In this document: positions 1 through 64,000 of the stretch, piece after piece | Layout of the letters: every line of letters starts with the position of its first letter | Numbering within the stretch: position 1 is the first letter of the stretch | NCBI RefSeq assembly: GCF_011045195.1 | Contig: NZ_CP049199.1 | Location: forward strand, 1,922,001-1,986,000 | DNA from: Caulobacter soli | GTDB lineage: Bacteria; Pseudomonadota; Alphaproteobacteria; Caulobacterales; Caulobacteraceae | Length of the DNA stretch: 64,000 nt | Reading direction: 5' to 3' | Made by a program: the position numbers and the translations under genes | The notes under the pieces: generated by a model | What the model saw: only the letters and a program-made list of their open reading frames with translations | The model's database searches: none | Told to the model about the DNA's origin: nothing

Positions 1-145
1 AGAGAGTGGGGGGCGAAGGCAAACCGGACCCTGGCGCGCGGGCCAGAGGCGGCGGGAACGGCGCGCGATGCGGCGCCTGTGAAGCGAGGGGCCTGCTTTT
101 TCGGCAGATCGGCGGGCGCGGCGGCGCACGGATGATGGGTCGTCG

Positions 146-173
146 GTATTACGATTGCGCCAACTCGTAATAT
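146..173. promoter_or_regulatory. NikR-geometry operator upstream of the ABC importer
   Basis: The site reads GTATTA-N16-TAATAT (28 bp), and the core TATTACGA/TCGTAATA at 147-154 and 165-172 is a perfect inverted repeat. Classical NikR operators have 6-bp half-sites separated by 16 bp (GTATGA-N16-TCATAC), so the geometry is identical. A second copy lies at 11153-11180, directly before the NikR-like gene. It sits 41 bp before the importer ATG, where a repressor could block initiation. The binding assignment is inferred from geometry and the neighbouring regulator. Confidence 0.7.
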
Positions 174-214
174 GCAGAACCTGGGTTTCAGCGAATTATC
201 GAGGGAGCCCGTTC

Positions 215-1327
215 ATGAGTGCCTTGTTCACCCGCAAGCGTTTTCTGGCGGCCATGGCCGCGTCCTGCCTGGTCCTGGCCTCGTGCGGACCCAAGCCCGC
301 CGACAAGCCCGCGACGGCCCCGGCCGCGCCCGCCGCTGCCAAGACCAGCTACAAGATCGGCTGGACCATCTATGCCGGCTGGATGCCGTGGGCTTACGCC
401 CAGCAGTCGGGCATCGTGAAGAAGTGGGCCGACAAGTACGGCGTGCAGATCGAGCTGGTGCAGATCAACGATTACGTCGAATCCCTGAACCAGTACTCGG
501 CCGGCAAGCTGGACGGCGTCACCGCCACCAACATGGACGCCCTGACCGTGCCCGCCGCTGCGGGCAAGGACACCACCGTCGTCATGATCGGCGACTATTC
601 CAACGGCAATGACGGGGTGATCCTAAAGAACGGGACGACCCTGGCCCAGATCAAGGACCGTCCGGTCAATCTGGTCGAGCTGTCGGTCTCGCACTATCTG
701 CTGGCCCGCGCCCTGGAGACGGCCGGCCTGAAGATGGCCGACGTCAAGACGGTCAACACCTCAGACGCCGACATCGTGGCCGCCTACAGCGCCGCCGACA
801 CCAAGGCCCTGGTGACCTGGAACCCGCAGCTGTCAGAAGTGAAGAAGATGCCCGGCGCGACCGAGGTGTTCGACAGCTCCAAGATCCCCGGCGAGATCCT
901 GGACGGCCTGATGGTCAGCACCGACGAGCTGAAGGCCAATCCCAACCTGGGCAAGGCCCTGGTCGGCATCTGGTACGAGGTCACGGCCCTGACCGTGGCC
1001 CAGACCCCCGAAGGCAAGGCCGCCCGCGAGGCGATGGCCAAGCTGTCGGGTTCGGACCTGGCCAGCTTCGAGAGTCAGCTGAAGACCACCTACCTCTACG
1101 CCGACCCCAAGGCGGCGCTCGCCGCGACGGTCAGTCCGGACCTGGTCACCGCCAACGACCGGGTGCGCAAGTTCAGCTTCAGCATGGGCCTGTTCGGCCA
1201 GGGCGCGAAGTCGGTGGACGACATCGGCATCAGCTTCCCCAATGGCAAGACGCTGGGCGATCCGGCCAATGTGAAGCTGCGCTTCGATCCGACCTATGTG
1301 CAGCAGGCGGTCGACGGCAAGCTGTAG
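215..1327 (+). CDS. ABC transporter substrate-binding lipoprotein, urea-carboxylase-associated
   Basis: This is a 370-residue periplasmic binding lipoprotein for a small nitrogen compound, probably urea or guanidine. The N-terminus has basic residues, a hydrophobic stretch and a lipobox (LASC, lipidated Cys24), then an Ala/Pro linker before the binding domain (KIGWTIYAGWMPWAY). It resembles the SsuA/TauA-like proteins found beside urea carboxylase genes. The ATG at 215 is chosen because GAGGGA precedes it; a longer frame from 155 would run through the 146-173 operator and bury the signal peptide. It is followed by its permease and ATPase. Substrate identity is inferred from the locus. Confidence 0.85.
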   Translation: MSALFTRKRFLAAMAASCLVLASCGPKPADKPATAPAAPAAAKTSYKIGWTIYAGWMPWAYAQQSGIVKKWADKYGVQIELVQINDYVESLNQYSAGKLDGVTATNMDALTVPAAAGKDTTVVMIGDYSNGNDGVILKNGTTLAQIKDRPVNLVELSVSHYLLARALETAGLKMADVKTVNTSDADIVAAYSAADTKALVTWNPQLSEVKKMPGATEVFDSSKIPGEILDGLMVSTDELKANPNLGKALVGIWYEVTALTVAQTPEGKAAREAMAKLSGSDLASFESQLKTTYLYADPKAALAATVSPDLVTANDRVRKFSFSMGLFGQGAKSVDDIGISFPNGKTLGDPANVKLRFDPTYVQQAVDGKL

Positions 1328-1355
1328 GACTTATCGATCTGCAAGTGCCTTGCGT

Positions 1356-1447
1356 GGTCCTCGTCCTTCGACAAGCTCAGGATGAGGACCATTGCAGGCG
1401 CCGGCATTCGAAAACCTCATCCTGAGCTTGTCGAAGGACGAGGTTTT
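1356..1447. repeat. Pair of inverted 29-bp intergenic repeats
   Basis: Two copies of a 29-bp core (CCTCGTCCTTCGACAAGCTC and onward) lie in opposite orientation at 1359-1387 and 1415-1443 with perfect complementarity. Each copy also has short terminal inverted repeats (GGTCCTC/GAGGACC and AAAACCTC/GAGGTTTT). The sequence resembles the dispersed CTTCGACAAGCTCAGGATGAGG element common in alphaproteobacterial intergenic regions. In RNA the pair would form a 29-bp stem with a 27-nt loop between the binding-protein and permease genes. Confidence 0.9.
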
Positions 1448-1489
1448 CGGCTCCAGAATTTAGACGTCGAGAGGACCCAGACCCGCTTC

Positions 1490-2308
1490 ATGCGCCGCTT
1501 GTTGAACGTCAGACCCCGGGGCGGTCTCAATGTCCTGCTGGGCCTCGTGCCGCTGCTGGCGGTGGCGCTGGTCTATCTGATGGCCTCTCAGGCCCGCCAC
1601 GCCGAGAACCCGCGCGACAAGCTTCTGCCGACCCCGACCGCCATGGTCGAGGCGGTGCAGATGATGGCCAAGGTCGATCCCCTGACCGGCGACGCGCCGC
1701 TGGTGGTCGACACCGCGGCCAGCCTCAAGCGGATCGGTGTGGCCCTGGTGATCTCGACCGGCGTCTCGCTGGTCCTGGGCCTGAGCCTGGGCTTGCTGCC
1801 CCTGCTGAGGGCCAAGTTCGGGCCGCTGGTGGCGGCCGTCGCGGTGGTGCCGCCGATCGCGGTGCTGCCGATCCTGTTCATCGTCTTCGGCCTGGGCGAG
1901 ACCGCCAAGATCGCCCTGATCGTCATCGGCATCACGCCGGTCATGGTCCGCGACCTGGCCGCCCAGGTCGCCGCCATCCCCGAGGAGCAGTTGGTCAAGG
2001 CCCAGACCTTGGGCGCCAGCACCTGGCAGTTGGCCCTGCGCGTGGCGCTGCCGCAGGCCATGCCCCGGCTGATCGATAGCCTGCGCCTGTCGCTGTGCCC
2101 GGCCTGGGTCTATCTGATCTCGGCCGAGGCCATCGCCGCGGACGTTGGCCTGGGCTACCGGATCTTCCTGGTCCGCCGCTATCTCTCCATGGACATCATC
2201 CTGCCCTACGTCGTCTGGATCTCGATCCTGGCCGTGCTGATGGACTGGGCGCTGCGCACGATCAGCCGCCGCGCCTATCCTTGGGCCCATTCCGTGCGGG
2301 GGCGCTGA
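1490..2308 (+). CDS. ABC transporter permease, urea/guanidine locus
   Basis: This 272-residue inner-membrane permease belongs to the SsuC/TauC-like BPD family. It has several hydrophobic segments and an EAA-type loop (LGASTWQLALRVALPQAMP) that contacts the ATPase. An upstream extension to 1382 exists in frame, but it would translate the right repeat copy, so the ATG at 1490 is preferred. A GAGG lies about 15 nt before it, which is a weak ribosome site. It ends one base before the ATPase start, so the two are translationally coupled. Together with the proteins at 215 and 2310 it forms a complete importer. Confidence 0.85.
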   Translation: MRRLLNVRPRGGLNVLLGLVPLLAVALVYLMASQARHAENPRDKLLPTPTAMVEAVQMMAKVDPLTGDAPLVVDTAASLKRIGVALVISTGVSLVLGLSLGLLPLLRAKFGPLVAAVAVVPPIAVLPILFIVFGLGETAKIALIVIGITPVMVRDLAAQVAAIPEEQLVKAQTLGASTWQLALRVALPQAMPRLIDSLRLSLCPAWVYLISAEAIAADVGLGYRIFLVRRYLSMDIILPYVVWISILAVLMDWALRTISRRAYPWAHSVRGR

Positions 2309-2309
2309 G

Positions 2310-3071
2310 ATGGACCTGCTGACCTTCCGCAACGTCTGGGTGGAGTACGGCGACAAGGTCGTGCTCGAGAACGTCGACCTGTCGATCCAGCAGGGCAGCT
2401 TCGTCTCGATCGTCGGGCCGTCCGGCGCGGGCAAGAGCACCTTCCTGCGCCTGGTGCTGGGCCAGGAGGCGCCGAGCAAGGGCGCGATCGACCTGGACGG
2501 CAAGAAGCTGCGCGCCGAGCCGGGGCCCGACCGAGGCGTGGTGTTCCAGAAGTATTCGGTGTTCCCGCACCTCAGCGCCCGCGACAACGTGGTGTTCGGC
2601 CTGGACTGCGAAGGCTCGATGTTCCGCGCCCGGCTGTCGGGCGCGAAGCGCCGCGCGGCGGAAGCGCAGGCCGACGCCATGCTGGCCGCCGTCGGGCTAG
2701 GCGACAGCGGCGACGTCTATCCGGCCCAGATGTCGGGCGGCATGCAGCAGCGTCTGGCGATCGCCCAGGCCCTGATCAAGAAGCCGCGCATCCTGCTCTT
2801 GGACGAGCCGTTCGGCGCGTTGGATCCCGGCGTGCGCCTGGACATGCACGAGCTGATCACCGGTCTTTGGCGCGAGCATGGCCTGACCATCATGATGGTC
2901 ACCCACGACATCAAGGAAGCCTTCAAGCTGGGCACCCGCGTCCTGGCCTTCGACAAGCGCCGCCGCGATCCGCAGGCCCCGCATCGCTATGGCTCGACGG
3001 CGGTCTACGATTTCCCGCTGGACAAGCCGGGGGCGGTGGGACCGGAGGCGCTGGCGGGGTTGGGCAAGTAG
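2310..3071 (+). CDS. ABC transporter ATP-binding protein, urea/guanidine locus
   Basis: This 253-residue nucleotide-binding subunit energises the importer encoded just upstream. It has Walker A GPSGAGKST, a signature MSGGMQQR, Walker B ILLLDEPFGALD and the switch histidine in VTHD. It fits the nitrate/sulfonate/taurine-type ATPase family. The start follows the permease stop by one base. It is the last gene of the three-gene importer operon; the next genes converge from the other strand 9 bp away. Confidence 0.9.
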   Translation: MDLLTFRNVWVEYGDKVVLENVDLSIQQGSFVSIVGPSGAGKSTFLRLVLGQEAPSKGAIDLDGKKLRAEPGPDRGVVFQKYSVFPHLSARDNVVFGLDCEGSMFRARLSGAKRRAAEAQADAMLAAVGLGDSGDVYPAQMSGGMQQRLAIAQALIKKPRILLLDEPFGALDPGVRLDMHELITGLWREHGLTIMMVTHDIKEAFKLGTRVLAFDKRRRDPQAPHRYGSTAVYDFPLDKPGAVGPEALAGLGK

Positions 3072-3079
3072 GAGTCGCG

Positions 3080-3271
3080 CTACTCGTTGGCGGCCGTGTT
3101 CAACTCGGCTTCGCCGGCGGCCGTGATCGTCCAGCCCTGCTGGCTGCGGATGGCCAGGCCCTTTTCCGTGAGCGACCGGGCGTCGGCGATATTGATGTAG
3201 TCGACGTTCTCGCCCTTTTTCTTGCCCGCCAGGTTTTGCAGGGCCAGCCGTTCTTGCGCGGACAGCTGCAC
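3080..3271 (-). CDS. Small hypothetical protein, last gene of a three-gene small-ORF cassette
   Basis: A 63-residue soluble protein I do not recognise. The C-terminal half (RSLTEKGLAIRSQQGWTITAAG) looks like the helix-wing part of a small winged-helix fold, but this is only a resemblance. The GTG start at 3271 lies one base after the stop of the coiled-coil gene upstream, so translation is probably coupled. That spacing, repeated in the preceding gene, is the main reason to call it real. Confidence 0.5.
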   Translation of the reverse strand: MQLSAQERLALQNLAGKKKGENVDYINIADARSLTEKGLAIRSQQGWTITAAGEAELNTAANE

Positions 3272-3272
3272 G

Positions 3273-3461
3273 TCACTGACCGCCGGACAGCGGGTCGGGC
3301 GTCGCCGCGGCCCGGCGTGCGTGGGTTCTGTCGAGTTGTTCGGCCAGGCGCGTGACCTGGCTGTTCAGGTCGATGACGTCGCGATCGAGCTGGGCGCAGC
3401 GTTGCTTCAGATAGGTGTTTTCGCGGCGCAGCCGTTCCAGCTCGTCAGTCTCGGCGGTCAT
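3273..3461 (-). CDS. Small coiled-coil hypothetical protein
   Basis: A 62-residue protein that is almost entirely predicted coiled coil, with regular hydrophobic spacing in LERLRRENTYLKQRCAQLDR and a second heptad run to about residue 47. No family is recognised. It may dimerise or scaffold the neighbouring one-segment membrane protein. Its ATG overlaps the stop of the upstream gene in an ATGA arrangement, and its own stop is one base before the next GTG, so the three small genes look like one operon. Confidence 0.5.
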   Translation of the reverse strand: MTAETDELERLRRENTYLKQRCAQLDRDVIDLNSQVTRLAEQLDRTHARRAAATPDPLSGGQ

Positions 3462-3649
3462 GAGCGCGGGGTTCCGCGTTGTGGGTCAGATTCGAGGGGC
3501 AGGAGGATCGGAACGAGACGCGCGCCGGCGGGCGTCCAGCGGCGCGTGGGGTGTCGCGCGCTGAGCGCCGAAGCCATCAGCGCGCCCAGCGGCAGCAGGG
3601 TCGACGCGACGATCACGCAGGCGATCGAAAGCTCGAAGAGCCAGGTCAT
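3458..3649 (-). CDS. Small single-pass membrane hypothetical protein
   Basis: About 63 residues with one N-terminal hydrophobic segment (WLFELSIACVIVASTLLPLG) followed by a basic, Pro-rich tail. The ATG at 3649 puts the membrane segment at the N-terminus. A start at 3733 would add an Arg-rich leader and cannot be excluded. It overlaps the coiled-coil gene by 4 bp (ATGA). No function can be assigned; the cassette lies between the importer and the carboxylase operon and may be unrelated to either. Confidence 0.45.
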   Translation of the reverse strand: MTWLFELSIACVIVASTLLPLGALMASALSARHPTRRWTPAGARLVPILLPLESDPQRGTPRS

Positions 3650-3750
3650 GGACGGAACGATCTCAAGCGTCGCCAAGCAGGAGCGGTTCGACCGCCGACG
3701 ACGGTTCGCTCTCCACGGCGGCTCTGTGGCCATCCCTATGTAGGAACGAA

Positions 3751-3776
3751 GGCCGCGCTTTGTCAGGGGCGCGGCC
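3751..3776 (-). terminator. Hairpin downstream of allophanate hydrolase
   Basis: A perfect 8-bp GC stem (GGCCGCGC/GCGCGGCC) with a 10-nt loop lies 11 bp beyond the allophanate hydrolase stop. It is followed on the minus strand by TTCGTTCC. It is a plausible intrinsic terminator, although the T-tract is interrupted. Confidence 0.6.
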
Positions 3777-3787
3777 CTGGCATTCGT

Positions 3788-5575
3788 CTACCCGGCCAGC
3801 GAGGCGATATAGGCGCGCCAGCCGCCCAGCGCGGTGATATCGGTCGCGCCGTTCAGGGCGCGTGGTTCGGCGACGAAACCCTTGACCGAGGTTCCGTCCT
3901 CCAGGGTCACCGTGCCGATGGCCAGAGGAGCGGGGACCTCGGCGGTGAAGCTGCCGAAGGCCTCGAAGTCCAGCTCGTAGACCTCGACCAGGATCGAGCT
4001 TCCGCCGTCTCCCACGTGGATCAGGGCGGGCTTGGGCGGGGTGGTCTCGGCCATGGCGTAGAGCTTGTAGGCCGGGGCGGTCCTGGTCGCGCTGACAAGC
4101 CGGGCCTCGCGCGAGGTCAGCTGCCAGTGCAGCGGCATGCCGGCCAGGTGAGCGCCCACCACGGCCAGTTTCACGCCCGGCTTGCGCGGGGTCAGGTCGA
4201 GGGGCGGCGTGTCGGCCATGGGGAAGGTCTCCAGGTAGCGCTCGGCCAGGGCCAGCAGCGCGCGGTCGGCGAAGGCCGGTCCGATCAGGGTGACGCCGAA
4301 GCCGGTGCCGTTTTCACGGAAGCCGGCGGGAACGGCCACGGCGCTCATGTCGAGCAGGTTCACGAAGTTGGTGTAGAGGCCGAAGTTGGCGTTGAGCGCG
4401 ATCGGCTCGGCCAGCATTTCCTTCAGGCGATAGATGGTCGGGGCCGTGGGCAGCAGCATCACGTCCACCGCGTCCCAGATCGCCTCGGCGGACCGCTTGT
4501 AGGCTTCAAGGGCGTAGAGGCCCTTGAAGGTCTCGACGGCGGTGACGGCGAGGCCCCCCTGGACGATGTTGCGCACCGTGGGGTGGATGACGCCAGGCGT
4601 GTCGCGCAGCAGATGCTCGACGGCGGCCGTGCGTTCGGCCACCCAGGGGCCGCTGTAGAGCAGCTTGGCGCAGTCCAGCAGCGGGGCGATGTCGATCTCG
4701 ACGGGCGCTCCGCCGGCGGTGGTCAGGCGGTCGATGGCGGCGGCGTAGAGGGCGGCCGATTGCTCGTCGCCCATGAACAGGCGCTGGTCGGGCTTGGGGA
4801 CGCCGAAGGTGAAGGCGCTTTCAGGGGCGGCGGGCGGCGAGGCCGGCGCGCGACGCGAATAGTCGTCTTCAGCGTCGAACGCCGTCAGCACCTCGTCGAC
4901 CCGCGCCGCGCCGGCCAGGTCGGCGGCGAACACGCTGATGCAGTCCAGCGACCGGCAGGCGGGGACCAGGCCGCGCGTGCTCCATCGTCCCTTGGACGGC
5001 TTCAGGCCGATCAGGTGGTTGAACGCGGCGGGCACCCGGCCCGAACCGGCGGTGTCGGTGCCCAGCGAGAACGCCACCAGCCCCGCCGCGACGGCCACGG
5101 CCGATCCGGAACTGGAGCCGCCGCTGACATAGGCGTGGTCGAACACGCACAGGGGCGCGCCATAAGGACTGCGGACTCCGACCAGACCGGTGGCGAACTG
5201 GTCGAGGTTGGTCTTGCCGATCAGCACCGCCCCAGCCTCGACTAGCCGCTCGACCACGGTGGCCGAGCGCTCCGGCGTGTAGGCGAAGGCGGGGCAGGCG
5301 GCGCTGGTGGGCCAGCCGGCGATGTCGATATTGTCCTTCACCGCGAACGGCGCGCCGGCCAGGGGCAGGGTCTCACCGGCCGCGATCCGGGCGTCAACGG
5401 CGCGAGCCTGAGCCAGCACGGCCTCGGCGGGCAGGCGCAGAATCCACGCCTGGGGCTGGATCAGGTCATAGGCGGCGACCGCGTCGAGCGCCGCCTGGGC
5501 GACCTCGACGGCGCTGGCGCCGCCGTTCACGGCCTCGGCGATGGTCGTGACCGAAAGGCGTTCAAAGTCGCTCAT
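3788..5575 (-). CDS. atzF: Allophanate hydrolase
   Basis: A 595-residue amidase-signature enzyme that splits allophanate into ammonia and CO2, the last step after urea (or carboxyguanidine-derived) carboxylation. The Ser-cisSer-Lys triad can be placed at Lys80 (PFAVKDN), Ser154 (GGSSSGSA) and Ser178 (TDTAGSGR); the 24-residue serine spacing matches the family. Residues from about 470 form the extra C-terminal domain typical of AtzF. Length is normal. Its ATG overlaps the carboxylase stop by 4 bp, so the two enzymes are made together. A hairpin follows the stop. Confidence 0.93.
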   Translation of the reverse strand: MSDFERLSVTTIAEAVNGGASAVEVAQAALDAVAAYDLIQPQAWILRLPAEAVLAQARAVDARIAAGETLPLAGAPFAVKDNIDIAGWPTSAACPAFAYTPERSATVVERLVEAGAVLIGKTNLDQFATGLVGVRSPYGAPLCVFDHAYVSGGSSSGSAVAVAAGLVAFSLGTDTAGSGRVPAAFNHLIGLKPSKGRWSTRGLVPACRSLDCISVFAADLAGAARVDEVLTAFDAEDDYSRRAPASPPAAPESAFTFGVPKPDQRLFMGDEQSAALYAAAIDRLTTAGGAPVEIDIAPLLDCAKLLYSGPWVAERTAAVEHLLRDTPGVIHPTVRNIVQGGLAVTAVETFKGLYALEAYKRSAEAIWDAVDVMLLPTAPTIYRLKEMLAEPIALNANFGLYTNFVNLLDMSAVAVPAGFRENGTGFGVTLIGPAFADRALLALAERYLETFPMADTPPLDLTPRKPGVKLAVVGAHLAGMPLHWQLTSREARLVSATRTAPAYKLYAMAETTPPKPALIHVGDGGSSILVEVYELDFEAFGSFTAEVPAPLAIGTVTLEDGTSVKGFVAEPRALNGATDITALGGWRAYIASLAG

Positions 5576-8500
5576 GCGGCGGCCTCCAGATCAGGCGCGA
5601 TGGCCACGATCGGCGCGCCGGCGGCGATGGCCTGGGCCGGCTGGGCGTAGACGGCCGTGACAATCCCGGCCGTCGGGCTGTTGACGTCGCACTCGGCCTT
5701 CATGGCCTCGATCACGGCGATCACCGCGCCGGCCTCGACCCGCTGGCCGGGCTCGACCAGCACCTTCCAGACATTGCCGCCCAGCGGGGCTTCGACCAGA
5801 TCGCTGCCGTCGGGAACGGTGATGGCCACCGCGTCGCCGTCGTCGTCGGTCACGCTGGACAGGGCCTCGACCCGGGCGAACTCGCCCTTGGCCTCCCAGT
5901 CGGCCCGCTCGGTGTCGAAGGCGGCCTGGCGCGTGGCCTGGAAAGCCTCAATGCTTTCAGCGTTGTCGGCCAGCATCTTGCGGTAGTCGGAGAGGCGGAA
6001 GGTCTCGTCCTCGATGCGGATCTGACGGCGGCCCAGCGGGAAGTCGCGCCGCCACTCGACCAACTCCTCGGCGCTGACCGGGAAGAAGCGGATCTGGTCG
6101 AAGAACCGCAGCAGCCAGGGCTTGCCGTCGACGAAGGCGTCGGTCTGGCGCCAGGTGTTCCACACCTGGATGGTGCGCCCGAACAGCTGATAGCCGCCCG
6201 GACCCTCCATGCCGTAGATGCACATATAGGCGCCGCCGATGCCGACCACGTTGGGCGGGGTCCAGGTGCGGGCGGGATTGTACTTGGTGGTCACCAGGCG
6301 GTGACGCGGATCGACCGGGGTGGCGACCGGCGCGCCCAGATAGACGTCGCCCAGGCCCATCACCAGATAGCGGGCGTCGAAGACGATCTTCTGCACCTCA
6401 TCGATGCTGGCCAAGCCGTTGACCCGGCGGATGAATTCGATGTTGTCCGGGCACCAGGGCGCGTCGTCGCGCACGGCCTGCATGTACTTGTCGATGGTCT
6501 GGTAGATCGCGGGATCCTTCCAGCTCAGCGGCAGGTGGACCACCCGCGACGGAATCTCGAAGTCGTCCAGTCCGCCCAGCCGTTCCTCGGCCGTGGTCAG
6601 GGCGGCCAGCAGGTCGGCCTGGGTCAGGCGGCGGCTGTCATAGTGCACCTGCAGCGAGCGAATGCCGGGGGTCAGGTCGATGACGCCCGGCAGGGCCAGG
6701 CCCTGCAGGTCCAAGTATAGGGCGTGGATGCGCAGCCGCAGCTCCAGGTCCAGCACGATGGGGCCGTATTCGACGAGCAGGTGCTGGTCGCCCTGACGGC
6801 GATAGGTGACGTGCGGGCGGTGGCCGTCGGCGGGGAGTTCGGCCAGGACCGGGCCGTCGAGCGCTTCGGTCGTCGGCGCGGCGGCGCGCGGGGCGGATGG
6901 GGCGCGCAGCGTCGCGAGCAGGGCTTCCTGCTCGCCGAGGGCCAGGGCGGCCGCCGCGTCGTCGACGACCTCGAACCGCACCGTGTCGCCCGGCGCCAGC
7001 TGTCCGGCCTTCCACAGGTCGGCCTGGATGATCACGAACGGACACACGAACCCGCCCAGCGAAGGTCCGTCCGGTCCCAGGATGATCGGCATGTCGCCGG
7101 TGAAGTCGACGGCCCCGATGGCGTAGGCGTTGTCGTGGATGTTGGAGGGGTGCAGCCCGGCCTCGCCGCCGTCGCGCCGCGCCCATTCTGGCTTGGGCCC
7201 GACCAGCCGCACCCCGGTGCGGTTGGAGTTGTAGTGCGCCTTCCAGTCTGTGCCGCTGATCATCGCCACATCGGCCGGGGTGAAGAAATCAGGGGCGCCG
7301 TGCGGGCCGGGCAGGACGCGGATGGTCCAGGTTTTGGTGGTGGCGGGGCGGAGATCGAGGGGCAGCGGCGGGGACACGCGTATGCGTGTGTCCCCATGCG
7401 TGGCCAGTCTCAGCACGTCGCCGGCCGTCAGGTTACGTCCGGCATGGCCGCCGAAGCCGCCCAGGGTGAAGGTCGAGCGGCTGCCCAGATAGACCGGCAC
7501 GTCCAGCCCGCCCTGGAACAGCAGATAGCCGCGAAGGCCCGCGCCGATGACGCGGCCGATCTTCAGCGTCTGGCCGGCGCCGACCGCGATCGGGGCGTAG
7601 GCCTCGACCGGGACGCCGTCGAGCTTGGCGTCGAAGGCCGCGCCGGTCAGGCAGACGACGGCGGGGCGGTTGAACTTGAGGGTCGGGCCGAGGGCGGTGA
7701 TCTCCAGCCCCGCCGCGTCCTCGTCATTGCCCAGCAGGCGGTTGCCCAGCCGGAAGGCGAAGGCGTCCATCGGGCCGGACGGGGGCACGCCGACGTCCCA
7801 ATAGCCCTGGCGGCCGGGCCAGTCCTGCACCGTGGTCGCTGGGCCGCCGCTGAGCACCTGGATGGTGTCGGGGTTCCAAGCGACGCCCTCCAGCGCCCGG
7901 GTCGAGACCTCGCCGGTGACGAAGGCCTCGGAGCGGACGACGGTGCGTAGCCAGTCGAGATTGGTCTCGATCCCAGCCAGGCGCGTATCGTCCAGCGCTG
8001 ACTGCAAGGCCGCGACGGCGGCGGGGCGGTCTTCAGCCGTGACGATCAGCTTGGCCAGCAGCGGGTCGTAGAAGGCGCTGACCTCGGTCCCGTCCACTAC
8101 CCAGCCATCGGCGCGGACGCCGGCAGGGAACGAAACCTGGGTGAGCACGCCGGAGCTGGGGCGGTAGTCCTGGGCCGGGTCCTCGGCATAGAGCCGCACC
8201 TGGATCGACGCGCCTTTCGGCTCGGGCGGCGCCACGTCGAGGAAGGCGAAGTCGCCGGCCGCGCCGCGCACCATCCATTCCACCAGGTCCACGCCCGTCA
8301 CCTGCTCGGTGACGCCGTGCTCGACCTGCAGACGGGTGTTGACCTCCAGGAAGAAGAAGTCGTCGCGCTCGGCGTCGTAGAGGAACTCCACCGTGCCGGC
8401 CGAGCGGTACTCAGCCGCCGAGGCCAGGCGGACGGCGGCGTCCAGCAGGGCCGCGCGGGTGGCGGCGGGCAGGCCGGGGGCGGGGGTTTCCTCGACGACC

Positions 8501-9207
8501 TTCTGGTTGCGCCGCTGGAGCGAGCAGTCGCGTTCGCCCAGGGCCACGACCTTGCCGGCGCCGTCGCCGAACACCTGGACCTCGACGTGGCGGGCCTTGC
8601 GCACATAGCGCTCGAGGAAAACGCCGCCGTCGCTGAAATTGCCGGTCGCCAGGCGCTGGACGGCGGCGAAGGCCTCGCTGACCGCCTCGGCCGTCTCGCA
8701 GACCCGCATGCCGATGCCGCCGCCGCCGGCCGTGGCCTTCAGGATCACTGGGAAGCCGATGCGCTGCGCGGCCTCCAGCGCGGCCGCCGGATCGACCAGC
8801 AGGTCGGTGCCGGGCGCCAGCGGCACGCCGTGAGCCTGGGCAAGATCGCGGGCGGTGTGCTTGAGGCCGAAGGCGCGGATGTTGTCGGCGGTCGGGCCGA
8901 CGAAGGCGATCCCCGCCGCGTCACAAGCTTCGGCGAAGCCCGCGTTTTCGCTGAGGAAACCGTAGCCCGGATGAATGGCCTGGGCGCCGGTCGCCTTGGC
9001 CGCCGCCAGGATCAGATCGCCGCGCAGATAGCTGTCGGCCGCCGGGGCCGGTCCGATCCGAACCGCCTCGTCGGCCAGGCTGACGTGCAGCGAGCCGGCG
9101 TCGGCGTCGCTGAATACCGCCACCGACTTCACGCCCATGGCCTTGAGCGTGCGGATGATCCGGCAGGCGATGGCGCCGCGGTTGGCGATCAGGACCTTGT
9201 CAAACAT
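5572..9207 (-). CDS. uca: Urea carboxylase-type biotin enzyme, possibly guanidine carboxylase
   Basis: A 1211-residue single-chain biotin carboxylase. An N-terminal biotin carboxylase module (MFDKVLIANRGAIACR, ATP loop KATAGGGGIGM) is followed by KipA/KipI-like carboxyltransferase domains and a C-terminal biotinyl domain with EAMKAE, modified Lys1170. It carboxylates urea to allophanate, or guanidine to carboxyguanidine, in the cytoplasm. Asp701 in AVDFTGDMP aligns by length with the residue that is Asn1330 in the yeast K. lactis enzyme; as I recall, Asp there marks guanidine-specific members. The adjacent DUF1989 pair supports guanidine. Substrate remains inferred. Confidence 0.9.
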   Translation of the reverse strand: MFDKVLIANRGAIACRIIRTLKAMGVKSVAVFSDADAGSLHVSLADEAVRIGPAPAADSYLRGDLILAAAKATGAQAIHPGYGFLSENAGFAEACDAAGIAFVGPTADNIRAFGLKHTARDLAQAHGVPLAPGTDLLVDPAAALEAAQRIGFPVILKATAGGGGIGMRVCETAEAVSEAFAAVQRLATGNFSDGGVFLERYVRKARHVEVQVFGDGAGKVVALGERDCSLQRRNQKVVEETPAPGLPAATRAALLDAAVRLASAAEYRSAGTVEFLYDAERDDFFFLEVNTRLQVEHGVTEQVTGVDLVEWMVRGAAGDFAFLDVAPPEPKGASIQVRLYAEDPAQDYRPSSGVLTQVSFPAGVRADGWVVDGTEVSAFYDPLLAKLIVTAEDRPAAVAALQSALDDTRLAGIETNLDWLRTVVRSEAFVTGEVSTRALEGVAWNPDTIQVLSGGPATTVQDWPGRQGYWDVGVPPSGPMDAFAFRLGNRLLGNDEDAAGLEITALGPTLKFNRPAVVCLTGAAFDAKLDGVPVEAYAPIAVGAGQTLKIGRVIGAGLRGYLLFQGGLDVPVYLGSRSTFTLGGFGGHAGRNLTAGDVLRLATHGDTRIRVSPPLPLDLRPATTKTWTIRVLPGPHGAPDFFTPADVAMISGTDWKAHYNSNRTGVRLVGPKPEWARRDGGEAGLHPSNIHDNAYAIGAVDFTGDMPIILGPDGPSLGGFVCPFVIIQADLWKAGQLAPGDTVRFEVVDDAAAALALGEQEALLATLRAPSAPRAAAPTTEALDGPVLAELPADGHRPHVTYRRQGDQHLLVEYGPIVLDLELRLRIHALYLDLQGLALPGVIDLTPGIRSLQVHYDSRRLTQADLLAALTTAEERLGGLDDFEIPSRVVHLPLSWKDPAIYQTIDKYMQAVRDDAPWCPDNIEFIRRVNGLASIDEVQKIVFDARYLVMGLGDVYLGAPVATPVDPRHRLVTTKYNPARTWTPPNVVGIGGAYMCIYGMEGPGGYQLFGRTIQVWNTWRQTDAFVDGKPWLLRFFDQIRFFPVSAEELVEWRRDFPLGRRQIRIEDETFRLSDYRKMLADNAESIEAFQATRQAAFDTERADWEAKGEFARVEALSSVTDDDGDAVAITVPDGSDLVEAPLGGNVWKVLVEPGQRVEAGAVIAVIEAMKAECDVNSPTAGIVTAVYAQPAQAIAAGAPIVAIAPDLEAAA

Positions 9208-9215
9208 GCGGGAAC

Positions 9216-9842
9216 CTACTCGGCGACGATCATGCGCACGGGCGTCGGGTTGAAGCCGTTGCAGGGGTTGTTGATCTGCGGGCAGTTGGAGACCACCACC
9301 ACCACGTCCATCTCGGCCCGCAGGTCGACATAGAGGCCGGGGGCCGAGATGCCGTCGACGATGCCCAGGGCTCCGTCGGCTTCGACCGGCACGTTCATGA
9401 ACCAGTTGACGTTGCTGACCATGTCGCGCTTGCCACGCCCTTGTTGGGCGTTGGCGACCAGGAAGTTCTCGACGCAGGCGTGCTGGGCCTTGGTGTGGTG
9501 GCCGTAGCGCAGGGTGTTGCTCTCGCAGGAGCAGGCCCCGCCAATGGTGTCGTGATAGGCCACGGCGGTCGCCGTCACCGTCATCATCGGCGCGCCCTCG
9601 TTGGACAGCAGCACCGAGCCCTCGCGCAGGAAGACGTTGCCCTGGGCGGCGATGGTGTCCTGAGCGCTGTAGCGTTCGGCGTCGTCGGCGGCGCTGTAGG
9701 CCAGGAAGTCGACGGCCTGATTGCCTTCCAGGTCGACGATCCGCAGGGTCTGGCCGGCCCTGACCGTGTGCATCCAGGGGGCGCGGGCGGGCACGACCTC
9801 GTCATGGACGACGGTTCCGAGGGGCGGGGCGGAAACGGTCAT
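9216..9842 (-). CDS. Urea carboxylase-associated DUF1989 protein (shorter), candidate carboxyguanidine deiminase subunit
   Basis: A 208-residue DUF1989 protein of the class long annotated urea-amidolyase-associated. Recent work known to me showed that the pair forms a carboxyguanidine deiminase (CgdAB), which turns carboxyguanidine into allophanate. Cys-rich motifs GACSCESN and NCPQINNPCNGFNP are visible and probably bind metal or substrate. The ATG at 9842 is the in-frame start that leaves the upstream DUF1989 gene intact; a longer frame to 10697 is only a shadow of that gene. It lies 5 bp after its partner and 8 bp before the carboxylase. Confidence 0.88.
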   Translation of the reverse strand: MTVSAPPLGTVVHDEVVPARAPWMHTVRAGQTLRIVDLEGNQAVDFLAYSAADDAERYSAQDTIAAQGNVFLREGSVLLSNEGAPMMTVTATAVAYHDTIGGACSCESNTLRYGHHTKAQHACVENFLVANAQQGRGKRDMVSNVNWFMNVPVEADGALGIVDGISAPGLYVDLRAEMDVVVVVSNCPQINNPCNGFNPTPVRMIVAE

Positions 9843-9847
9843 GGCGC

Positions 9848-10672
9848 TCACCGGCGGTAATAGTCTTCGACGTTCAGGAAGGCGCGCAGGCCTTCCGGCG
9901 TCGCGTTGCGGATCGGGTCGGCTTCGGGTGTGACCGGCCCGCGCCAGGCTGTGGCCCGCAGTGGCGTGACGGCATATTCCGCGCGCGGGTCCAGCACGTG
10001 CGGGCAGTTGGCCAGCACCACGATCAGGTCCATCTCGGCGCGCAGCGTGACGAACCGGCCGGGCGGGTAGGGGCCGACATCGATCACCGTCTCGCCGCCC
10101 TGGGCCACGCGCACCTCCTTGAAGAGGTTCAGGCAGGGATGGATGTCCTTGCGGCCCAGGCCGAACTTGGCCACGCCCAGCGAGAAGCGGTCGCGGGCGT
10201 TGGGGTGGGCGCCGTGGTTGAAGCCGTCGCCGTACTTGCGGGCGTTGCTGGCCTGGTTGGACGCGCCGCAGAAGGCGTCGTGGGTTCCGGCGGTGTCCTC
10301 GACCAGGCTGGCCAGCACGCGGCCCATGTCGGACAGCAGCAGGCGGCCCTGGCCCAGATAGCCGTTCCACTGGACCTTCAGGGTGTCGGCGATGTTCAAC
10401 CGCTCGACCGGGCGTTCGGCGTTGAACAGCAGCAGGGAAGGGCTGGCGTCGCCGGCGAGATCCGTCAGACGCAGGCGGGTTCCGCGGGCGATCTGGCGAC
10501 TGGCGTAGCCGCCCGGTGCGAGGGTCTCGTCCCAGACCACGTCGGCGGGGGCGACGCCTTGCGGCAGGTCGACGGCGTCGGTGGCCGGCACGGTCGGCAT
10601 GGCCTGAGCGCGAGTTCCGGCCTGGGCGCGGGCGTGAGCCTGGGCGGCGTAGGGGTTGGCGGTGTCGCTCAT
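9848..10672 (-). CDS. Urea carboxylase-associated DUF1989 protein (longer), candidate carboxyguanidine deiminase subunit
   Basis: A 274-residue partner of the 208-residue DUF1989 protein downstream. A low-complexity Ala/Gln N-terminus of about 45 residues precedes the conserved domain. Landmark motifs are CGASNQASNARKYGDGFNHG and NCPHVLDP. By family knowledge the two subunits act together as carboxyguanidine deiminase, linking the carboxylase to allophanate hydrolase. The ATG at 10672 overlaps the regulator stop by one base (TGATG), so the regulator and enzymes are one transcript. Confidence 0.88.
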   Translation of the reverse strand: MSDTANPYAAQAHARAQAGTRAQAMPTVPATDAVDLPQGVAPADVVWDETLAPGGYASRQIARGTRLRLTDLAGDASPSLLLFNAERPVERLNIADTLKVQWNGYLGQGRLLLSDMGRVLASLVEDTAGTHDAFCGASNQASNARKYGDGFNHGAHPNARDRFSLGVAKFGLGRKDIHPCLNLFKEVRVAQGGETVIDVGPYPPGRFVTLRAEMDLIVVLANCPHVLDPRAEYAVTPLRATAWRGPVTPEADPIRNATPEGLRAFLNVEDYYRR

Positions 10673-11142
10673 CACGCAGCTCCGTCGTTTTCGCCATGGG
10701 CGTGCAGCGGCGGCAGCAGGGCGGTGGTGGTCACCAGCTTGATCTGCTGCACGCCGCGCACCTTGCGCAGGTCGTCGCACAGCTGCTGCAGGCGCTCGAA
10801 CGGGCCCTGGACCAGGAGCACCTCCATGGCCTGGTCGTCTTCCAGGAAGACGTTCTGGGCCGAGATCACCTCTTTCACATAGCTGAGCTGGGTCTGGGCC
10901 AGGGCGTGGCGGACCCGGCCGCTTTCGGCGCGATAGATCAGGGTGATGGTGCCGGCGAGGACGGCTTCAGGCCGTTCGGCGCTGTGCTCGGCCAGTTCGT
11001 GGCGGATCAGCTCGGCGATCATCTGCGAGCGGCTGGGCAGGCCGCGTTCGGCGACCATGACATCCAGCTGCGCCATCAGTTCGGCCGGGAGGCTGATGCT
11101 GAGACGGGCGAGGGTTGAGGAGGACGTGTCCATGGAGGGCAT
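10672..11142 (-). CDS. NikR-family ribbon-helix-helix regulator lacking the nickel ligands
   Basis: A 156-residue regulator with a ribbon-helix-helix DNA-binding domain (RLSISLPAEL) and a NikR/ACT-like C-terminal domain. It aligns to E. coli NikR without gaps at a constant offset of 10. The DNA-contacting strand residues Arg3/Thr5/Thr7 become Arg13/Ser15/Ser17. All four square-planar nickel ligands are lost: His76 to Leu86, His87 to Asn97, His89 to Phe99 and Cys95 to Ala105. It should bind DNA like NikR but sense something else, perhaps urea, guanidine or a downstream product. A matching operator lies 11 bp before its ATG. Confidence 0.85.
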   Translation of the reverse strand: MPSMDTSSSTLARLSISLPAELMAQLDVMVAERGLPSRSQMIAELIRHELAEHSAERPEAVLAGTITLIYRAESGRVRHALAQTQLSYVKEVISAQNVFLEDDQAMEVLLVQGPFERLQQLCDDLRKVRGVQQIKLVTTTALLPPLHAHGENDGAA

Positions 11143-11152
11143 CCGATCGCAA

Positions 11153-11180
11153 ATATTACGAAGGATGCAATGTGTAATAC
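11153..11180. promoter_or_regulatory. NikR-geometry operator upstream of the regulator-carboxylase operon
   Basis: The site reads ATATTA-N16-TAATAC (28 bp); TATTACGA on the left is identical to the site at 146-173, and 18 of 28 bases match overall. It lies 11 bp upstream of the NikR-like ATG, so binding would autoregulate the operon. The shared geometry at both ends of the locus suggests coordinated control of uptake and breakdown. Confidence 0.7.
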
Positions 11181-11275
11181 TGTCGACGAGGCGGGTCGAT
11201 GCGCGGCGCCTCGGTTTTGGGCGCTCGGCGACCGATCGTTACGCAGGCGGCGTGAAGGCATGGGGTAAACGAACT

Positions 11276-11309
11276 TCGGCGCGTCGACCGTCTCCGGTCG
11301 GCGCGCCGA
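11276..11309 (-). terminator. Strong hairpin after the flavin monooxygenase
   Basis: A 14-bp stem (CGGCGCG-T-CGACCG against CGGTCG-G-CGCGCCG, one G-U pair) with a TCTC loop lies 22 bp beyond the monooxygenase stop. The minus-strand sequence after it is AGTTCGTTTACC, weakly T-rich. Its position fits termination of the monooxygenase gene and insulation of the regulator promoter. Confidence 0.65.
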
Positions 11310-11330
11310 GGTCAGACTCTACAGTCGGGT

Positions 11331-12668
11331 TCAGGCGACGGCGCGGTGTGCCTTCTGGGTGGTGAAGCGGTTGGCCGGCACGTCCAGGCCCAGGCTCCGG
11401 CGGAAGGTTTCGCCTTCGTAGTCCTGGCGGAAGATGCCTCGCTTCTGCAGCAGCGGCACGACCTCTTCGACCAGCAACTGGAACTGGCCGGGCAGGGATT
11501 GGCCGATGACGAAGCCGTCGGAGGCGCGGCTGTCCAGCCACAGTTCGAACTTGTCGGCGATCTGCTCGGGCGTGCCGACCAGGTCGCCGCGCGGGGTGGC
11601 GAAGCGCAGGGCCACTTGGCGCAGGGTCAGGTTCTCTTCCTCGACGGCCTTGGCGATCTTCAGGGTCGCCGACTGCGAGCTGTTGATCCCGCGGCTGAAC
11701 ACGTCGGGGAACCGGGCGTCGAGGTCATAGCCGGTGAAGTCGTGGTCGTTGAAGCCGCGTCCCAGCATGGCCAGGGCCGACTCGATCGACACCAGCTCGG
11801 CGCGCTCCTGCCAGCGGGCTTCGGCCTCGGCTTCGGTCGAGCCGATGATCGGCGCGGCGGCGGGCAGGATGAACAGGTCGTCCGGATCGCGGCCGAAGCC
11901 GGCGGCGCGGGCCTTGACGTCGGCGTAGTAGGCCTGGGCCTCCTCGATGCCGCCATGGCCGACGAAGATCGCGTCGGCGCGCTTGGCCGCCAGGTTGCGG
12001 CCGTCCTCCGAGGCCCCGGCCTGGAAGATCACCGGCTGGCCCTGGCGCGAGCGGGCGATGTTGAGCGGCCCCTTCACCGACAGGAATTCGCCCTTGTGGC
12101 CCAGGGCGTTCAGCTTGTCGGGATCGAAGAACACGCCGCTGGCCTTGTCGTGGACCAGGGCGTCGTCTTCCCAGCTGTCCCAGAGGCCCTGGACGACATC
12201 GAGATATTCCGCCGCCAGGCGATAGCGGGTGTCGTGCGCCAGGTGTTCGCCCTTGCCGAAGTTCTCGGCCGAGCCTTCCAGCCACGAGGTCACCACGTTC
12301 CAGCCGGCGCGGCCGCCGCTGATGTGGTCCAGCGAGGCGAACTGACGGGCGACGTTGAAGGGTTCGGAATAAGTCACGCTGAGCGTGGCCACCAGGCCGA
12401 TGTGCTCGGTCACCGCCGCCAGGGCCGACAGGATGGTGATCGGCTCGAAGCGGTTCAGATAGTGCGGGCTGGACTTCTCGTTGATCGACAGGCTGTCGGC
12501 GATGAACAGGAAGTCGAACTTGCCTTGCTCGGCCAGCTCGGCTGAGCGGCGATAGTACTTGAAGTCGGTGCTGGCGCCGGGTTGGGCGTCCGGGTGACGC
12601 CAGTCGGTCCAGGTCCGACCCGCGCCTTCGATCATATGGCCGAGCTTCAACTGCCTGCGCTTCGCCAT
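11331..12668 (-). CDS. NtaA/SnaA/DszA-family FMN-dependent monooxygenase
   Basis: A 445-residue luciferase-like flavin monooxygenase of the NtaA/SnaA/SoxA/DszA group. These use FMNH2 from a separate reductase and O2 to oxidise nitrilotriacetate, dibenzothiophene sulfone, dimethylsulfone and similar compounds. The family hallmark [17 protein letters not shown] is present, and the length is typical. GGAGG precedes the ATG at 12668. No flavin reductase is seen nearby. The divergent TauD-type gene and other sulfur genes make organosulfur the likely substrate, but nitrogen compounds are possible. Confidence 0.85.
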
Positions 12669-12940
12669 GACGGCCTCCGATAGGATGTTTCGGCGGCATG
12701 ACTGTCATCGGGTGTGAGGTGTAACAATGGAGTTTGATCAATAGGTCTTATGAGTTCGCGACGATGTTTCGATGCGTTGAATATCACGGGTCGTGAAGCG
12801 CGGTATTTGAATTCAAGATATATAATTCTCTGAGATGGGTTGGAGGAATACTGCTTCGCGCCGCTTGTCGGGATTGCTCATGTTGCCGATCGTCGCGGCG
12901 TAGATCGCCGCGTGTCGACCCACCAGGCGAGGAGAGGCCC
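12669..12940. promoter_or_regulatory. Divergent promoter region, monooxygenase and TauD-type gene
   Basis: No gene is seen in these 272 bp. The part from about 12715 to 12830 is markedly AT-rich against the GC-rich background, as expected for promoters. It holds GAATT-N10-AATTC (12809-12828) and, nearer the TauD-type gene, a 7-bp GC hairpin CGCGGCG-TAGAT-CGCCGCG (12894-12912). GAGGAGAGG just before 12941 is the ribosome site. No regulator could be assigned. Confidence 0.5.
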
Positions 12941-13786
12941 ATGAGCGCCACCATCACCGGCATTCGCGAGACGACGGGACTGAAGACGACGCCGCTGAAT
13001 CCCACCATCGGCTCGGAGGTCGAAGGACTGGACTTGCGACAACCGCTGGACCGATCCCAACGCGACGCGCTCAAGGCGCTGCTGCTGGAGCGCAAGGTCC
13101 TGTTCTTCCGCGATCAGGACATCACGCGCGATCAGCAGTTGGCCTTCGCCGCCAACTTCGGCGAGGTCTACGCCCATCCGGTTGGCGGGGTGGAGACCCA
13201 TCGCGCGGTGCAGCCGATCTCGGCCCAGGCGCTGAAGGAATACGACATCCGCGAGAACCACTGGCATACCGACACCAGCTGGCGGATCAATCCGTCGTTC
13301 GGCGCGGTGCTGAAGGCGGTGCACATCCCCGAGGTGGGCGGCGACACCATCTGGGCCGACGGCGGCGCGATCTATCGCGGCCTGCCCGACGACCTGAAGG
13401 CGGCGGTCGAGGACCTCTACGTCATTCATGACTATCAGAGCGCCCTGGAGAAGTCGGGCGAGCGCTATCCGCTGGTGGCGCATCCGGCGATCCGCACCCA
13501 TCCGGAGACCGGCGAGGACATCTTCTGGATCAATTTCAGCCTCAAGCCCCGGTTCGTCGACCGGTCGCCGGAGGAGAGCAGGGCGCTGCTGGCGCGGCTC
13601 TATGACGAGGTCAAGAAGCCGGAATACCACGCTCGCTTCCGCTGGCGGCCCAACTCGGTGGCCCTGTGGGACAACCGCGCGGGCCTGCATTACGCCGTGC
13701 GCGACTATGGCGACTTCCCGCGGGTGATGGAGCGGGTGCTGATCGGCTCCGACGACATCCCTTACCGCGAGCGGCGCAAGGCCTGA
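12941..13786 (+). CDS. TauD/TfdA-family alpha-ketoglutarate-dependent dioxygenase
   Basis: A 281-residue non-haem iron dioxygenase. The HxD iron motif is in NHWHTDTSW, the distal histidine in GLHYAVRDYG, and the 2-oxoglutarate-binding arginine follows in the C-terminal part. The family releases sulfite from taurine and other sulfonates or sulfate from alkylsulfates, or opens aryloxy-acids. It has no signal peptide and acts in the cytoplasm. A GAGGAGAGG ribosome site precedes the ATG. A perfect hairpin follows it, so it is probably expressed mostly on its own. Confidence 0.85.
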   Translation: MSATITGIRETTGLKTTPLNPTIGSEVEGLDLRQPLDRSQRDALKALLLERKVLFFRDQDITRDQQLAFAANFGEVYAHPVGGVETHRAVQPISAQALKEYDIRENHWHTDTSWRINPSFGAVLKAVHIPEVGGDTIWADGGAIYRGLPDDLKAAVEDLYVIHDYQSALEKSGERYPLVAHPAIRTHPETGEDIFWINFSLKPRFVDRSPEESRALLARLYDEVKKPEYHARFRWRPNSVALWDNRAGLHYAVRDYGDFPRVMERVLIGSDDIPYRERRKA

Positions 13787-13792
13787 CGACAC

Positions 13793-13819
13793 GGCGCGCC
13801 GCGGGGGCGGCGCGCCTTT
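13793..13819 (+). terminator. Perfect hairpin between the TauD-type gene and the TonB receptor
   Basis: GGCGCGCCG-N6-CGGCGCGCC forms a perfect 9-bp stem directly followed by TTTC, 6 bp after the TauD-type stop. It is a plausible terminator or attenuator. It would lower read-through into the TonB receptor operon starting 60 bp later. Confidence 0.65.
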
Positions 13820-13879
13820 CCACCTTCACGACCAACAACACGACGCGGCGGCCACGGGTCCCGCGCGGGGGATCTTCTT

Positions 13880-16549
13880 TTGACGCTGTTTTCTTCGACT
13901 CGCGTTTTCGAGCGACCGCTGCCCTGGGCCTTCCGGACCAGCCTGTTGGCCTGCGCGTCCATCCTGACCGTCGCCGTTCTCGCCCCGCAAGCCAGGGCCG
14001 CTGATACGACCGCCGCCGCTTCCGCGCCTGCTGTCGACACCGCCGCTGATGTCGACGGCGCGACCGCCTTGGACGGCGTCATCGTCACCGGCGTGCGCGG
14101 CGTGCGCCGCACCGTGGCCGACAGCCCCGCGCCGGTGGACGTGATCTCGGCCGACCAGCTGACCGCCACCGGCAAGGTCGGCCTCAAGGAGGTGCTCAAT
14201 ACCCTGATCCCGTCGTTCAACCTGCCGGGCATCAATGGCGGAGGCACCTCGTGGACGGTGCGGGCCATCACCATGCGCGGCCTGAACGGCGACCAGGCCC
14301 TGTTCCTGGTCAACGGCAAGCGCCGCCACGGCACGGCCTTGATCAACAACCTGGCCCGGGTTGGACGCGGCGGGGCGCCGGTGGACCTGGACCTGATCCC
14401 GGCTAGCGCCATCGCCCGCATCGAGGTGCTGCGTGACGGCGCCTCGGCCCAGTACGGCTCGGACGCCATCGCCGGCGTCGTCAACATCATCCTCAAGCAG
14501 GACCAGAAGGGCGGCTCGTTCACCTATCAGGGTGGCCAGAACTATCTGGGCGACGGCGACACCCGCAGCGCCACGCTCGACTACGGCCTACCCCTGGGCC
14601 ATCAGGGCGGCTTCGTTCAGCTGTCGCTGGACTGGAAGAACAACGAGGCGGCGTCGCGGGCGGTCCCGTCGAGCGCGCAGTACATCTTCCAGCCCACGGT
14701 CAGCACGGTCGGCGGCGTGACGACGGTGACGCCCGACCCGCGCGACGCCACGGCCGACCGTTACTATTGGGGCCAGGGCTATGGCCCCGGCGAGGAGGAC
14801 ATCCTGGCGGCGTCCTACAACGCCGAACTGCCCGTCAACGACCTGACGCTCTATTCGACCGGCACGCTCAGCCATCGCTCGTCGAAGAAGAACACCGGCA
14901 GCTTCCTGCCCAACCTGGCGCCGGTGGCCGGGGTCACGGCCGGCCGGCCCCAGAACCGCAACTCGCTGCCCGAGGTCTATCCCTACGGTTTCAACGCCCT
15001 GCGGCGGATCTTCGAGCTGGACTTCCAGACCACGCTGGGCGCGCGCGGCGCGCTCAAGGGCTGGGACTGGGACCTGTCGACCACCTTCGCTCAGGACCAC
15101 GCCCAGCTCGACGGCGAGAACACCATCAACGCCACCCTGGGCCCGGACAGCCCGAACTATTTCCACCTGTCGACTCACCAGTTCCAGCAGTGGACCACCA
15201 ACCTGGACTTCACGCGCGAGTTCGCCGGCGTGCTGCCTCGGCCGATCCAGGTGTCGTGGGGGCTGGAGCAGCGCTACGAGCACTTCAAGATCTATCCGGG
15301 CGACGAGGCGTCCTACATCGTCGGCGACTACGTGATCCCGGCCGGCCAGCCCTTCGCGGGCCTGCGACCCAATCCGGGCCTGGCGTCCTACGCCGGCACC
15401 GCGCCAGAGGACTCCGGCTCGACCAGCCGCAACGTCTATGCCGCCTATGTCGACGTCGGGACCAACCTGACCGAAAACTGGTACGTCGGCGTGGCCGGCC
15501 GGCATGAGCGTTACACCGGCGACGTCGGCGACACCACGAGCGGCAAGCTGACGACGCGCTGGGAGTTCCTACCTGGCTACGCGGTGCGCGCCACGGTCAG
15601 CAACGGCTTCCGCGCGCCGTCCCTGGCCCAGACGGTGTTCGCCAGCTCGACGATCAACGGCAATCTCTGCGCCGCCGCGCCCAACAACGTGTTCCGGGGC
15701 GTGCCCTGTGTTCCCGGCGAGTACCTGACCTTCCCGACCAAGGTGCTGCGCGCCGACTCCGCCGAGGCCCGGGCCCTGGGCGCCACGCCGCTGAAGCCCG
15801 AGACCTCGACCAACTACAGCGTCGGGATCACCGCCGAGCCGACCAGCCGCCTGCGGGTCACGCTGGACGCCTACCAGATCGACATCGACGACCGCATCGT
15901 CGACACCAGCAACCTGGACCTCAGCGCCGCCCAACTGGCCTCGCAGCCGGCGCTGTCACCGCTGCTGGCGCGGTTCCCGCAAGGCCTGGCGGCGACCTAC
16001 TACACCAACGCCGTCTCGACCCGCACGACCGGCCTGGACCTGGTCGCCGAGTACGCTCTGGATCTCGGCGACTTCGGGCGCCTGAACCTCAACGCGGCCT
16101 ACGCCTTCAACAAGACCAAGATCCGCGACCAGATCGCGACGCCGGCCGTGCTCAAGGCGGTGAACCCCAACCTGGTGCTGTTCGATCGCCAGAAGATCGC
16201 CGACCTGACCGTCGGCACGCCGCGCAAGAAGACCATCCTGGGCGCGACCTGGACCCGCGATACAGTCAACGCCAGCCTGCGAACCACGCGCTACGGCAAG
16301 TACACCGAGGCCGGGACCTCGGCGAACCTGGACCGGACCTTCAGCGCCAAGTGGGTGACCGACCTCGACATCGCCTGGGATGTGCGGGCGAACACGACGG
16401 TCGCCGTCGGGGCCAACAACCTGTTCGACCAGCACCCCGACAAGATCGGCATCGTCAACGCTGACACCGGCCTGAACCAGTTCGGGATCTTCTCACCCTT
16501 CGGCATCACCGGCGGCTACTGGTACGGCCGCGTCACTCAGCGCTTCTGA
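13880..16549 (+). CDS. TonB-dependent outer-membrane receptor
   Basis: An 889-residue outer-membrane receptor: signal peptide ending near AQARA, TonB box LDGVIVTG, plug domain (about 60-200, with VNGKRRHG and YGSDAIAGVVNIIL) and a 22-strand barrel ending in aromatic VTQRF. It would import a scarce ligand using TonB energy. The start appears to be TTG at 13880, 7 bp after GGGGGA, because no ATG gives a signal peptide. It heads a tightly spaced operon with a binding lipoprotein (10-bp gap) and three redox genes. The ligand is probably an organosulfur compound, by context only. Confidence 0.88.
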   Translation: MTLFSSTRVFERPLPWAFRTSLLACASILTVAVLAPQARAADTTAAASAPAVDTAADVDGATALDGVIVTGVRGVRRTVADSPAPVDVISADQLTATGKVGLKEVLNTLIPSFNLPGINGGGTSWTVRAITMRGLNGDQALFLVNGKRRHGTALINNLARVGRGGAPVDLDLIPASAIARIEVLRDGASAQYGSDAIAGVVNIILKQDQKGGSFTYQGGQNYLGDGDTRSATLDYGLPLGHQGGFVQLSLDWKNNEAASRAVPSSAQYIFQPTVSTVGGVTTVTPDPRDATADRYYWGQGYGPGEEDILAASYNAELPVNDLTLYSTGTLSHRSSKKNTGSFLPNLAPVAGVTAGRPQNRNSLPEVYPYGFNALRRIFELDFQTTLGARGALKGWDWDLSTTFAQDHAQLDGENTINATLGPDSPNYFHLSTHQFQQWTTNLDFTREFAGVLPRPIQVSWGLEQRYEHFKIYPGDEASYIVGDYVIPAGQPFAGLRPNPGLASYAGTAPEDSGSTSRNVYAAYVDVGTNLTENWYVGVAGRHERYTGDVGDTTSGKLTTRWEFLPGYAVRATVSNGFRAPSLAQTVFASSTINGNLCAAAPNNVFRGVPCVPGEYLTFPTKVLRADSAEARALGATPLKPETSTNYSVGITAEPTSRLRVTLDAYQIDIDDRIVDTSNLDLSAAQLASQPALSPLLARFPQGLAATYYTNAVSTRTTGLDLVAEYALDLGDFGRLNLNAAYAFNKTKIRDQIATPAVLKAVNPNLVLFDRQKIADLTVGTPRKKTILGATWTRDTVNASLRTTRYGKYTEAGTSANLDRTFSAKWVTDLDIAWDVRANTTVAVGANNLFDQHPDKIGIVNADTGLNQFGIFSPFGITGGYWYGRVTQRF

Positions 16550-16559
16550 GGAAGACGTC

Positions 16560-17510
16560 ATGCACAGACGCAGCCTTATCGCCGTCCTGACCGCCGCCGC
16601 CCTGCTGGCCGGGTGCGGAGCCTCCGCGGGCAAGGATGACCAGACCGTCCTCAAGGTCGGCAGCCAGAGGGGGAGCACCAAGGCGATCCTGATCGCCTCG
16701 GGGGCTCTCGAGGGCACCCCCTATAAGATCGAATGGAGCGAGTTCGCCGCCGCCCAGCCGCTGCTCGAGGCGGTCAGCGCCCAGGCGGTGGACCTGGGCG
16801 AAGCCGGCGACGCGCCGTTCCTGTTCGCCTATGCCGGCGGCGCGAAGATCAAGGCGGTGCAGGCCGGCAAGAGCGGTGGATCTTCCACAGCACTGCTGGT
16901 GCGCAAGGGCTCGCCGATCCACGGCCTGGCCGATCTGCGCGGCAAGAAGATCGCCACCGGGCGCGGTTCGATCGGCCACTTCCTGCTGCTGAAGCTGCTG
17001 GAGGAGGCGCGCCTGAAGCCGACCGACGTCCAGATCGTGTTCCTGAGCCCCGGCGACGCCAAGGCGGCCTTCACCAGCGGCGCGATCGACGCGTGGGTGA
17101 CCTGGGGATCGTACGTCGCCCTGGCCCGACTGCACGACGACGCCACGGTCCTGGCCGACGGCGACGGGCGGCTCAGCGGCTACGGCTTCGAGGCGGCCAG
17201 CGAGGCGGCGATCGCCGGCAAGCGGCCGCAGGTCGAGGATTTCCTGCGCCGGCTGGCCAAGGCCCGGCGCTGGGCGGGCGAGCACCCCGAGGCGTTCGCG
17301 GCGGCCCTGTCGAAGGAGACGGGCCTGCAGCCCGACGTGGCGCTCTACACCGTCCAGCACTACCGTATCGCGCCGGCCGAAATCGACGACAAGGCCGTGG
17401 CCGAGGCGACGGCCGTGCTCGACCGGTTCCGGACCGCGGGGGCCGTGACCTCGAGCCGTGACCCGGCCGGCGCCTTTGACCGGTCATTCAATGCCGCGGT
17501 CGCCCCATGA
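16560..17510 (+). CDS. SsuA-like substrate-binding lipoprotein (no cognate permease nearby)
   Basis: A 316-residue periplasmic binding protein of the sulfonate/nitrate/taurine family. It has a lipobox LLAGC near residue 18, then LKVGSQRGSTKAILIASGAL and a helical domain with DLRGKKIATGRGS. It should capture the ligand delivered by the receptor upstream. No permease or ATPase is present in the operon, so it must share components encoded elsewhere, or serve as a carrier for periplasmic chemistry. A GAGGAAG ribosome site precedes the ATG. Its end overlaps the next gene by 4 bp (ATGA). Confidence 0.85.
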   Translation: MHRRSLIAVLTAAALLAGCGASAGKDDQTVLKVGSQRGSTKAILIASGALEGTPYKIEWSEFAAAQPLLEAVSAQAVDLGEAGDAPFLFAYAGGAKIKAVQAGKSGGSSTALLVRKGSPIHGLADLRGKKIATGRGSIGHFLLLKLLEEARLKPTDVQIVFLSPGDAKAAFTSGAIDAWVTWGSYVALARLHDDATVLADGDGRLSGYGFEAASEAAIAGKRPQVEDFLRRLAKARRWAGEHPEAFAAALSKETGLQPDVALYTVQHYRIAPAEIDDKAVAEATAVLDRFRTAGAVTSSRDPAGAFDRSFNAAVAP

Positions 17511-19087
17511 GCCAGGGGCCGACGCTAGCGCTCTCCACCGACGTGCTGGTGATCGGCGGCGGCTTGGCCGGAGCCTGGGCCGCCATCGCCGCCGCGCGCG
17601 ACGGAGCCGACGTCGTCCTGGCCGACAAGGGGCGCTGCGGGACCAGCGGGGTCACCGCCACGGCCGGTCCTGGCCATTGGTGGATTCCGCCGGAAGGGCG
17701 CGAGAGCGCGGTGACCGACCGATTGAAGCGCTCGCTGGGCCTGGGCGATCCGGACTGGATGCGGCGGATCCTCGACCTGACCTGGACCAGCTTGCCGACC
17801 TTGGCGGACTATTATGACTTCTCGCGCGACGATCGGGGCGAGGTCTTCTATCGCGGCCTGCGCGGGCCCGAATACATGCGGGCGATGCGGGCCATGGCGG
17901 TGGACGCCGGCGTGCGCATCCTCGACCATCATCCGGCCCTGGAGCTGCTGCGCCATGGCGACGGATCGATCGCCGGCGCTTCGGGCGTCGCGTTGCGCGG
18001 CGAGCGGCCGTGGACGATCCGGGCCGGGGCGGTGGTGCTGGCCACCGGCGGCTGCGCCTTCGCCTCGCGCCTGCTGGGCTCGGCCACCAACACCGGCGAC
18101 GGCCTGCTGATGGGTGTCGAGGCCGGGGCCGACCTGTCGGGCATGGAGTTCACCAACTACTACACCGCCGCCCTGGCCGGCACGAATATGGCCCGCTCGA
18201 TGGCCTACAGTTTCGCGCGGTGGTTCGACGCCGACGACCGCGAGCTGGACATCCCGCCAGGACCGGACGTCACGCCGCACCTGGCCAAGGCCCTGATGGC
18301 CGGTCCGCTCTATTGCCGCCTGGACCGAGTGCCCGAGGACATCCGGGCCGTCATGCCCCAGGTGCAGCCCAACTTCGTTTTGCCGTTCGACCGCCGGGGG
18401 ATCGACGCCTATCGCGATCGCTTCGAGGTCACCCTGCACGCCGAGGGCACGGTGCGTGGCATCGGCGGCCTACGGGTGGTCGACGAGGCCTGCCAGACCC
18501 AGGTCCCGGGTCTGTTCGCCGCCGGTGATGCCGCCAGTCGCGAGCGGGTCACCGGGGCGATCTCGGGCGGCGGGGCGGTCAACTCGTCCTGGGCGCTGTC
18601 GTCGGGCCAGTGGGCCGGGGCGGGCGCCGCACGGCTGGCGTTGGGGCAGGGGACCCGCGCCGAGGACCTGGCCGTGGCGACGGGTCGCGCGGGTCTGCGA
18701 CCCGACCAGGCGGAGCGCGCCGTCGACCTGGGCGCGGCCGTCCAGACCGTGCGCGACGAACTCAACGCCTATGACCGCAACATCTTCCGACGTGGCCCGG
18801 TCCTGGCCGAGTCCCTCGTGCGGCTGGACGAGGTCTGGAGCGAGCTGTCCGCTCACGCGCGTGGCGAGGGCAGGGCTTCCCTGCGAACCCGCGAAGCCGC
18901 CGCCCTGGTCGCCGCCGGGCGCTGGAGCAAGGCCGCCGCCCTGGCGCGGCGCGAGAGCCGGGGGATGCACCGTCGCGAGGACGCGCCCGGTCTGGATCCC
19001 CGCTTTGCATCGCGTCAGCGCGTAGGCGGGCTGCAGCGTGTGTGGACCGCCTTCGAGCCTGTCGCCGTCCAGGCGGAGGTCGCCTGA
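17507..19087 (+). CDS. FAD-dependent oxidoreductase, AprA/SdhA-like
   Basis: A 526-residue flavoprotein of the succinate dehydrogenase/fumarate reductase/APS reductase alpha superfamily. The dinucleotide motif VLVIGGGLAGAWAAI opens the chain. ATGGCAF and GLFAAGDAASRERVTGAISG mark the central and C-terminal FAD contacts, and a helical capping region follows from about 400. It has no signal peptide. It overlaps the binding-protein gene by 4 bp and the two-cluster ferredoxin gene by 1 bp, so it probably pairs with that ferredoxin as an AprAB-like complex. The reaction is unknown; sulfur chemistry is inferred from context. Confidence 0.82.
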   Translation: MSQGPTLALSTDVLVIGGGLAGAWAAIAAARDGADVVLADKGRCGTSGVTATAGPGHWWIPPEGRESAVTDRLKRSLGLGDPDWMRRILDLTWTSLPTLADYYDFSRDDRGEVFYRGLRGPEYMRAMRAMAVDAGVRILDHHPALELLRHGDGSIAGASGVALRGERPWTIRAGAVVLATGGCAFASRLLGSATNTGDGLLMGVEAGADLSGMEFTNYYTAALAGTNMARSMAYSFARWFDADDRELDIPPGPDVTPHLAKALMAGPLYCRLDRVPEDIRAVMPQVQPNFVLPFDRRGIDAYRDRFEVTLHAEGTVRGIGGLRVVDEACQTQVPGLFAAGDAASRERVTGAISGGGAVNSSWALSSGQWAGAGAARLALGQGTRAEDLAVATGRAGLRPDQAERAVDLGAAVQTVRDELNAYDRNIFRRGPVLAESLVRLDEVWSELSAHARGEGRASLRTREAAALVAAGRWSKAAALARRESRGMHRREDAPGLDPRFASRQRVGGLQRVWTAFEPVAVQAEVA

Positions 19088-19485
19088 TGATCGAGGTCGT
19101 CATCGACGAGCTGTGCAGCGGCTGCGGCGACTGCGTGGACGCCTGTCCCAGCGACGTGCTGGCGGTGGGGCCGAACGGCAAGGCGACGATCGCCCGCCAG
19201 GCCGACTGCCAGACCTGCCTGCTGTGCGAACTCTATTGTCCGACCGACGCCCTGTTCGTCTGGCCCGATTGCGACAAATCCGTCGGGATCACCGCCGATC
19301 AGGCCCTGGCCTCGGGCCAGTTGGGCGCCTTCCGCCGCGACTCCGGCTGGGGCGAGCACGCCGGGACCTTCACCAACCAGCATTGGCGCATGGGCTCGAT
19401 CTTCGAGCGCGCCCGGCTGGCCGCCATTGAACGTAGCCAAGCCCCCAAAGCCCCAACTTCTCAAGCCAAGGAGACGACATCATGA
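19087..19485 (+). CDS. Two-cluster [4Fe-4S] ferredoxin, AprB-like
   Basis: A 132-residue iron-sulfur protein with two complete cluster motifs: Cys10, 13, 16, 20 followed by Pro, and Cys41, 44, 47, 51 followed by Pro. A C-terminal extension of about 60 residues resembles the tail that wraps the catalytic subunit in AprB. It probably passes electrons to or from the flavoprotein encoded just upstream. The ATG at 19087 overlaps that gene's stop (TGATG). A longer in-frame upstream start would overlap the flavoprotein needlessly. It ends 4 bp inside the redoxin gene. Confidence 0.88.
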   Translation: MIEVVIDELCSGCGDCVDACPSDVLAVGPNGKATIARQADCQTCLLCELYCPTDALFVWPDCDKSVGITADQALASGQLGAFRRDSGWGEHAGTFTNQHWRMGSIFERARLAAIERSQAPKAPTSQAKETTS

Positions 19486-20156
19486 GCCAAGAAAGCCTCG
19501 CGACGCTGCTGGGCGAACTGCACGCCGAACGCGTCCGCACCTGGGATCCGGCCGCCCTGCAGGTCAATATCGACCAGCGCGCGACCCTGGTCGAGCAGGC
19601 CGATCCCGCCAAGTGGGTCAAGGCCGGCGACAAGGTCGAGCCCTTCACCCTGCTGGACGTCGAGGGCGGCGAACTGACCCTGAAGAGCCTGACCGCCAAG
19701 GGACCGGCGGTGCTGGTGTTCTTCCGCTTCGCCGGCTGTCCGGCCTGCAACATCGCCCTGCCGTACTATGAGCGAGCCTTGCAGCCGACGCTGAAGGCGC
19801 TGGGCGTGCCGCTGGTGGCCGTCAGTCCGCAGGTTCCCGAACGCCTGGGCGAGATCCGCACGCGCCACGATCTCAGCTTCAAGGTGGCGTCCGACAAGGA
19901 CAACGCCTTGGGGCGGCGGTTCGGGATTCTATACACCGCCGACGAGGCCAGCCAGGCCGCCCAGCGCGCCAAGGGCGGCTTCATCGGCGAGACCACGGGG
20001 ACCGGAACCTGGGAACTGCCGCAGCCCGCCGTGGTGCTGATCGGCCGCGACCAGGTGGTGAAGTTCGCCGACGTCAGCCCCGACTGGCTGGCCCGGACGG
20101 AAGCCGAGCCGGTGATCGCCGCCGTCAGGGCTCTGGCGGCCGTTCCCGTAAACTGA
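19482..20156 (+). CDS. AhpC/TSA-family redoxin with CPAC motif
   Basis: A 224-residue thioredoxin-fold protein. An N-terminal helical extension of about 50 residues is followed by the peroxiredoxin-like domain, with redox motif Cys86-Pro-Ala-Cys89 in FRFAGCPACN. It lacks a signal peptide and should be cytoplasmic. It could reduce peroxide or a disulfide/thiosulfonate intermediate. The ATGA overlap with the ferredoxin gene ties it to the flavoprotein-ferredoxin pair. A hairpin follows the stop. It closes the operon that begins at the TonB receptor. Confidence 0.85.
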   Translation: MSQESLATLLGELHAERVRTWDPAALQVNIDQRATLVEQADPAKWVKAGDKVEPFTLLDVEGGELTLKSLTAKGPAVLVFFRFAGCPACNIALPYYERALQPTLKALGVPLVAVSPQVPERLGEIRTRHDLSFKVASDKDNALGRRFGILYTADEASQAAQRAKGGFIGETTGTGTWELPQPAVVLIGRDQVVKFADVSPDWLARTEAEPVIAAVRALAAVPVN

Positions 20157-20180
20157 CCGGTATCGGATGCGCGCCTGAAG

Positions 20181-20213
20181 CGCCGCCCGGGATCGACGCG
20201 ATCTCGGGCGGCG
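20181..20213. terminator. Bidirectional hairpin between convergent genes
   Basis: A 14-bp stem (CGCCGCCCGGGATC against GATCTCGGGCGGCG, one G-U pair) with a 5-nt loop lies between the redoxin and SDR genes, which converge. There is no T-tract, so it may act as a factor-dependent or weak terminator. Confidence 0.5.
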
Positions 20214-20278
20214 TTCGCGCGTCCCAGCGGCGTCCGGGCGCGGGCAGGGCCTGCCGCCGTCCGAGGAAGAGTGTTCGA

Positions 20279-21037
20279 CTAGTAGCCGATGACCTTGGGC
20301 GTCCCGCCGCCCGCCGCCAAGGTTTCGCCGTTGATCGCGCCGCTGAGGGGCGAGGCGAGAATGGCGACCAGCCAGGCGATCTCCGAGGCGTCCACGATGC
20401 GGCCGATGGTGTTGGAGGCGGCGATCCGGGCCTCGGCCTCCAGCGTGGTCTTCTCCGTACGCGTGCCGCCGGGGTGGATGACATTGGCGGTGACGCCGTG
20501 CGGGCCCAGCTCATCGGCCAGGTTCTTGGTCAGGGACGAGACCGCGCCGTTGCGGATCGAGGCGACGTAGTGGCCCGTGCCGCGCGCCGCGAGCCCGCCG
20601 ATGTTGATAATCCGGCCCCAGCTGGCCTTCACCAAGTGAGGCGCGACGGCCTGGGCCGTGCGCAGATAGCCGGCGACCTTGACGTTGACGTCGTCCAGCA
20701 GGGCCGCCGTTGTGGCCTGGGCGATCGTGGCGGCGGGCGCGGCCCCGCCGGGCGTGGCGGCGTTGTTGACCAGGATGTCGACGCCGCCCAGCTCGCGCAC
20801 GGCGGCTTCGACCAAAGCCTTGACCGAAGCGTCGTCGCCGGTGTCGACCGTGAGCGGCGCGATACGCCGGCCGGTGGCCTGGGCCAGCTCCCGGGCCGTG
20901 GCGGTCAGGGGGGCGAGGTTTCGCGCGGCGATCACCACGTCGACGCCTTCCCGGGCGAGCGCCAGGGCGATCGCCTTGCCGATGCCCCGGCTGGCGCCGG
21001 TGACGAGGGCGCGTTTGCCGGTCAGTTGCAGGTCCAT
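20279..21037 (-). CDS. SDR-family oxidoreductase with a degenerate active site
   Basis: A 252-residue Rossmann-fold protein of the short-chain dehydrogenase family. NAD(P) motif TGASRGIG (13-20) and LVNNAA (89-94) are intact. The catalytic residues are not: the serine position in INIGG is Gly148, and alignment through AVSSLTK puts Ala159 and Asn163 at the Tyr and Lys positions; Tyr157 is two residues out of register. It may be an atypical SDR subgroup or bind a cofactor without classical catalysis. The ATG at 21037 has GGAG upstream; a longer frame from 21472 is shadow sequence. Confidence 0.85.
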   Translation of the reverse strand: MDLQLTGKRALVTGASRGIGKAIALALAREGVDVVIAARNLAPLTATARELAQATGRRIAPLTVDTGDDASVKALVEAAVRELGGVDILVNNAATPGGAAPAATIAQATTAALLDDVNVKVAGYLRTAQAVAPHLVKASWGRIINIGGLAARGTGHYVASIRNGAVSSLTKNLADELGPHGVTANVIHPGGTRTEKTTLEAEARIAASNTIGRIVDASEIAWLVAILASPLSGAINGETLAAGGGTPKVIGY

Positions 21038-21074
21038 GGCGAAATCTCCGTTCGGGAAACTGGGGCGAAGGAAA

Positions 21075-21106
21075 GAGGCGGCCCCCCTCATGCAAGGGAC
21101 CGCCTC
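21075..21106 (-). terminator. Hairpin downstream of the TonB receptor
   Basis: On the minus strand GAGGCGG pairs with CCGCCTC, enclosing an inner CCCT/AGGG pairing, followed by TTTCCTT. It lies 53 bp beyond the receptor stop and before the SDR start. It is a good candidate intrinsic terminator for the amine oxidase-RidA-receptor operon. Confidence 0.65.
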
Positions 21107-21159
21107 GGCGCCGACCTGGGAAAGGGGAGCCAACCCGGCCGACGCGTCTGAAGCCTCGG

Positions 21160-23616
21160 CTAGAAGCTGTAGGTCAGCCGGGCGTAGTAGTAGCCGCCGT
21201 TGATCCCGAAGGCGGAGAAGCTGGGATAGAGCGCCACCCCCGGATTGCCGGCGGCGATCGAGGCGGCCGTGCCGGCGGCGTTCAGCTTGTCGGGATAGAC
21301 GTCGAACAGGTTGTTGGCGCCCCAGGCCGCGCGCAGGGACGGCGTGACCTTGTAGGCGAACTCCAGGTCGGTGATCAGGCTGGTCTTGATCTCGTCCTTG
21401 AAGAAACTTCCGTTGACGTTGGTGTAGCTCCAGGCCGGACCGTAGACGGTGTTGACCAGGTTCACCGTCCACTTGCCGCTGGAATAGAGGCTGGTCAGGT
21501 TGACCTTGTAGCGCGGCGCGGCGTGCTCGAGGTTGGCGATGGCGGTTTTGTCGAACAGCACCGAGCCGCCCAGGCCCGCCGGCGGCGCGGCGATGCGGGT
21601 GACGTCGGTCTTGTTGATGTTGGCGCCCAGCGTCCAGTCGATCTTGCCGTGCTCGCCCAGGTCGGTCCAGGTCGAGGCCAGGAACTCGATCCCGCGCGTG
21701 CGGGTGTCCAGGCCGTTGGTGAACAGGTTGATGCCGGTGGTGCCGACGCTGGGATCCAGGATGTTGCCGTTGGCGATGATGGCGTTGTTGATCGCCGCGT
21801 TGGCCACCGTGCCGCTGATCTTGCCGTAGAGCGCGCCGCTGCCGACGATCCGGTTGTCGATCTTGATCTGGTAGGCGTCCAGCGTCAGCGTCACGCGATA
21901 GATCGGTTCGGCGACGAGGCCGATGCTGAGGTTCTTGGACTTCTCCGGATCAAGCCCGTCCAGGCCCAGCAGGCGGGCGCCGGCCGAGTTGGGCGGAAGC
22001 TGCACGAAGGCGGTGGTGGGCGAGACGTTGGTGGCTGAATAGTTCAGCTCGGCCAGGGTCGGGGCGCGGAAGCCGGTGCTGGCCGTGCCGCGCAGGGCGA
22101 AGGCCGGCGTGAAGTCGTAGCGACCGGTCAGCTTGACGATGTCGGTCGATCCGAAGTCGCTGAAGTGCTCGTGACGGCCGGCCAGGTCCAGCTTCAGGTT
22201 GTCAACGGGCGAAGCGGCCAGGTCGATGTAGGCGGCCCAGCTGTCGCGGTCGTGCTTGCCCGCGTCGGTCAGCGCGAAGCCCGGATACGACTGCGAGCCG
22301 GACTTGTAGCGCGAGGCGGCGTCGCCGGCCTTGATCTCGTAGGTCTCGTCACGCTGCTCCAGGCCGAACGCCACGTTCAGCGGCGTGGCCCAGCCGACGG
22401 CGAATTCGCGGCTCAGATCCAGGTTGTTGGTCCACTGGGTCGAGATGAAGTCGCCGGCGTGGAACTGGGTCGGCGTGGCGCCGGTGTCGGCGAAGAGTTG
22501 CAGGTTGGCCGAGTTGCGCACTCGCACCTCGTGGTCGTCCTTGCCGTAGGTCGACGACAGGTCGAAGTTCCAGCCGCCCAGGGCCTGGCCTTTGACGCCG
22601 CCGGTCACGGCGTAGTCCTTCTCCAGGGTCTCCAGGCGCGGGCTGAAGCCGCCCGGATAGACGCTGGGAAGCCGGTTGGGCAGGCGATAGTTCTCGTAGG
22701 CGGTCGCCTTCTTCCGGCCGTAGGTGCCGAAGCTGTAGATCTCGACGTTTTCGCTGGGCTTGAGGCCCGCCGAGAACGACCCGACGTTCAGCTGGACGCG
22801 GGCGTCGCCGGCGATTTGGTTCACATAGGGATAGTCCTGGATAATCGTCGGCCAGGTCGGGTTGGCGGCGACGACCGAGCCGCTGATGATCCGCGCGTCG
22901 GGCGCGCCCCGGAAGCTGAAGTCGTGGAAACGGTTTTCGAAGGTCAGGTTGATGAAGCTGTTGTCGCTGGGCGCGAAGCCGACATTGGCCGACAGGCTGG
23001 AGGTCTCGCCGTCGCGCTCGTAATAGGCGCCGCCCGTGCCGGACAGCTCGCCGCCGTGGTCGTCGCTCTTGAGGATGATGTTGATGACCCCGGCGATGGC
23101 GTCGGTGCCGTATTGGGCGGCCGCGCCGTCAGTCAGCACCTCGATGCGCGAGATGCCCGCCACCGGGATGAAGTTGAGGTCGGCCGCCGCCGAGCCCTGA
23201 TAGGCGCCGGCCAGCACCGCCAGGTTGGCCGTGGTGTGCCGCCGCTTGCCGTTGACCAGCACCAGGGTCTGGTTGGCGCTGGTGCCGCGCAGCCGGGCCG
23301 ACAGGGTCAGGTTGGCCGCGTCGCCGCCGAAGGCCTGGGCCGTGAAGGACGGGGCCAGGTTGCTGAGCGCCAGGCGCAGGTCCGACTGGCCGGTGCGGGT
23401 CAGGGCCCCGCTGTCGACCACCTGGACAGGGGCGGCGCTGTCGACGGCGCGCACGCCGGTCTGGCGCGTGCCGGTGACGATCACCGCGTCGATCGTGGTG
23501 GCGTCGGCGGCGGGCTCGCCCGGTTCGGCGGCGAAGGCGGGCGCGGCGTACAGCGCCGCGCCGAGAGCAAGCGTCAAGGCGAGCGTCGAGGCGCTCCCGT
23601 ACTGGGTGGTCTTCAT
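21160..23616 (-). CDS. TonB-dependent outer-membrane receptor
   Basis: An 818-residue receptor with a signal peptide ending near APAFA, a TonB box region DAVIVTG, a plug with VNGKRRHT and YGTDAIAGVINIILKS, and a beta-barrel ending in RLTYSF. GGGGGATAAG precedes the ATG. It lies 73 bp downstream of an exported RidA gene and a Tat-exported amine oxidase gene on the same strand. It therefore probably imports the amine-containing ligand those enzymes process. Several N-rich segments lack specific ligand clues. Confidence 0.88.
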   Translation of the reverse strand: MKTTQYGSASTLALTLALGAALYAAPAFAAEPGEPAADATTIDAVIVTGTRQTGVRAVDSAAPVQVVDSGALTRTGQSDLRLALSNLAPSFTAQAFGGDAANLTLSARLRGTSANQTLVLVNGKRRHTTANLAVLAGAYQGSAAADLNFIPVAGISRIEVLTDGAAAQYGTDAIAGVINIILKSDDHGGELSGTGGAYYERDGETSSLSANVGFAPSDNSFINLTFENRFHDFSFRGAPDARIISGSVVAANPTWPTIIQDYPYVNQIAGDARVQLNVGSFSAGLKPSENVEIYSFGTYGRKKATAYENYRLPNRLPSVYPGGFSPRLETLEKDYAVTGGVKGQALGGWNFDLSSTYGKDDHEVRVRNSANLQLFADTGATPTQFHAGDFISTQWTNNLDLSREFAVGWATPLNVAFGLEQRDETYEIKAGDAASRYKSGSQSYPGFALTDAGKHDRDSWAAYIDLAASPVDNLKLDLAGRHEHFSDFGSTDIVKLTGRYDFTPAFALRGTASTGFRAPTLAELNYSATNVSPTTAFVQLPPNSAGARLLGLDGLDPEKSKNLSIGLVAEPIYRVTLTLDAYQIKIDNRIVGSGALYGKISGTVANAAINNAIIANGNILDPSVGTTGINLFTNGLDTRTRGIEFLASTWTDLGEHGKIDWTLGANINKTDVTRIAAPPAGLGGSVLFDKTAIANLEHAAPRYKVNLTSLYSSGKWTVNLVNTVYGPAWSYTNVNGSFFKDEIKTSLITDLEFAYKVTPSLRAAWGANNLFDVYPDKLNAAGTAASIAAGNPGVALYPSFSAFGINGGYYYARLTYSF

Positions 23617-23689
23617 CTTATCCCCCGAGGATTGTCTTGTTGGTTTGAGACGCGCGATCGGCCATGGGAGCGGCCCCGTCGCGCACGGA

Positions 23690-24178
23690 TCAGTGGGCGC
23701 GCGCGGCGATGACCTCGATCTCGACCAGGGCGCCGGGGGCGACCAGGCCGGCGACCTTGACGGTGCTGCGGGCAGGCTTGTTGGGCTGATCGCTCGTGCC
23801 GAAGCGCTGCGACCAGGCGGCGTTGAGGCCGGTGAAGTCGATCTCGCCGCCCTTGGCCGGATCGCCGACCAGAAAGACCGTGGCCTTGACCACGTCCGCC
23901 AGGCTCAGGTTCTCGGCCTTCAGGGTCGCTTCCAGCTTGTCCAGCACCGAGCGGGTCTGGGTTTCGGTCGTGCCGGGCGCGGCCTTGTCGGCGATGGTCG
24001 GCAGGGCGCCGCTGAGGAACACCAGGGTCGAGCCGGGCGGCGCGGTGACGGCCGGCGAGATGGCGATGGGGCTGGCCGAGGGCGCGCGCTTGATCTCGGC
24101 GGCGTTGGCGGCGGCGTGGCCGCCCAGGAGGCCGAGGCTGGAAACCAGGGCGGCGGCGAGCGTGGTGCGGCGGGTCAT
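23690..24178 (-). CDS. Exported RidA/YjgF-family protein
   Basis: A 162-residue RidA-fold protein with an N-terminal signal peptide (hydrophobic core LAAALVSSLGLLGG, cleavage near ANAA). The family arginine that binds carboxylate or imine is in KPARSTVKV. RidA proteins hydrolyse reactive enamine/imine intermediates to ketones and ammonia. The gene starts 12 bp after the amine oxidase gene, whose chemistry yields imines, so a shared periplasmic pathway is likely. GGAG precedes the ATG. Confidence 0.85.
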   Translation of the reverse strand: MTRRTTLAAALVSSLGLLGGHAAANAAEIKRAPSASPIAISPAVTAPPGSTLVFLSGALPTIADKAAPGTTETQTRSVLDKLEATLKAENLSLADVVKATVFLVGDPAKGGEIDFTGLNAAWSQRFGTSDQPNKPARSTVKVAGLVAPGALVEIEVIAARAH

Positions 24179-24190
24179 TCGAATCTCCGA

Positions 24191-25765
24191 TCAGTGAGGG
24201 GTGACGAGGCGGTCGGCGCGGACGCGGTCGGCGATCAGGCCGACGGTGCGGCGGGCGGCGGCGACGCCGCCCTCCTGCCAGCTGGGCAGCTGACTCAGAT
24301 GCGCGCCGCTGAGGAAGACGCGGCCCTGGGGCTGGTCCAGCAGGCGATAGGCGGCCGGGTCGTTGCCGTCGGCCTCCCAGTGGATCCAGGGGCCAAGATT
24401 GAAGGCCTGGCGGTTCCAGTCGATGACCAGCGGCGCGGCCAGGTCCTGGCCGTGGCCGGGGTGCAGCTTGTCGACTGCGGCCCGCGTCAGGGCGATCTGC
24501 TGGTCGAAGCTTCGCGCCTGGAAGGTCTTGGCCGCCGCGCCCACGGTATAGGCCCCGACCAGCAGGCCGCGCGGCGTGTGGAAGCCGGTGCTGGGGTACC
24601 AGACCAGGGTGGTCTCGCCGCCGACGAACGACAGACCGCCATAGATCTGCTGCGCTTCCCAGAAGCGCGGCGCGTCGAACGCCACCTTGCTGGCGTGGTC
24701 GTAGACGGCGCCGGCCACGGCGGCCTTCACCGGCGCGGGCAGGTCGCTTTGGATCTTGGCCAGGACCGGCAGCGGAACGGTGACGACCAGATAGTCGGCG
24801 CCGAGGCGACGCGCGGCGCCGGTCCGGCGGTCACGGATCGCGACCTCGGCGGCCTTGTCGTTCTGGCGCAGGGCGGTGACCTCGGCGCCCAGGATCAACG
24901 GTCCCTTGAGCGCCCTGGCCAGGGCCTTGGGGATGGCGTCCATGCCGCCGGTGGGCTCCAGCATGGTGGCCTGCATGAGGATGTTGTCCTCGAACAGGGC
25001 ATAGGGCAGGGCCTCGTCGGCCAGCAGGTCGCGCAGCGGCAGGGGCGGACGGGTCACGCCCTTCTGGTCGGCGGCGCCGGGCGCGGTGACGTAGCCCGAG
25101 CGCTCCGAGCCCTTGTAGGCGCCGCTGGCGTCCAGATCGCCGTAGGTTTTCAGGAAGCCCAGCAGGGCCTGGCGGTCATCAGCGGTCAGCGCCTGGTCCA
25201 GCGCCCCGCCGCGCGTCGCCTTGGCCAGCAGTTCCGAGAGGCCGCCGCGCAGGTCGTTGACCGCCTGGCGCTGCTGGATCGGTTTGCCGCCGAACGCCTT
25301 GTCCGACTGCAGCAGGCTGGAGCGGCTGGAATTGACCTCGACCTCCAGCGGCACGCCCAGGGCCTTGGCGTAGGACAGCACGCCCTGGTGATGGCTGGGC
25401 AGACGTGCCGGGCCAGCGTTGAAGTAGAGGCCTGGAGAGAAGCCAGCGGTCTGGGTCGGCCCGTCCAGGGTCTCGACCTTGTCGCCGCCGCGGAGGGTCC
25501 AGTTGCGCCCGCCCACCCGCTCTCGGGCCTCGACGACGGTGACCGAAAAGCCGGCGCGCTCCAGCTCGTAGGCGGCGACCAAGCCCGCGATCCCCGCACC
25601 CAGCACCAGCACCGAAGCGCCCTTGCCAAAGTCGCGGGGCAGGGGAGGGGCGTCCTGGGCGAAGGCGGTGGACGACAGGCCCAGGCCCTGAAGGGCCGCG
25701 TAACCGGCGGCGAAACCGCCTAGCGCGAAAGCGCGTGAGACAAAGGAACGACGCGTAGTGCTCAA
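24191..25765 (-). CDS. Tat-exported flavin monoamine oxidase / L-amino-acid oxidase-like protein
   Basis: A 524-residue FAD amine oxidase. Residues 5-6 are a twin arginine in TTRRSFVSRAF followed by a hydrophobic stretch, indicating folded export through Tat. The dinucleotide motif VLVLGAGIAGLVAAYELERA starts near residue 52; the C-terminal FAD motif is around FLSGAHLSQLPSWQEGGVAA. It oxidises an amine to an imine with release of H2O2. The start is TTG at 25765, the only codon that keeps the Tat signal. It heads an operon with exported RidA and a TonB receptor. Substrate unknown. Confidence 0.87.
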   Translation of the reverse strand: MSTTRRSFVSRAFALGGFAAGYAALQGLGLSSTAFAQDAPPLPRDFGKGASVLVLGAGIAGLVAAYELERAGFSVTVVEARERVGGRNWTLRGGDKVETLDGPTQTAGFSPGLYFNAGPARLPSHHQGVLSYAKALGVPLEVEVNSSRSSLLQSDKAFGGKPIQQRQAVNDLRGGLSELLAKATRGGALDQALTADDRQALLGFLKTYGDLDASGAYKGSERSGYVTAPGAADQKGVTRPPLPLRDLLADEALPYALFEDNILMQATMLEPTGGMDAIPKALARALKGPLILGAEVTALRQNDKAAEVAIRDRRTGAARRLGADYLVVTVPLPVLAKIQSDLPAPVKAAVAGAVYDHASKVAFDAPRFWEAQQIYGGLSFVGGETTLVWYPSTGFHTPRGLLVGAYTVGAAAKTFQARSFDQQIALTRAAVDKLHPGHGQDLAAPLVIDWNRQAFNLGPWIHWEADGNDPAAYRLLDQPQGRVFLSGAHLSQLPSWQEGGVAAARRTVGLIADRVRADRLVTPH

Positions 25766-26159
25766 GTGACTCTAACCCCCGAACGCGGCGCTCCCGAAAA
25801 GCGGCCGCCGCGCGCGGCGGCGGCCAAGTCGTATCGCGGGAAGTCGCCAGAAACTCGAAGGCCCGGATCGCTCAAGGCCTTGCGAGGCCTCATTGCTGCG
25901 GTGCGGCGGGGGTTATGGATATGTAGAAAATCTAAATACGAGGAGCCCGGAATCTGAGCATTTGCTTCAAAAATTCACAGCGATCCGCTTAGTGTTTGAA
26001 CTGTAAGGTGGAATCCATCGTGGGATGTATTTGTCGATTGGCAAAAACTTGGAGATGAATATTTGAGATAGCGGATATCAGTGATATTTATATTGAAGGT
26101 GAGAATAGAGTATATTTGGAATTCTGAATCGTGTGGCGATGCGAAGGGCTTGAGCCCGG
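25766..26159. other. AT-rich intergenic region upstream of the amine oxidase
   Basis: No convincing gene lies in these 394 bp. Roughly 25915-26130 is AT-rich against the background and contains the palindrome ATATC-AGT-GATAT (26075-26087). It separates the dipeptidase stop from the amine oxidase start, both on the minus strand, and probably carries the amine oxidase promoter. Small open frames here lack ribosome sites and normal codon use. Confidence 0.5.
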
Positions 26160-26177
26160 CTAATGCCGGGCCTTCGC
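26141..26177 (-). terminator. Hairpin at the dipeptidase 3' end
   Basis: An inner perfect stem CCCGGC-TAAT-GCCGGG (26155-26170) overlaps the dipeptidase stop codon. An outer GCGAAGG/CCTTCGC pairing extends it, with a 7-nt bulge on one side. No T-tract follows on the minus strand, so termination strength is uncertain. Confidence 0.4.
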
Positions 26178-27377
26178 TTCCACCGCCTTGAACACCCGCA
26201 GGTAGTTGCCGCCCCACAGCTTGTCGATGTCGACCTCGCTGTAGCCGCGCGCGACCAGTTCGGCGGTGACGCCGGCGGCCTCGCCCTCATTGGCCCAGCC
26301 GACCACGCCGCCACCGTGGTTGAAGTCCGACGACAGGCCGACGTGGTCGATCCCGATCCGCTTGACCGCGTAGTCGACCGAGTTGACCAGGTCCTTGACC
26401 GTCGCCTTGGGCAGCAGGGCGTTGATGGCGTGGCTGTAATCGGTGCGTTTTTCGGGCGGCAAGGTCTCGGTTCCGTCCGAGGTCTTGGCGTAGGCGGCCG
26501 GCAGTCCGAACTGGGCGCGGATCGGCGCGACCCTGGCGGCGAAGTCGGGGCCGGGCTTGACCAGGTAGGGGCCGAAGGCGACGACCTGGACGACCCCGCC
26601 ATTGGCCTTGATCGCGTCGAGCTCGGCGTCCGACAGGTTGCGCGGCGCGTCGACCACGCCCTGCACGCCGGAGTGGCTGGCCACCACCGGCGCCCGGGTC
26701 AGGGCCAGGACCTGCCGCACGCCGTCGGGCGTCAGCTGAGAGACGTCGATGATCACGCCCAGGTCGTTCAGCTTGGCCACGGCCGCCTTGCCCAACGGCG
26801 ACAGCCCACCCCATTCGACCTTTGCTCCGGCGGCGCTAGGTCGCGAGGAGTCGGCATAGGCGTTGTTGCCCGCGTGGACGAAGCCGAAGCTGCGCACGCC
26901 GGCGCGGTAATAGGCGTCGATCGGGTCGAGGCTCTCGCCGAACGGATAGGCGTTGAGGAAGCCGACGATGATCGCCCGCTTGCCGGCCTTGGCGGCGGCT
27001 TCGACGTCAGCGGCCGAGCGCGCCGGGACCGCGCGGTCGGGATAGCGCTGGGGAATGGCGATGATGGCGGCCAGCTTGGCGTCGGCGTCCTGGCGGGCCT
27101 TGGCGTAGCCCTCCGGCGTGCGGGGCCCCTGGGACACGAACACCGCCAGCACCGCGGCATCGACCTGGCCGCGCTCCAGCTTGGGCAGGTCGACCTGGCC
27201 GTCGCCGTCGACGCCGAAGTCGTGCGGTCCGACGCCGAGGTCCTGGGGCACGTCGGCATGGCTGTCCAGCACCAGGGCGCGGGCGTGGATGGCCGCGACG
27301 GGCTCGGCGGCGTGGGCCGAAACGACAGTCGACAGGGCGATGGCCGCGACGGCGGCGAGAAGGGCGGTTCGGGTCAT
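26160..27377 (-). CDS. Exported membrane dipeptidase-family (renal dipeptidase-like) metalloenzyme
   Basis: A 405-residue zinc dipeptidase of the M19 family with a signal peptide (ALLAAVAAIALSTVVSAHA). Zinc-site motifs are visible: HAD in LDSHADVP, the SHS..RN segment in VASHSGVQGV and APRNLSD, and DHVGLSSDF. It would hydrolyse dipeptides, possibly including D-amino acid or cysteinyl-glycine types, in the periplasm. The ATG at 27377 is preferred to a TTG six codons upstream. It stands alone between an AT-rich region and a divergent MFS gene. Confidence 0.85.
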   Translation of the reverse strand: MTRTALLAAVAAIALSTVVSAHAAEPVAAIHARALVLDSHADVPQDLGVGPHDFGVDGDGQVDLPKLERGQVDAAVLAVFVSQGPRTPEGYAKARQDADAKLAAIIAIPQRYPDRAVPARSAADVEAAAKAGKRAIIVGFLNAYPFGESLDPIDAYYRAGVRSFGFVHAGNNAYADSSRPSAAGAKVEWGGLSPLGKAAVAKLNDLGVIIDVSQLTPDGVRQVLALTRAPVVASHSGVQGVVDAPRNLSDAELDAIKANGGVVQVVAFGPYLVKPGPDFAARVAPIRAQFGLPAAYAKTSDGTETLPPEKRTDYSHAINALLPKATVKDLVNSVDYAVKRIGIDHVGLSSDFNHGGGVVGWANEGEAAGVTAELVARGYSEVDIDKLWGGNYLRVFKAVEAKARH

Positions 27378-27646
27378 GGAGGCCTGTCGCTTCAAAGACG
27401 CGGCCGGACGCCACGCGGGACGGCGACCTTAGGAAGCCCCGGCGAAGCTCCACAAATTGGGATAGTTGAACCCTGGCTTGAGCCGGGCTGCTGAGTGGCG
27501 GCGCGCACGAGTCGCCATCCAGAAATGCTGTGGCCGAGGTGGGTAAATTTGCGCCCACGCGTCCGGGCAAGTCGCCCGAGGCGGCCCTATCTCTGCGCCC
27601 ACGAGATGGATCAACGCGCCCGACCGGGCGGCCGCCGGAGACCGCC

Positions 27647-28903
27647 ATGGATGGCTCGACACTCGCCCGACCCGCTCAGGACGCCGCGACCCCGGCAGGC
27701 GAACCCGAGGCCCCGGCGGCCTGGATAGCGATCGGGGCCCTGGCCCTGGGCGTGTTCGCGCTGGTGACGTCGGAGTTCCTGCCGGCCAGCGTGCTGACAC
27801 CCCTGGCGGCCGATCTGGGCGTCAGCGTCGGGGCGGCGGGCCAGGCGGTGACGGCCACCGCCGTGGTCGGGGCGATCGCCGCGCCCTTGACCCCGGTGCT
27901 GACCGGACGCCTCGACCGGCGGCTGGTGATGTGGGGCCTGATGGCGCTGCTCTGCGCCTCGAACCTGCTGACGGTGTTCGCGGTCAACCTGCCGATGTTG
28001 CTGGTCGCGCGGATCCTGCTGGGCGCCAGCCTCGGCGGCTTCTGGTCGATGGCGGCGGCGCTGGCCATGCGGCTGGTGCCGGCCAAGGCTCTGCCGAGGG
28101 CGATGTCGATCGTGTTCACGGGCGTGTCGGTGGCGACGGTCTCGGCCGCGCCGGTCGGCGCCTATGTCAGCAACACCCTGGGCTGGCGCGCGGCCTTCGT
28201 GATCTCCGGCGTGGTCGGCGGCGCGGCCCTTCTGGCCCAGGTCCTGACCTTGCCGAGGCTGGCGCCGACCGCGCCGCCGAAGCTTGGTGGCCTGCTGCAG
28301 GTGGCGCGGCGTCCCAGCGTCGCGGTGGCGCTGATCGGCGTGCTGCTGGTGATCTCGGGCCACTTCGCGGGCTTCACCTATGTCCGGCCCGTGCTGGAGC
28401 AGGTGACCCATCTGGGCGTCGGTGCGATCTCGCTGGTGCTGCTGGCCTTCGGCGTCGCCGGGTTCTTCGGCAATTTCGCCGGGGCCTTCCTGGCCGAGCG
28501 CGATCCGCGCCTGGCGGTGCTGGGCGGAGCCGGTCTGGTGGCCGTCTCGGCCCTGGCCATCGTGACCCTGGGCGTCGCGCCGGCGGTCGTCGCCGTGGCC
28601 ATGACGGCGTGGGGCTTCGGCTTCGCCATGCTCCCGGTCGGCTTCCAGGCCTGGGCTACGTCGGAAGCCTCCGACCAGGCCGAGCTGGCGGGCGGACTCC
28701 TGACCTCCACCTTCCAGGTGGCGATCGCCATGGGCGCGGTGTTCGGCGGGGTGCTGGTGGACCACCTGGGCGCGGTCAGCGCCTCGGCCTACGCCGCCCT
28801 GACGGCGACCCTGGGCGTCGGCCTGGTCCTGGCCGTGCGTCGGGCGCGCCAGGCTACGAGCCAGCAGGCCGCGGACTTGAAGCCGTGCGAGGCCTGCTCC
28901 TAG
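27647..28903 (+). CDS. MFS transporter, DHA1 family (NepI/AraJ-like)
   Basis: A 418-residue inner-membrane transporter with about twelve hydrophobic segments, beginning at AWIAIGALALGVFALVTSEF; this first segment is typical of DHA1-12 efflux proteins for nucleosides, sugars or drugs. The ATG at 27647 has GCCGGAG upstream at good spacing; an in-frame 39-residue extension is Arg/Pro-rich and unlikely. It converges with the Gfo/Idh gene and overlaps it by 4 bp. Export substrate is not visible. Confidence 0.82.
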   Translation: MDGSTLARPAQDAATPAGEPEAPAAWIAIGALALGVFALVTSEFLPASVLTPLAADLGVSVGAAGQAVTATAVVGAIAAPLTPVLTGRLDRRLVMWGLMALLCASNLLTVFAVNLPMLLVARILLGASLGGFWSMAAALAMRLVPAKALPRAMSIVFTGVSVATVSAAPVGAYVSNTLGWRAAFVISGVVGGAALLAQVLTLPRLAPTAPPKLGGLLQVARRPSVAVALIGVLLVISGHFAGFTYVRPVLEQVTHLGVGAISLVLLAFGVAGFFGNFAGAFLAERDPRLAVLGGAGLVAVSALAIVTLGVAPAVVAVAMTAWGFGFAMLPVGFQAWATSEASDQAELAGGLLTSTFQVAIAMGAVFGGVLVDHLGAVSASAYAALTATLGVGLVLAVRRARQATSQQAADLKPCEACS

Positions 28904-29985
28904 AAGCCCAGCTCGGCCATCGTCACGACGCGCTTCTCGCGGGCGCTGGTCTCGGCGGCGACGCCGATGGCCACGGCCCGCAGGCCGTCGTCGGCGTTGA
29001 CCAGCACCGGCCCGCCCTCGGTCACGGCGGCGAGGAAGGCCTCCAGCTGATAGAAGGTCGCGCCGTGGTGCGAGCCCGCCTCCAGCGCGGCCGGGTCGAC
29101 CGGCACGTGGGTGCGCGTCACCTGCTTGGGATTGAGGAAGCCGACCCGGGGGCTGAACACCAAGTCGCCATCGGGGATCAGCACGTCCAGCCGCGCCTTG
29201 TCGCCCACCGCCGTGATTTCCTCCTGGTTATGCGCGCCGTCGGCGAACATGTTGAGGTCCAGGAACGCCCGCTGGCCGCCGGCGAAGTCGACGGTGGTGA
29301 AGCTGTTGTCGATGATGTCCGGCGTCTCGCCACCATAGCGCTCGTCCAGATGGTTCACGTCCATCGCGCCGGAGCAATACACCCGCACGGGTTCGTCCTG
29401 GATGATCAGCCGCATCAGGTCGAAGAAGTGGCAGCACTTCTCGACCATCGTCCCGCCAGTGTTGCGCGAGAACCGGTTCCAGTCGCCCACCTTGACCAGG
29501 AACGGGAAGCGGTGCTCGCGGATCGACAGGCTGACCAGCCGGCCGACATCGCCCTGATGGACGCCGGCGACGAAGGCGGCGACCGGCGGCATGAAGCGGT
29601 ACTCCATGCCGGTCCAGAACACGCCCTTGTGGCGCTCGGCCTGGTCGGCGGCCCAGCGAGCGTCTTCCAGCGTCGTGCACAGCGGCTTTTCGCAGAGGAT
29701 GTGCAGCCCGGCCGCAAACAGCGGTTCCAGAACGTCGCGGTGGGTGAAGTTGGGCGAGGCCACGATCACCGCGTCGACCTCGCCGCTGGCCGCCAAGGCC
29801 TGAGCCGTGTCGTAGGTCTTCACCGTCGCGGGATTGGTGGCTTCCGTCAGCGCGTGCTCCAGCGAACTGGCGACGGGATCGGCCAGGGCCGTCAGGCGGG
29901 CGTCCGGCAGCAGGTTCAGGTTGCGGATATGCTCGCGGCCCATCATGCCGGATCCGACGATCCCGAAGCGCACTGGTTTAGACAT
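28900..29985 (-). CDS. Gfo/Idh/MocA-family NAD(P)-dependent oxidoreductase
   Basis: A 361-residue dehydrogenase with an N-terminal Rossmann motif (FGIVGSGMMGREHIRN) and the family signature EKPLCTT near residue 98. A C-terminal alpha/beta domain follows. The family oxidises sugars, inositols and related polyols. AAGGA precedes the ATG. It lies 39 bp after an MFS transporter gene of the same strand, so it may be the last gene of the receptor-monooxygenase-MFS operon and act on the same, perhaps sugar-like, compound. Confidence 0.85.
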   Translation of the reverse strand: MSKPVRFGIVGSGMMGREHIRNLNLLPDARLTALADPVASSLEHALTEATNPATVKTYDTAQALAASGEVDAVIVASPNFTHRDVLEPLFAAGLHILCEKPLCTTLEDARWAADQAERHKGVFWTGMEYRFMPPVAAFVAGVHQGDVGRLVSLSIREHRFPFLVKVGDWNRFSRNTGGTMVEKCCHFFDLMRLIIQDEPVRVYCSGAMDVNHLDERYGGETPDIIDNSFTTVDFAGGQRAFLDLNMFADGAHNQEEITAVGDKARLDVLIPDGDLVFSPRVGFLNPKQVTRTHVPVDPAALEAGSHHGATFYQLEAFLAAVTEGGPVLVNADDGLRAVAIGVAAETSAREKRVVTMAELGF

Positions 29986-30024
29986 GACGGTCCTTGGGTC
30001 TGAGGTCAGCGTAGTGGCGGCGCT

Positions 30025-31299
30025 CTAGGCGGCCGTGTCGTCGGCGGGGGTAAGCCGTGGCAGCCAAAGCTGCAACCAGGCCAGCGCCACGAGGTAGGAG
30101 CCCGCCGCGATCAGCAGCAACGGCAGGTAGCCCAGCCCGGCCGACAGGATGCGGCCGGCCAGGTAGACGATGCCCATGCCGGCGAAGTTGCCGCACAGGG
30201 CGCCGAAGCTGGTCACCGAACCGACGCGGGCCTTGGGCGTCACGTCGGCGATGGTGGCGAAGATGTTGACCGAGAACCCTTGGTGGGCGGCCAGGGTCAG
30301 GCCCAGCAGCGCCACGGCGATCCAGTGGTTCTGGGCGTAGACGGCCAGGGGCACGGGCGTGACCAGCAGGGCGCAGACCAGCAGCGAGCCCTTGCGCACG
30401 GCGTTCAGGCTGTAGCCTCGCGCCAGCAGGCGGGCGGCGATCCAGCCGGAGCTGACCGAGCCCAGGGCGGCCATGGCGTAGACGCCGGCCAGGGCCGGGC
30501 CCAGCTCGGCCATGGTCAGGTTGAAGACGCGGTGGAAGAAGTCCGGCGCCCAGAACAGCATCAGCCACCAGACCTGGTCCGACAACGCCTTGGCGCCGGC
30601 CAGACCCCAGGTGCGCCGGTCGCCCAGCAGCTCGGCGGCGCGGGCCAGGGCGCCAGGGCCTTGCCCCTTGACCGGCTTGGCGTGGGGCAGGCCCGCGGCG
30701 CGCGCGGCGACCAGCCAGGCCACGACCCAGACCAGGCCCAAGGCGCCGACGATCACGAAGGACGCGCGCCATCCGACGACGACGGCCAGCAGGGGCAGTA
30801 GCAGCGGCGTGACGATGGCCCCGATATTGGCCGCGCCGTTGGAGACGCCGAAGGCGACCGAGCGTCGCTGGTCGTTGAACATCGCCCCGATGGCCTTGAC
30901 CCCGGCCGGCGTGCCCATCGACTCCGTCGCGCCTAGGGCGATCCGGGCCAGGGAGAACTGCGCCATGGTGGCCGCGCCGCCGTGGGCCATGGCCGCCACG
31001 CTCCAGGCCGCGACCCCGACCGGCGCCGCCAGGCGGGCGCCCAGGCGGTCGACGATCCAGCCGGTGAAGGCGAAGGCGATCGCCGCCGACATCTGGAACA
31101 GGGCCGCCAGGGCGCCGTAGTCGGCGTCGGTCCAGCCCAGGTCCTGCGAGATCATCGGCTTGAGGACCGCGATCACCTGCCGGTCGACATAGTTGAGGAT
31201 GTTGGCGGCGACGATCAGGCCCAGCAGCAGCCAGCGGCGACGAACGGCCGCCGCCGCTTCGATCTCGAGCGGCGGGGCCGGGGAGGGCGCCAAGGTCAT
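30025..31299 (-). CDS. MFS transporter, ACS (hexuronate/anion symporter)-like
   Basis: A 424-residue inner-membrane transporter with about twelve membrane segments. LNYVDRQVIAVLKP near residue 35 is the ACS-family landmark found in ExuT-like organic anion/sugar-acid permeases. The ATG at 31299 overlaps the SsuD-like monooxygenase stop by 4 bp (ATGA), so uptake and oxidation are translationally coupled. It probably imports an organic anion brought into the periplasm by the TonB receptor of the same operon. A longer frame reaching 31794 is shadow of the monooxygenase gene. Confidence 0.85.
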   Translation of the reverse strand: MTLAPSPAPPLEIEAAAAVRRRWLLLGLIVAANILNYVDRQVIAVLKPMISQDLGWTDADYGALAALFQMSAAIAFAFTGWIVDRLGARLAAPVGVAAWSVAAMAHGGAATMAQFSLARIALGATESMGTPAGVKAIGAMFNDQRRSVAFGVSNGAANIGAIVTPLLLPLLAVVVGWRASFVIVGALGLVWVVAWLVAARAAGLPHAKPVKGQGPGALARAAELLGDRRTWGLAGAKALSDQVWWLMLFWAPDFFHRVFNLTMAELGPALAGVYAMAALGSVSSGWIAARLLARGYSLNAVRKGSLLVCALLVTPVPLAVYAQNHWIAVALLGLTLAAHQGFSVNIFATIADVTPKARVGSVTSFGALCGNFAGMGIVYLAGRILSAGLGYLPLLLIAAGSYLVALAWLQLWLPRLTPADDTAA

Positions 31300-32384
31300 G
31301 CGCCGGCGTCCGTGAACGTCAGCGGTCCGTGGTTCAGGTGGGGCAGGACGTGGCGGGCGAACAGGTCGGCCTCGGCCATGTGCGGATAGCCGGACAGGAT
31401 GAAGGCCTCGATGCCGGCCTCCTGATAGGCGCGCAGCTTGGCCAGCACCTGGTCGGGATCGCCGACGATGGCGGCGCCGCAGCCGGAGCGGGCGCGGCCG
31501 ATGCCGGTCCACAGATTGTCCTCGATGAAGCCGTCGCCGGCGGCGGCCTCGCGCAGTTCGGCCTGGCGGCGCACGCCGGCCGACTGGCTGTCGAGCGAGC
31601 GATTGCGGATCGCCTCGCCAGTCGCGTCGTCGAGGCGCGAGAGCAGGCGATCGGCGGCCTCGCGGGCCAGGGCCTCGGTCTCGCGCACCACGACGTGGAC
31701 GCGATAGCCGAACTTCAGCTTGCGGCCCCGGCGGGCGGCGCGGGCCGAGAGATCGCCGATGATCTCGCGCACGGCTTCCAGGCGATCGGGCCACATCAGG
31801 TAGACGTCGGCCCCCTCGGCCGCCGCCTCGCGAGCGTCTTCCGACAGGCCGCCGAAATAGAAGGGCGGGGCGCGGCCGGAGACCGGGCGAATGCGCGGCG
31901 GATCGAGCTTGAGACGGTAGAAATCGCCCTCGAAATCGACCGCCTCGCCGTTCAGGAACGACCGCAGCAGGCTCATGGCCTCGACCGTGCGCCGATAGCG
32001 CGGGCCGCTGGCCAGGGTCTCGCCAGGCAGGTCGCTGGAGATGATGTTGATCGTCAGCCGTCCGCCCAGCATCTGGTCGATGGTCGCCAGTTGTCGAGCC
32101 AGTTGCGGCGGCCAGACCTCGCCGATCCGCACCGCCGCCAGCAAGCGCATGCGCTTGAGGAGCGGGGCGACGCCGGCGGCGAAGGCCAGGGTGTCAATCC
32201 CCAGGCTATAGCCAGAGGGCAGCAGAAGATTGTCGAACCCGCCTTGCTCGGCGGCCAGGGCGATATCGCGGCAGTGCTCCCAGCTGGATCGCAGAGCCGG
32301 GTCGGGGACGCCCAGGAATTCGTAGTCATCGTCGCACAGCGCCGAGAACCACGAGACCTCGCAAGAGGGGTTCGACAAACTCAC
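31296..32384 (-). CDS. SsuD-like FMN-dependent alkanesulfonate monooxygenase
   Basis: A 362-residue luciferase-like monooxygenase close to SsuD. The Arg-x-His active-site pair is seen in GYRVHVVVRETE, the late motif FILSGYPHMAEAD is conserved, and LTINIISSDLPGE fits the flavin region. It should use FMNH2 and O2 to release sulfite from a sulfonate. The GTG start at 32384 sits 6 bp after a strong AAGGAG that overlaps the receptor stop. No flavin reductase is near. The partners are a TonB receptor and an MFS permease rather than the usual SsuABC. Confidence 0.87.
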   Translation of the reverse strand: MSLSNPSCEVSWFSALCDDDYEFLGVPDPALRSSWEHCRDIALAAEQGGFDNLLLPSGYSLGIDTLAFAAGVAPLLKRMRLLAAVRIGEVWPPQLARQLATIDQMLGGRLTINIISSDLPGETLASGPRYRRTVEAMSLLRSFLNGEAVDFEGDFYRLKLDPPRIRPVSGRAPPFYFGGLSEDAREAAAEGADVYLMWPDRLEAVREIIGDLSARAARRGRKLKFGYRVHVVVRETEALAREAADRLLSRLDDATGEAIRNRSLDSQSAGVRRQAELREAAAGDGFIEDNLWTGIGRARSGCGAAIVGDPDQVLAKLRAYQEAGIEAFILSGYPHMAEADLFARHVLPHLNHGPLTFTDAGA

Positions 32385-32394
32385 TCGGAACTCC

Positions 32395-34683
32395 TTAGCG
32401 GCCGAAGTTGGCGCGCAGGGTGACGCCGAAATACTGCTCGGCGTCGCGCGGCACCTGCTGGCGGATATAGGTGCTCGGGATTTTGGCGTTCGTATAGAAG
32501 TCATCGCCGATGTTCTTGGCGATGAAGGTCAGGCGATAACGGTCGGCGCGGTCGAGCAGCGAGACGCTGGCGTCCCACAGGTCGTAGCCTTCCGGCGCCG
32601 GGCCCAGGGTCGGGTTGGTGGCGTTCGGGCGACCGGCGCCCTGGTGGCTGACCGAGGTGTTCAGGCCGATGTCGAACGGCAGGGACGGGGCCTCCACCAG
32701 ATAGTCAGCGGCCAGCGACCATTTCCACTTGGCCGAGCCCAGGGGCTGGCCGTTGACGGCCGAGCAGCTGGCCGGCGAGCCGGGCGGGCAGTAGAACTGC
32801 ACGATCTTGGCGTCGGTATAGCTGGCCCCGCCGGTCAAGGTCAGGTTCTTGATCGGCCGGGCGCTGGCGTCGGCTTCCAGGCCCTTGGTCGAGACCTGGC
32901 CGGCGTTGACCAGGCGGCTGACGATGGTGCCGGCCACGGTGTCGAAGTTGGTCGTCTGGAACCCGTCGAACTTGGTGTCGAAGGCGGCCAGGTTCAGCAC
33001 CAGGCGACGATCGAACAGGGTGCTCTTCAGGCCCAGTTCGTAGGCGTCCGAGGTCTCGGGCTGCAGCGGGATGGTGTCGAACGCCTGCATGTTGAAGAAG
33101 ACGTTGATCGCCGGGCCCTTGTAGCCGCGGGCGTAGTTGGCGTAGCCGAGCACGGCGTCGGTGAAGGCGTACTGCAGGCCGATGCGGCCCGAATAGTCGC
33201 TCGAGGTGGTCGAGCCCTGGGCCGCGAAGCTGGGACGCACGCCGGCCGTGGCCGTCGGGAAGGCCGAGACGCGGTTGAAGTCGAAGCTGATTTCGTCATG
33301 CGACCAGCGCAGGCCCACGATGCCCTTCAGCTTGTCGGTGAAGTTCAGGTTGGCCTGGCCGAACACCGCGTAGTTCTCGAGGTCGGTCGTGAAGTTGGCG
33401 GTGCCGTTCGAGGTCGTGGCGTAGGTCGAGGACCCTTGCGCGCAGGCGCCGCCGGCCAGAGTGGTGCTGGTGCAGCCGACATTGAGGCGGTTGAAGTAAT
33501 TGTCCTGCTTGGTCTTGTAGTAGAAGGCGCCGACCACGTAGTCGACGAAGCCGCCGGTGGGCGAGGCCAGGCGCACTTCCTGGGTCAGCTGGTGGAAGTC
33601 CAGCACGCCGAAGTCACGCGAGGACGAGGTGCCGACCTTGCGGCCCAGGACCGAGGTGTAGTCGCCGTCGCGGATCTCGGTGTTGCCCCAACCCCGCCAG
33701 GCGGTGATCGAGGTCAGGGTGAAGTCGCCCAGGCGATAGTCGACCTGGCCGGAATAGCCCCAGGTGCTGTCCTTGGTGACCGGGGCGACGTCGTTGTTGA
33801 TGTTCTTGTTGCTGGGGCCGACGACCAGCGGGGCCTCCTGGCCGATGATCGCGTCGCCGGGCGTGGCGTAGCCGATCACGTCGGCCGAGCCATTGTCCAC
33901 CGAGTTCACGAAGTCGGCGATCAAGCCCACGGTCAGGTCTTCATTCGGCGTCCATTCCAACTTGCCGCGCAGGCCCAGGTGCTCGTAGCCGTTGACCTTG
34001 GAGCCGTCATACACGTTGGTCCCCGAGCCGTCGTACTTGCCGTAGACGCCGGTCAGGCTGCCGCGCAGCGTGTCGTTGATCGGACCACTGTAGCCGGCCC
34101 GCAGGCGGTATTCGTCACCTTCGAAATAGGACGCCTCGACAAAGCCCTTGGGCGTGGCCGAGGGGCGGCGGGTGATGATCGACACGACGCCGGCCGAGGC
34201 GTTCTTGCCAAACAGCGTGCCTTGCGGGCCGCGTAGCACCTCGATGCGATCGACATCGAACAGGTCGAAGAACGCCTGACCCGAGCGGGCGAACACCACG
34301 CCGTCGACCACGGTCGACACCGCCGGCTCCGAGCCCGACGAGAACGAGGTGGTGCCGATGCCGCGGATGTTGAACGACGAGTTGACGTTGGTCGTGCCCT
34401 TGCGGAAGGTCAGGGACGGCACGAGCTGGACCAGTTGCTCGGTCGAGAAGGCCTGGCGCTTTTCGATCGCGTCGCCGGTGACCACCGTGACGGCGATCGG
34501 CACCTTCTGCACGTTCTCGACGCGGCGCTGCGCCGTGACCACGACTTCTTCCAATTGCTGGCTGTCGGTCGCGACGGGCGCGCTGTCGTCGGCGGCCCAG
34601 GCGAGGGCCGGCAGGGCGACACTGGCCAGCAGCGTCGGCAGAAGAAGAGCGGTTCGCACGTGGCCCCGGATAAACAACGACAT
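32395..34683 (-). CDS. TonB-dependent outer-membrane receptor
   Basis: A 762-residue receptor with signal peptide (LLLPTLLASVALPALAWA), TonB box EEVVVTAQRR, a plug carrying FNIRGIGTTSF and GTLFGKNASAGVVSI, and a barrel ending in VTLRANFGR. This plug pattern is the SusC-unlike FyuA/Cir-type common in sphingomonads and caulobacters. The ATG at 34683 is preferred over an upstream in-frame start at 34767. It heads an operon with SsuD-like and MFS genes. A palindrome lies about 90 bp upstream. Confidence 0.87.
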   Translation of the reverse strand: MSLFIRGHVRTALLLPTLLASVALPALAWAADDSAPVATDSQQLEEVVVTAQRRVENVQKVPIAVTVVTGDAIEKRQAFSTEQLVQLVPSLTFRKGTTNVNSSFNIRGIGTTSFSSGSEPAVSTVVDGVVFARSGQAFFDLFDVDRIEVLRGPQGTLFGKNASAGVVSIITRRPSATPKGFVEASYFEGDEYRLRAGYSGPINDTLRGSLTGVYGKYDGSGTNVYDGSKVNGYEHLGLRGKLEWTPNEDLTVGLIADFVNSVDNGSADVIGYATPGDAIIGQEAPLVVGPSNKNINNDVAPVTKDSTWGYSGQVDYRLGDFTLTSITAWRGWGNTEIRDGDYTSVLGRKVGTSSSRDFGVLDFHQLTQEVRLASPTGGFVDYVVGAFYYKTKQDNYFNRLNVGCTSTTLAGGACAQGSSTYATTSNGTANFTTDLENYAVFGQANLNFTDKLKGIVGLRWSHDEISFDFNRVSAFPTATAGVRPSFAAQGSTTSSDYSGRIGLQYAFTDAVLGYANYARGYKGPAINVFFNMQAFDTIPLQPETSDAYELGLKSTLFDRRLVLNLAAFDTKFDGFQTTNFDTVAGTIVSRLVNAGQVSTKGLEADASARPIKNLTLTGGASYTDAKIVQFYCPPGSPASCSAVNGQPLGSAKWKWSLAADYLVEAPSLPFDIGLNTSVSHQGAGRPNATNPTLGPAPEGYDLWDASVSLLDRADRYRLTFIAKNIGDDFYTNAKIPSTYIRQQVPRDAEQYFGVTLRANFGR

Positions 34684-34772
34684 CAGACACCCCCAATTTT
34701 GTTTTTCGCCGGTCTGCCGGCGAGGTGGGGCGGGGGTAACTTGAGAGCGGCTGATATTGATATTCATATTTT

Positions 34773-34789
34773 CCTATAGGAGTTATAGG
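34773..34789. promoter_or_regulatory. Palindrome CCTATA-N5-TATAGG in a divergent promoter region
   Basis: A perfect 6+5+6 inverted repeat lies in the AT-rich gap between the TonB receptor (start 34683, minus) and the hydrolase (start 34854, plus). The T-N11-A arrangement and size suit a LysR- or GntR-type operator. No regulator gene is nearby, so the assignment rests on symmetry and position only. Confidence 0.4.
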
Positions 34790-34853
34790 AATTCGAAAGC
34801 CGAGAAGCCCTCGACTGTCTGCTAGGCGTCCGCCATCAAGGTCGGAGGCATGC

Positions 34854-35747
34854 ATGGACAGACGAACCCTGCTGGCGAGCGCGCTGGTCGCATCAAGTCT
34901 GGGCGGGGGCGCCAGAGCGGCTTCCCCAACAGCCAAGACGAAGACCGAAACCTTGAGCCTCTGGCCCGGCGGCGCGCCGGGCGGCGAGCATGTCACCGTC
35001 CAGGAAGTGGCGCGCGAGGTCGATGACCAGGGCCGCAAGGGCCGCGACATCTCGGGCGTGCGCGATCCTAGACTGAGCCTGCACCTGCCGGCCCAGAAGG
35101 CCGACACGGCGTTGCTGGTCATCCCCGGTGGCGCTTTCAATCGCGTGGTGTTCGACAAGGAAGGCGAGGAGGTCTGCCGCTGGCTGGCCGGCGCCGGCTA
35201 TGCGGCCGGCGGCCTGATCTACCGGTTGCCCGGCGACGGCTGGGCCCAAGGGGCGGACGTGATGTTGCAGGACGCGGCGCGAGCGCTTCGCGTGCTCGCC
35301 CAGCGGACCGGAGCAAGCCGTATCGGCGTGCTGGGCTTCTCGGCGGGCGGAACCATCGCCGGGGCGTTGGCGAGCCGCGCGGCGGAAGTCGACTACGCGC
35401 CGGTGGACGACGCGGACCGGCTGCCGTTGCGCATCGACTTCCTGGGGCTAGGCTATCCCTATCTGAACGTCCCGGCTTCGCCGCGCCAGGGCCTCTATCG
35501 CGGCGCGCCCAAGGCGCCGCCGCCGACCTTCTTCTTCCACGCCGCCGATGATCCGCGCGTGTCGGTCGACAACAGCCTGGACTCCTTCAAGGCCTGGCGA
35601 GCGGCCGGAACGGAGCCGGCGCTGCATGTCTTCGAGCGAGGCGGGCACGGCTTTGGCCTGCGCGCGCCGCCTACGTCCTCCGCCGCCGCCTGGCCGGACC
35701 TGTTCCTGACGTGGCTCAAGGCGTCGGCCGCCACCAAGACCGCCTGA
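34854..35747 (+). CDS. Exported alpha/beta hydrolase, esterase/xylan-esterase-like
   Basis: A 297-residue serine hydrolase with an N-terminal export signal (RRTLLASALVASSLGGGARA, possibly Tat-like). The nucleophile elbow is GFSAGG, the oxyanion region is VIPGGAF, the acid is in AADDPRVS and the histidine in GGHGFG. It resembles the BD-FAE/acetyl-xylan esterase group. It is divergent from the sulfonate receptor operon and may release acyl groups from an exported substrate. Substrate is unknown. Confidence 0.82.
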   Translation: MDRRTLLASALVASSLGGGARAASPTAKTKTETLSLWPGGAPGGEHVTVQEVAREVDDQGRKGRDISGVRDPRLSLHLPAQKADTALLVIPGGAFNRVVFDKEGEEVCRWLAGAGYAAGGLIYRLPGDGWAQGADVMLQDAARALRVLAQRTGASRIGVLGFSAGGTIAGALASRAAEVDYAPVDDADRLPLRIDFLGLGYPYLNVPASPRQGLYRGAPKAPPPTFFFHAADDPRVSVDNSLDSFKAWRAAGTEPALHVFERGGHGFGLRAPPTSSAAAWPDLFLTWLKASAATKTA

Positions 35748-35827
35748 CACGGCGCCGCTCAAACTATTTCGCCCTCGAACCTCCTGGCGCTGGAACAAAC
35801 AGCGAGGTTCCGAATTGCGTATCATGG

Positions 35828-35860
35828 TCAAGCTTGTAGCGATGTCGTTGCTCAAGCTTG
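35828..35860. promoter_or_regulatory. Two TCAAGCTTG dyads upstream of the chemotaxis operon
   Basis: TCAAGCTTG occurs at 35828-35836 and again at 35852-35860. Each contains the 8-bp palindrome CAAGCTTG, and the copies are 24 bp apart, on a similar helical face. They lie 117-149 bp before the receptor ATG in the 229-bp promoter gap. This may be a paired operator; no protein is assigned. Confidence 0.4.
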
Positions 35861-35976
35861 CCTTGGCGTGACATTGGGCGTCTTCGTTGTGGTGTGTTCG
35901 AACCGACTGGCCGCTCGCCGGCTTCGGTTCGATTTGTTGTGTTAAGCGGCGGCCGTGGTCGCGCTGGAGGGGCGGC

Positions 35977-37902
35977 ATGGCTCTGGTGAAGACGTCGACC
36001 TTGGCCTCGCGGTCGAAAAGGCGAAAGCCGGCGCCCGACGACGCGCCGGAAGCCGCGGCCGTGAAGCGCGCGCCGGTTCGCAAGACGATTTCCCGACGTC
36101 AGAACGCCAGCGAACGGATCGGCGCGGCGACCCTGGAATTGGCCGGCGGTCTCGCCGAGGCCTCCAGCGCCGTCGAGGAACTGCGGCGCGCCCTGGCTCA
36201 GATCGCCAGCGGCGCCGAGGAGGCGGCCGGGGCGGCCCACGAATCGCTGGCCGCCGTCACGGCCATGAGCATCAATTTCGGCCAGGCGCGCGAGCGGGCC
36301 GAGACGTCCCGACAACGCACCGAAGTGCTTCAGACCCTGCTGGCGGAATCCGGCGCGGCCATCGACGCCTCGGTCAAGGCCGTCGGCCTCAACGCCCAGC
36401 GACAGCTGGCCAGTGTCACCGTGATCGAGGCCCTGGAGCGTCACGCCGCGCGGATCGGCGAGATCACCAAGAGCGTCGCCGACATCGCCGACCAGACCAA
36501 TCTGCTGGCGCTGAACGCCGCCATCGAGGCGGCGAGGGCGGGGGATGATGGTCGCGGCTTCGCGGTCGTCGCCGATGAAGTCCGGGCCCTGGCCGAGACC
36601 TCGGAAAAGCGATCACAGGACGTGCAGCGGCTGGCCGAGCGCATCGCCGGTTCGGTGCGCGACGCGGCGGATCGCCTGCGCGAGGCCGCGACGGTCGCCG
36701 AAGCCGAGGCCGTGGCGGGCGCCCAGGTCGGCGAGATCCTGGCCACCGTGCGTCGCGAGATGACGACGCTGGGCGAAGACAGCCAGATGATCCTGATTTC
36801 CGCCGTCGAAGCCGCGAGCGCGGCCAACGAGGCGCGGCGCGGGGCCGAAAGCGTGTCGAGCGCCGCCGAGGAGCAGGCCTCCGCCGCCGCCGAAGCGCAG
36901 CGCGCCGTGCAACAACAGGGGCAATCGCTGGAGCAAAGCCAGGCGGCGTCCGACTCCCTGGGCGAGATGATCGAACTGCTGGTCGGCGGCGAGGGCGGTT
37001 CGGCGGCGGCCGAGGAAGCGTCCGCCGCCGCCGAGGAACTGTCGGCCACGGTGCAGGAGCTGTCCGGCGCGGCCGCCGAAATCCTGGTGGCGATCGACCA
37101 GATCAGCCGCGGCGCCCAGATCCAGGCGGCCGCGACCCAGCAAGCCGGCTCGGCCATGGAAGAGATCGAGAAGGCCGCCCGCCAGTCCAGCGCCAACGCG
37201 ATCGTCAGCGCCGAGCGGGTGGCGGTCATGCAGACCCTGCTGGCCGAGGGGCGCGACGCGGTGTCCCGCCTGGCGGCCGGGGTCGCGACCTCGGTCGACG
37301 AGAACGGTGCGGTTCTGGACACGGTCGAGGAGTTGGAAGAACTAGCCGGATCGATCGGCAAGATCGTCGATGGGCTGGGCCTGGTGGCCGTGCAGATCAC
37401 GATGCTGGCGACCAGCGGTGCGGTGGAAGCCGCGCGGGCTGGCGAGGCGGGCAGGGGCTTTGCGGTGGTGTCGGGTGATATCCGCACCCTGGCGCGCGAC
37501 GCCTCGCACAATGCCGACGCGGTCAAGGACTTGGTCTCCGGCATCGTCTCGCAGATCGCCAAGGTCCGGCGCGAGGTCGACCAGATCAACGCCCTGGCCA
37601 CCGTCGAGCTCGACAAGAACCGGGCCATCGAGGCGCGTCTCGCTCAGGTGGTGGCGGACACCGCCGCGCTCAAGGCGGGATCGGACGACATCGCCAAGGG
37701 CGCGGAGGACATCCTGGGGGCCAGCGCCCAGGTGCTGTCGGGTATCGGCCAGATCGCCTCGGCCGCCGAGGAGGCCAGCAGCGCCGCCGCTCAGGCCGCC
37801 GCCGCCGCCCGCCAGCAGTCGCAGAGCGCCGAGGAACTGGCCGCCGCGATCGAGGAGATCGCGCTTCTGGCCAACGAGTTGCAGCAAGCCGCGGCGGGTT
37901 AG
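35977..37902 (+). CDS. Soluble methyl-accepting chemotaxis protein with two signalling modules
   Basis: A 641-residue, Ala-rich, coiled-coil receptor with no signal peptide, membrane segment or recognisable ligand domain. A canonical hairpin tip lies at about 172-190 ([20 protein letters not shown]). A second, degenerate copy lies at about 470-500 ([20 protein letters not shown]), where the QTN motif is lost. Each half keeps helical bundle repeats with Glu/Gln/Ala pairs that could be methylated. The basic N-terminus (SKRRKP) may help localisation. ATG at 35977 follows GGAGGGG. It heads the operon and presumably forms a cytoplasmic array with the downstream CheW-CheA. Confidence 0.85.
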
Positions 37903-37903
37903 G

Positions 37904-39346
37904 GTGGCCTCCGCCGAGACCCGCCAGAGGCTGACGGTTCGCGCCGGCGGCGCGCGCGTGGCCATGGCCGCCGACAGCGTCGCCGAGGTGATCCGCACGC
38001 CGCGCATCACCCGCATGCCGCATGGGCCGCCGGGCCTGCTGGGCGTCACGCACCTGCGCGGGCTGGTTCTGCCGGTGGTGTCGCTGGGCGCGCTGCTGGG
38101 CGATGAAGGCCACACCGACACCACCCGCGTGGTGGTGTTGCGCCGCGACCCGCCGATCGGCCTGGCTGTCGACTCCATCGAGGCCCTGAACGCATCGGAA
38201 GGCGACGCCCACGCCGATGTCCGGCACGGCCGCCTTATGCTCGACGACGCCGGCGGCGCGCGCTGGTTCGATCTGGACGTGGCGCTGCAGGACCGTTTCT
38301 CCGCGTTTCGCGCCACCCGCCGCGCGCCCGAGCGTGAGACCGCGGCGAGCCCGACGGCGGCGGTGGCGGCGGACCTGGGCTTTCTGGGCTTCACCCTGGC
38401 CGGACAGGACTACGCGTTGCCGCTCGACACGGTCGCCGAGGTGATGGCGGTTCCCAAGGCCATCGCCACCCTGCCGCGAACCGAGGCCGTCCTGCTCGGC
38501 GTCTTCGAGCTGCGTGGGGAAATCCCGCCCGTCGTTTCGCTCCGAGCGCTGCTGGGCCTGGAACAACGCGAGGCGCAAGCGGACGACCGCGTCGTCGTCG
38601 TGCGCATCGGCGGTCATCGCTTGGCGCTGCTGGTCGACCGGATCAGCGTCATCCTGCGCGCGTCGCGTGACGCCGTCGGCCCCGCGCCCACCCTGTTCAA
38701 CCGCGCCAGCGGCGAGGCGCGGATCGACTCCGTGCTACGGCTGCCGGACGGTCGCGGCCTGGTCTCGATCCTGGCGCCCGAGCGGGTTCTGGCCGACGAA
38801 CGGGTCTCGCAATTGCTCGCCGAGACCTCCGACCAAAAGGACATGGCCATGGCCAGCACGACCTCGGCGACGGCGCGCGAGCGTTTTCTGGTCATTCGCC
38901 TGGGTGACGAGACCTACGGCCTGCCCATCGCCGCGGTCGACGAGGTGGTGCGCCTGCCCGAGACCCTGACCCGCCTGCCCAAGGCCCCGGCCTATGTTCA
39001 GGGGGTGATGAATCTGCGCGGCAAGGTGATCCCCGTGATCGACCAGCGTCAGCGATTCTCGGTCTCCGGCGAGGCCGCCGGCGAGGCCCGCCGCGTCGTC
39101 GTGGTCACCCTGGACGGACTGCAGGCTGGGTTCGCGGTCGACGCCGTGGCCCGGATTCTTGAGGTCGAGGCCGACGATTTGATGCCCGCCCCGGAACTGT
39201 CGGACGATGGTGACCGTTTGTTCGACCGCGCCGCGAAAGTGGAGCGCGAGGGGGACGTCATCTTGCTCATCGATCCGCGTGCCCTGCTGGAGCGCGCCGA
39301 AGCCGACCTGCTGCGCGACCTGACGGCGAGGTCGCCCGTCTCGTGA
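37904..39346 (+). CDS. cheW: Triple-domain CheW coupling protein
   Basis: A 480-residue protein made of three CheW-like domains: about 8-130, 152-290 (FTLAGQDYALPLDTVAEVM) and 330-470 (FLVIRLGDETYGLPIAAVDE), joined by short linkers. CheW couples receptors to CheA. Normal CheW has one domain, so this chain could bridge several receptors or kinases. The GTG start at 37904 is one base after the receptor stop. It overlaps the next gene by 4 bp (GTGA). The third domain looks closest to canonical. Confidence 0.88.
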   Translation: MASAETRQRLTVRAGGARVAMAADSVAEVIRTPRITRMPHGPPGLLGVTHLRGLVLPVVSLGALLGDEGHTDTTRVVVLRRDPPIGLAVDSIEALNASEGDAHADVRHGRLMLDDAGGARWFDLDVALQDRFSAFRATRRAPERETAASPTAAVAADLGFLGFTLAGQDYALPLDTVAEVMAVPKAIATLPRTEAVLLGVFELRGEIPPVVSLRALLGLEQREAQADDRVVVVRIGGHRLALLVDRISVILRASRDAVGPAPTLFNRASGEARIDSVLRLPDGRGLVSILAPERVLADERVSQLLAETSDQKDMAMASTTSATARERFLVIRLGDETYGLPIAAVDEVVRLPETLTRLPKAPAYVQGVMNLRGKVIPVIDQRQRFSVSGEAAGEARRVVVVTLDGLQAGFAVDAVARILEVEADDLMPAPELSDDGDRLFDRAAKVEREGDVILLIDPRALLERAEADLLRDLTARSPVS

Positions 39347-40431
39347 CCCGTCTGCTGATCGTCGACGATTCCGCCTTGATGCGCCGCGTGCTGGGCGATG
39401 TTTTCCAGAACGAGCCGGGGTTCGAGGTCGCCTTCGCGCGCGACGGGGTCGAGGCTCTGGCGCAGGTTCACGCCTTCAAGCCCGACGTGATCACCCTCGA
39501 CGTGCAGATGCCGCGCATGGACGGGCTCAGCTGCCTGGACCGGATCATGGTCGAGCGGCCCTGTCCGGTGGTGATGGTGTCGTCGCTGACGGGGGAGGGC
39601 GCGGACGCCACCCTGGAAGCGCTGGAGCTGGGCGCGGTCGATTTTGTCGTCAAGCCGGACGGCGCGGTGTCTTTGGCGATTGACGACTTCGCCCCGATCC
39701 TGATCGAGAAGGTCGTGACGGCCGCGGCGTCGCGCGTGCGCCGGTCGCATCGCCTGGCCGAGCGCCTGCGAGCGCGTCATGGCGCCATCGCGCCGCCGCC
39801 CGCGCCGCGTGGCAAGGCGGCCGCCGCCTGGAAGCCTCAGCCCGCTGGGATGCCGCCCGGCCTGGTGATCATCGGAACCTCAACGGGCGGTCCGCCGGCC
39901 CTCGACGCGGTGCTGACCGAGATCCCGGCCGACTTTCCCTGGCCAATCCTGGTGGCCCAGCACATGCCAGCCGCGTTCACGGGGTCGCTGGCCCATCGGC
40001 TGGATGGCCTGTGCGCTCTGCGAGTGATCGAGGTGGCGCGGCCGACGCCGCTGGTTCCCGGCTTCGTCTATATCGCGCGGGGCGACGCCGACATGACGGT
40101 GAGCCGGCGCAGCACCGGGCCCGTGGCGCTGTCGACGCCCTCCAGTTCCGCGCATCGTTGGCACCCCAGCGTCGACCGGCTGGTCGACAGCGCGGCGGTC
40201 GCCGTGCCGCCTGACCGTCTGATCGGGGTGTTGATGACCGGCATGGGCGACGACGGCGCGCGAGCCATGGCCGCGCTGCGGGCGGCGGGTGGGCGCACGA
40301 TCGCCGAGTCCGAAGACACGGCCGTCGTCTGGGGCATGCCGGGCGAACTGGTGAAGGCGGGCGGCGCCGACGTCGTGGCGCCTCTGGACGCCATAGCGGG
40401 CAAGATTCGCGACATGGTCCGGGCAGGGTGA
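39343..40431 (+). CDS. cheB: CheB protein-glutamate methylesterase
   Basis: A 362-residue CheB with an N-terminal receiver domain (phosphoacceptor Asp53 in TLDVQMPRMDG) and a C-terminal methylesterase domain. The catalytic Ser is in GTSTGGPPAL, the His in AQHMPAAFTG and the Asp in TGMGDDGA. It removes methyl groups from the receptor and so adapts signalling. The GTG start overlaps the CheW stop (GTGA), and its end overlaps the cheR GTG the same way. Confidence 0.93.
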   Translation: MTRLLIVDDSALMRRVLGDVFQNEPGFEVAFARDGVEALAQVHAFKPDVITLDVQMPRMDGLSCLDRIMVERPCPVVMVSSLTGEGADATLEALELGAVDFVVKPDGAVSLAIDDFAPILIEKVVTAAASRVRRSHRLAERLRARHGAIAPPPAPRGKAAAAWKPQPAGMPPGLVIIGTSTGGPPALDAVLTEIPADFPWPILVAQHMPAAFTGSLAHRLDGLCALRVIEVARPTPLVPGFVYIARGDADMTVSRRSTGPVALSTPSSSAHRWHPSVDRLVDSAAVAVPPDRLIGVLMTGMGDDGARAMAALRAAGGRTIAESEDTAVVWGMPGELVKAGGADVVAPLDAIAGKIRDMVRAG

Positions 40432-41285
40432 GCCAGGCCCCGACGCCAGAACAGGCCCATTTGAGCGCCGACGACCTGAAGAAGGTCTGCGAGTTCCTGT
40501 ACCGCCAGACCGGCATGCAGTTCGGCGAGAACAAGCGCTACTATATCGAGCGGCGCGTGGCCGACCGGATCGCCGCCACGCACTGTCCTGATTTCGCGGC
40601 CTATTTCGGTCAGCTACGGGCCGACGCCGTTGAGCGCGAGCGGCTGATCAACGCCTTCACGGTCAACGAAACCTACTTCTACCGAGAAGAGCACCAACTG
40701 GCCTGCCTGAGCCGTTCGTTGTTGCCGGACTTGATCACCTCGCGCCGTCCGGGCGACAAGATCAGGATCTGGTCGGCGCCGTGTTCGACAGGCGAGGAAG
40801 CCTATTCGATCGCGATCTGGCTGCTCGAGAACTGGCGCATGGTGGACGCCTATAATGTCGAGATCGTCGGCTCCGATATCGATACGCGCGCCCTGGAGGC
40901 CGCGCACGAGGGCCTGTACGGCGAGCGCGCGCTGTCGCGGCTGCCGCCGGAGGTGGTCAACGCCTATTTCGAGCCCAGTCGTCGCCATCGTCGTCAGCTC
41001 ATCAACGACCTGCGCGAGTCGGTGACCTTCACTCGGGCCAATCTGGTGGATGGCCCGAGTCTGACGGAGCAGGGGGTGTTCGATGTCATCTTCTGCCGCA
41101 ACGTGCTGATCTATTTCGACGACGCCTCGCGGCTGACAGCCGCCAAGAACCTATATGACCGGCTGAACCCCGGCGGTTATCTGTGCCTGGGCCACACCGA
41201 ATCCATGAGCCGGATCAGCGACCGCTTCCTGGTGCGCCGGTTCGAGGACGCGGTGGTCTTCCAGCGGCCGGGAGAGGCCGCATGA
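40428..41285 (+). CDS. cheR: CheR protein-glutamate methyltransferase
   Basis: A 285-residue SAM-dependent methyltransferase that methylates receptor glutamates. The SAM site is seen in IWSAPCSTGEEAYSIAI and the later motif in FDVIFCRNVLIYFD; an N-terminal helical domain precedes them. GTG at 40428 overlaps the CheB stop. Its end overlaps the CheA ATG. Presence of both CheB and CheR implies an adaptation cycle despite the soluble receptor. Confidence 0.93.
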   Translation: MSQAPTPEQAHLSADDLKKVCEFLYRQTGMQFGENKRYYIERRVADRIAATHCPDFAAYFGQLRADAVERERLINAFTVNETYFYREEHQLACLSRSLLPDLITSRRPGDKIRIWSAPCSTGEEAYSIAIWLLENWRMVDAYNVEIVGSDIDTRALEAAHEGLYGERALSRLPPEVVNAYFEPSRRHRRQLINDLRESVTFTRANLVDGPSLTEQGVFDVIFCRNVLIYFDDASRLTAAKNLYDRLNPGGYLCLGHTESMSRISDRFLVRRFEDAVVFQRPGEAA

Positions 41286-43195
41286 CCGACGACCTGATGG
41301 CTCAGTTCCTGAGCGAGGGCCGCGAACTGGTGGCCAGCGCCGAGCACGATCTGGCGAGCCTGGCGCGTCGACCCGACGACGCGGGCGCGCTGGACGGCTG
41401 CTTTCGGGCGATCCATACGCTGAAGGGCTCGGCGGGCTTGTTCGACCTGCTGCCTATGAGCGTGATGCTGCACGCGGCCGAGGATCTGCTCGGCTTGTTG
41501 CGGGCCGAGCGCACGGGCGTCGCCGAGGACTTCGAAGCGCTGTTCAGCGTCGTGGACACCGTTGATCGCTGGCTCGACGCGCTGGACCGTTCAGGCGTCC
41601 TGCCGACCGACGCCCAAGCGGTGGGCGAGCGAGAGACCGCGCGCATTCGCGATCTGGTCGCCTCGGTGACGGACACCGCCGAGGTCGTCTCGCGGGCCGC
41701 CCCGACCACCTGGCGACCGCCCGAGGCGTTCCACGGCAGGGGCGGTCTGGCCATTCGGTATACGCCGCGCGCCGACAGCTATTTTTCCGGTGACGACGCC
41801 ATCGCCATCATCGCCGCGACGCCCGGTCTGGCGGATCTGCGGATATCGTCCCGAGAGCCCTGGGGCGGGCTCGAGGACTACGATCCCTACGCCTGTAACC
41901 TGGTGCTCGAAGCGGTTTCGACCGCCAGCCGCGCGGAGGTCGAGGCGACGTTCCGTTTCGTGGCCGACCAGGTTGAATTCGTGGAGCTGACGTCGGTCGA
42001 AGCGACGCCGGCGCCCGATCATGGCGCGCGCAAGACCCTGCGGATCGACGCCGAGCGCGTGGACAGGCTGGCCGGGTTGGCCGGTGACCTGGTCATCGCC
42101 AAGAACGGCTTGTCGGACCTGGCGGCGCAGGCCGAAAGCCTTCCCGGCGGTCAGGCGCTGGGCCAGGCCCTGCGCGCCCGGCAAGCCCAGCTGGACCGGC
42201 TGGTCGGCGACCTGCACGCGACGGTCGGCAAGGTGCGTCTGGTGGCGCTGGGACCGCTGTTCGCGCGGTTCCATCGGCTGGCGCGGGAGATGGCCCGCTC
42301 GCTGGACAAGGACGTGTCGCTGGAGCTGGAGGGGGGTGACGTCGAGGTCGACAAGACCATCGTCGACGGCCTGTTCGAGCCCTTGCTGCATGTTCTGCGC
42401 AACGCGATCGACCACGGGGTCGAGAACCGCGCCACGCGTTCGCGTTCCGGAAAGCCGCCGGTCGCGACCATCCGGTTCGCGGCCAGGGCGGCGGCGGATC
42501 AGGTCGTGATCGAGGTTCGCGACGACGGCGGGGGGATCGATCCGGCCAAGGTACGCGGTCATGCGGTCGCTCGCGGATTGTTGACCCAGGCGGCGGCCGA
42601 TCGCCTGGACGACCAGGCGTCGATCGATCTGGTCTTCATTCCCGGTTTCTCGACGGCGGCCGAGGTCAGCGCGGTGTCCGGCCGGGGCGTGGGCATGGAC
42701 GTGGTGCGCGACGCGGCCACGAAGCTGGGCGGCAAGGTGATTGTCGAGAGCGTGCGGGGGCAAGGCTCCACGGTGCGGTTCGTCCTGCCGGTCACCATGG
42801 TCCTCACCAAGGTGATGGTCGTGGCCTGCGGGCAGGAGCGCTATGGGCTGGCGCTGGATACGGTGGTCGAGACCGTCAGGGTGCCCGCCGATCGCATCGT
42901 CCCGGTGCGCGCGGGCAGGGCGTTCCAACTGCGCGACGCCGTCGTGCCCCTGGTGTCGCTCGGCGTTCTCGTGGGGGCCGCCGAGGCGGAAGCCAGAGCG
43001 GCGGAACGGGTCGTCGTCGCGCGGGTGCGGGGCGAACTGGTCGGCTTCGCGGTGGACGCTATCGTCGACCGCATGGACGCGGCCGTACGGCCCATGACCG
43101 GACTGCTGGCCGGCGCGCCCGGCGTCATGGGCGCGACCCTGCTGGCGGACGGCGCGGTGTTGATGGTTCTGGATCCGGCGGAGCTGATCCTATGA
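41282..43195 (+). CDS. cheA: CheA histidine kinase
   Basis: A 637-residue chemotaxis kinase. The Hpt domain (1-105) has phospho-acceptor His45 in FRAIHTLKGSAG. A region at about 150-240 may be a P2-like docking domain. The dimerisation helices lie near 265-330, and the ATPase domain carries the N-box HVLRNAIDHGVE, DDGGGID and SGRGVGMDVV. A CheW-like domain closes the chain from about 505. ATGA overlaps join it to cheR and to the small gene downstream. It phosphorylates CheY and CheB. Confidence 0.93.
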   Translation: MTDDLMAQFLSEGRELVASAEHDLASLARRPDDAGALDGCFRAIHTLKGSAGLFDLLPMSVMLHAAEDLLGLLRAERTGVAEDFEALFSVVDTVDRWLDALDRSGVLPTDAQAVGERETARIRDLVASVTDTAEVVSRAAPTTWRPPEAFHGRGGLAIRYTPRADSYFSGDDAIAIIAATPGLADLRISSREPWGGLEDYDPYACNLVLEAVSTASRAEVEATFRFVADQVEFVELTSVEATPAPDHGARKTLRIDAERVDRLAGLAGDLVIAKNGLSDLAAQAESLPGGQALGQALRARQAQLDRLVGDLHATVGKVRLVALGPLFARFHRLAREMARSLDKDVSLELEGGDVEVDKTIVDGLFEPLLHVLRNAIDHGVENRATRSRSGKPPVATIRFAARAAADQVVIEVRDDGGGIDPAKVRGHAVARGLLTQAAADRLDDQASIDLVFIPGFSTAAEVSAVSGRGVGMDVVRDAATKLGGKVIVESVRGQGSTVRFVLPVTMVLTKVMVVACGQERYGLALDTVVETVRVPADRIVPVRAGRAFQLRDAVVPLVSLGVLVGAAEAEARAAERVVVARVRGELVGFAVDAIVDRMDAAVRPMTGLLAGAPGVMGATLLADGAVLMVLDPAELIL

Positions 43196-43455
43196 CGGTT
43201 TCACGCGATGGCGCGATCATTCGGCTGCAAGGAGTCTGTCGGGTAGAAGACGCAGAGCCTCTAACGGCCATGCTACAAGGCGTTTCCGACTCCACCTTGG
43301 ACCTCTCGACGTGCAAAGGTCTGCATGCGGCGGTCGTCCAGGCGATCCTGGCCTTCCGCCCAAAGATTGTCGGAGTTCCCGACGACGCCTTCCTGCGAGA
43401 TCGGCTGTTGCCCGCCCTGACAGGCGAGCGGCCGCCCGAGGCTCCAAAGCTTTAG
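43192..43455 (+). CDS. Small STAS-like protein in the chemotaxis operon
   Basis: An 87-residue protein with an alternating beta/alpha pattern (AIIRLQGVCRVEDAEPL, then TLDLSTCKGLHAAVVQAIL) that resembles a STAS domain; the assignment is by pattern only. Its ATG overlaps the cheA stop by 4 bp, which argues that it is real. Small STAS-like partners occur in other alternative chemotaxis-type clusters. A role in kinase regulation is plausible but unproved. Confidence 0.65.
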   Translation: MTVSRDGAIIRLQGVCRVEDAEPLTAMLQGVSDSTLDLSTCKGLHAAVVQAILAFRPKIVGVPDDAFLRDRLLPALTGERPPEAPKL

Positions 43456-43498
43456 TTTTACGTCGCGCATGGGCGCGGCGGTACGAGGAGAACACTTC

Positions 43499-43882
43499 AT
43501 GGGGACGACAGTTCTCATCGTCGACGACAGCAAGCTGGCTCGGATCGTCCTGGGCAAGACAATCGCGGCCTTGCAGCCCGAGTGGACGCGTGTCGAAGCC
43601 GCCAACGCCGATGAGGCTGTCGCCGCGTTCGACGCTCATGCCATCGACGTGGCGGTGCTTGACTACAACATGCCCGGGCGGGACGGCCTGGCCCTGGCCG
43701 AGGAACTGCGCGCGCGCTTTCCGACCATGCCGATCGCCGTGGCGACCGCCAATGTTCAGGACGAGATCATCAGTCGCGCGCGCGCGGCCAACGCGACCTT
43801 CATCGCCAAGCCGGTCACCGAAGAGGGCATGCGCGGGTTCCTGTCCGGCGCGGCGCTGAGGCTGAGGTCGGCCGCGCAATGA
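43499..43882 (+). CDS. cheY: CheY response regulator
   Basis: A 127-residue single receiver domain. Acidic pocket Asp9-Asp10, phosphoacceptor Asp55 in VAVLDYNMPG, a Thr in VATANVQ and the conserved Lys in IAKPV are all present. No output domain is attached, so it acts by protein contact with motor or other targets. GAGGAG precedes the ATG at 43499. Its end overlaps cheC by 4 bp (ATGA), so the signal and its phosphatase are coupled. Confidence 0.92.
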   Translation: MGTTVLIVDDSKLARIVLGKTIAALQPEWTRVEAANADEAVAAFDAHAIDVAVLDYNMPGRDGLALAEELRARFPTMPIAVATANVQDEIISRARAANATFIAKPVTEEGMRGFLSGAALRLRSAAQ

Positions 43883-44514
43883 CCTTGCAATCCATCCTGC
43901 TCGACGACCTGGAGCGGGACGCCCTGACCGAACTGGTCAATATCGGCGTCAGCCGGGCGGCGGCCAACCTTCGCAAGATGGTGGGCGAGCAGGTTTTGCT
44001 GTCGGTCCCGTCGGTCGAGGTCGTCACCCGCGAGGGCGCCACCACGCTGATCCGGGAGCGTGAAAGCGGTGAACTGGTCGCGGTTCGTCAGGCTTTCGAC
44101 GGCGTGTTCTCGGGGCGGGCGCTGCTGATCTTTCCACAGTCCAACAGCATGGCGTTGGTGCACGCGGTGACGGGCGGCGCGCTGTCGGCGGGCGACGCCG
44201 CCGACATGGAAGACGAGGCGTTGGCCGAGACGGGCAACGTGGTGCTCAACAGCTGTCTGGCGACCATGGCCAACATGCTGCAGCGGCCGCTGACGATGTC
44301 CCTGCCGGAAGTCATCCGCGGCGACGGCTCGATGCTGTTCGACCTGTCGCCGGAAGCTGTCGACGGCGGCGTGGTGATGTTTCTGTACATCAACTTCGCC
44401 ATCAACGACCGCGACATCCGCGGCTATATCGCCATGCTCATGGACCTGCCGTCTCTTCAGGCGCTGAAGGGTCTGATCGGCGACTTCATCGAGCGCGTGG
44501 TCGGCGATGCCTGA
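43879..44514 (+). CDS. cheC: CheC-type CheY-P phosphatase
   Basis: A 211-residue CheC-family protein with both phosphatase motifs: ELVNIGVSRAAANL near residue 18 and ETGNVVLNSCLATMANML near residue 115, each with the Glu-x-x-Asn pair that hydrolyses CheY phosphate. No CheD gene is seen in the window, although CheC often works with CheD. Coupled to cheY by a 4-bp overlap. A short gap of 43 bp separates it from the LOV kinase. Confidence 0.9.
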   Translation: MTLQSILLDDLERDALTELVNIGVSRAAANLRKMVGEQVLLSVPSVEVVTREGATTLIRERESGELVAVRQAFDGVFSGRALLIFPQSNSMALVHAVTGGALSAGDAADMEDEALAETGNVVLNSCLATMANMLQRPLTMSLPEVIRGDGSMLFDLSPEAVDGGVVMFLYINFAINDRDIRGYIAMLMDLPSLQALKGLIGDFIERVVGDA

Positions 44515-44557
44515 CCATGGTTGAACCTATTGCCAAGTTTGGCGTGGCGCTCAGGTC

Positions 44558-47317
44558 ATGACCGAGGCCGACGCCGCGATACGTCACAAGGAGGCGGGCC
44601 AGGCGCTCGAGGCGCTGCGGGCGCTCGCCGGACCGCTGTTCGACGCCTTGGTGAAGTCCGGCGTCGCCGTGACCGTGACGGATCCCCGGCGCGAAGACGA
44701 TCCGATCGTCTATGTGAACGCGGCGTTCGAAACGCTGACGGGCTATTCGACCCGCGAGGCGGTTGGTCGCAACTGCCGCTTCCTGCAGGACCCCGCCGCT
44801 GACCGCGAGACCGTTTCGCGTATCGCCGAGGCGTTGCGGACCGATGGGTCCGCCGTCGCCGACATTCTGAACCGGCGACGCGACGGGTCGCTGTTCTGGA
44901 ACCGCCTGAGCATCACCACACTTCTCGACGCTGAGGGCAAGCCGGCCTACCGGTTCGCCACCCAGACCGACGTCACCGGCGAATATGTCGACGAGGCGGT
45001 CGTCGAGCAGCTTCGCGTCAGCCGCCAGAGATTGGCCGAGGCGCAGGAACGGCTTCGGGTCGCCCAGGCGATAGCGGGCGCCGCCGGGGCCTGGGAATGG
45101 GACATCGCCGCGGGCGTGCTGATCGCCGACGTGCGCTTTGCTGATCTGTATGGTCTGGATCCAATCGCGGCGGCCCAAGGGTTGCCCACCTCGACCTTCT
45201 TCGCGCCGGTCCATGCTGACGACCGACTGCGGTTGAAGATCGCGGTGGCGGGCGCGCTGCATGGCGCCGAGGTCTTCACGCGCGACTACCGTATCCAGCG
45301 AGATGGAGTGGTCCATTGGGTCTCGGCCCGGGGGCGCACCTATCTCGACGCCCAGGATCGACCGGTTCGCTTTTCGGGCGTGCTGGCCGACATCACCGAC
45401 CAGAAGCGGGTCGAGGAACAGCTGCTGGTGGCGCAGACGGCCGGCGGCGTCGGCTCGTTCGAATATCTCAGCGGCTATGGCACCGCCGACGTTTCGGAAC
45501 AGTTCTGCCAGCTTCTGGGCTTGCGGCCGGCGACCAGTCTTCCGGTCCGCACGATCAATGCTCTGGTCCATCCTGACGACCCGCCGATCATCCAGGGGCG
45601 GGACGGGCAGCATGCCTTCGGTCCGGCCTTCCACGAGTTCCGCATCCATCGGGCCGACACCGGCGAGGAGCGCTGGCTGGTTTCGCGCGGCGAGTACCGG
45701 CCGCATGGCTCGGGCGGGGTCAGCTTCATCGGCGTCGTCTACGACATCACCACGACCAAGCGCTCGGAAGAGCAGCTTCGCGACCTGACCGAGACGCTGG
45801 AGGTTCGCGTCGCGGCGCGAACCCAGGAGCGCGACCGGGTCTGGAACCTGTCGCGCGACCTGCTGCACGTGATCGGGCCCGACGGCCTCTATCGCGCGGC
45901 CAATCCCGCCTGGAAGGTCCTGCTCGGCTATGACGAGGCCGATCTGGTTGGCGCGGCCGCCGGCAGCCTGGTGCACCCGGACGATCGAGACGCCGCGCTG
46001 AAGCGCTACGTGACTCTGTCGAGCGGCGAGCCCATGGGCGACTTCGACTGTCGCATGCGCGCCAAGGACGGGACCTATCTGTGGATCAACTGGACGGCCA
46101 TGCCGGAAGGCGACGCCATCTACGGGATCGGCCGCGACGTCACCCAGCGCAAGGCGCTGGAGGACCAACTGCGGCAAAGCCAGAAGATGGAAGCCGTGGG
46201 CCAACTGACCGGCGGCCTGGCCCATGACTTCAACAACATGCTCACCGGCATCCTGGGCGGCATCGACATGGTGCGCCGGCGCATCGCCGAGGGTCGGATG
46301 GCCGATGTCGATCGTTTCCTGGACGCGGCGATGCAGTCCGGCCAGCGCGCGGCGGCGCTGACGCACCGCCTGCTGGCCTTCTCGCGCCGCCAGACCCTCG
46401 ACAACCGGGCGCTGGATGTCGGGACCCTGGCGGTGTCCATGGAGGATCTGCTGCGTCGAACCCTTGGCGAACAGGTCTCCCTGCGTATCGACATCGCCCC
46501 CGATCTCTGGCCGGCCGTCGCCGACGACAATCAGCTGGAAAGCGCGATCCTCAACCTGGGCATCAACGCCCGCGACGCCATGCCCGAGGGCGGCGAGCTG
46601 ATCATCGCCGCGCGCAACGTCCATCTCACCGATCGGGAGCTGGCCAACAGCGACCACGCCGAAGCCGGCGACTACGTGGCCATCAGCGTGACCGACACCG
46701 GCGTGGGCATGCCGCCCGAAGTGCTGCAGAAGGTCTTCGATCCCTTCTACACCACCAAGCCGTTGGGCCAGGGCACGGGCCTCGGCCTGTCGATGATCTA
46801 CGGCTTCGTCCAGCAATCCCGGGGCCATGTCGTCATCGACAGCGTCGAGGGGCAGGGCACCACCATCCAGCTCTTCCTGCCGCGTCATCAGGGCGTCGTG
46901 GAGACGCTGGCTCTCGTCGACGACGAGGCCGCGCCGGCGGGCGGCGGCGAAGTCGTGCTCGTCATCGAGGACGATGCGGCGGTGCGGCTGCTGGTGATGC
47001 AGGTGCTGGAGGAGCTCGGCTACCGAGGCATCGAGACCGCCGACGGCCGTCAGGCCGTGCCGATCCTGGAGTCCTCAAGGCATATCGACCTGCTGATCAG
47101 TGATGTGGGATTGCCGGGTCTCAACGGACGCCAGCTGGCCGAGATCGCTCGCGAAAGCCGGCCCGATCTGCCTATCCTGTTCATGACCGGCTACGCCAAG
47201 CAGGCCGCCGATCAGGCGGCGTTCCTCGATGGCGGGATGGAGATCATCAGCAAGCCGTTCGCCATCGAGCAGCTGGGGCGCCGTATCGGCGAAATCCTAA
47301 GGCGTAGGACCGTCTAG
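44558..47317 (+). CDS. LOV-PAS hybrid histidine kinase with receiver domain
   Basis: A 919-residue cytoplasmic hybrid kinase. An N-terminal LOV domain (about 28-140) has the flavin-adduct Cys73 in GRNCRFLQD plus [11 protein letters not shown] and a Gln in ATQTDVT, which fits blue-light sensing with FMN. Three more PAS domains follow (about 165-285, 290-405 and 425-535). A kinase core with [31 protein letters not shown] and GQGTGLGLS precedes a C-terminal receiver with [13 protein letters not shown]. Placed 43 bp after cheC, it may feed light input to the chemotaxis-type pathway. Confidence 0.88.
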
Positions 47318-47344
47318 GACGGTGGCCTGGAGGCGCTCCGCCTC
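47309..47344. terminator. Small hairpins between convergent kinase and binding-protein genes
   Basis: Two short perfect stems lie in the 25-bp convergent gap and gene ends: ACCGTC-TAG-GACGGT across the kinase stop and GAGGCG-CTC-CGCCTC across the binding-protein stop. Neither has a T-tract. They may give weak bidirectional termination. Confidence 0.4.
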
Positions 47345-48281
47345 ACACATAGACGCTCGGGTCGAAGAAGGCGGCGACGTCAGCCCGCTTGGGAAAGATT
47401 CCCCGAGCGGCGTAGTCGTTGGTCACGGCCTGGGCTGCGGCGATGATCTGTGGCGTGATCGGCGACAACGGACGCTCGCCGCGCCGAGCCAGGGTGGTCC
47501 TGGCCAGTTCGGGCGTCATCGAGGTTTGCGCCGCATAGTAGGCCGCGTAGGCGTCGAGATTGGCGCCTGTCCAGGCGCGGGCCTTGGCGATGCGGCCGAA
47601 CGCGTCGCGCAGGGCCAGCCGCTTCTTGGGATCGGCCAGCGCCTTGTCCGAAGCGGCGAAGAACGTGACGCTGTTGTTGATCCCTTCGCCGTCGCGCAAC
47701 AGGCGCGCGCCTTCGGCCTGGGCGCGGGCGAGGTTGGGGTCGTTGGTCGCCCAGGCCTCGATCTGGCCGTTCTGGAAGGCGGCCAACGCGTCGGGTTGCA
47801 GCATGTAGCCGGGCTTGATGTCGCTGTCCTTCAGTCCGGCTTCCCGGATCGCCGCGTAGAGCACCGCGTCGGCGGTGCCGCCGGGCGCGGTGGAGACGAT
47901 GATCTTGCGGCCCTTGAGCTGGGCGACCGAGCGGATGTCCGACTTGGCCGGGACCAGGATGCCGATCCCTTTCGAGGACGAGGCGGCGGCCGCGACGATC
48001 TTGTAGGGGCGACCCAGGATCGCGCCCAGCAGCACCAGGTTGTCGATCGCCACCAGGGTGTCGACCGCGCCAGAGCTGGCGGCCTCGAACAGGGGCGTGG
48101 GCGTGGCGAAATTCGCCCAGTCGACCTTGTAGGGCGCGCCGTCGAAAGCCTTGGAGGCGTCGGCGGCCAGGCGTTGGCCGCGCTGCTGGTCGCCCAGCAC
48201 CAGGGTCACGCGGGCGTCCTTGGGCCCGCAGGCGACCAGGCCGGCCGCCGCGCCAAGGCCCAGGAAGGTTCGTCTTTGCAT
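47343..48281 (-). CDS. SsuA-like substrate-binding lipoprotein (no cognate permease nearby)
   Basis: A 312-residue lipoprotein of the nitrate/sulfonate/taurine binding family with a lipobox near LVACG (residue 18). Regions GQRLAADASKAF and LKGRKIIVSTAPGG are characteristic. GGAG precedes the ATG at 48281. It directly follows the TonB receptor on the same strand (14-bp gap), the same pair layout as at 13880-17510. No permease or ATPase is present. A longer frame to 48491 reads into the receptor gene. Confidence 0.85.
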   Translation of the reverse strand: MQRRTFLGLGAAAGLVACGPKDARVTLVLGDQQRGQRLAADASKAFDGAPYKVDWANFATPTPLFEAASSGAVDTLVAIDNLVLLGAILGRPYKIVAAAASSSKGIGILVPAKSDIRSVAQLKGRKIIVSTAPGGTADAVLYAAIREAGLKDSDIKPGYMLQPDALAAFQNGQIEAWATNDPNLARAQAEGARLLRDGEGINNSVTFFAASDKALADPKKRLALRDAFGRIAKARAWTGANLDAYAAYYAAQTSMTPELARTTLARRGERPLSPITPQIIAAAQAVTNDYAARGIFPKRADVAAFFDPSVYV

Positions 48282-48295
48282 GGGATGCTCCACGA

Positions 48296-50791
48296 TCAGA
48301 ACTTGTAGCCGACGCGGGTGTAGTAGTACCCGCCGGTCAGGCCGAACGGCGAAAACGCCCCGTACTTGCCGCCGCCATTGGTGCTGACGATCCCGACGGT
48401 GTCGGGATAGGTGTCGAAGAGATTGTCGGCCCCGACCGTCAGGGCCAGCTTCTCGGTGACCGCGTAGGTGACCGACAGGTCCGCGATCCACTTGGCCCCG
48501 AAGGTGCGATCGTCGCTCGCCACGGTGGCGACCTGGGTGACCTTGTCGTAGCGCGTGCCGCGCAGGTCCACGGTCCAGGCGTCCTTGGTCCAGCCGGCCG
48601 AGGCGATCAGCTTGGTCTTGGGGTAACCGACCGTCAGCGTGCCCTGCTGCACGCGGTCGAACAGCACCAGGCCCGAGCCCAGCGAGGCCAGTTGCGGCGG
48701 GTTGGCCTTGATGTTCTGGATCTTGGTCTTGTTCCAGTTGAAGCCCAGGCCCAGCTTCAGTTCGCCGAGGTCGCCCAGGCTGGCGCGATACTCGCTGACC
48801 AGGTCGACGCCGCGCGTGCGGGTGTCGATGGCGTTGGCGAAGTACTGGACGTAGATGTCGGTCGGCAGGCCGGCTGCCGCCAGCAGGACATTGACCCCCG
48901 GACCGCTCAACGTGCTGGTCAGGGCGATGCGGTCGTCGATGTCGATCTGGTAGGCGTCCAGCGTGGCCGAGAAGCCGTGGCCCGGGGTGAAGGTCAGACC
49001 GGCGCTGTAGTTGCGGGCCTTTTCAGGCTTCAGGGGCTGGGCGCCGAGCGCTTCGGCCAGCGGCGAGTCGACCCGCACGACCTTGGTCGGGAACTGGTAG
49101 AGGACCCCGGCGATGGTCTGGGTCGAATAGCGGCGCTGTCCGTAGAGCTGCTGGCTGAGCGACGGCGCGCGCAATCCGGTGCTGACTGTGCCGCGCAGGG
49201 CCAGGGCCGCAGTGAGCTCGTAACGCGTGGTCAGCTTGCCGCTGACGGTGTCGCCCGTGCTGTCGTCATAATGTTCGGCGCGGCCGGCCACGCCGACATA
49301 CCAGGCGGAGGTCGGGTTGATCCCCAGATCGACATAGGCGGCCAGGTTGGTGCGCTTGGCCTGTCCCGCGTCGCTGGCGTCAACGGTGTTGACGCCCTGG
49401 ACCCCGATCAGCGCCGGCTTGCCGGCCAGCGGGCCCGAGGTGAACAGATAGCCGCCGTTGGCGTAGGCGGCGGCGTCGCCGGCCTCGACCTTGTACTTTT
49501 CCAGTCGATGCTCGGCGCCGATCGCGACGGTCAACGGGCTGGAGAGGCCCACGTCGTAGCTGCGATCCAGATCAAGATTGGTGGTCCAGACCGTGGAGGT
49601 CAGGTCATAGAGCTTGAAGTGGGTGGGACTGGCCGGGCCGAGCGAGGGGTTGAGGGTGTCGGCGCTGGAATGGCTGATGTTGCGCCCGAGCGCCGAGCTG
49701 AGGTCCCAGGCCCATTCGCCGATCTTGCCCTTCAGGCCCGACGTCACCTCGAAGTCGGTTTCCTTGAGCTTGTAGAGCGGGATGTAACCGTCGGGCGCCA
49801 GCTGCAGGATGTTGGTGTTGGCGTTGGGCCGGCGCTTGGTCTGACGGGCGTTGCCGCTGCGGGCCCCCGCAGTGGCGAAGGTGTAGAAGTCGGTGGTGGC
49901 CGAAACCGGGGTCTGCAGGTTGATCGCCGCGGTCACCGCGCGCACCACGGGGTTGCCGTTGTAGTCGCCGCGCTTGGGATTGGTCTCGCGCGGGTCGGGC
50001 GCGCCGCCGGCCAGGGGATAGTAGAAGCTGCCGGTGGCCGGATCGTTGCGGTCGGTGCGCCCCTGGTACTTGGCCTCGACCGCCAGGTGGACGAAGCCCG
50101 TGTCCTTGAAGGTCGTCCCCCAGTCGGCGTTGGCGTGGGCGTTCTCGCCGTCGCTTTCGAAGGTCTGCCCCAGATCGGCTGAGATCTGGCCGCCAGGGGC
50201 GGACTTCAGGATGAGGTTGATCACGCCGGCGATGGCGTCGGAGCCATACTGGGCGGCGGCGCCGTCGCGCAGCACCTCCACGCGGCTGATCGCCGAGGTC
50301 GGGATCTGGTCGAGATCCACGGGCGTCGCGCCGCTGGTGTCGAGGTTGGAGTTCATCAGCAGGCTGGTCGGATGGCGACGCTTGCCGTTGACCAACACCA
50401 GGGTGTAGCCGCCGCCCAGGCCGCGCATGCTGACGGGGCGCACGACATTGTTGTGCGCGAAGCCGTTGACCGTGCCGTAGTTGATCGACGGCAGCAGCAC
50501 CGCCAGCGCTTCCTTCAGGGTCACCTTGCCGGTGTCCGAAAGCTGTTCGCCGCCGATCACGTCGATGGGGGAGGGGCTGTCGGCCACGGTGCGCGGCTTG
50601 CCGCGCAGGCCAGTGACGATCACGGCGTCGACCGCCGAAGCGCCGTCGACATCGGCGGACGCGGTGGCGGGCTCGGCCGCCCAGGCCGGCGCGCCGGCCG
50701 CCAAGACGGCCAGGACCGTGCTGGTCATCAACACTGCGCGCTGGGTCTTCGCCCGGCGCTCGGCGAGACGCGCCGCTCCGTAGTTCAACAT
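48296..50791 (-). CDS. TonB-dependent outer-membrane receptor
   Basis: An 831-residue outer-membrane receptor with a signal peptide ending near PAWA, TonB box VDAVIVTG, a plug with VNGKRRHPTS and YGSDAIAGVINLIL, and a barrel ending in TRVGYKF. It is similar in length, plug and ending to the receptor at 13880, and both precede an SsuA-like lipoprotein, so they may be paralogous uptake pairs. The ATG at 50791 is chosen over a TTG one codon upstream. AT-rich palindromes lie 80-115 bp upstream. Confidence 0.88.
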   Translation of the reverse strand: MLNYGAARLAERRAKTQRAVLMTSTVLAVLAAGAPAWAAEPATASADVDGASAVDAVIVTGLRGKPRTVADSPSPIDVIGGEQLSDTGKVTLKEALAVLLPSINYGTVNGFAHNNVVRPVSMRGLGGGYTLVLVNGKRRHPTSLLMNSNLDTSGATPVDLDQIPTSAISRVEVLRDGAAAQYGSDAIAGVINLILKSAPGGQISADLGQTFESDGENAHANADWGTTFKDTGFVHLAVEAKYQGRTDRNDPATGSFYYPLAGGAPDPRETNPKRGDYNGNPVVRAVTAAINLQTPVSATTDFYTFATAGARSGNARQTKRRPNANTNILQLAPDGYIPLYKLKETDFEVTSGLKGKIGEWAWDLSSALGRNISHSSADTLNPSLGPASPTHFKLYDLTSTVWTTNLDLDRSYDVGLSSPLTVAIGAEHRLEKYKVEAGDAAAYANGGYLFTSGPLAGKPALIGVQGVNTVDASDAGQAKRTNLAAYVDLGINPTSAWYVGVAGRAEHYDDSTGDTVSGKLTTRYELTAALALRGTVSTGLRAPSLSQQLYGQRRYSTQTIAGVLYQFPTKVVRVDSPLAEALGAQPLKPEKARNYSAGLTFTPGHGFSATLDAYQIDIDDRIALTSTLSGPGVNVLLAAAGLPTDIYVQYFANAIDTRTRGVDLVSEYRASLGDLGELKLGLGFNWNKTKIQNIKANPPQLASLGSGLVLFDRVQQGTLTVGYPKTKLIASAGWTKDAWTVDLRGTRYDKVTQVATVASDDRTFGAKWIADLSVTYAVTEKLALTVGADNLFDTYPDTVGIVSTNGGGKYGAFSPFGLTGGYYYTRVGYKF

Positions 50792-51289
50792 CAAAACCCC
50801 CGACTGCCGCGATTGGCGGAGGCTCCAGCTAAACGAGAGCGGGGTTTCAGCAAGCGAGTTATCGTGCAGTGACTTATAAGTTCATGGAATATTTGTTATG
50901 CGCATAAATATCATTCGGGTTTTATATTATTGAATAGGTTGTGGTGATTAGGCGACACAAGTGAGTGTGTTGGATAGATGGTTATGCCGGGAGGCTTGAT
51001 TATTGATTGTGCCATCGTCGTGATGGCTAAAATGGCCAAGCGGTGACGCCTATCTGGTTCCGCTGACCCGCGATCCAAAGGTCATGGTCGCCCTATGGCC
51101 GGACGTCATCGTCGCGACCGAGCGCCGCAAGCCCTCAGTTTATCTCAAATCCTACTGATTTGATCTGAATTGATCAAAACCCACGCAACCGTCTTGATCG
51201 GGGCAGGGCCCTCGCGGATCAGGATCGGAAGACAGCTCTTGTTGGAGTTCAGCGTTGAGGGTTCAGCCGGCGAGCGGACAGGTCAGGGA
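50792..51289. other. Long divergent intergenic region with several palindromes
   Basis: About 498 bp with no convincing gene between the TonB receptor and the desaturase. It holds ACTTATAAGT (50872-50881) and TTATGCGCATAA (50896-50907), both perfect palindromes near the receptor start, and TCAAATC-CTACT-GATTTGA (51145-51163), a perfect 7+5+7 inverted repeat about 130 bp before the desaturase. The middle, 50870-51030, is AT-rich. It probably carries divergent promoters and operators. Confidence 0.5.
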
Positions 51290-52174
51290 ATGGCCGGCGT
51301 GGAATGGCCCACTGTCTGGCTAGCGGTGGCGATCTACGCTCTGTGGGCCGCGGCGACCTATTTCCACGACCGCTTGCCCTGGCCGTTCCTGGCGCTGGTC
51401 GGGGGATGGGTGATCGCCTGGCACGGATCGCTGCAGCACGAGATCATTCACGGGCACCCGACGCGATCGAGGCGCTTGAACACCGCGCTGGGCTTTGCGC
51501 CGCTGTCGCTGTGGCTGCCGTTCGAGATCTATCGCCGATCTCATCAGGCCCATCACGCCACCGAACACCTGACCGATCCGACGCATGATCCGGAGGCCCG
51601 ATATCTTCCGGCCTCGGCGTCCTGGCTCCATCGCGCCGTGGCGGCGATGCAGGCCACTCTGCTCGGGCGACTGGCGCTGGGCCCGGTGATCGAGATCGCG
51701 GCCTTCTGGCTGGACGAGGCCGGACGGGTGACGAGAGGCGAGCCGGGCCGTCTATGGCTATGGATCCAGCACGGCTTGGCCGTGGCGGTGGTTATCGCCT
51801 GGCTGGCGCTCGTGTGCCACATGCCGCTTTGGCTGTACGGCCTCTGCTTTGTCTATCCGGGGGCGGCGCTGTCGCTGCTGCGCTCCTTCGCCGAGCACCG
51901 CGCCGATCCCACGCCGCAACATCGCGTCGCCGTGGTCGAGCGCGCCCCCATCCTGGGCCTGCTGTTCCTGAACAACAACCTGCACGCCGCGCACCATGAT
52001 CGCCCGGGCGCGCCCTGGCACAGCCTGCCGGCGTTCTACAAGCGTGACCGCGAACGCCTGCTGAACGCCAACGGCGGTCTGGTCTATGACGGCTACGGCG
52101 ACGTCGTCCGACGGTTCCTGCTGAAGCCGCACGATGACGCCACCTATCCCGCCAGCGAGGGAGGCGTCGCATGA
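51290..52174 (+). CDS. Membrane fatty-acid desaturase/hydroxylase family protein
   Basis: A 294-residue integral membrane di-iron enzyme. Three histidine boxes are visible: HEIIHGH near residue 47, HQAHHATEH near residue 87 and NNLHAAHHD near residue 230. Hydrophobic segments flank them. It would desaturate or hydroxylate a lipid or similar hydrophobic chain. The ATG at 51290 has only a weak ribosome site; an upstream in-frame start at 51170 lies in AT-rich DNA. It overlaps the PhnD-like gene by 4 bp. Confidence 0.8.
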   Translation: MAGVEWPTVWLAVAIYALWAAATYFHDRLPWPFLALVGGWVIAWHGSLQHEIIHGHPTRSRRLNTALGFAPLSLWLPFEIYRRSHQAHHATEHLTDPTHDPEARYLPASASWLHRAVAAMQATLLGRLALGPVIEIAAFWLDEAGRVTRGEPGRLWLWIQHGLAVAVVIAWLALVCHMPLWLYGLCFVYPGAALSLLRSFAEHRADPTPQHRVAVVERAPILGLLFLNNNLHAAHHDRPGAPWHSLPAFYKRDRERLLNANGGLVYDGYGDVVRRFLLKPHDDATYPASEGGVA

Positions 52175-53031
52175 CGGCCAAGGCTTGGGCAAGACGGGCG
52201 CCCGCGCGGACGGCGGCGCCGGCTAGGGGCAAGGCGGCCCTGGCGATGTACGACCTGCCGGAACTGCGCGAGGCCAACGACGCGCTCTGGGCCGCGATCG
52301 CGACACGATTGCGCGCGCGCAAGCTGTTCGACGTCCCGGACCGCCTGACGCGCGACGTTGCGCCGGACGTTCTGTGGACCGATCCCGATCTGATCCTCGC
52401 CCAGACCTGCGGCCTGCCCCTGGCGACGCGACTGGACCGCCAGGTTCGGGTGGTGGCCACGCCGCGTTATCGCGCCCGGGGCTGTGACGGGACCGATTAT
52501 CGCAGCGCCGTGGTCGTGCGGGCGGATCATGCGGCCAGTTCGCTGAACGACCTGCGGGCCGGGCGTTGCGCGGTCAACGACCTCGACTCCAACAGCGGCA
52601 TGAACCTGCTGCGCGCCGAGGTCGCGCCGCTGGCCAGGGGCAAGACGTTCTTCAAGTCGGTGATCATCACCGGCAGTCACCTGGCCAGCGCCGAGGCCGT
52701 GGCCACGGACGAGGCCGATGTGGCGGCGCTCGACTGCGTCACCTTCGCCCACCTGCAGCGCTGGCGCCCCGAGCTCGCCGCGCGTCTGCGAGTCCTGACC
52801 TGGACGGTTCGCAGCCCGGGCCTGCCGCTGATCACCAGCCTGACCACGAGCCCCGCTCAGCTGGCGGGACTTCGGGCGGTGCTCGACGAGGTCGCCGCCG
52901 AACCTGAACTGCGGGACGCGCGCGAGGCGCTTTTGCTGGACGGATTCAGCATGGTGCCCGCCGAGCAGTATCGCGCGGTCCTTCGGCTGCGCGACATCGC
53001 CCGCGACCTCGGCTATCCGCATCTGGCCTGA
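52171..53031 (+). CDS. PhnD-like substrate-binding fold protein without a signal peptide
   Basis: A 286-residue protein of the phosphonate/transferrin-type binding superfamily, seen in TFFKSVIITGSHLASAEAV and the DSNSGMN region. Unlike a periplasmic binding protein it has no export signal; residues 1-25 are Ala/Arg-rich. GAGGGAGG precedes the ATG, which overlaps the desaturase stop (ATGA). It may act as a cytoplasmic ligand sensor or chaperone for the membrane enzyme. Function is unproved. Confidence 0.75.
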   Translation: MTAKAWARRAPARTAAPARGKAALAMYDLPELREANDALWAAIATRLRARKLFDVPDRLTRDVAPDVLWTDPDLILAQTCGLPLATRLDRQVRVVATPRYRARGCDGTDYRSAVVVRADHAASSLNDLRAGRCAVNDLDSNSGMNLLRAEVAPLARGKTFFKSVIITGSHLASAEAVATDEADVAALDCVTFAHLQRWRPELAARLRVLTWTVRSPGLPLITSLTTSPAQLAGLRAVLDEVAAEPELRDAREALLLDGFSMVPAEQYRAVLRLRDIARDLGYPHLA

Positions 53032-53063
53032 AGCGGACGCCGTCGAGCCGGACTGGGCGCTCT

Positions 53064-54014
53064 CTAGTAGCCCGTCGCCGGGTCGACGCGGTCGAGCAGA
53101 TCCTCGCCGCGCGCGAACCGATCGAGATTGTCGCCCACCTTCTCCAGGAAGACGTGCCGCACCAGCGTGTGGTTGGACGCCACGTGCGGGGTGAGGCGCA
53201 CGCGGGGATGGGTCCACAGGGGATGACCCGCGGGCAGGGGCTCTGGCTCGGTGACGTCCAGGGTGGCGAACCCCAAGACGTTCGAGTCGAGGGCGGTGAC
53301 CAGGGCTTGGTGGTCGAGCACCGAGCCCCGGCCGACATTGATCAGATGCGCGCCGGGCTTGGCCTGGGCCAGAACCGCCGCGTCGATCAGGTTCCTGGTC
53401 TGCGCGGTGCCGGGCAAGGCGAGGACCAGGTGATCAGCGCTGGCGACGACCTCTTCCAGGGTGTCGAGCAGGTGGACTTCCGATACGGCGCTGGGCAGGT
53501 GGCGTTGGCGGCGAACCGCGGTGACGCGCGCCCCGAGCGCCAGGGCGCGACGGGCGACCGCCTGGCCGATCGCGCCGAAGCCGACCAGGCCGACCGTCGT
53601 CCCGGCCACGCGGCCGAGCGGAACATTGACCCATTGATCGGGCGACCTGGCGCGAACCGCCTCCAGGTCCTTGGATCGCAGATAGATCGCCGCGATCACG
53701 TAGTCGGCGATCTCCTCGGACGCCACGCCGCGACCGCAGGTGACGAGCGGGGCTTCCAGCAGCCAGGGCGGATAGAAGTCGACGCCGGCCGAGGCGCTGT
53801 AGACCCATTTGAGCCGGCCGGGCCAACCGGGCGGACGCGGCAGGTCCCTGGCGCCCCGCCAGGCGGGGCTGGGCCGGGTGATCAGGACATCGGCCTCGGC
53901 CGCCGTGCTCCAAGGATCGGCTTCAGGCGCGGCGATCAGGGTCGGCGCCGAAGGATGGCGTTGAAGTTGGGCGTTGAAGCTGTCCTCCATCTGACTGGCG
54001 ATGACGAGGCTCAT
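53064..54014 (-). CDS. D-2-hydroxyacid dehydrogenase family protein
   Basis: A 316-residue NAD(P)-dependent dehydrogenase of the 2-hydroxyacid family. The nucleotide loop is GLVGFGAIGQAVARR, catalytic Arg lies in INVGRGSVLD, Glu in VTEPEPLP and His in LTPHVASN. It would interconvert a 2-hydroxy acid and a 2-keto acid. The ATG at 54014 avoids an in-frame leader that overlaps the binding-protein gene. It lies 55 bp after the ABC binding lipoprotein on the same strand, so it may belong to that operon. Confidence 0.87.
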   Translation of the reverse strand: MSLVIASQMEDSFNAQLQRHPSAPTLIAAPEADPWSTAAEADVLITRPSPAWRGARDLPRPPGWPGRLKWVYSASAGVDFYPPWLLEAPLVTCGRGVASEEIADYVIAAIYLRSKDLEAVRARSPDQWVNVPLGRVAGTTVGLVGFGAIGQAVARRALALGARVTAVRRQRHLPSAVSEVHLLDTLEEVVASADHLVLALPGTAQTRNLIDAAVLAQAKPGAHLINVGRGSVLDHQALVTALDSNVLGFATLDVTEPEPLPAGHPLWTHPRVRLTPHVASNHTLVRHVFLEKVGDNLDRFARGEDLLDRVDPATGY

Positions 54015-54069
54015 GCCGAAACTCCAAGGACTGTGTGGCCGACTGGCTCGAACGCTGCAGGCATGGCGA

Positions 54070-55104
54070 CTAGGTCTTTCGTTCGAGGATGGAATTGAAG
54101 CGGTCGTCCCATAGCGGGCGGACATCGACCGCCTTGGGGATCAGGCCCGCGCCGGCGAAGACGTCGGCGACCTCCTGTTGCGAGGCGATGGCTGCCGTGT
54201 TGACGGGCCGCAGGTCGTAGCTGGCGCTCTTGCGCGCGAACTGGTCGCGGACATAGGCCAGCGGCACGCCGATCTCCTGGGCGATGGCCGCGGTCCACTG
54301 GTCCTCGTGACTGGCGGCCCAGGCATAGCCCTGGCGGACGACCTGCAGATAACGGCCGATCAGCTCGGACTTTTTGGGGTCGGCCAGGGCGTCGACATGG
54401 GCCGAGACGATGTAGTTGCCCGACAGGAAGCCGAGCGCCGTCTTGAGAACCCGCGCGCCTTGGGTGGCCAGGGCCCGCTGGATCGGAAAGCCATAGATGG
54501 CCCAAGCGTCCAGGGCTCCGCTGGAGAACGCGGTCCCGCCGTCGGCCACGCCCATGGCCACGGGGGTGATGTCGCTCCAATCCAGACCCACCGAGCGGAG
54601 CATCTTGATCAGGAAATATTGCGAGGTGGTGGCGCGGACATAGCCGACTCGCTTGCCCTTGAGGTCCGCCAGGCTCGCGATGCTCGAGCCCTTGGGCACG
54701 AGCACGACCTGATTGTTGACGTCCCCGTGCAGCACGGCGATCTGGCGAAAGCTCTGGGTCGCGCCGGCCGCCGCGAAGACCGGCGGGATCTCGCTCATGC
54801 CGCCGTAGTCCAGGGCTCCGGCGTTGAGGGCTTCGATCACCAAGTGGCCGGACTCGAAGCGGGCGAAACGCACCTGGAAGCCTGGCGTCGTCAGCCCGGC
54901 CTGGCGCTGGAGCAACTGCTGGTCGCCTTCGCCCTTGCCGGTGATCGACACGCGCAGCACGGGCTCGGCGGCCTGCTCGCGCGAGCCGCAGCCGCTCAGC
55001 AGCAAACCGCCGCCGAGGGCCATGCCGGCGCCGAGCATCAGGCGGCGGCTCATGAGCGGCTCGGGCTCGCCGCCCGCCCAGGCCTGACGTTCCAAGTCGC
55101 TCAT
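54070..55104 (-). CDS. SsuA-like substrate-binding lipoprotein (no cognate permease nearby)
   Basis: A 344-residue binding lipoprotein with an unusually long leader: an acidic 17-residue start, then MSRRLMLGAGMALGGGLLLSGC with lipobox Cys near residue 39, which may suggest a Tat-like or internal start at Met18. Domain landmarks are ALDYGGMSEIPPVF and LKGKRVGYVRAT. It starts 11 bp after the NtaA-type monooxygenase gene on the same strand, pairing capture with oxidation. No permease or ATPase is nearby. Confidence 0.85.
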   Translation of the reverse strand: MSDLERQAWAGGEPEPLMSRRLMLGAGMALGGGLLLSGCGSREQAAEPVLRVSITGKGEGDQQLLQRQAGLTTPGFQVRFARFESGHLVIEALNAGALDYGGMSEIPPVFAAAGATQSFRQIAVLHGDVNNQVVLVPKGSSIASLADLKGKRVGYVRATTSQYFLIKMLRSVGLDWSDITPVAMGVADGGTAFSSGALDAWAIYGFPIQRALATQGARVLKTALGFLSGNYIVSAHVDALADPKKSELIGRYLQVVRQGYAWAASHEDQWTAAIAQEIGVPLAYVRDQFARKSASYDLRPVNTAAIASQQEVADVFAGAGLIPKAVDVRPLWDDRFNSILERKT

Positions 55105-55115
55105 GTCACCGACCC

Positions 55116-56459
55116 TTATTCGGCGGCGATTTTGTCGGGACCGGCGGCCCAGCGATGCTCGGGGACCGGCAGTCCCAGGTGGCCGCGCAGGGTGTCGTGC
55201 TCGTACTCGGTGCGGAACAGGCCCTTGGCCTGCAGCAGCGGCACGACCTTGTCCCGGAACTGGGCGAAGACGCCGGGCTTGTCGACGCGCAGGATGAAGC
55301 CGTCGACGGCGCGGCCGACGAACCAGCGCTCGATCTCGTCGGCGATCGTCTGGGGCGAACCGACGAAGTCCGAGCGCCAGCGCCCGAAACGCTCGGCCGT
55401 CTGGCGCAACGTCAGCTGCTCTTCCTGGGCGATCCTGACGATGCGCTCGGCGCGGCCCTTGTAGCTGTTGAGGCTGAGATTGCTGACGTCCGGGAAGGGG
55501 CCGTCGATCGGGTACTTGCGGAAGTCGTGATAGTTGAAGGCCCGGCCCAACTCGACCAGCGACTTTTCGATCTCGCGGCTGCCGGCTTGAGCCTCGGCGA
55601 TGGCCTGGGCCTCTTCGTCGGTGTCGGCGATGATCGGCGCCAGGCCTGGCAGGACGCTGATGTGGTCGGGATCGCGGCCCAGGGCGGCGGCGCGGGCCTT
55701 CAGGTCGGCATAGTATTCGACGGCTTCATCAAAGGTGTCGACGCCGGCGAACACGCCCTCGGCGATCCTGGCGCCCAGGTCGCGGCCCGGACCGCTGACC
55801 CCGGCCTGGAAGATCACCGGCTGGCCTTGCGGCGAACGCGACAGGGCCAGAGGGCCGGCGACGGAGAAGAACTTGCCCTTGTGGTTCAGCGCGTGCTGCT
55901 TGGTCTTGTCGAGGAACACGCCCGCGGCCTTGTCGCGCGGGAAGGCGTCGTCCTCGTAGCTGTCCCAGAGACCCTGGACCACGTCGACGAATTCGCCGGC
56001 TCGCTCGTAGCGTTCGCCATGCTCGAAGTGCTCGTCGCGGCCGTAGTTCTTGGACGCGCCTTCCAGGCCCGTGGTCACCACGTTCCAGCCGGCGCGGCCC
56101 TTGCTGATGTGGTCCAGCGACCCGAACTGGCGAGCCACGTTGTAGGGCTCCCAGTAGGAGGTGGTCAGGGTGCCGACCAGGCCGATCTTGGAGGTGCTCA
56201 CTGCCACGGCGGACAGCAGGGTCAGCGGCTCCAGGCGGTTGAGGAAGTGGGGCGCTGTGTCGGGGGTGATGAACGGGCTGTCGACGATGAACACCAGGTC
56301 GAACTTGGCCGCCTCGGCCAGGCGGGCGTTGTCGATGTACCAGTTGATGTCGATGCTCGCGTCACCGGCCAGGGCGGGGTCGCGCCAGCTGGTGTGGTCC
56401 ATGCCGACGCCGCCCAGGATGGCGCCGAGCTTCAGTTGACGGGTGGATTGCTGCGTCAT
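55116..56459 (-). CDS. NtaA/SnaA/DszA-family FMN-dependent monooxygenase
   Basis: A 447-residue luciferase-like monooxygenase with the family hallmark [20 protein letters not shown] and LVFIVDSPFITPD. FMNH2 must come from a reductase elsewhere. GAGGG precedes the ATG at 56459; an earlier in-frame start lacks one. It is divergent from a related enzyme at 56782 and leads an operon with a binding lipoprotein. Likely substrates are organosulfur compounds such as sulfones or aryl sulfonates, by context. Confidence 0.86.
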   Translation of the reverse strand: MTQQSTRQLKLGAILGGVGMDHTSWRDPALAGDASIDINWYIDNARLAEAAKFDLVFIVDSPFITPDTAPHFLNRLEPLTLLSAVAVSTSKIGLVGTLTTSYWEPYNVARQFGSLDHISKGRAGWNVVTTGLEGASKNYGRDEHFEHGERYERAGEFVDVVQGLWDSYEDDAFPRDKAAGVFLDKTKQHALNHKGKFFSVAGPLALSRSPQGQPVIFQAGVSGPGRDLGARIAEGVFAGVDTFDEAVEYYADLKARAAALGRDPDHISVLPGLAPIIADTDEEAQAIAEAQAGSREIEKSLVELGRAFNYHDFRKYPIDGPFPDVSNLSLNSYKGRAERIVRIAQEEQLTLRQTAERFGRWRSDFVGSPQTIADEIERWFVGRAVDGFILRVDKPGVFAQFRDKVVPLLQAKGLFRTEYEHDTLRGHLGLPVPEHRWAAGPDKIAAE

Positions 56460-56781
56460 GGTCAAGCCCTCGAATTTGGAGCTTGAAGCTAGGGCGCGCG
56501 ACGCCACGGATGATAACGAGCACTGCTCAACAGCTCGATGATCAATTTCAATCTCAGTCTGAAAAAATCAATAATATCAGTGCCTCGGCGGCTTTTCTTG
56601 CGACGGCTGGAGAAAAACTGCGAGCCGGCGCGCGGCGAAACGCGGCCCGCGACAGGTCTCCTCAGAAATGCTGCGAGGACCAGCGACAAAACTGCGGCGC
56701 CGATCCTTGGCCAAGCTGGCGCCGGACGCCTATCTGCGGTTCCGAGGCGGCGGCGTCGAAGCCGGCCAAGAGGGATGAGCC
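56460..56781. promoter_or_regulatory. Divergent promoter region between two flavin monooxygenases
   Basis: A 322-bp gap with no supported gene. Its left third (about 56515-56585) is AT-rich, with TGATCAATTTCAATCTCAGT and a run of A, and probably carries both promoters. The right part is GC-rich leader ending in AGAGGGA, the ribosome site for 56782. No operator could be identified with confidence. Confidence 0.45.
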
Positions 56782-58104
56782 ATGAGCAAGCAGTTGAAGT
56801 TGGGCGCGTTCATGCGGCCGGTCAGCATTCACACCGGGGCCTGGCGTTATCCTGGCGCGATCCCTGACGCCAATTTCAACTTCCCGGCCATGAAGCGGTT
56901 CATCCAGACCCTGGAGCGCGCCAAGTTCGACGCCTTCTTCATGGCCGACCACCTGGCCGTGCTGAACATGCCGATCAACGCCCTCAAGCGCAGCCACACG
57001 GTGACCTCGTTCGAGCCCTTCACGCTGCTGTCGGCCCTGGCCGCGGTCACCGAGAACATCGGCCTGATGGCCACGGCCTCTACGACCTATGACGCGCCCT
57101 ACCACATCGCCCGGCGCTTCGCCTCGCTCGACCACATCAGCGGCGGCCGGGCCGGGTGGAACATCGTCACCACCTCCAACCCCGACGCGGCCCTGAACTT
57201 CGGGCTGGAAGAGGACATGGAGCACGACGCCCGCTACGCCCGGGCGCGCGAGTTCTACGATGTGGTCACCGGTCTCTGGGACAGCTTCGCCGACGACGCC
57301 TTCGTCCGCGACGTCGAGGCCGGGATCTATGTCGATCCGACCCGAATTCACGTGCTCGACCACAAGGGGCCGAACCTGTCGGTGCGCGGGCCGCTGAACA
57401 TCGCCAGACCCGTCCAGGGTTGGCCGGTGATCATCCAGGCCGGCGCGTCGGAGGCCGGGCGGCAACTGGCCGCCGAGACCGCCGAGGTGATCTTCGCGGC
57501 CGGCGCCAATCTCGACGCCGCCAAGACCTTCTACGCCGACATCAAGCGGCGCATGGCGCTGATCGGCCGCGACCCGGACAGCCTGAAGATCCTGCCGGCC
57601 GCCTTCGTGGTGGTCGGCGACAGCGTCGAGGAGGCCAAGGCCAAGCGCGCCAAGCTCGACAGCCTTGTGCACTACGACAGCGGCATCGGCACGCTCAACA
57701 GCATGCTCGGCCACGATGTCTCGGCCTATGACCCCGACGGTCCCTTGCCGGAGATTCCGCCGACCAACGCCAGCCATTCGGCCCGCGAGCGGGTGATCGA
57801 CCTGGCGCGTAATGAGAGCCTGACGATCCGGCAACTGGCCGCTCGCGTGGGCAGCTATGGCGGACCCGCCTTCGTCGGCACGGCCCAGACCATCGCCGAC
57901 GAAATGCAGCGCTGGTTGGAGGAAGAGGGCTCGGACGGCTTCAACATCATGTTCCCGTACCTTCCCGAAGGCCTGGATGACTTCGTCGACAAGGTCGTTC
58001 CCGAACTGCAGCGGCGCGGGATTTTCCGCACCGAATATGAGGGCGCGACCTTGCGGGAGAACCTGGGCCTGCAGCGGCCGGCGAACCGGTTCTTTCCAAC
58101 CTAG
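56782..58104 (+). CDS. NtaA/SnaA/DszA-family FMN-dependent monooxygenase
   Basis: A 440-residue luciferase-like monooxygenase with the hallmark [17 protein letters not shown] and the start motif LKLGAFMRPVSIHTGAWRYP. AGAGGGA precedes the ATG. It differs from the divergent enzyme at 55116 in its N-terminal strand, so the two probably have different substrates. It is followed at some distance by a class II aldolase gene on the same strand. No flavin reductase is seen. Confidence 0.86.
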   Translation: MSKQLKLGAFMRPVSIHTGAWRYPGAIPDANFNFPAMKRFIQTLERAKFDAFFMADHLAVLNMPINALKRSHTVTSFEPFTLLSALAAVTENIGLMATASTTYDAPYHIARRFASLDHISGGRAGWNIVTTSNPDAALNFGLEEDMEHDARYARAREFYDVVTGLWDSFADDAFVRDVEAGIYVDPTRIHVLDHKGPNLSVRGPLNIARPVQGWPVIIQAGASEAGRQLAAETAEVIFAAGANLDAAKTFYADIKRRMALIGRDPDSLKILPAAFVVVGDSVEEAKAKRAKLDSLVHYDSGIGTLNSMLGHDVSAYDPDGPLPEIPPTNASHSARERVIDLARNESLTIRQLAARVGSYGGPAFVGTAQTIADEMQRWLEEEGSDGFNIMFPYLPEGLDDFVDKVVPELQRRGIFRTEYEGATLRENLGLQRPANRFFPT

Positions 58105-58259
58105 CGTGGCGTTCCGCTAGCCGGGAAACAGCGACGGAACGGCCTCGGGATCCGCGTCGTCGCGGCGCGGTCGCCGGCAAATAAGCGCGTTGAAGAATGC
58201 TCGTTTGATGCGGCGGGGCGTGATCGCTCTAGATGCGGCTTTCAACAATGGAGGCTTGC

Positions 58260-59054
58260 GTGGCGGACGGTTTCATCCCGGGGGTCGAACCCATTCGGCA
58301 CAAGGTCAGCGAAGACGAGTGGCGCGTGCGCGTCGATCTGGCCGCGCTCTATCGCCTGGCGGCGCTGGAGGGGTGGGACGACCTGATCTTCACCCATGTC
58401 TCGGCGCGCGTGCCAGGACCCGAGCACCACTTCCTGATCAACCCCTACGGCCTTCGGTTCGGCGAGGTCACCGCCTCCAGCCTGGTGAAGATCGATCTGG
58501 ACGGCAATCTGGTCGAGCCAAGCGCGTACGGGATCAACTATGCCGGCTTCGTCATCCATTCGGCGATCCACGCGGCGCGCGAGGACGCCCACTACGTCAT
58601 CCACTTCCACACCGACGACGGCATCGCGGTCTCGTCGCAGAAGGAGGGGCTGCTGCCGCTGAACCAGCGCTCGCTGGGCGTCATCCCACGGCTGGCCTAT
58701 CACGACTACGAAGGCGTGGCCCTGCATCTGGACGAGCGCGAGCGGCTAGTGGCCGACCTGGGCGACAAGACGCTGCTCCTTCTGCGCAACCACGGCACCC
58801 TGGCCCTGGGCTCATCGCCCGGCGCGGCATGGCTGGGCATCTATCAGCTGGAGAAGGCCTGCACCGCGCAGATCCGTGCGCTCAGCGGCGGCCGCGACGG
58901 CGTGCTGATCGCGCCCCAGGCGGCGCAGGAGGAGGTGGCCCGATTGGTCGCTGGGCAGGGGCGTGGCACGAGTGATCGGGCCAGCACCGCCGACCTGGCC
59001 TGGGCCGCGCTGCTTCGCCGCGTCGACCAGGAGTCGCCCGGCTACGATCGCTAG
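58260..59054 (+). CDS. Class II aldolase/adducin-family protein
   Basis: A 264-residue protein of the class II aldolase (FucA/AraD) family. Metal-site and fold motifs are visible: HVSARVPGPEHHF, HFHTDDGIA and NHGTLALG, the last supplying a zinc-binding histidine. It would cleave or decarboxylate a small hydroxy-ketone substrate. The GTG at 58260 follows GGAGG at a 5-nt spacing; an ATG nine codons upstream has no site. It converges with the amidase gene and overlaps it by 4 bp. Confidence 0.85.
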   Translation: MADGFIPGVEPIRHKVSEDEWRVRVDLAALYRLAALEGWDDLIFTHVSARVPGPEHHFLINPYGLRFGEVTASSLVKIDLDGNLVEPSAYGINYAGFVIHSAIHAAREDAHYVIHFHTDDGIAVSSQKEGLLPLNQRSLGVIPRLAYHDYEGVALHLDERERLVADLGDKTLLLLRNHGTLALGSSPGAAWLGIYQLEKACTAQIRALSGGRDGVLIAPQAAQEEVARLVAGQGRGTSDRASTADLAWAALLRRVDQESPGYDR

Positions 59055-60442
59055 GGAGTTACGCGCGGCCAGGGACGCTGCTCTGGCCGCAGGCGCTCAT
59101 AGGCGCGTGACAGTCGGAGCACGCCCAGGTCGTCAAACCGCCTGCCGACGATCTGCAGGCCGATGGGCAAGCCGTCGTTCGTATAGCCGCAATTGATCGA
59201 GGCCGCCGGCTGTTCGGTCATGTTGAACGGCACGGTGAAGGCTATGTGCTCGAACGGCCGGCGGGGATCGTTGGTCGGGGAGGGCAGCTCTGCGGCGAAG
59301 GCGGGCATGGGCGCGGTCGGCGACAGCACGAAGTCGTACGGTTGGAACGCCTTGGCGCCGGTCTCGCGCATGCGCTGGATCTGGTTGAAGCCGCGATAGA
59401 CCGACAGGCCGTCGGCGTCTTTGGCCGCCCGCGCCCAGGCGTCGATATAGGGCAGGACGAGGCGAGCCTTCTCCGGCGGCAAGGCGCTGAGATCGCTCCA
59501 CGACCGGGTGCGCCAGAAGAGGTCCAGGCCGTCCAGCATCTCGCGGGTCAGGAAGGGAGCGAAGGACTCGACGATCGCGCCCTGGGTCTCAAGCAGGCGC
59601 GCGGCGGCGACCACCGCCTCCACGACCTGGGGCTCGGGCGCGGCGCCGGCCCCGGCGTCCAGCATCAGGCCGATGCGCAGGCCACGCAGGTCGATCTCCA
59701 GGTCCAGCCAATCGAGGTCGGCGGGCGGCAGGCTCATGTGGTCGCGCCAGTCCGGGGCGCTCAGCACGGTCATCATCAGGGCGGAGTCGGCGACGGTGCG
59801 GGTCATCGGTCCGGCGACGCGGCCGATATAGGGTGGATCGATCGGGATGCGCCCATTGCTGGGCTTGAACCCATAGACGCCGCACCAGCCGGCCGGCAGG
59901 CGCACCGAGCCGCCGATGTCGGTGCCCACATGCAGAGGGCCATAACCGGCGGCGGCGGCCGACCCCGCGCCGGCGCTGGAGCCGCCCGGCGTCTTGTCGA
60001 TGTTCCAGGGATTGCGCGCCAGCTTGTGAAAGCTGGACAGGCCCGACGACAGCATGCCGAAGTCCGGCACCGTGGTCTTGCAGAAGATCACCGCCCCGGC
60101 CTCGCGCAGTCGCGCCGCCGGGGGCGCGTCGGCCTCCTGGGGGATCAGGTCCGTGGCCGCCGTGCCCAGGGGCTTGGCCAGGCCCTTGGTGGCGATCAGC
60201 TCCTTGATGGTCACCGGCACGCCGTCGAGCGGTCCCATCGGTTCGCCTCGGACCCAGCGCGCCTCCGACGCCCGAGCATCGGCCAAGGCGGCGTCCAGGT
60301 CCAACCCCCAGGTGGCGTTGAGGGTAGGCTCCAGCGCTTCGACCCGAGCCAGAACCGCGGTCATCACCTCGACGGGAGAGACGCGCCGGTCGCGATAGAG
60401 CGTCAGAAGCTCGACGGCCGTGAGGTCCGGAAAGTCGGTCAT
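59051..60442 (-). CDS. Amidase-signature family amidase
   Basis: A 463-residue amidase with the Ser-cisSer-Lys triad: Lys in VTIKELIA, cis-Ser in TPGGSSAG and nucleophile Ser in GTDIGGSVRLPA, 24 residues after the cis-Ser as expected. It hydrolyses an amide to acid and ammonia. The ATG at 60442 has GGAG upstream; a TTG six codons earlier is less likely. It is divergent from a P1-type peptidase gene 125 bp away, so both could serve amide or peptide use. Confidence 0.9.
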   Translation of the reverse strand: MTDFPDLTAVELLTLYRDRRVSPVEVMTAVLARVEALEPTLNATWGLDLDAALADARASEARWVRGEPMGPLDGVPVTIKELIATKGLAKPLGTAATDLIPQEADAPPAARLREAGAVIFCKTTVPDFGMLSSGLSSFHKLARNPWNIDKTPGGSSAGAGSAAAAGYGPLHVGTDIGGSVRLPAGWCGVYGFKPSNGRIPIDPPYIGRVAGPMTRTVADSALMMTVLSAPDWRDHMSLPPADLDWLDLEIDLRGLRIGLMLDAGAGAAPEPQVVEAVVAAARLLETQGAIVESFAPFLTREMLDGLDLFWRTRSWSDLSALPPEKARLVLPYIDAWARAAKDADGLSVYRGFNQIQRMRETGAKAFQPYDFVLSPTAPMPAFAAELPSPTNDPRRPFEHIAFTVPFNMTEQPAASINCGYTNDGLPIGLQIVGRRFDDLGVLRLSRAYERLRPEQRPWPRVTP

Positions 60443-60567
60443 GGGAACTCCGGTAAGCAAGGCGAGTACGGAATGAGGCTACAGGCCGTCAGGCTCGCGC
60501 GAAGTCGTTTTCCGCCCGCTGGCGGCCGGCCTCGGCTAAAAGCGGTGGCGCGCCGAATCTTTGAAGG

Positions 60568-61562
60568 ATGCCTGCCTTGTATCGTCCCGGACCCCGCAAC
60601 CTGATCACCGACGTGCCGGGCCTGAGCGTCGGCAACGCCACCGACGAGATGGTGCGCAGCGGCGTGACGGTGGTGCTGTGCCCGGGCGGCTGGACAGCGG
60701 GCGTCGACGTGCGCGGCGGCGGGCCGGGCGTGCGCGAGACCGAAACCCTGTCGGCCGAGAACGGCTACGCAAAGGCCCATGCCGTCACTCTGTCGGGCGG
60801 TTCGGTGTTCGGCCTGGGCGCGCCCGACGGCGTGGTCGCGGCGCTGTCGCGAAAGGGCGAAGGACTGGTCGTCCGGCCCGGCGCGCCGCTCGTGCCGATC
60901 GTGCCCGGCGCGGTGCTGTTCGACCTGGCCAACGGTGGCGACAAGGCCTGGGACCTGGACCCGCCCTACCGCCGGCTGGGCGTCGAGGCGGTCGAGGCGG
61001 CTGGCCAGGATTTCCAGCTGGGCGCGTTCGGCGCGGGACGCGGAGCGCGCGCGGGACTGGTGCAGGGCGGGTTGGGCTCGGCCTCGCTGGACCTGGGCGA
61101 AGGCGTGATGGTCGGCGCCCTGGCGGCGGTCAATCCGGTCGGCTCGGTGTTCATGCCCGACGGCCAGACCTTCTGGGCCTGGCCCTTCGAGATCGACGGC
61201 GAGTTCGGCGGCCGCACGCCCAGCGGCGCGGCTAAGGCGATCGAGCCGATGCCCGACGACTCGCGGCTGGCGGGGCAGGGGCGACTGACGCCTGGCGCCA
61301 ACACCACGCTGGCTGTGGTCGCGGTCAATGCGGCGCTCTCCCCTGGCGAGTGCAAGCGCGTGGCGATGATGGCCCAGGACGGCCTGTCGCGCGCCATCCG
61401 CCCGGCCCACACGCCGTTTGACGGCGACGTCGTCTTCGCCGTGGCCTCGGGCGAGATCGATCTTGGGCAGGACGAGCGCCTGCGTCGTATCGCCCGCATC
61501 GGCTCGGCGCTGGGCGACTGTCTGGCGCGGGCCATAGCGCGTGGGGTCTATCTGGCCCACGG

Positions 61563-61566
<4 letters not shown>
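60568..61566 (+). CDS. P1/S58 (DmpA-type) self-processing peptidase
   Basis: A 332-residue N-terminal-nucleophile hydrolase of the DmpA/NylC group. The autocleavage site is Asn245-Thr246 in PGANTTLAVVAVN, so the active enzyme has Thr246 at the new N-terminus. Early motifs ITDVPGLSVGNA and TLSGGSVFGL are typical. Members cleave D-aminopeptides, beta-peptides or cyclic and nylon-type oligomers. Its stop overlaps the ABC ATPase gene by 4 bp on the opposite strand. Confidence 0.87.
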
Positions 61567-63158
<1,592 letters not shown>

Positions 63159-63159
63159 G

Positions 63160-63978
63160 TCAGCGGTCCCCGTCCAGGCGCGGATCCAGCCGGTCGCGCA
63201 GGCCGTCGCCCAGAAGGTTCAGGCCCAGAACGGTGATGACGATGGCCAGGCCTGGGAAGATCGCCTGCAGCGGCGAGGTGCTGATCAGGGTCTGGGCGTC
63301 GGCCAGCATCCGGCCCCAGCTTGCGGCCGGCGGCTGGGCGCCCAGGCCGATATAGGACAGGCCGGCCTCGGCGATGATCCCCAGCGAAAATTGCAGGGTG
63401 GCCTGGACGATCAGGATGCTGAGCAGGCCCGGCAGGATGTGCTCCCACGAGATCCGCGCCTGGCCCTTGCCGGCCGTGCGGGCGGCCAGCACGTAGTCGC
63501 GGGTCCACAGGGACAGCGCCGCGCCGCGTGTCAGGCGGGCGAAGACCGGGATGTTGAACACGCCGATGGCGATCACGGCGTTGATCGCGCCGGGGCCGAG
63601 CACGGCGGTCAACAGGATGGCCAGGATCAGCGAGGGGAAGGCGAAGATCACGTCGTTGGCGCGCATGACCAACTCGTCGATCCAGCCGCGCCGGGCCGCC
63701 GCCAGCAGGCCCAGCGGCACGCCGACGCCGGCGCCCAGCAGCACCGCCACCAGCGACACGGCCAGGGCGTTGCGGGCGCCGGCCAGGACCATCGACAGGG
63801 TGTCGCGCCCGAAGTGGTCCGTGCCCAGCCAGTGGGCGGCCGAAGGGCCTTGCAGACGATGGGCGATGTCGAAGGCGGCGACGTCGTAGGGCGTCCAGGC
63901 CAGCGAGCCCAGGGCGGCCAGCACGAACAGCGCCGCGATCGTCGCGCCAACGATGAGACTGACGGGGCGGCGGCTCAT
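63160..63978 (-). CDS. Oligopeptide ABC transporter permease, DppC-like
   Basis: A 272-residue inner-membrane permease with the DppC N-terminal segment and periplasmic motif HWLGTDHFGRDTLS, then about five membrane segments. The EAA loop is in AARTAGKGQARISWEHILPG. GGGAGG precedes the ATG at 63978. It is followed one base later by the fused ATPase. A partner permease should lie just beyond the right edge, where its last codons overlap this ATG. Confidence 0.9.
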   Translation of the reverse strand: MSRRPVSLIVGATIAALFVLAALGSLAWTPYDVAAFDIAHRLQGPSAAHWLGTDHFGRDTLSMVLAGARNALAVSLVAVLLGAGVGVPLGLLAAARRGWIDELVMRANDVIFAFPSLILAILLTAVLGPGAINAVIAIGVFNIPVFARLTRGAALSLWTRDYVLAARTAGKGQARISWEHILPGLLSILIVQATLQFSLGIIAEAGLSYIGLGAQPPAASWGRMLADAQTLISTSPLQAIFPGLAIVITVLGLNLLGDGLRDRLDPRLDGDR

Positions 63979-64000
63979 GACCGGTTCCTCCCGCGCAGCC
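63975..64000 (-). CDS. Partial 3' end of the upstream permease (DppB-like), cut by window edge
   Basis: The minus-strand frame ending in TGA at 63977-63975 reads L-R-G-R-N-R-S before the stop, which fits the charged tail of a DppB permease. It overlaps the DppC ATG by 4 bp (ATGA), as in many such operons. Only seven codons are visible, so the call rests mainly on operon convention. Confidence 0.35.

Follow-up and report, generated by a model that had tools for sequence, protein, structure and literature searches.

The first gene of the guanidine carboxylase operon of Caulobacter soli encodes a NikR-like ribbon-helix-helix regulator that has lost all four nickel ligands and that shares, with a clade of relatives, a conserved DNA palindrome placed in front of guanidine pathway genes. 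With moderate confidence, we regard this protein as a dedicated, metal-independent repressor of guanidine assimilation, built on the NikR fold and induced by guanidinium or a close derivative. Its regulon and its release from nickel are strongly supported by the comparison of sequences, whereas the effector and the sign of regulation are what we infer.

The regulator and its genomic surroundings

The window, i.e., the whole stretch of 64,000 nucleotides of C. soli DNA that was analysed, harbors the complete guanidine carboxylase (Gca-CgdAB-AtzF) set, namely the carboxylase, two UAAP/Cgd subunits, allophanate hydrolase and an ABC importer (Table 1). The regulator gene comes first in the enzyme operon, followed on the same strand by the genes for UAAP1, UAAP2, the carboxylase and allophanate hydrolase, and the UAAP1 start and the regulator's stop share one base (TGATG). 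The first-pass annotation had described a NikR scaffold without a metal site at the head of a carboxylase operon, and this arrangement is recurrent: UAAP1 lies directly 3' of the regulator gene in 50 of 58 related loci, and in three of the remaining eight a contig edge follows just past the gene. For the importer's binding protein, the ATG at 215 was picked by its signal peptide. A 493-aa open reading frame at 9216-10697 (minus strand) is an over-extended frame, with UAAP2 starting at 9842 and UAAP1 lying in another frame. Just upstream of the operon, on the same strand, there is a gene for an NtaA/DmoA-type flavin monooxygenase (11331-12668, minus strand), with no sign of regulon membership.

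Table 1. Coordinates of the regulator, its putative operators and the pathway genes in the window
Feature	Position	Strand	Evidence or remark
NikR-like ribbon-helix-helix regulator without nickel ligands (Leu86, Asn97, Phe99, Ala105)	10672..11142	-	156-aa ORF, domains, alignment, fold
Operator 1, ATATTAC-N14-GTAATAC	11153..11180	.	Palindrome just upstream of the regulator gene
Operator 2, GTATTAC-N14-GTAATAT	146..173	.	41 bases upstream of the importer's binding-protein ATG
UAAP1 (carboxyguanidine deiminase subunit, CgdA-type)	9848..10672	-	71% identical to an Asticcacaulis protein annotated UAAP1; DUF1989 structure among PDB matches
UAAP2 (CgdB-type, DUF1989)	9216..9842	-	TIGR03424, 341.5 bits (cut-off 284.7)
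Biotin-dependent guanidine/urea carboxylase, 1211 aa, Asp701	5572..9207	-	TIGR02712, 1823.4 bits
Allophanate hydrolase (AtzF-type)	3788..5575	-	TIGR02713, 773.7 bits
ABC importer substrate-binding lipoprotein (ABC_peri_uca)	215..1327	+	TIGR03427, 547.4 bits (cut-off 333.9)
ABC importer permease	1382..2308	+	PF00528
ABC importer ATPase	2310..3071	+	PF00005

UAAP1 and UAAP2 are presumably the proteins now called carboxyguanidine deiminase, CgdA and CgdB, and the title of a paper by Schneider et al. from 2020 is in line with this. The accessible parts of PMC9800807 and PMC12508155 agree with this equivalence. Asp701 of the carboxylase aligns with an Asn of the Kluyveromyces lactis (K. lactis) urea amidolyase, and Asp occupies this column in 59 of 59 loci where the stretch was readable. 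We take the column to be that of K. lactis Asn1330, the specificity residue. According to the accessible part of PMC12186494, which gives no residue number, the active-site residue is Asp in guanidine carboxylases and Asn in urea carboxylases.

With regard to the regulator itself, Pfam assigned an RHH_1 domain (37.4 bits) and a NikR_C domain (69.3 bits, cut-off 22). By phmmer, residues 3-132 of Pyrococcus horikoshii (P. horikoshii) NikR aligned gap-free with residues 11-140 of the regulator (E 1.1e-21), and residues 2-123 of Escherichia coli (E. coli) NikR (1q5v) matched residues 12-133. Since the latter two spans are equally long, the gap-free alignment at a constant offset of 10 that the first-pass annotation had read from the letters holds, and with it the correspondence of the DNA-reading ribbon residues 3, 5 and 7 of E. 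coli NikR to Arg13, Ser15 and Ser17. When the AlphaFold model of the regulator (mean pLDDT 79.5) was used for a fold search, NikR chains made up the first 49 of the best 50 PDB matches and an ACT domain (6lxg) was the fiftieth; the regulatory domains alone superposed on those of NikR at mostly 1.2-1.8 A. All five NCBIfam NikR models that matched the protein scored under their cut-offs (best NF003381, 92.9 bits versus 105), including TIGR02793 at 59.4 bits (cut-off 175.45). No other NikR_C protein was found in the C. soli genome. Homologues numbered 1926 at E <= 1e-5 among 2048 candidates, a set in which true NikRs may be included; among the 120 homologues listed, the names, where given, were mostly nickel-responsive regulator.

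The true start of the regulator is probably Met4, at 11133, which would place the operator core 20 bases ahead of the ATG. This agrees with the majority of relatives, given a distance from operator to start codon of 17-21 bases in most of 36 non-redundant promoters (range 8-35). A relic-gene artefact was ruled out, given that the reading frame is intact and is kept together with the operator in many species.

Nickel ligands in the clade of the regulator

In E. coli NikR, the nickel ligands are His76, His87, His89 and Cys95, according to the accessible part of PMC7055735. At the offset of 10, these positions are occupied in the regulator by Leu86, Asn97, Phe99 and Ala105, just as had been noted from the sequence at the outset, and the His3Cys set of the NikR nickel site is missing.

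In order to place this protein among its relatives, NikR_C genes were collected from three genome sets that overlap in part: 385 genomes of the class, of which 17 had a match, 398 of the phylum, of which 48 did, and 321 of the class to which Methylobacillus belongs, searched with a homologue from that organism and matched in 37. Plasmid records, 20 of which had a match, were added. Cys95 was lost in all 79 window-type copies. All four ligands were lost in 13 of the 79 (10 LNFA, one VNFA, one YNNT and one SNNI), and one histidine was kept in 58, two in six and three in two. Total loss of the four ligands is therefore not typical of window-type copies, and the loss of Cys95 is their common trait. 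A phylogenetic tree was computed with the four ligand columns removed from 109 rows, made up of P. horikoshii NikR and the 108 of 192 copies that remained once near-duplicates had been taken out; length was no ground for exclusion, and one copy with a match of 46 positions (L139) gave no row. The window-type rows all fell on one side of a single branch (43 rows, 99/96), with few columns and a bootstrap not fully settled, and P. horikoshii NikR adjoined this clade. The ligand letters within the clade include HHHT, RHHT, YHHT, YHNT, YNNT, SNNI, HQQT, QHQV/I, xHFS, xHLS and LNFA, the histidine ligands having been eroded in several lineages. The simplest reading would be co-option first, followed by decay of the unused metal site.

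The first-pass annotation had also proposed a comparison of homologues for metal ligands restored at other positions. None turned up: a scan of His and Cys columns found none invariant across the 43 clade rows, and relocation of the ligands elsewhere was rejected for the clade on this basis. The best-kept columns were His97, an old ligand (37 of 43 rows), His53 (36), His147 in the tail (34) and Cys122 (32). His147 was invariant in one alignment of 56, yet Ser, Tyr, Gln or Pro stands there in other copies. Conservation of Cys122 is confined to the alpha group, where this residue, Asp103 and Asp123 are invariant in all 32 rows, leaving room for a new metal site in that group. Likewise, HHHT members of the clade (L176, L178) keep three histidines and could thus still bind metal.

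Other positions separate the clade from NikRs with the His3Cys set. Glu30 of E. coli NikR is one of two side chains of a second (potassium/low-affinity) site, as described in the accessible part of PMC7055735; the position is Glu in 98% of the His3Cys rows, whereas Gln occupies it in 96% of alpha-group and 81% of deep-group rows. Glu91 is found in 100% of alpha and 81% of deep rows, and Gln112 in 100% of both, compared with 14% of His3Cys rows for either residue. Tyr70 and Glu107 are kept in the clade. A tail with three or more histidines occurs in 43 of 60 His3Cys rows but in only one of the 43 clade rows, and a PPLH-type tail in 34 of the 43 clade rows but in none of the 60 His3Cys rows. Furthermore, searches of the C. 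soli genome for four nickel families, urease alpha, NiFe hydrogenase, HupE/UreJ and NicO, gave no match. On the basis of the ligand states, the single clade recovered with the ligand columns removed, the changes at Glu30 and in the tail, and the lack of matches to these four families, the regulator very probably does not respond to nickel.

Operator and predicted regulon

The core of the palindrome, TATTAC-N14-GTAATA, occurs exactly twice in the 5.68-Mb C. soli genome, once at the regulator/enzyme operon and once at the importer operon, whereas the reversed pattern does not occur in exact form. A chance palindrome was ruled out, as the window holds three matches at up to three mismatches versus 0.05 expected; the third of these, at 13600 with three mismatches, was taken as noise. 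With one mismatch allowed, a mononucleotide shuffle of 0.8 Mb gave a single match. A looser genome search with a 14-base pattern and two mismatches has no power, returning five matches for the reversed pattern versus two for the real one. A consensus scan recognised no promoter.

In the related loci, the core was present within 250 bp upstream of 54 of 60 regulator copies (58 related loci plus the window), 49 times exactly and five times with one mismatch. The six copies without it were five second copies (L033, on the reverse strand, and L046-L049) and L056. Across 36 non-redundant promoters, the half-sites were nearly invariant and the flanks unconserved. The operator also precedes the gene for the importer's binding protein in L043, L045, L055, L046, L048 and L049; among deep-branching loci, it stands ahead of the UAAP1 match in L176 and of a binding-protein match in L125, L177, L178 and L179.

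In the second NikR-like copies of Phenylobacterium-type genomes (L033, 10521-10937, minus strand; L046-L049, at 8001-8438), Gly replaces Ser15 of the DNA-reading strand, and none of these copies has a TATTAC operator to itself; all of the five but L047 share a contig stretch with pathway genes. Residue 15 may covary with the operator, Thr going with GTATGAC and Ser with GTATTAC, on the basis of four Thr cases only (L124, L128, L140, L142).

Co-occurrence was followed in 119 Caulobacteraceae genomes, 21 of which had an exact core site and 25 a NikR_C gene. Both were present in 20 genomes, the site only in one, the gene only in five and neither in 93 (Fisher p 4e-17, a value that overstates independence, the genomes being related). 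The reversed pattern gave five matches in these genomes versus 35 real sites, and 33 of the 35 were within 11.5 kb of a NikR_C gene; of the two remote sites, one was in the genome without any NikR_C gene (G1081) and the other, one of two in G1089, was on another contig than the gene. The five gene-only genomes comprised two with His3Cys NikRs and a HupE-like gene nearby, one with an LSPT protein, one with an HQHT protein on a short contig, and G1074, whose regulator is of the window's kind and has a one-mismatch operator. The HQHT copy (L197 in G1148, 2487-2915) has lost Cys95 and His87, and its 8.8-kb contig carries no guanidine pathway genes.

Taken together, the two genome sites, both at the pathway, the footprint in 54 of 60 copies with unconserved flanks, the sites before binding-protein genes and the proximity of 33 of 35 sites to a NikR_C gene indicate that the regulator almost certainly controls the enzyme operon and the importer operon, as far as can be read from sequence.

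Gene context and guanidine riboswitches

Gene neighborhoods were counted for 118 copies on longer loci, leaving out the window's own copy (L059) and 3-kb loci; in this count the window-type class was set by ligand letters, not by the tree. None of 34 His3Cys copies lay near a carboxylase/UAAP or type III glutamine synthetase gene, and none of their 34 loci had the operator at up to one mismatch. By comparison, 70 of the 79 window-type copies were near carboxylase/UAAP genes, three near the synthetase only and six near neither (L020, L022, L032 and L034, where contig ends are close to the gene, L047 and L056), and the operator was present at up to one mismatch in 73 of 77 window-type loci, the exceptions being L047, L056, L128 (a GTATGAC-type site) and L180 (two mismatches). 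Five other ligand-poor copies had neither kind of neighbor. As far as sequence comparison can show, the clade departed from nickel control, its other ligands eroding after the loss of Cys95, and it is tied to guanidine carboxylase clusters and to the TATTAC-N14-GTAATA operator.

The three copies with the synthetase and no carboxylase in view were L125, L128 and L180, a creatininase-like gene being present as well in two of the three; these contexts imply that the ancestral effector may not have been guanidine itself. Clusters in which a NikR-like regulator (YHHT/RHHT) accompanies type III glutamine synthetase and a creatininase-like protein, for example in Methylobacillus, were seen in L125 (4471-10156), L128 and L078, with an ABC importer also in L125 and L078.

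No guanidine riboswitch was matched in the window by Rfam at gathering scores, nor in any of 12 window-type alphaproteobacterial loci scanned. Four of 11 deep-branching clusters had one: guanidine-I in L143 (1895-1990), where it precedes the UAAP and carboxylase genes, and guanidine-II ahead of UAAP1 in L078 and ahead of the carboxylase in L178 (32.6) and L179 (34.1), the latter two scores being barely above the cut-off of 32. In L178 an operator adjoins the riboswitch. In L143, the operator (1833-1860) is directly upstream of the guanidine-I riboswitch, so that protein and RNA appear to control this operon jointly.

Among the effectors put forward by the first-pass annotation (urea, guanidine, allophanate or a nitrogen signal), the UAAP/Cgd partners, the Asp in 59 of 59 carboxylases and the riboswitches in four of 11 deep clusters favour guanidine over urea. 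The SMR transporter and 2OG-Fe oxygenase genes of an Acinetobacter cluster, described below, also speak for guanidine. Guanidine or a close relative is accordingly our leading candidate for the signal, with others still in play.

Discussion

In the model that we favour, a tetramer without metal would bind both half-sites through its ribbon-helix-helix dimers, as NikR does, and would block transcription of the enzyme and importer operons. Guanidinium (or methylguanidine or carboxyguanidine), brought in by the ABC importer, would bind the NikR_C domain, perhaps in or close to the former cation site, and release the DNA, so that importer and enzymes would be made when guanidine is present; with its gene heading the repressed operon, the repressor would also limit its own synthesis. 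That the protein acts as a repressor is likely, because the operator mostly ends 17-21 (8-35) bases before the start codon, where bound protein would obstruct initiation, and because a catabolic operon would logically be controlled in this way. As to whether guanidinium or a close guanidino compound is the direct effector, we consider the chances even.

The same regulon and operator could instead serve a signal of general nitrogen status (e.g., glutamine or 2-oxoglutarate) or another ureido or guanidino compound (creatinine, urea, allophanate), with the ACT-like domain as the place of binding. The neighborhood of type III glutamine synthetase and creatininase-like genes around deep-branching copies speaks for this, as does the ACT-like fold of the C-terminal domain, to which 6lxg, fiftieth of the best 50 PDB matches, bears witness; moreover, where an operator stands beside a riboswitch, as in L143 and L178, the RNA may already report guanidine, and the protein might then report nitrogen status or another guanidino compound. 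However, the predicted regulon is limited to the importer and enzymes of the pathway, fewer targets than one would expect of a general nitrogen regulator, and doubled guanidine sensing has a precedent in the two guanidine riboswitches of one Vreelandella boliviensis (V. boliviensis) operon described in the accessible part of PMC12508155. We hold this alternative to be less likely.

Continued metal sensing through a rebuilt site, for example Cys122 with acidic residues, would link guanidine use to metal supply, and it could draw on the invariant Cys122, Asp103 and Asp123 of the 32 alpha-group rows and on the three histidines of HHHT members. The lack of any invariant His or Cys column over the 43 clade rows, the erosion of histidines in several lineages, the loss of Glu30 of the second metal site in most members and a C. 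soli genome without a urease, NiFe-hydrogenase, HupE or NicO match make it improbable. Least probable of all is an effector-blind, constitutive autorepressor, left with no ligand after nickel was lost and holding the operon at a set level; the loss of ligands in itself and the autoregulatory position of the gene would suit such a protein, but its C-terminal domain is conserved and carries the polar residues Glu91 and Gln112, rare in His3Cys rows, suggesting that it has kept a function in binding or allostery.

To our knowledge, guanidine sensing has so far been known only for RNA switches. Returning to the guanidine-induced repressor, a wider reading to which we give slightly less than even chances is that a NikR-derived clade across Alpha- and other Proteobacteria constitutes a protein class of guanidine(-type) sensor, with the nickel site rebuilt for an organic cation, which would do the work of the riboswitches in Caulobacterales and Sphingomonadales; many, perhaps thousands, of the proteins named nickel-responsive regulators may belong to it. 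The locus offers a concrete candidate for a guanidine sensor: the protein and its 28-bp operator are defined, two operons in one genome are the predicted targets, and the old metal site has several natural variants of independent origin. If true, it would show how a metal sensor can turn into a sensor of an organic molecule, and the automatic labels on a large family would be corrected.

A literature search, with subscription journals largely outside its reach, found nothing tying NikR to urea carboxylase, guanidine, riboswitches or allophanate, and no account of such a regulator among work on NikR homologues lacking ligands or on regulators of guanidine carboxylase. In the accessible part of PMC2667541, the mentions of NikR and of the pathway are unrelated to each other; a supplementary NikR tree of that paper marks NikR in organisms not using nickel.

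Comparison with known systems

The closest known relatives are the NikRs of E. coli, P. horikoshii and Helicobacter pylori (H. pylori), which share with the regulator the ribbon-helix-helix and NikR_C fold. The regulator differs from them in lacking the His3Cys site and the His-rich tail, in its changed second metal site and in a half-site that reads GTATTA rather than GTATGA. The E. coli NikR operator is GTATGA-N16-TCATAC, according to the accessible part of PMC7055735; compared with GTATTA-N16-TAATAT here (coding strand), it has the same 6-N16-6 spacing and about one base changed per half-site. In our set, the His3Cys NikR loci L124, L140 and L142 had sites within two mismatches of GTATGAC-N14-GTCATAC beside their own gene, and a further His3Cys copy (L191) had GTATTAC-N13-GTAATAC upstream, with a spacer of 13 versus 14. 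While NikR targets nickel genes, both exact-core sites of the regulator are at guanidine genes.

Other NikR_C proteins without the His3Cys set, with the ligand letters RQPY, LSPA, LSPS and LSPT, have no TATTAC operator at up to one mismatch. RQPY (L080) adjoins a HupE/UreJ gene, and LSPA (L136) and LSPS (L138) adjoin DUF4198 genes; these three stand apart from the window-type clade in the tree, from which LSPT (L193) was left out. All four are possibly sensors of another metal.

A plasmid copy (QHQV) of Acinetobacter sp. NCu2D-2 lies among genes for urea carboxylase, AtzF, an SMR transporter, a 2OG-Fe oxygenase and an ABC importer, a cluster that resembles the methylguanidine operon in the accessible part of PMC12508155. 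The core guanidine operon of V. boliviensis, from the same part of that paper, has the gene set of the window, which has the regulator and no riboswitch. There, the guanidine-I and -II riboswitches control the same set of enzymes and importer, with an RNA aptamer taking the place that a protein and its DNA operator would hold here.
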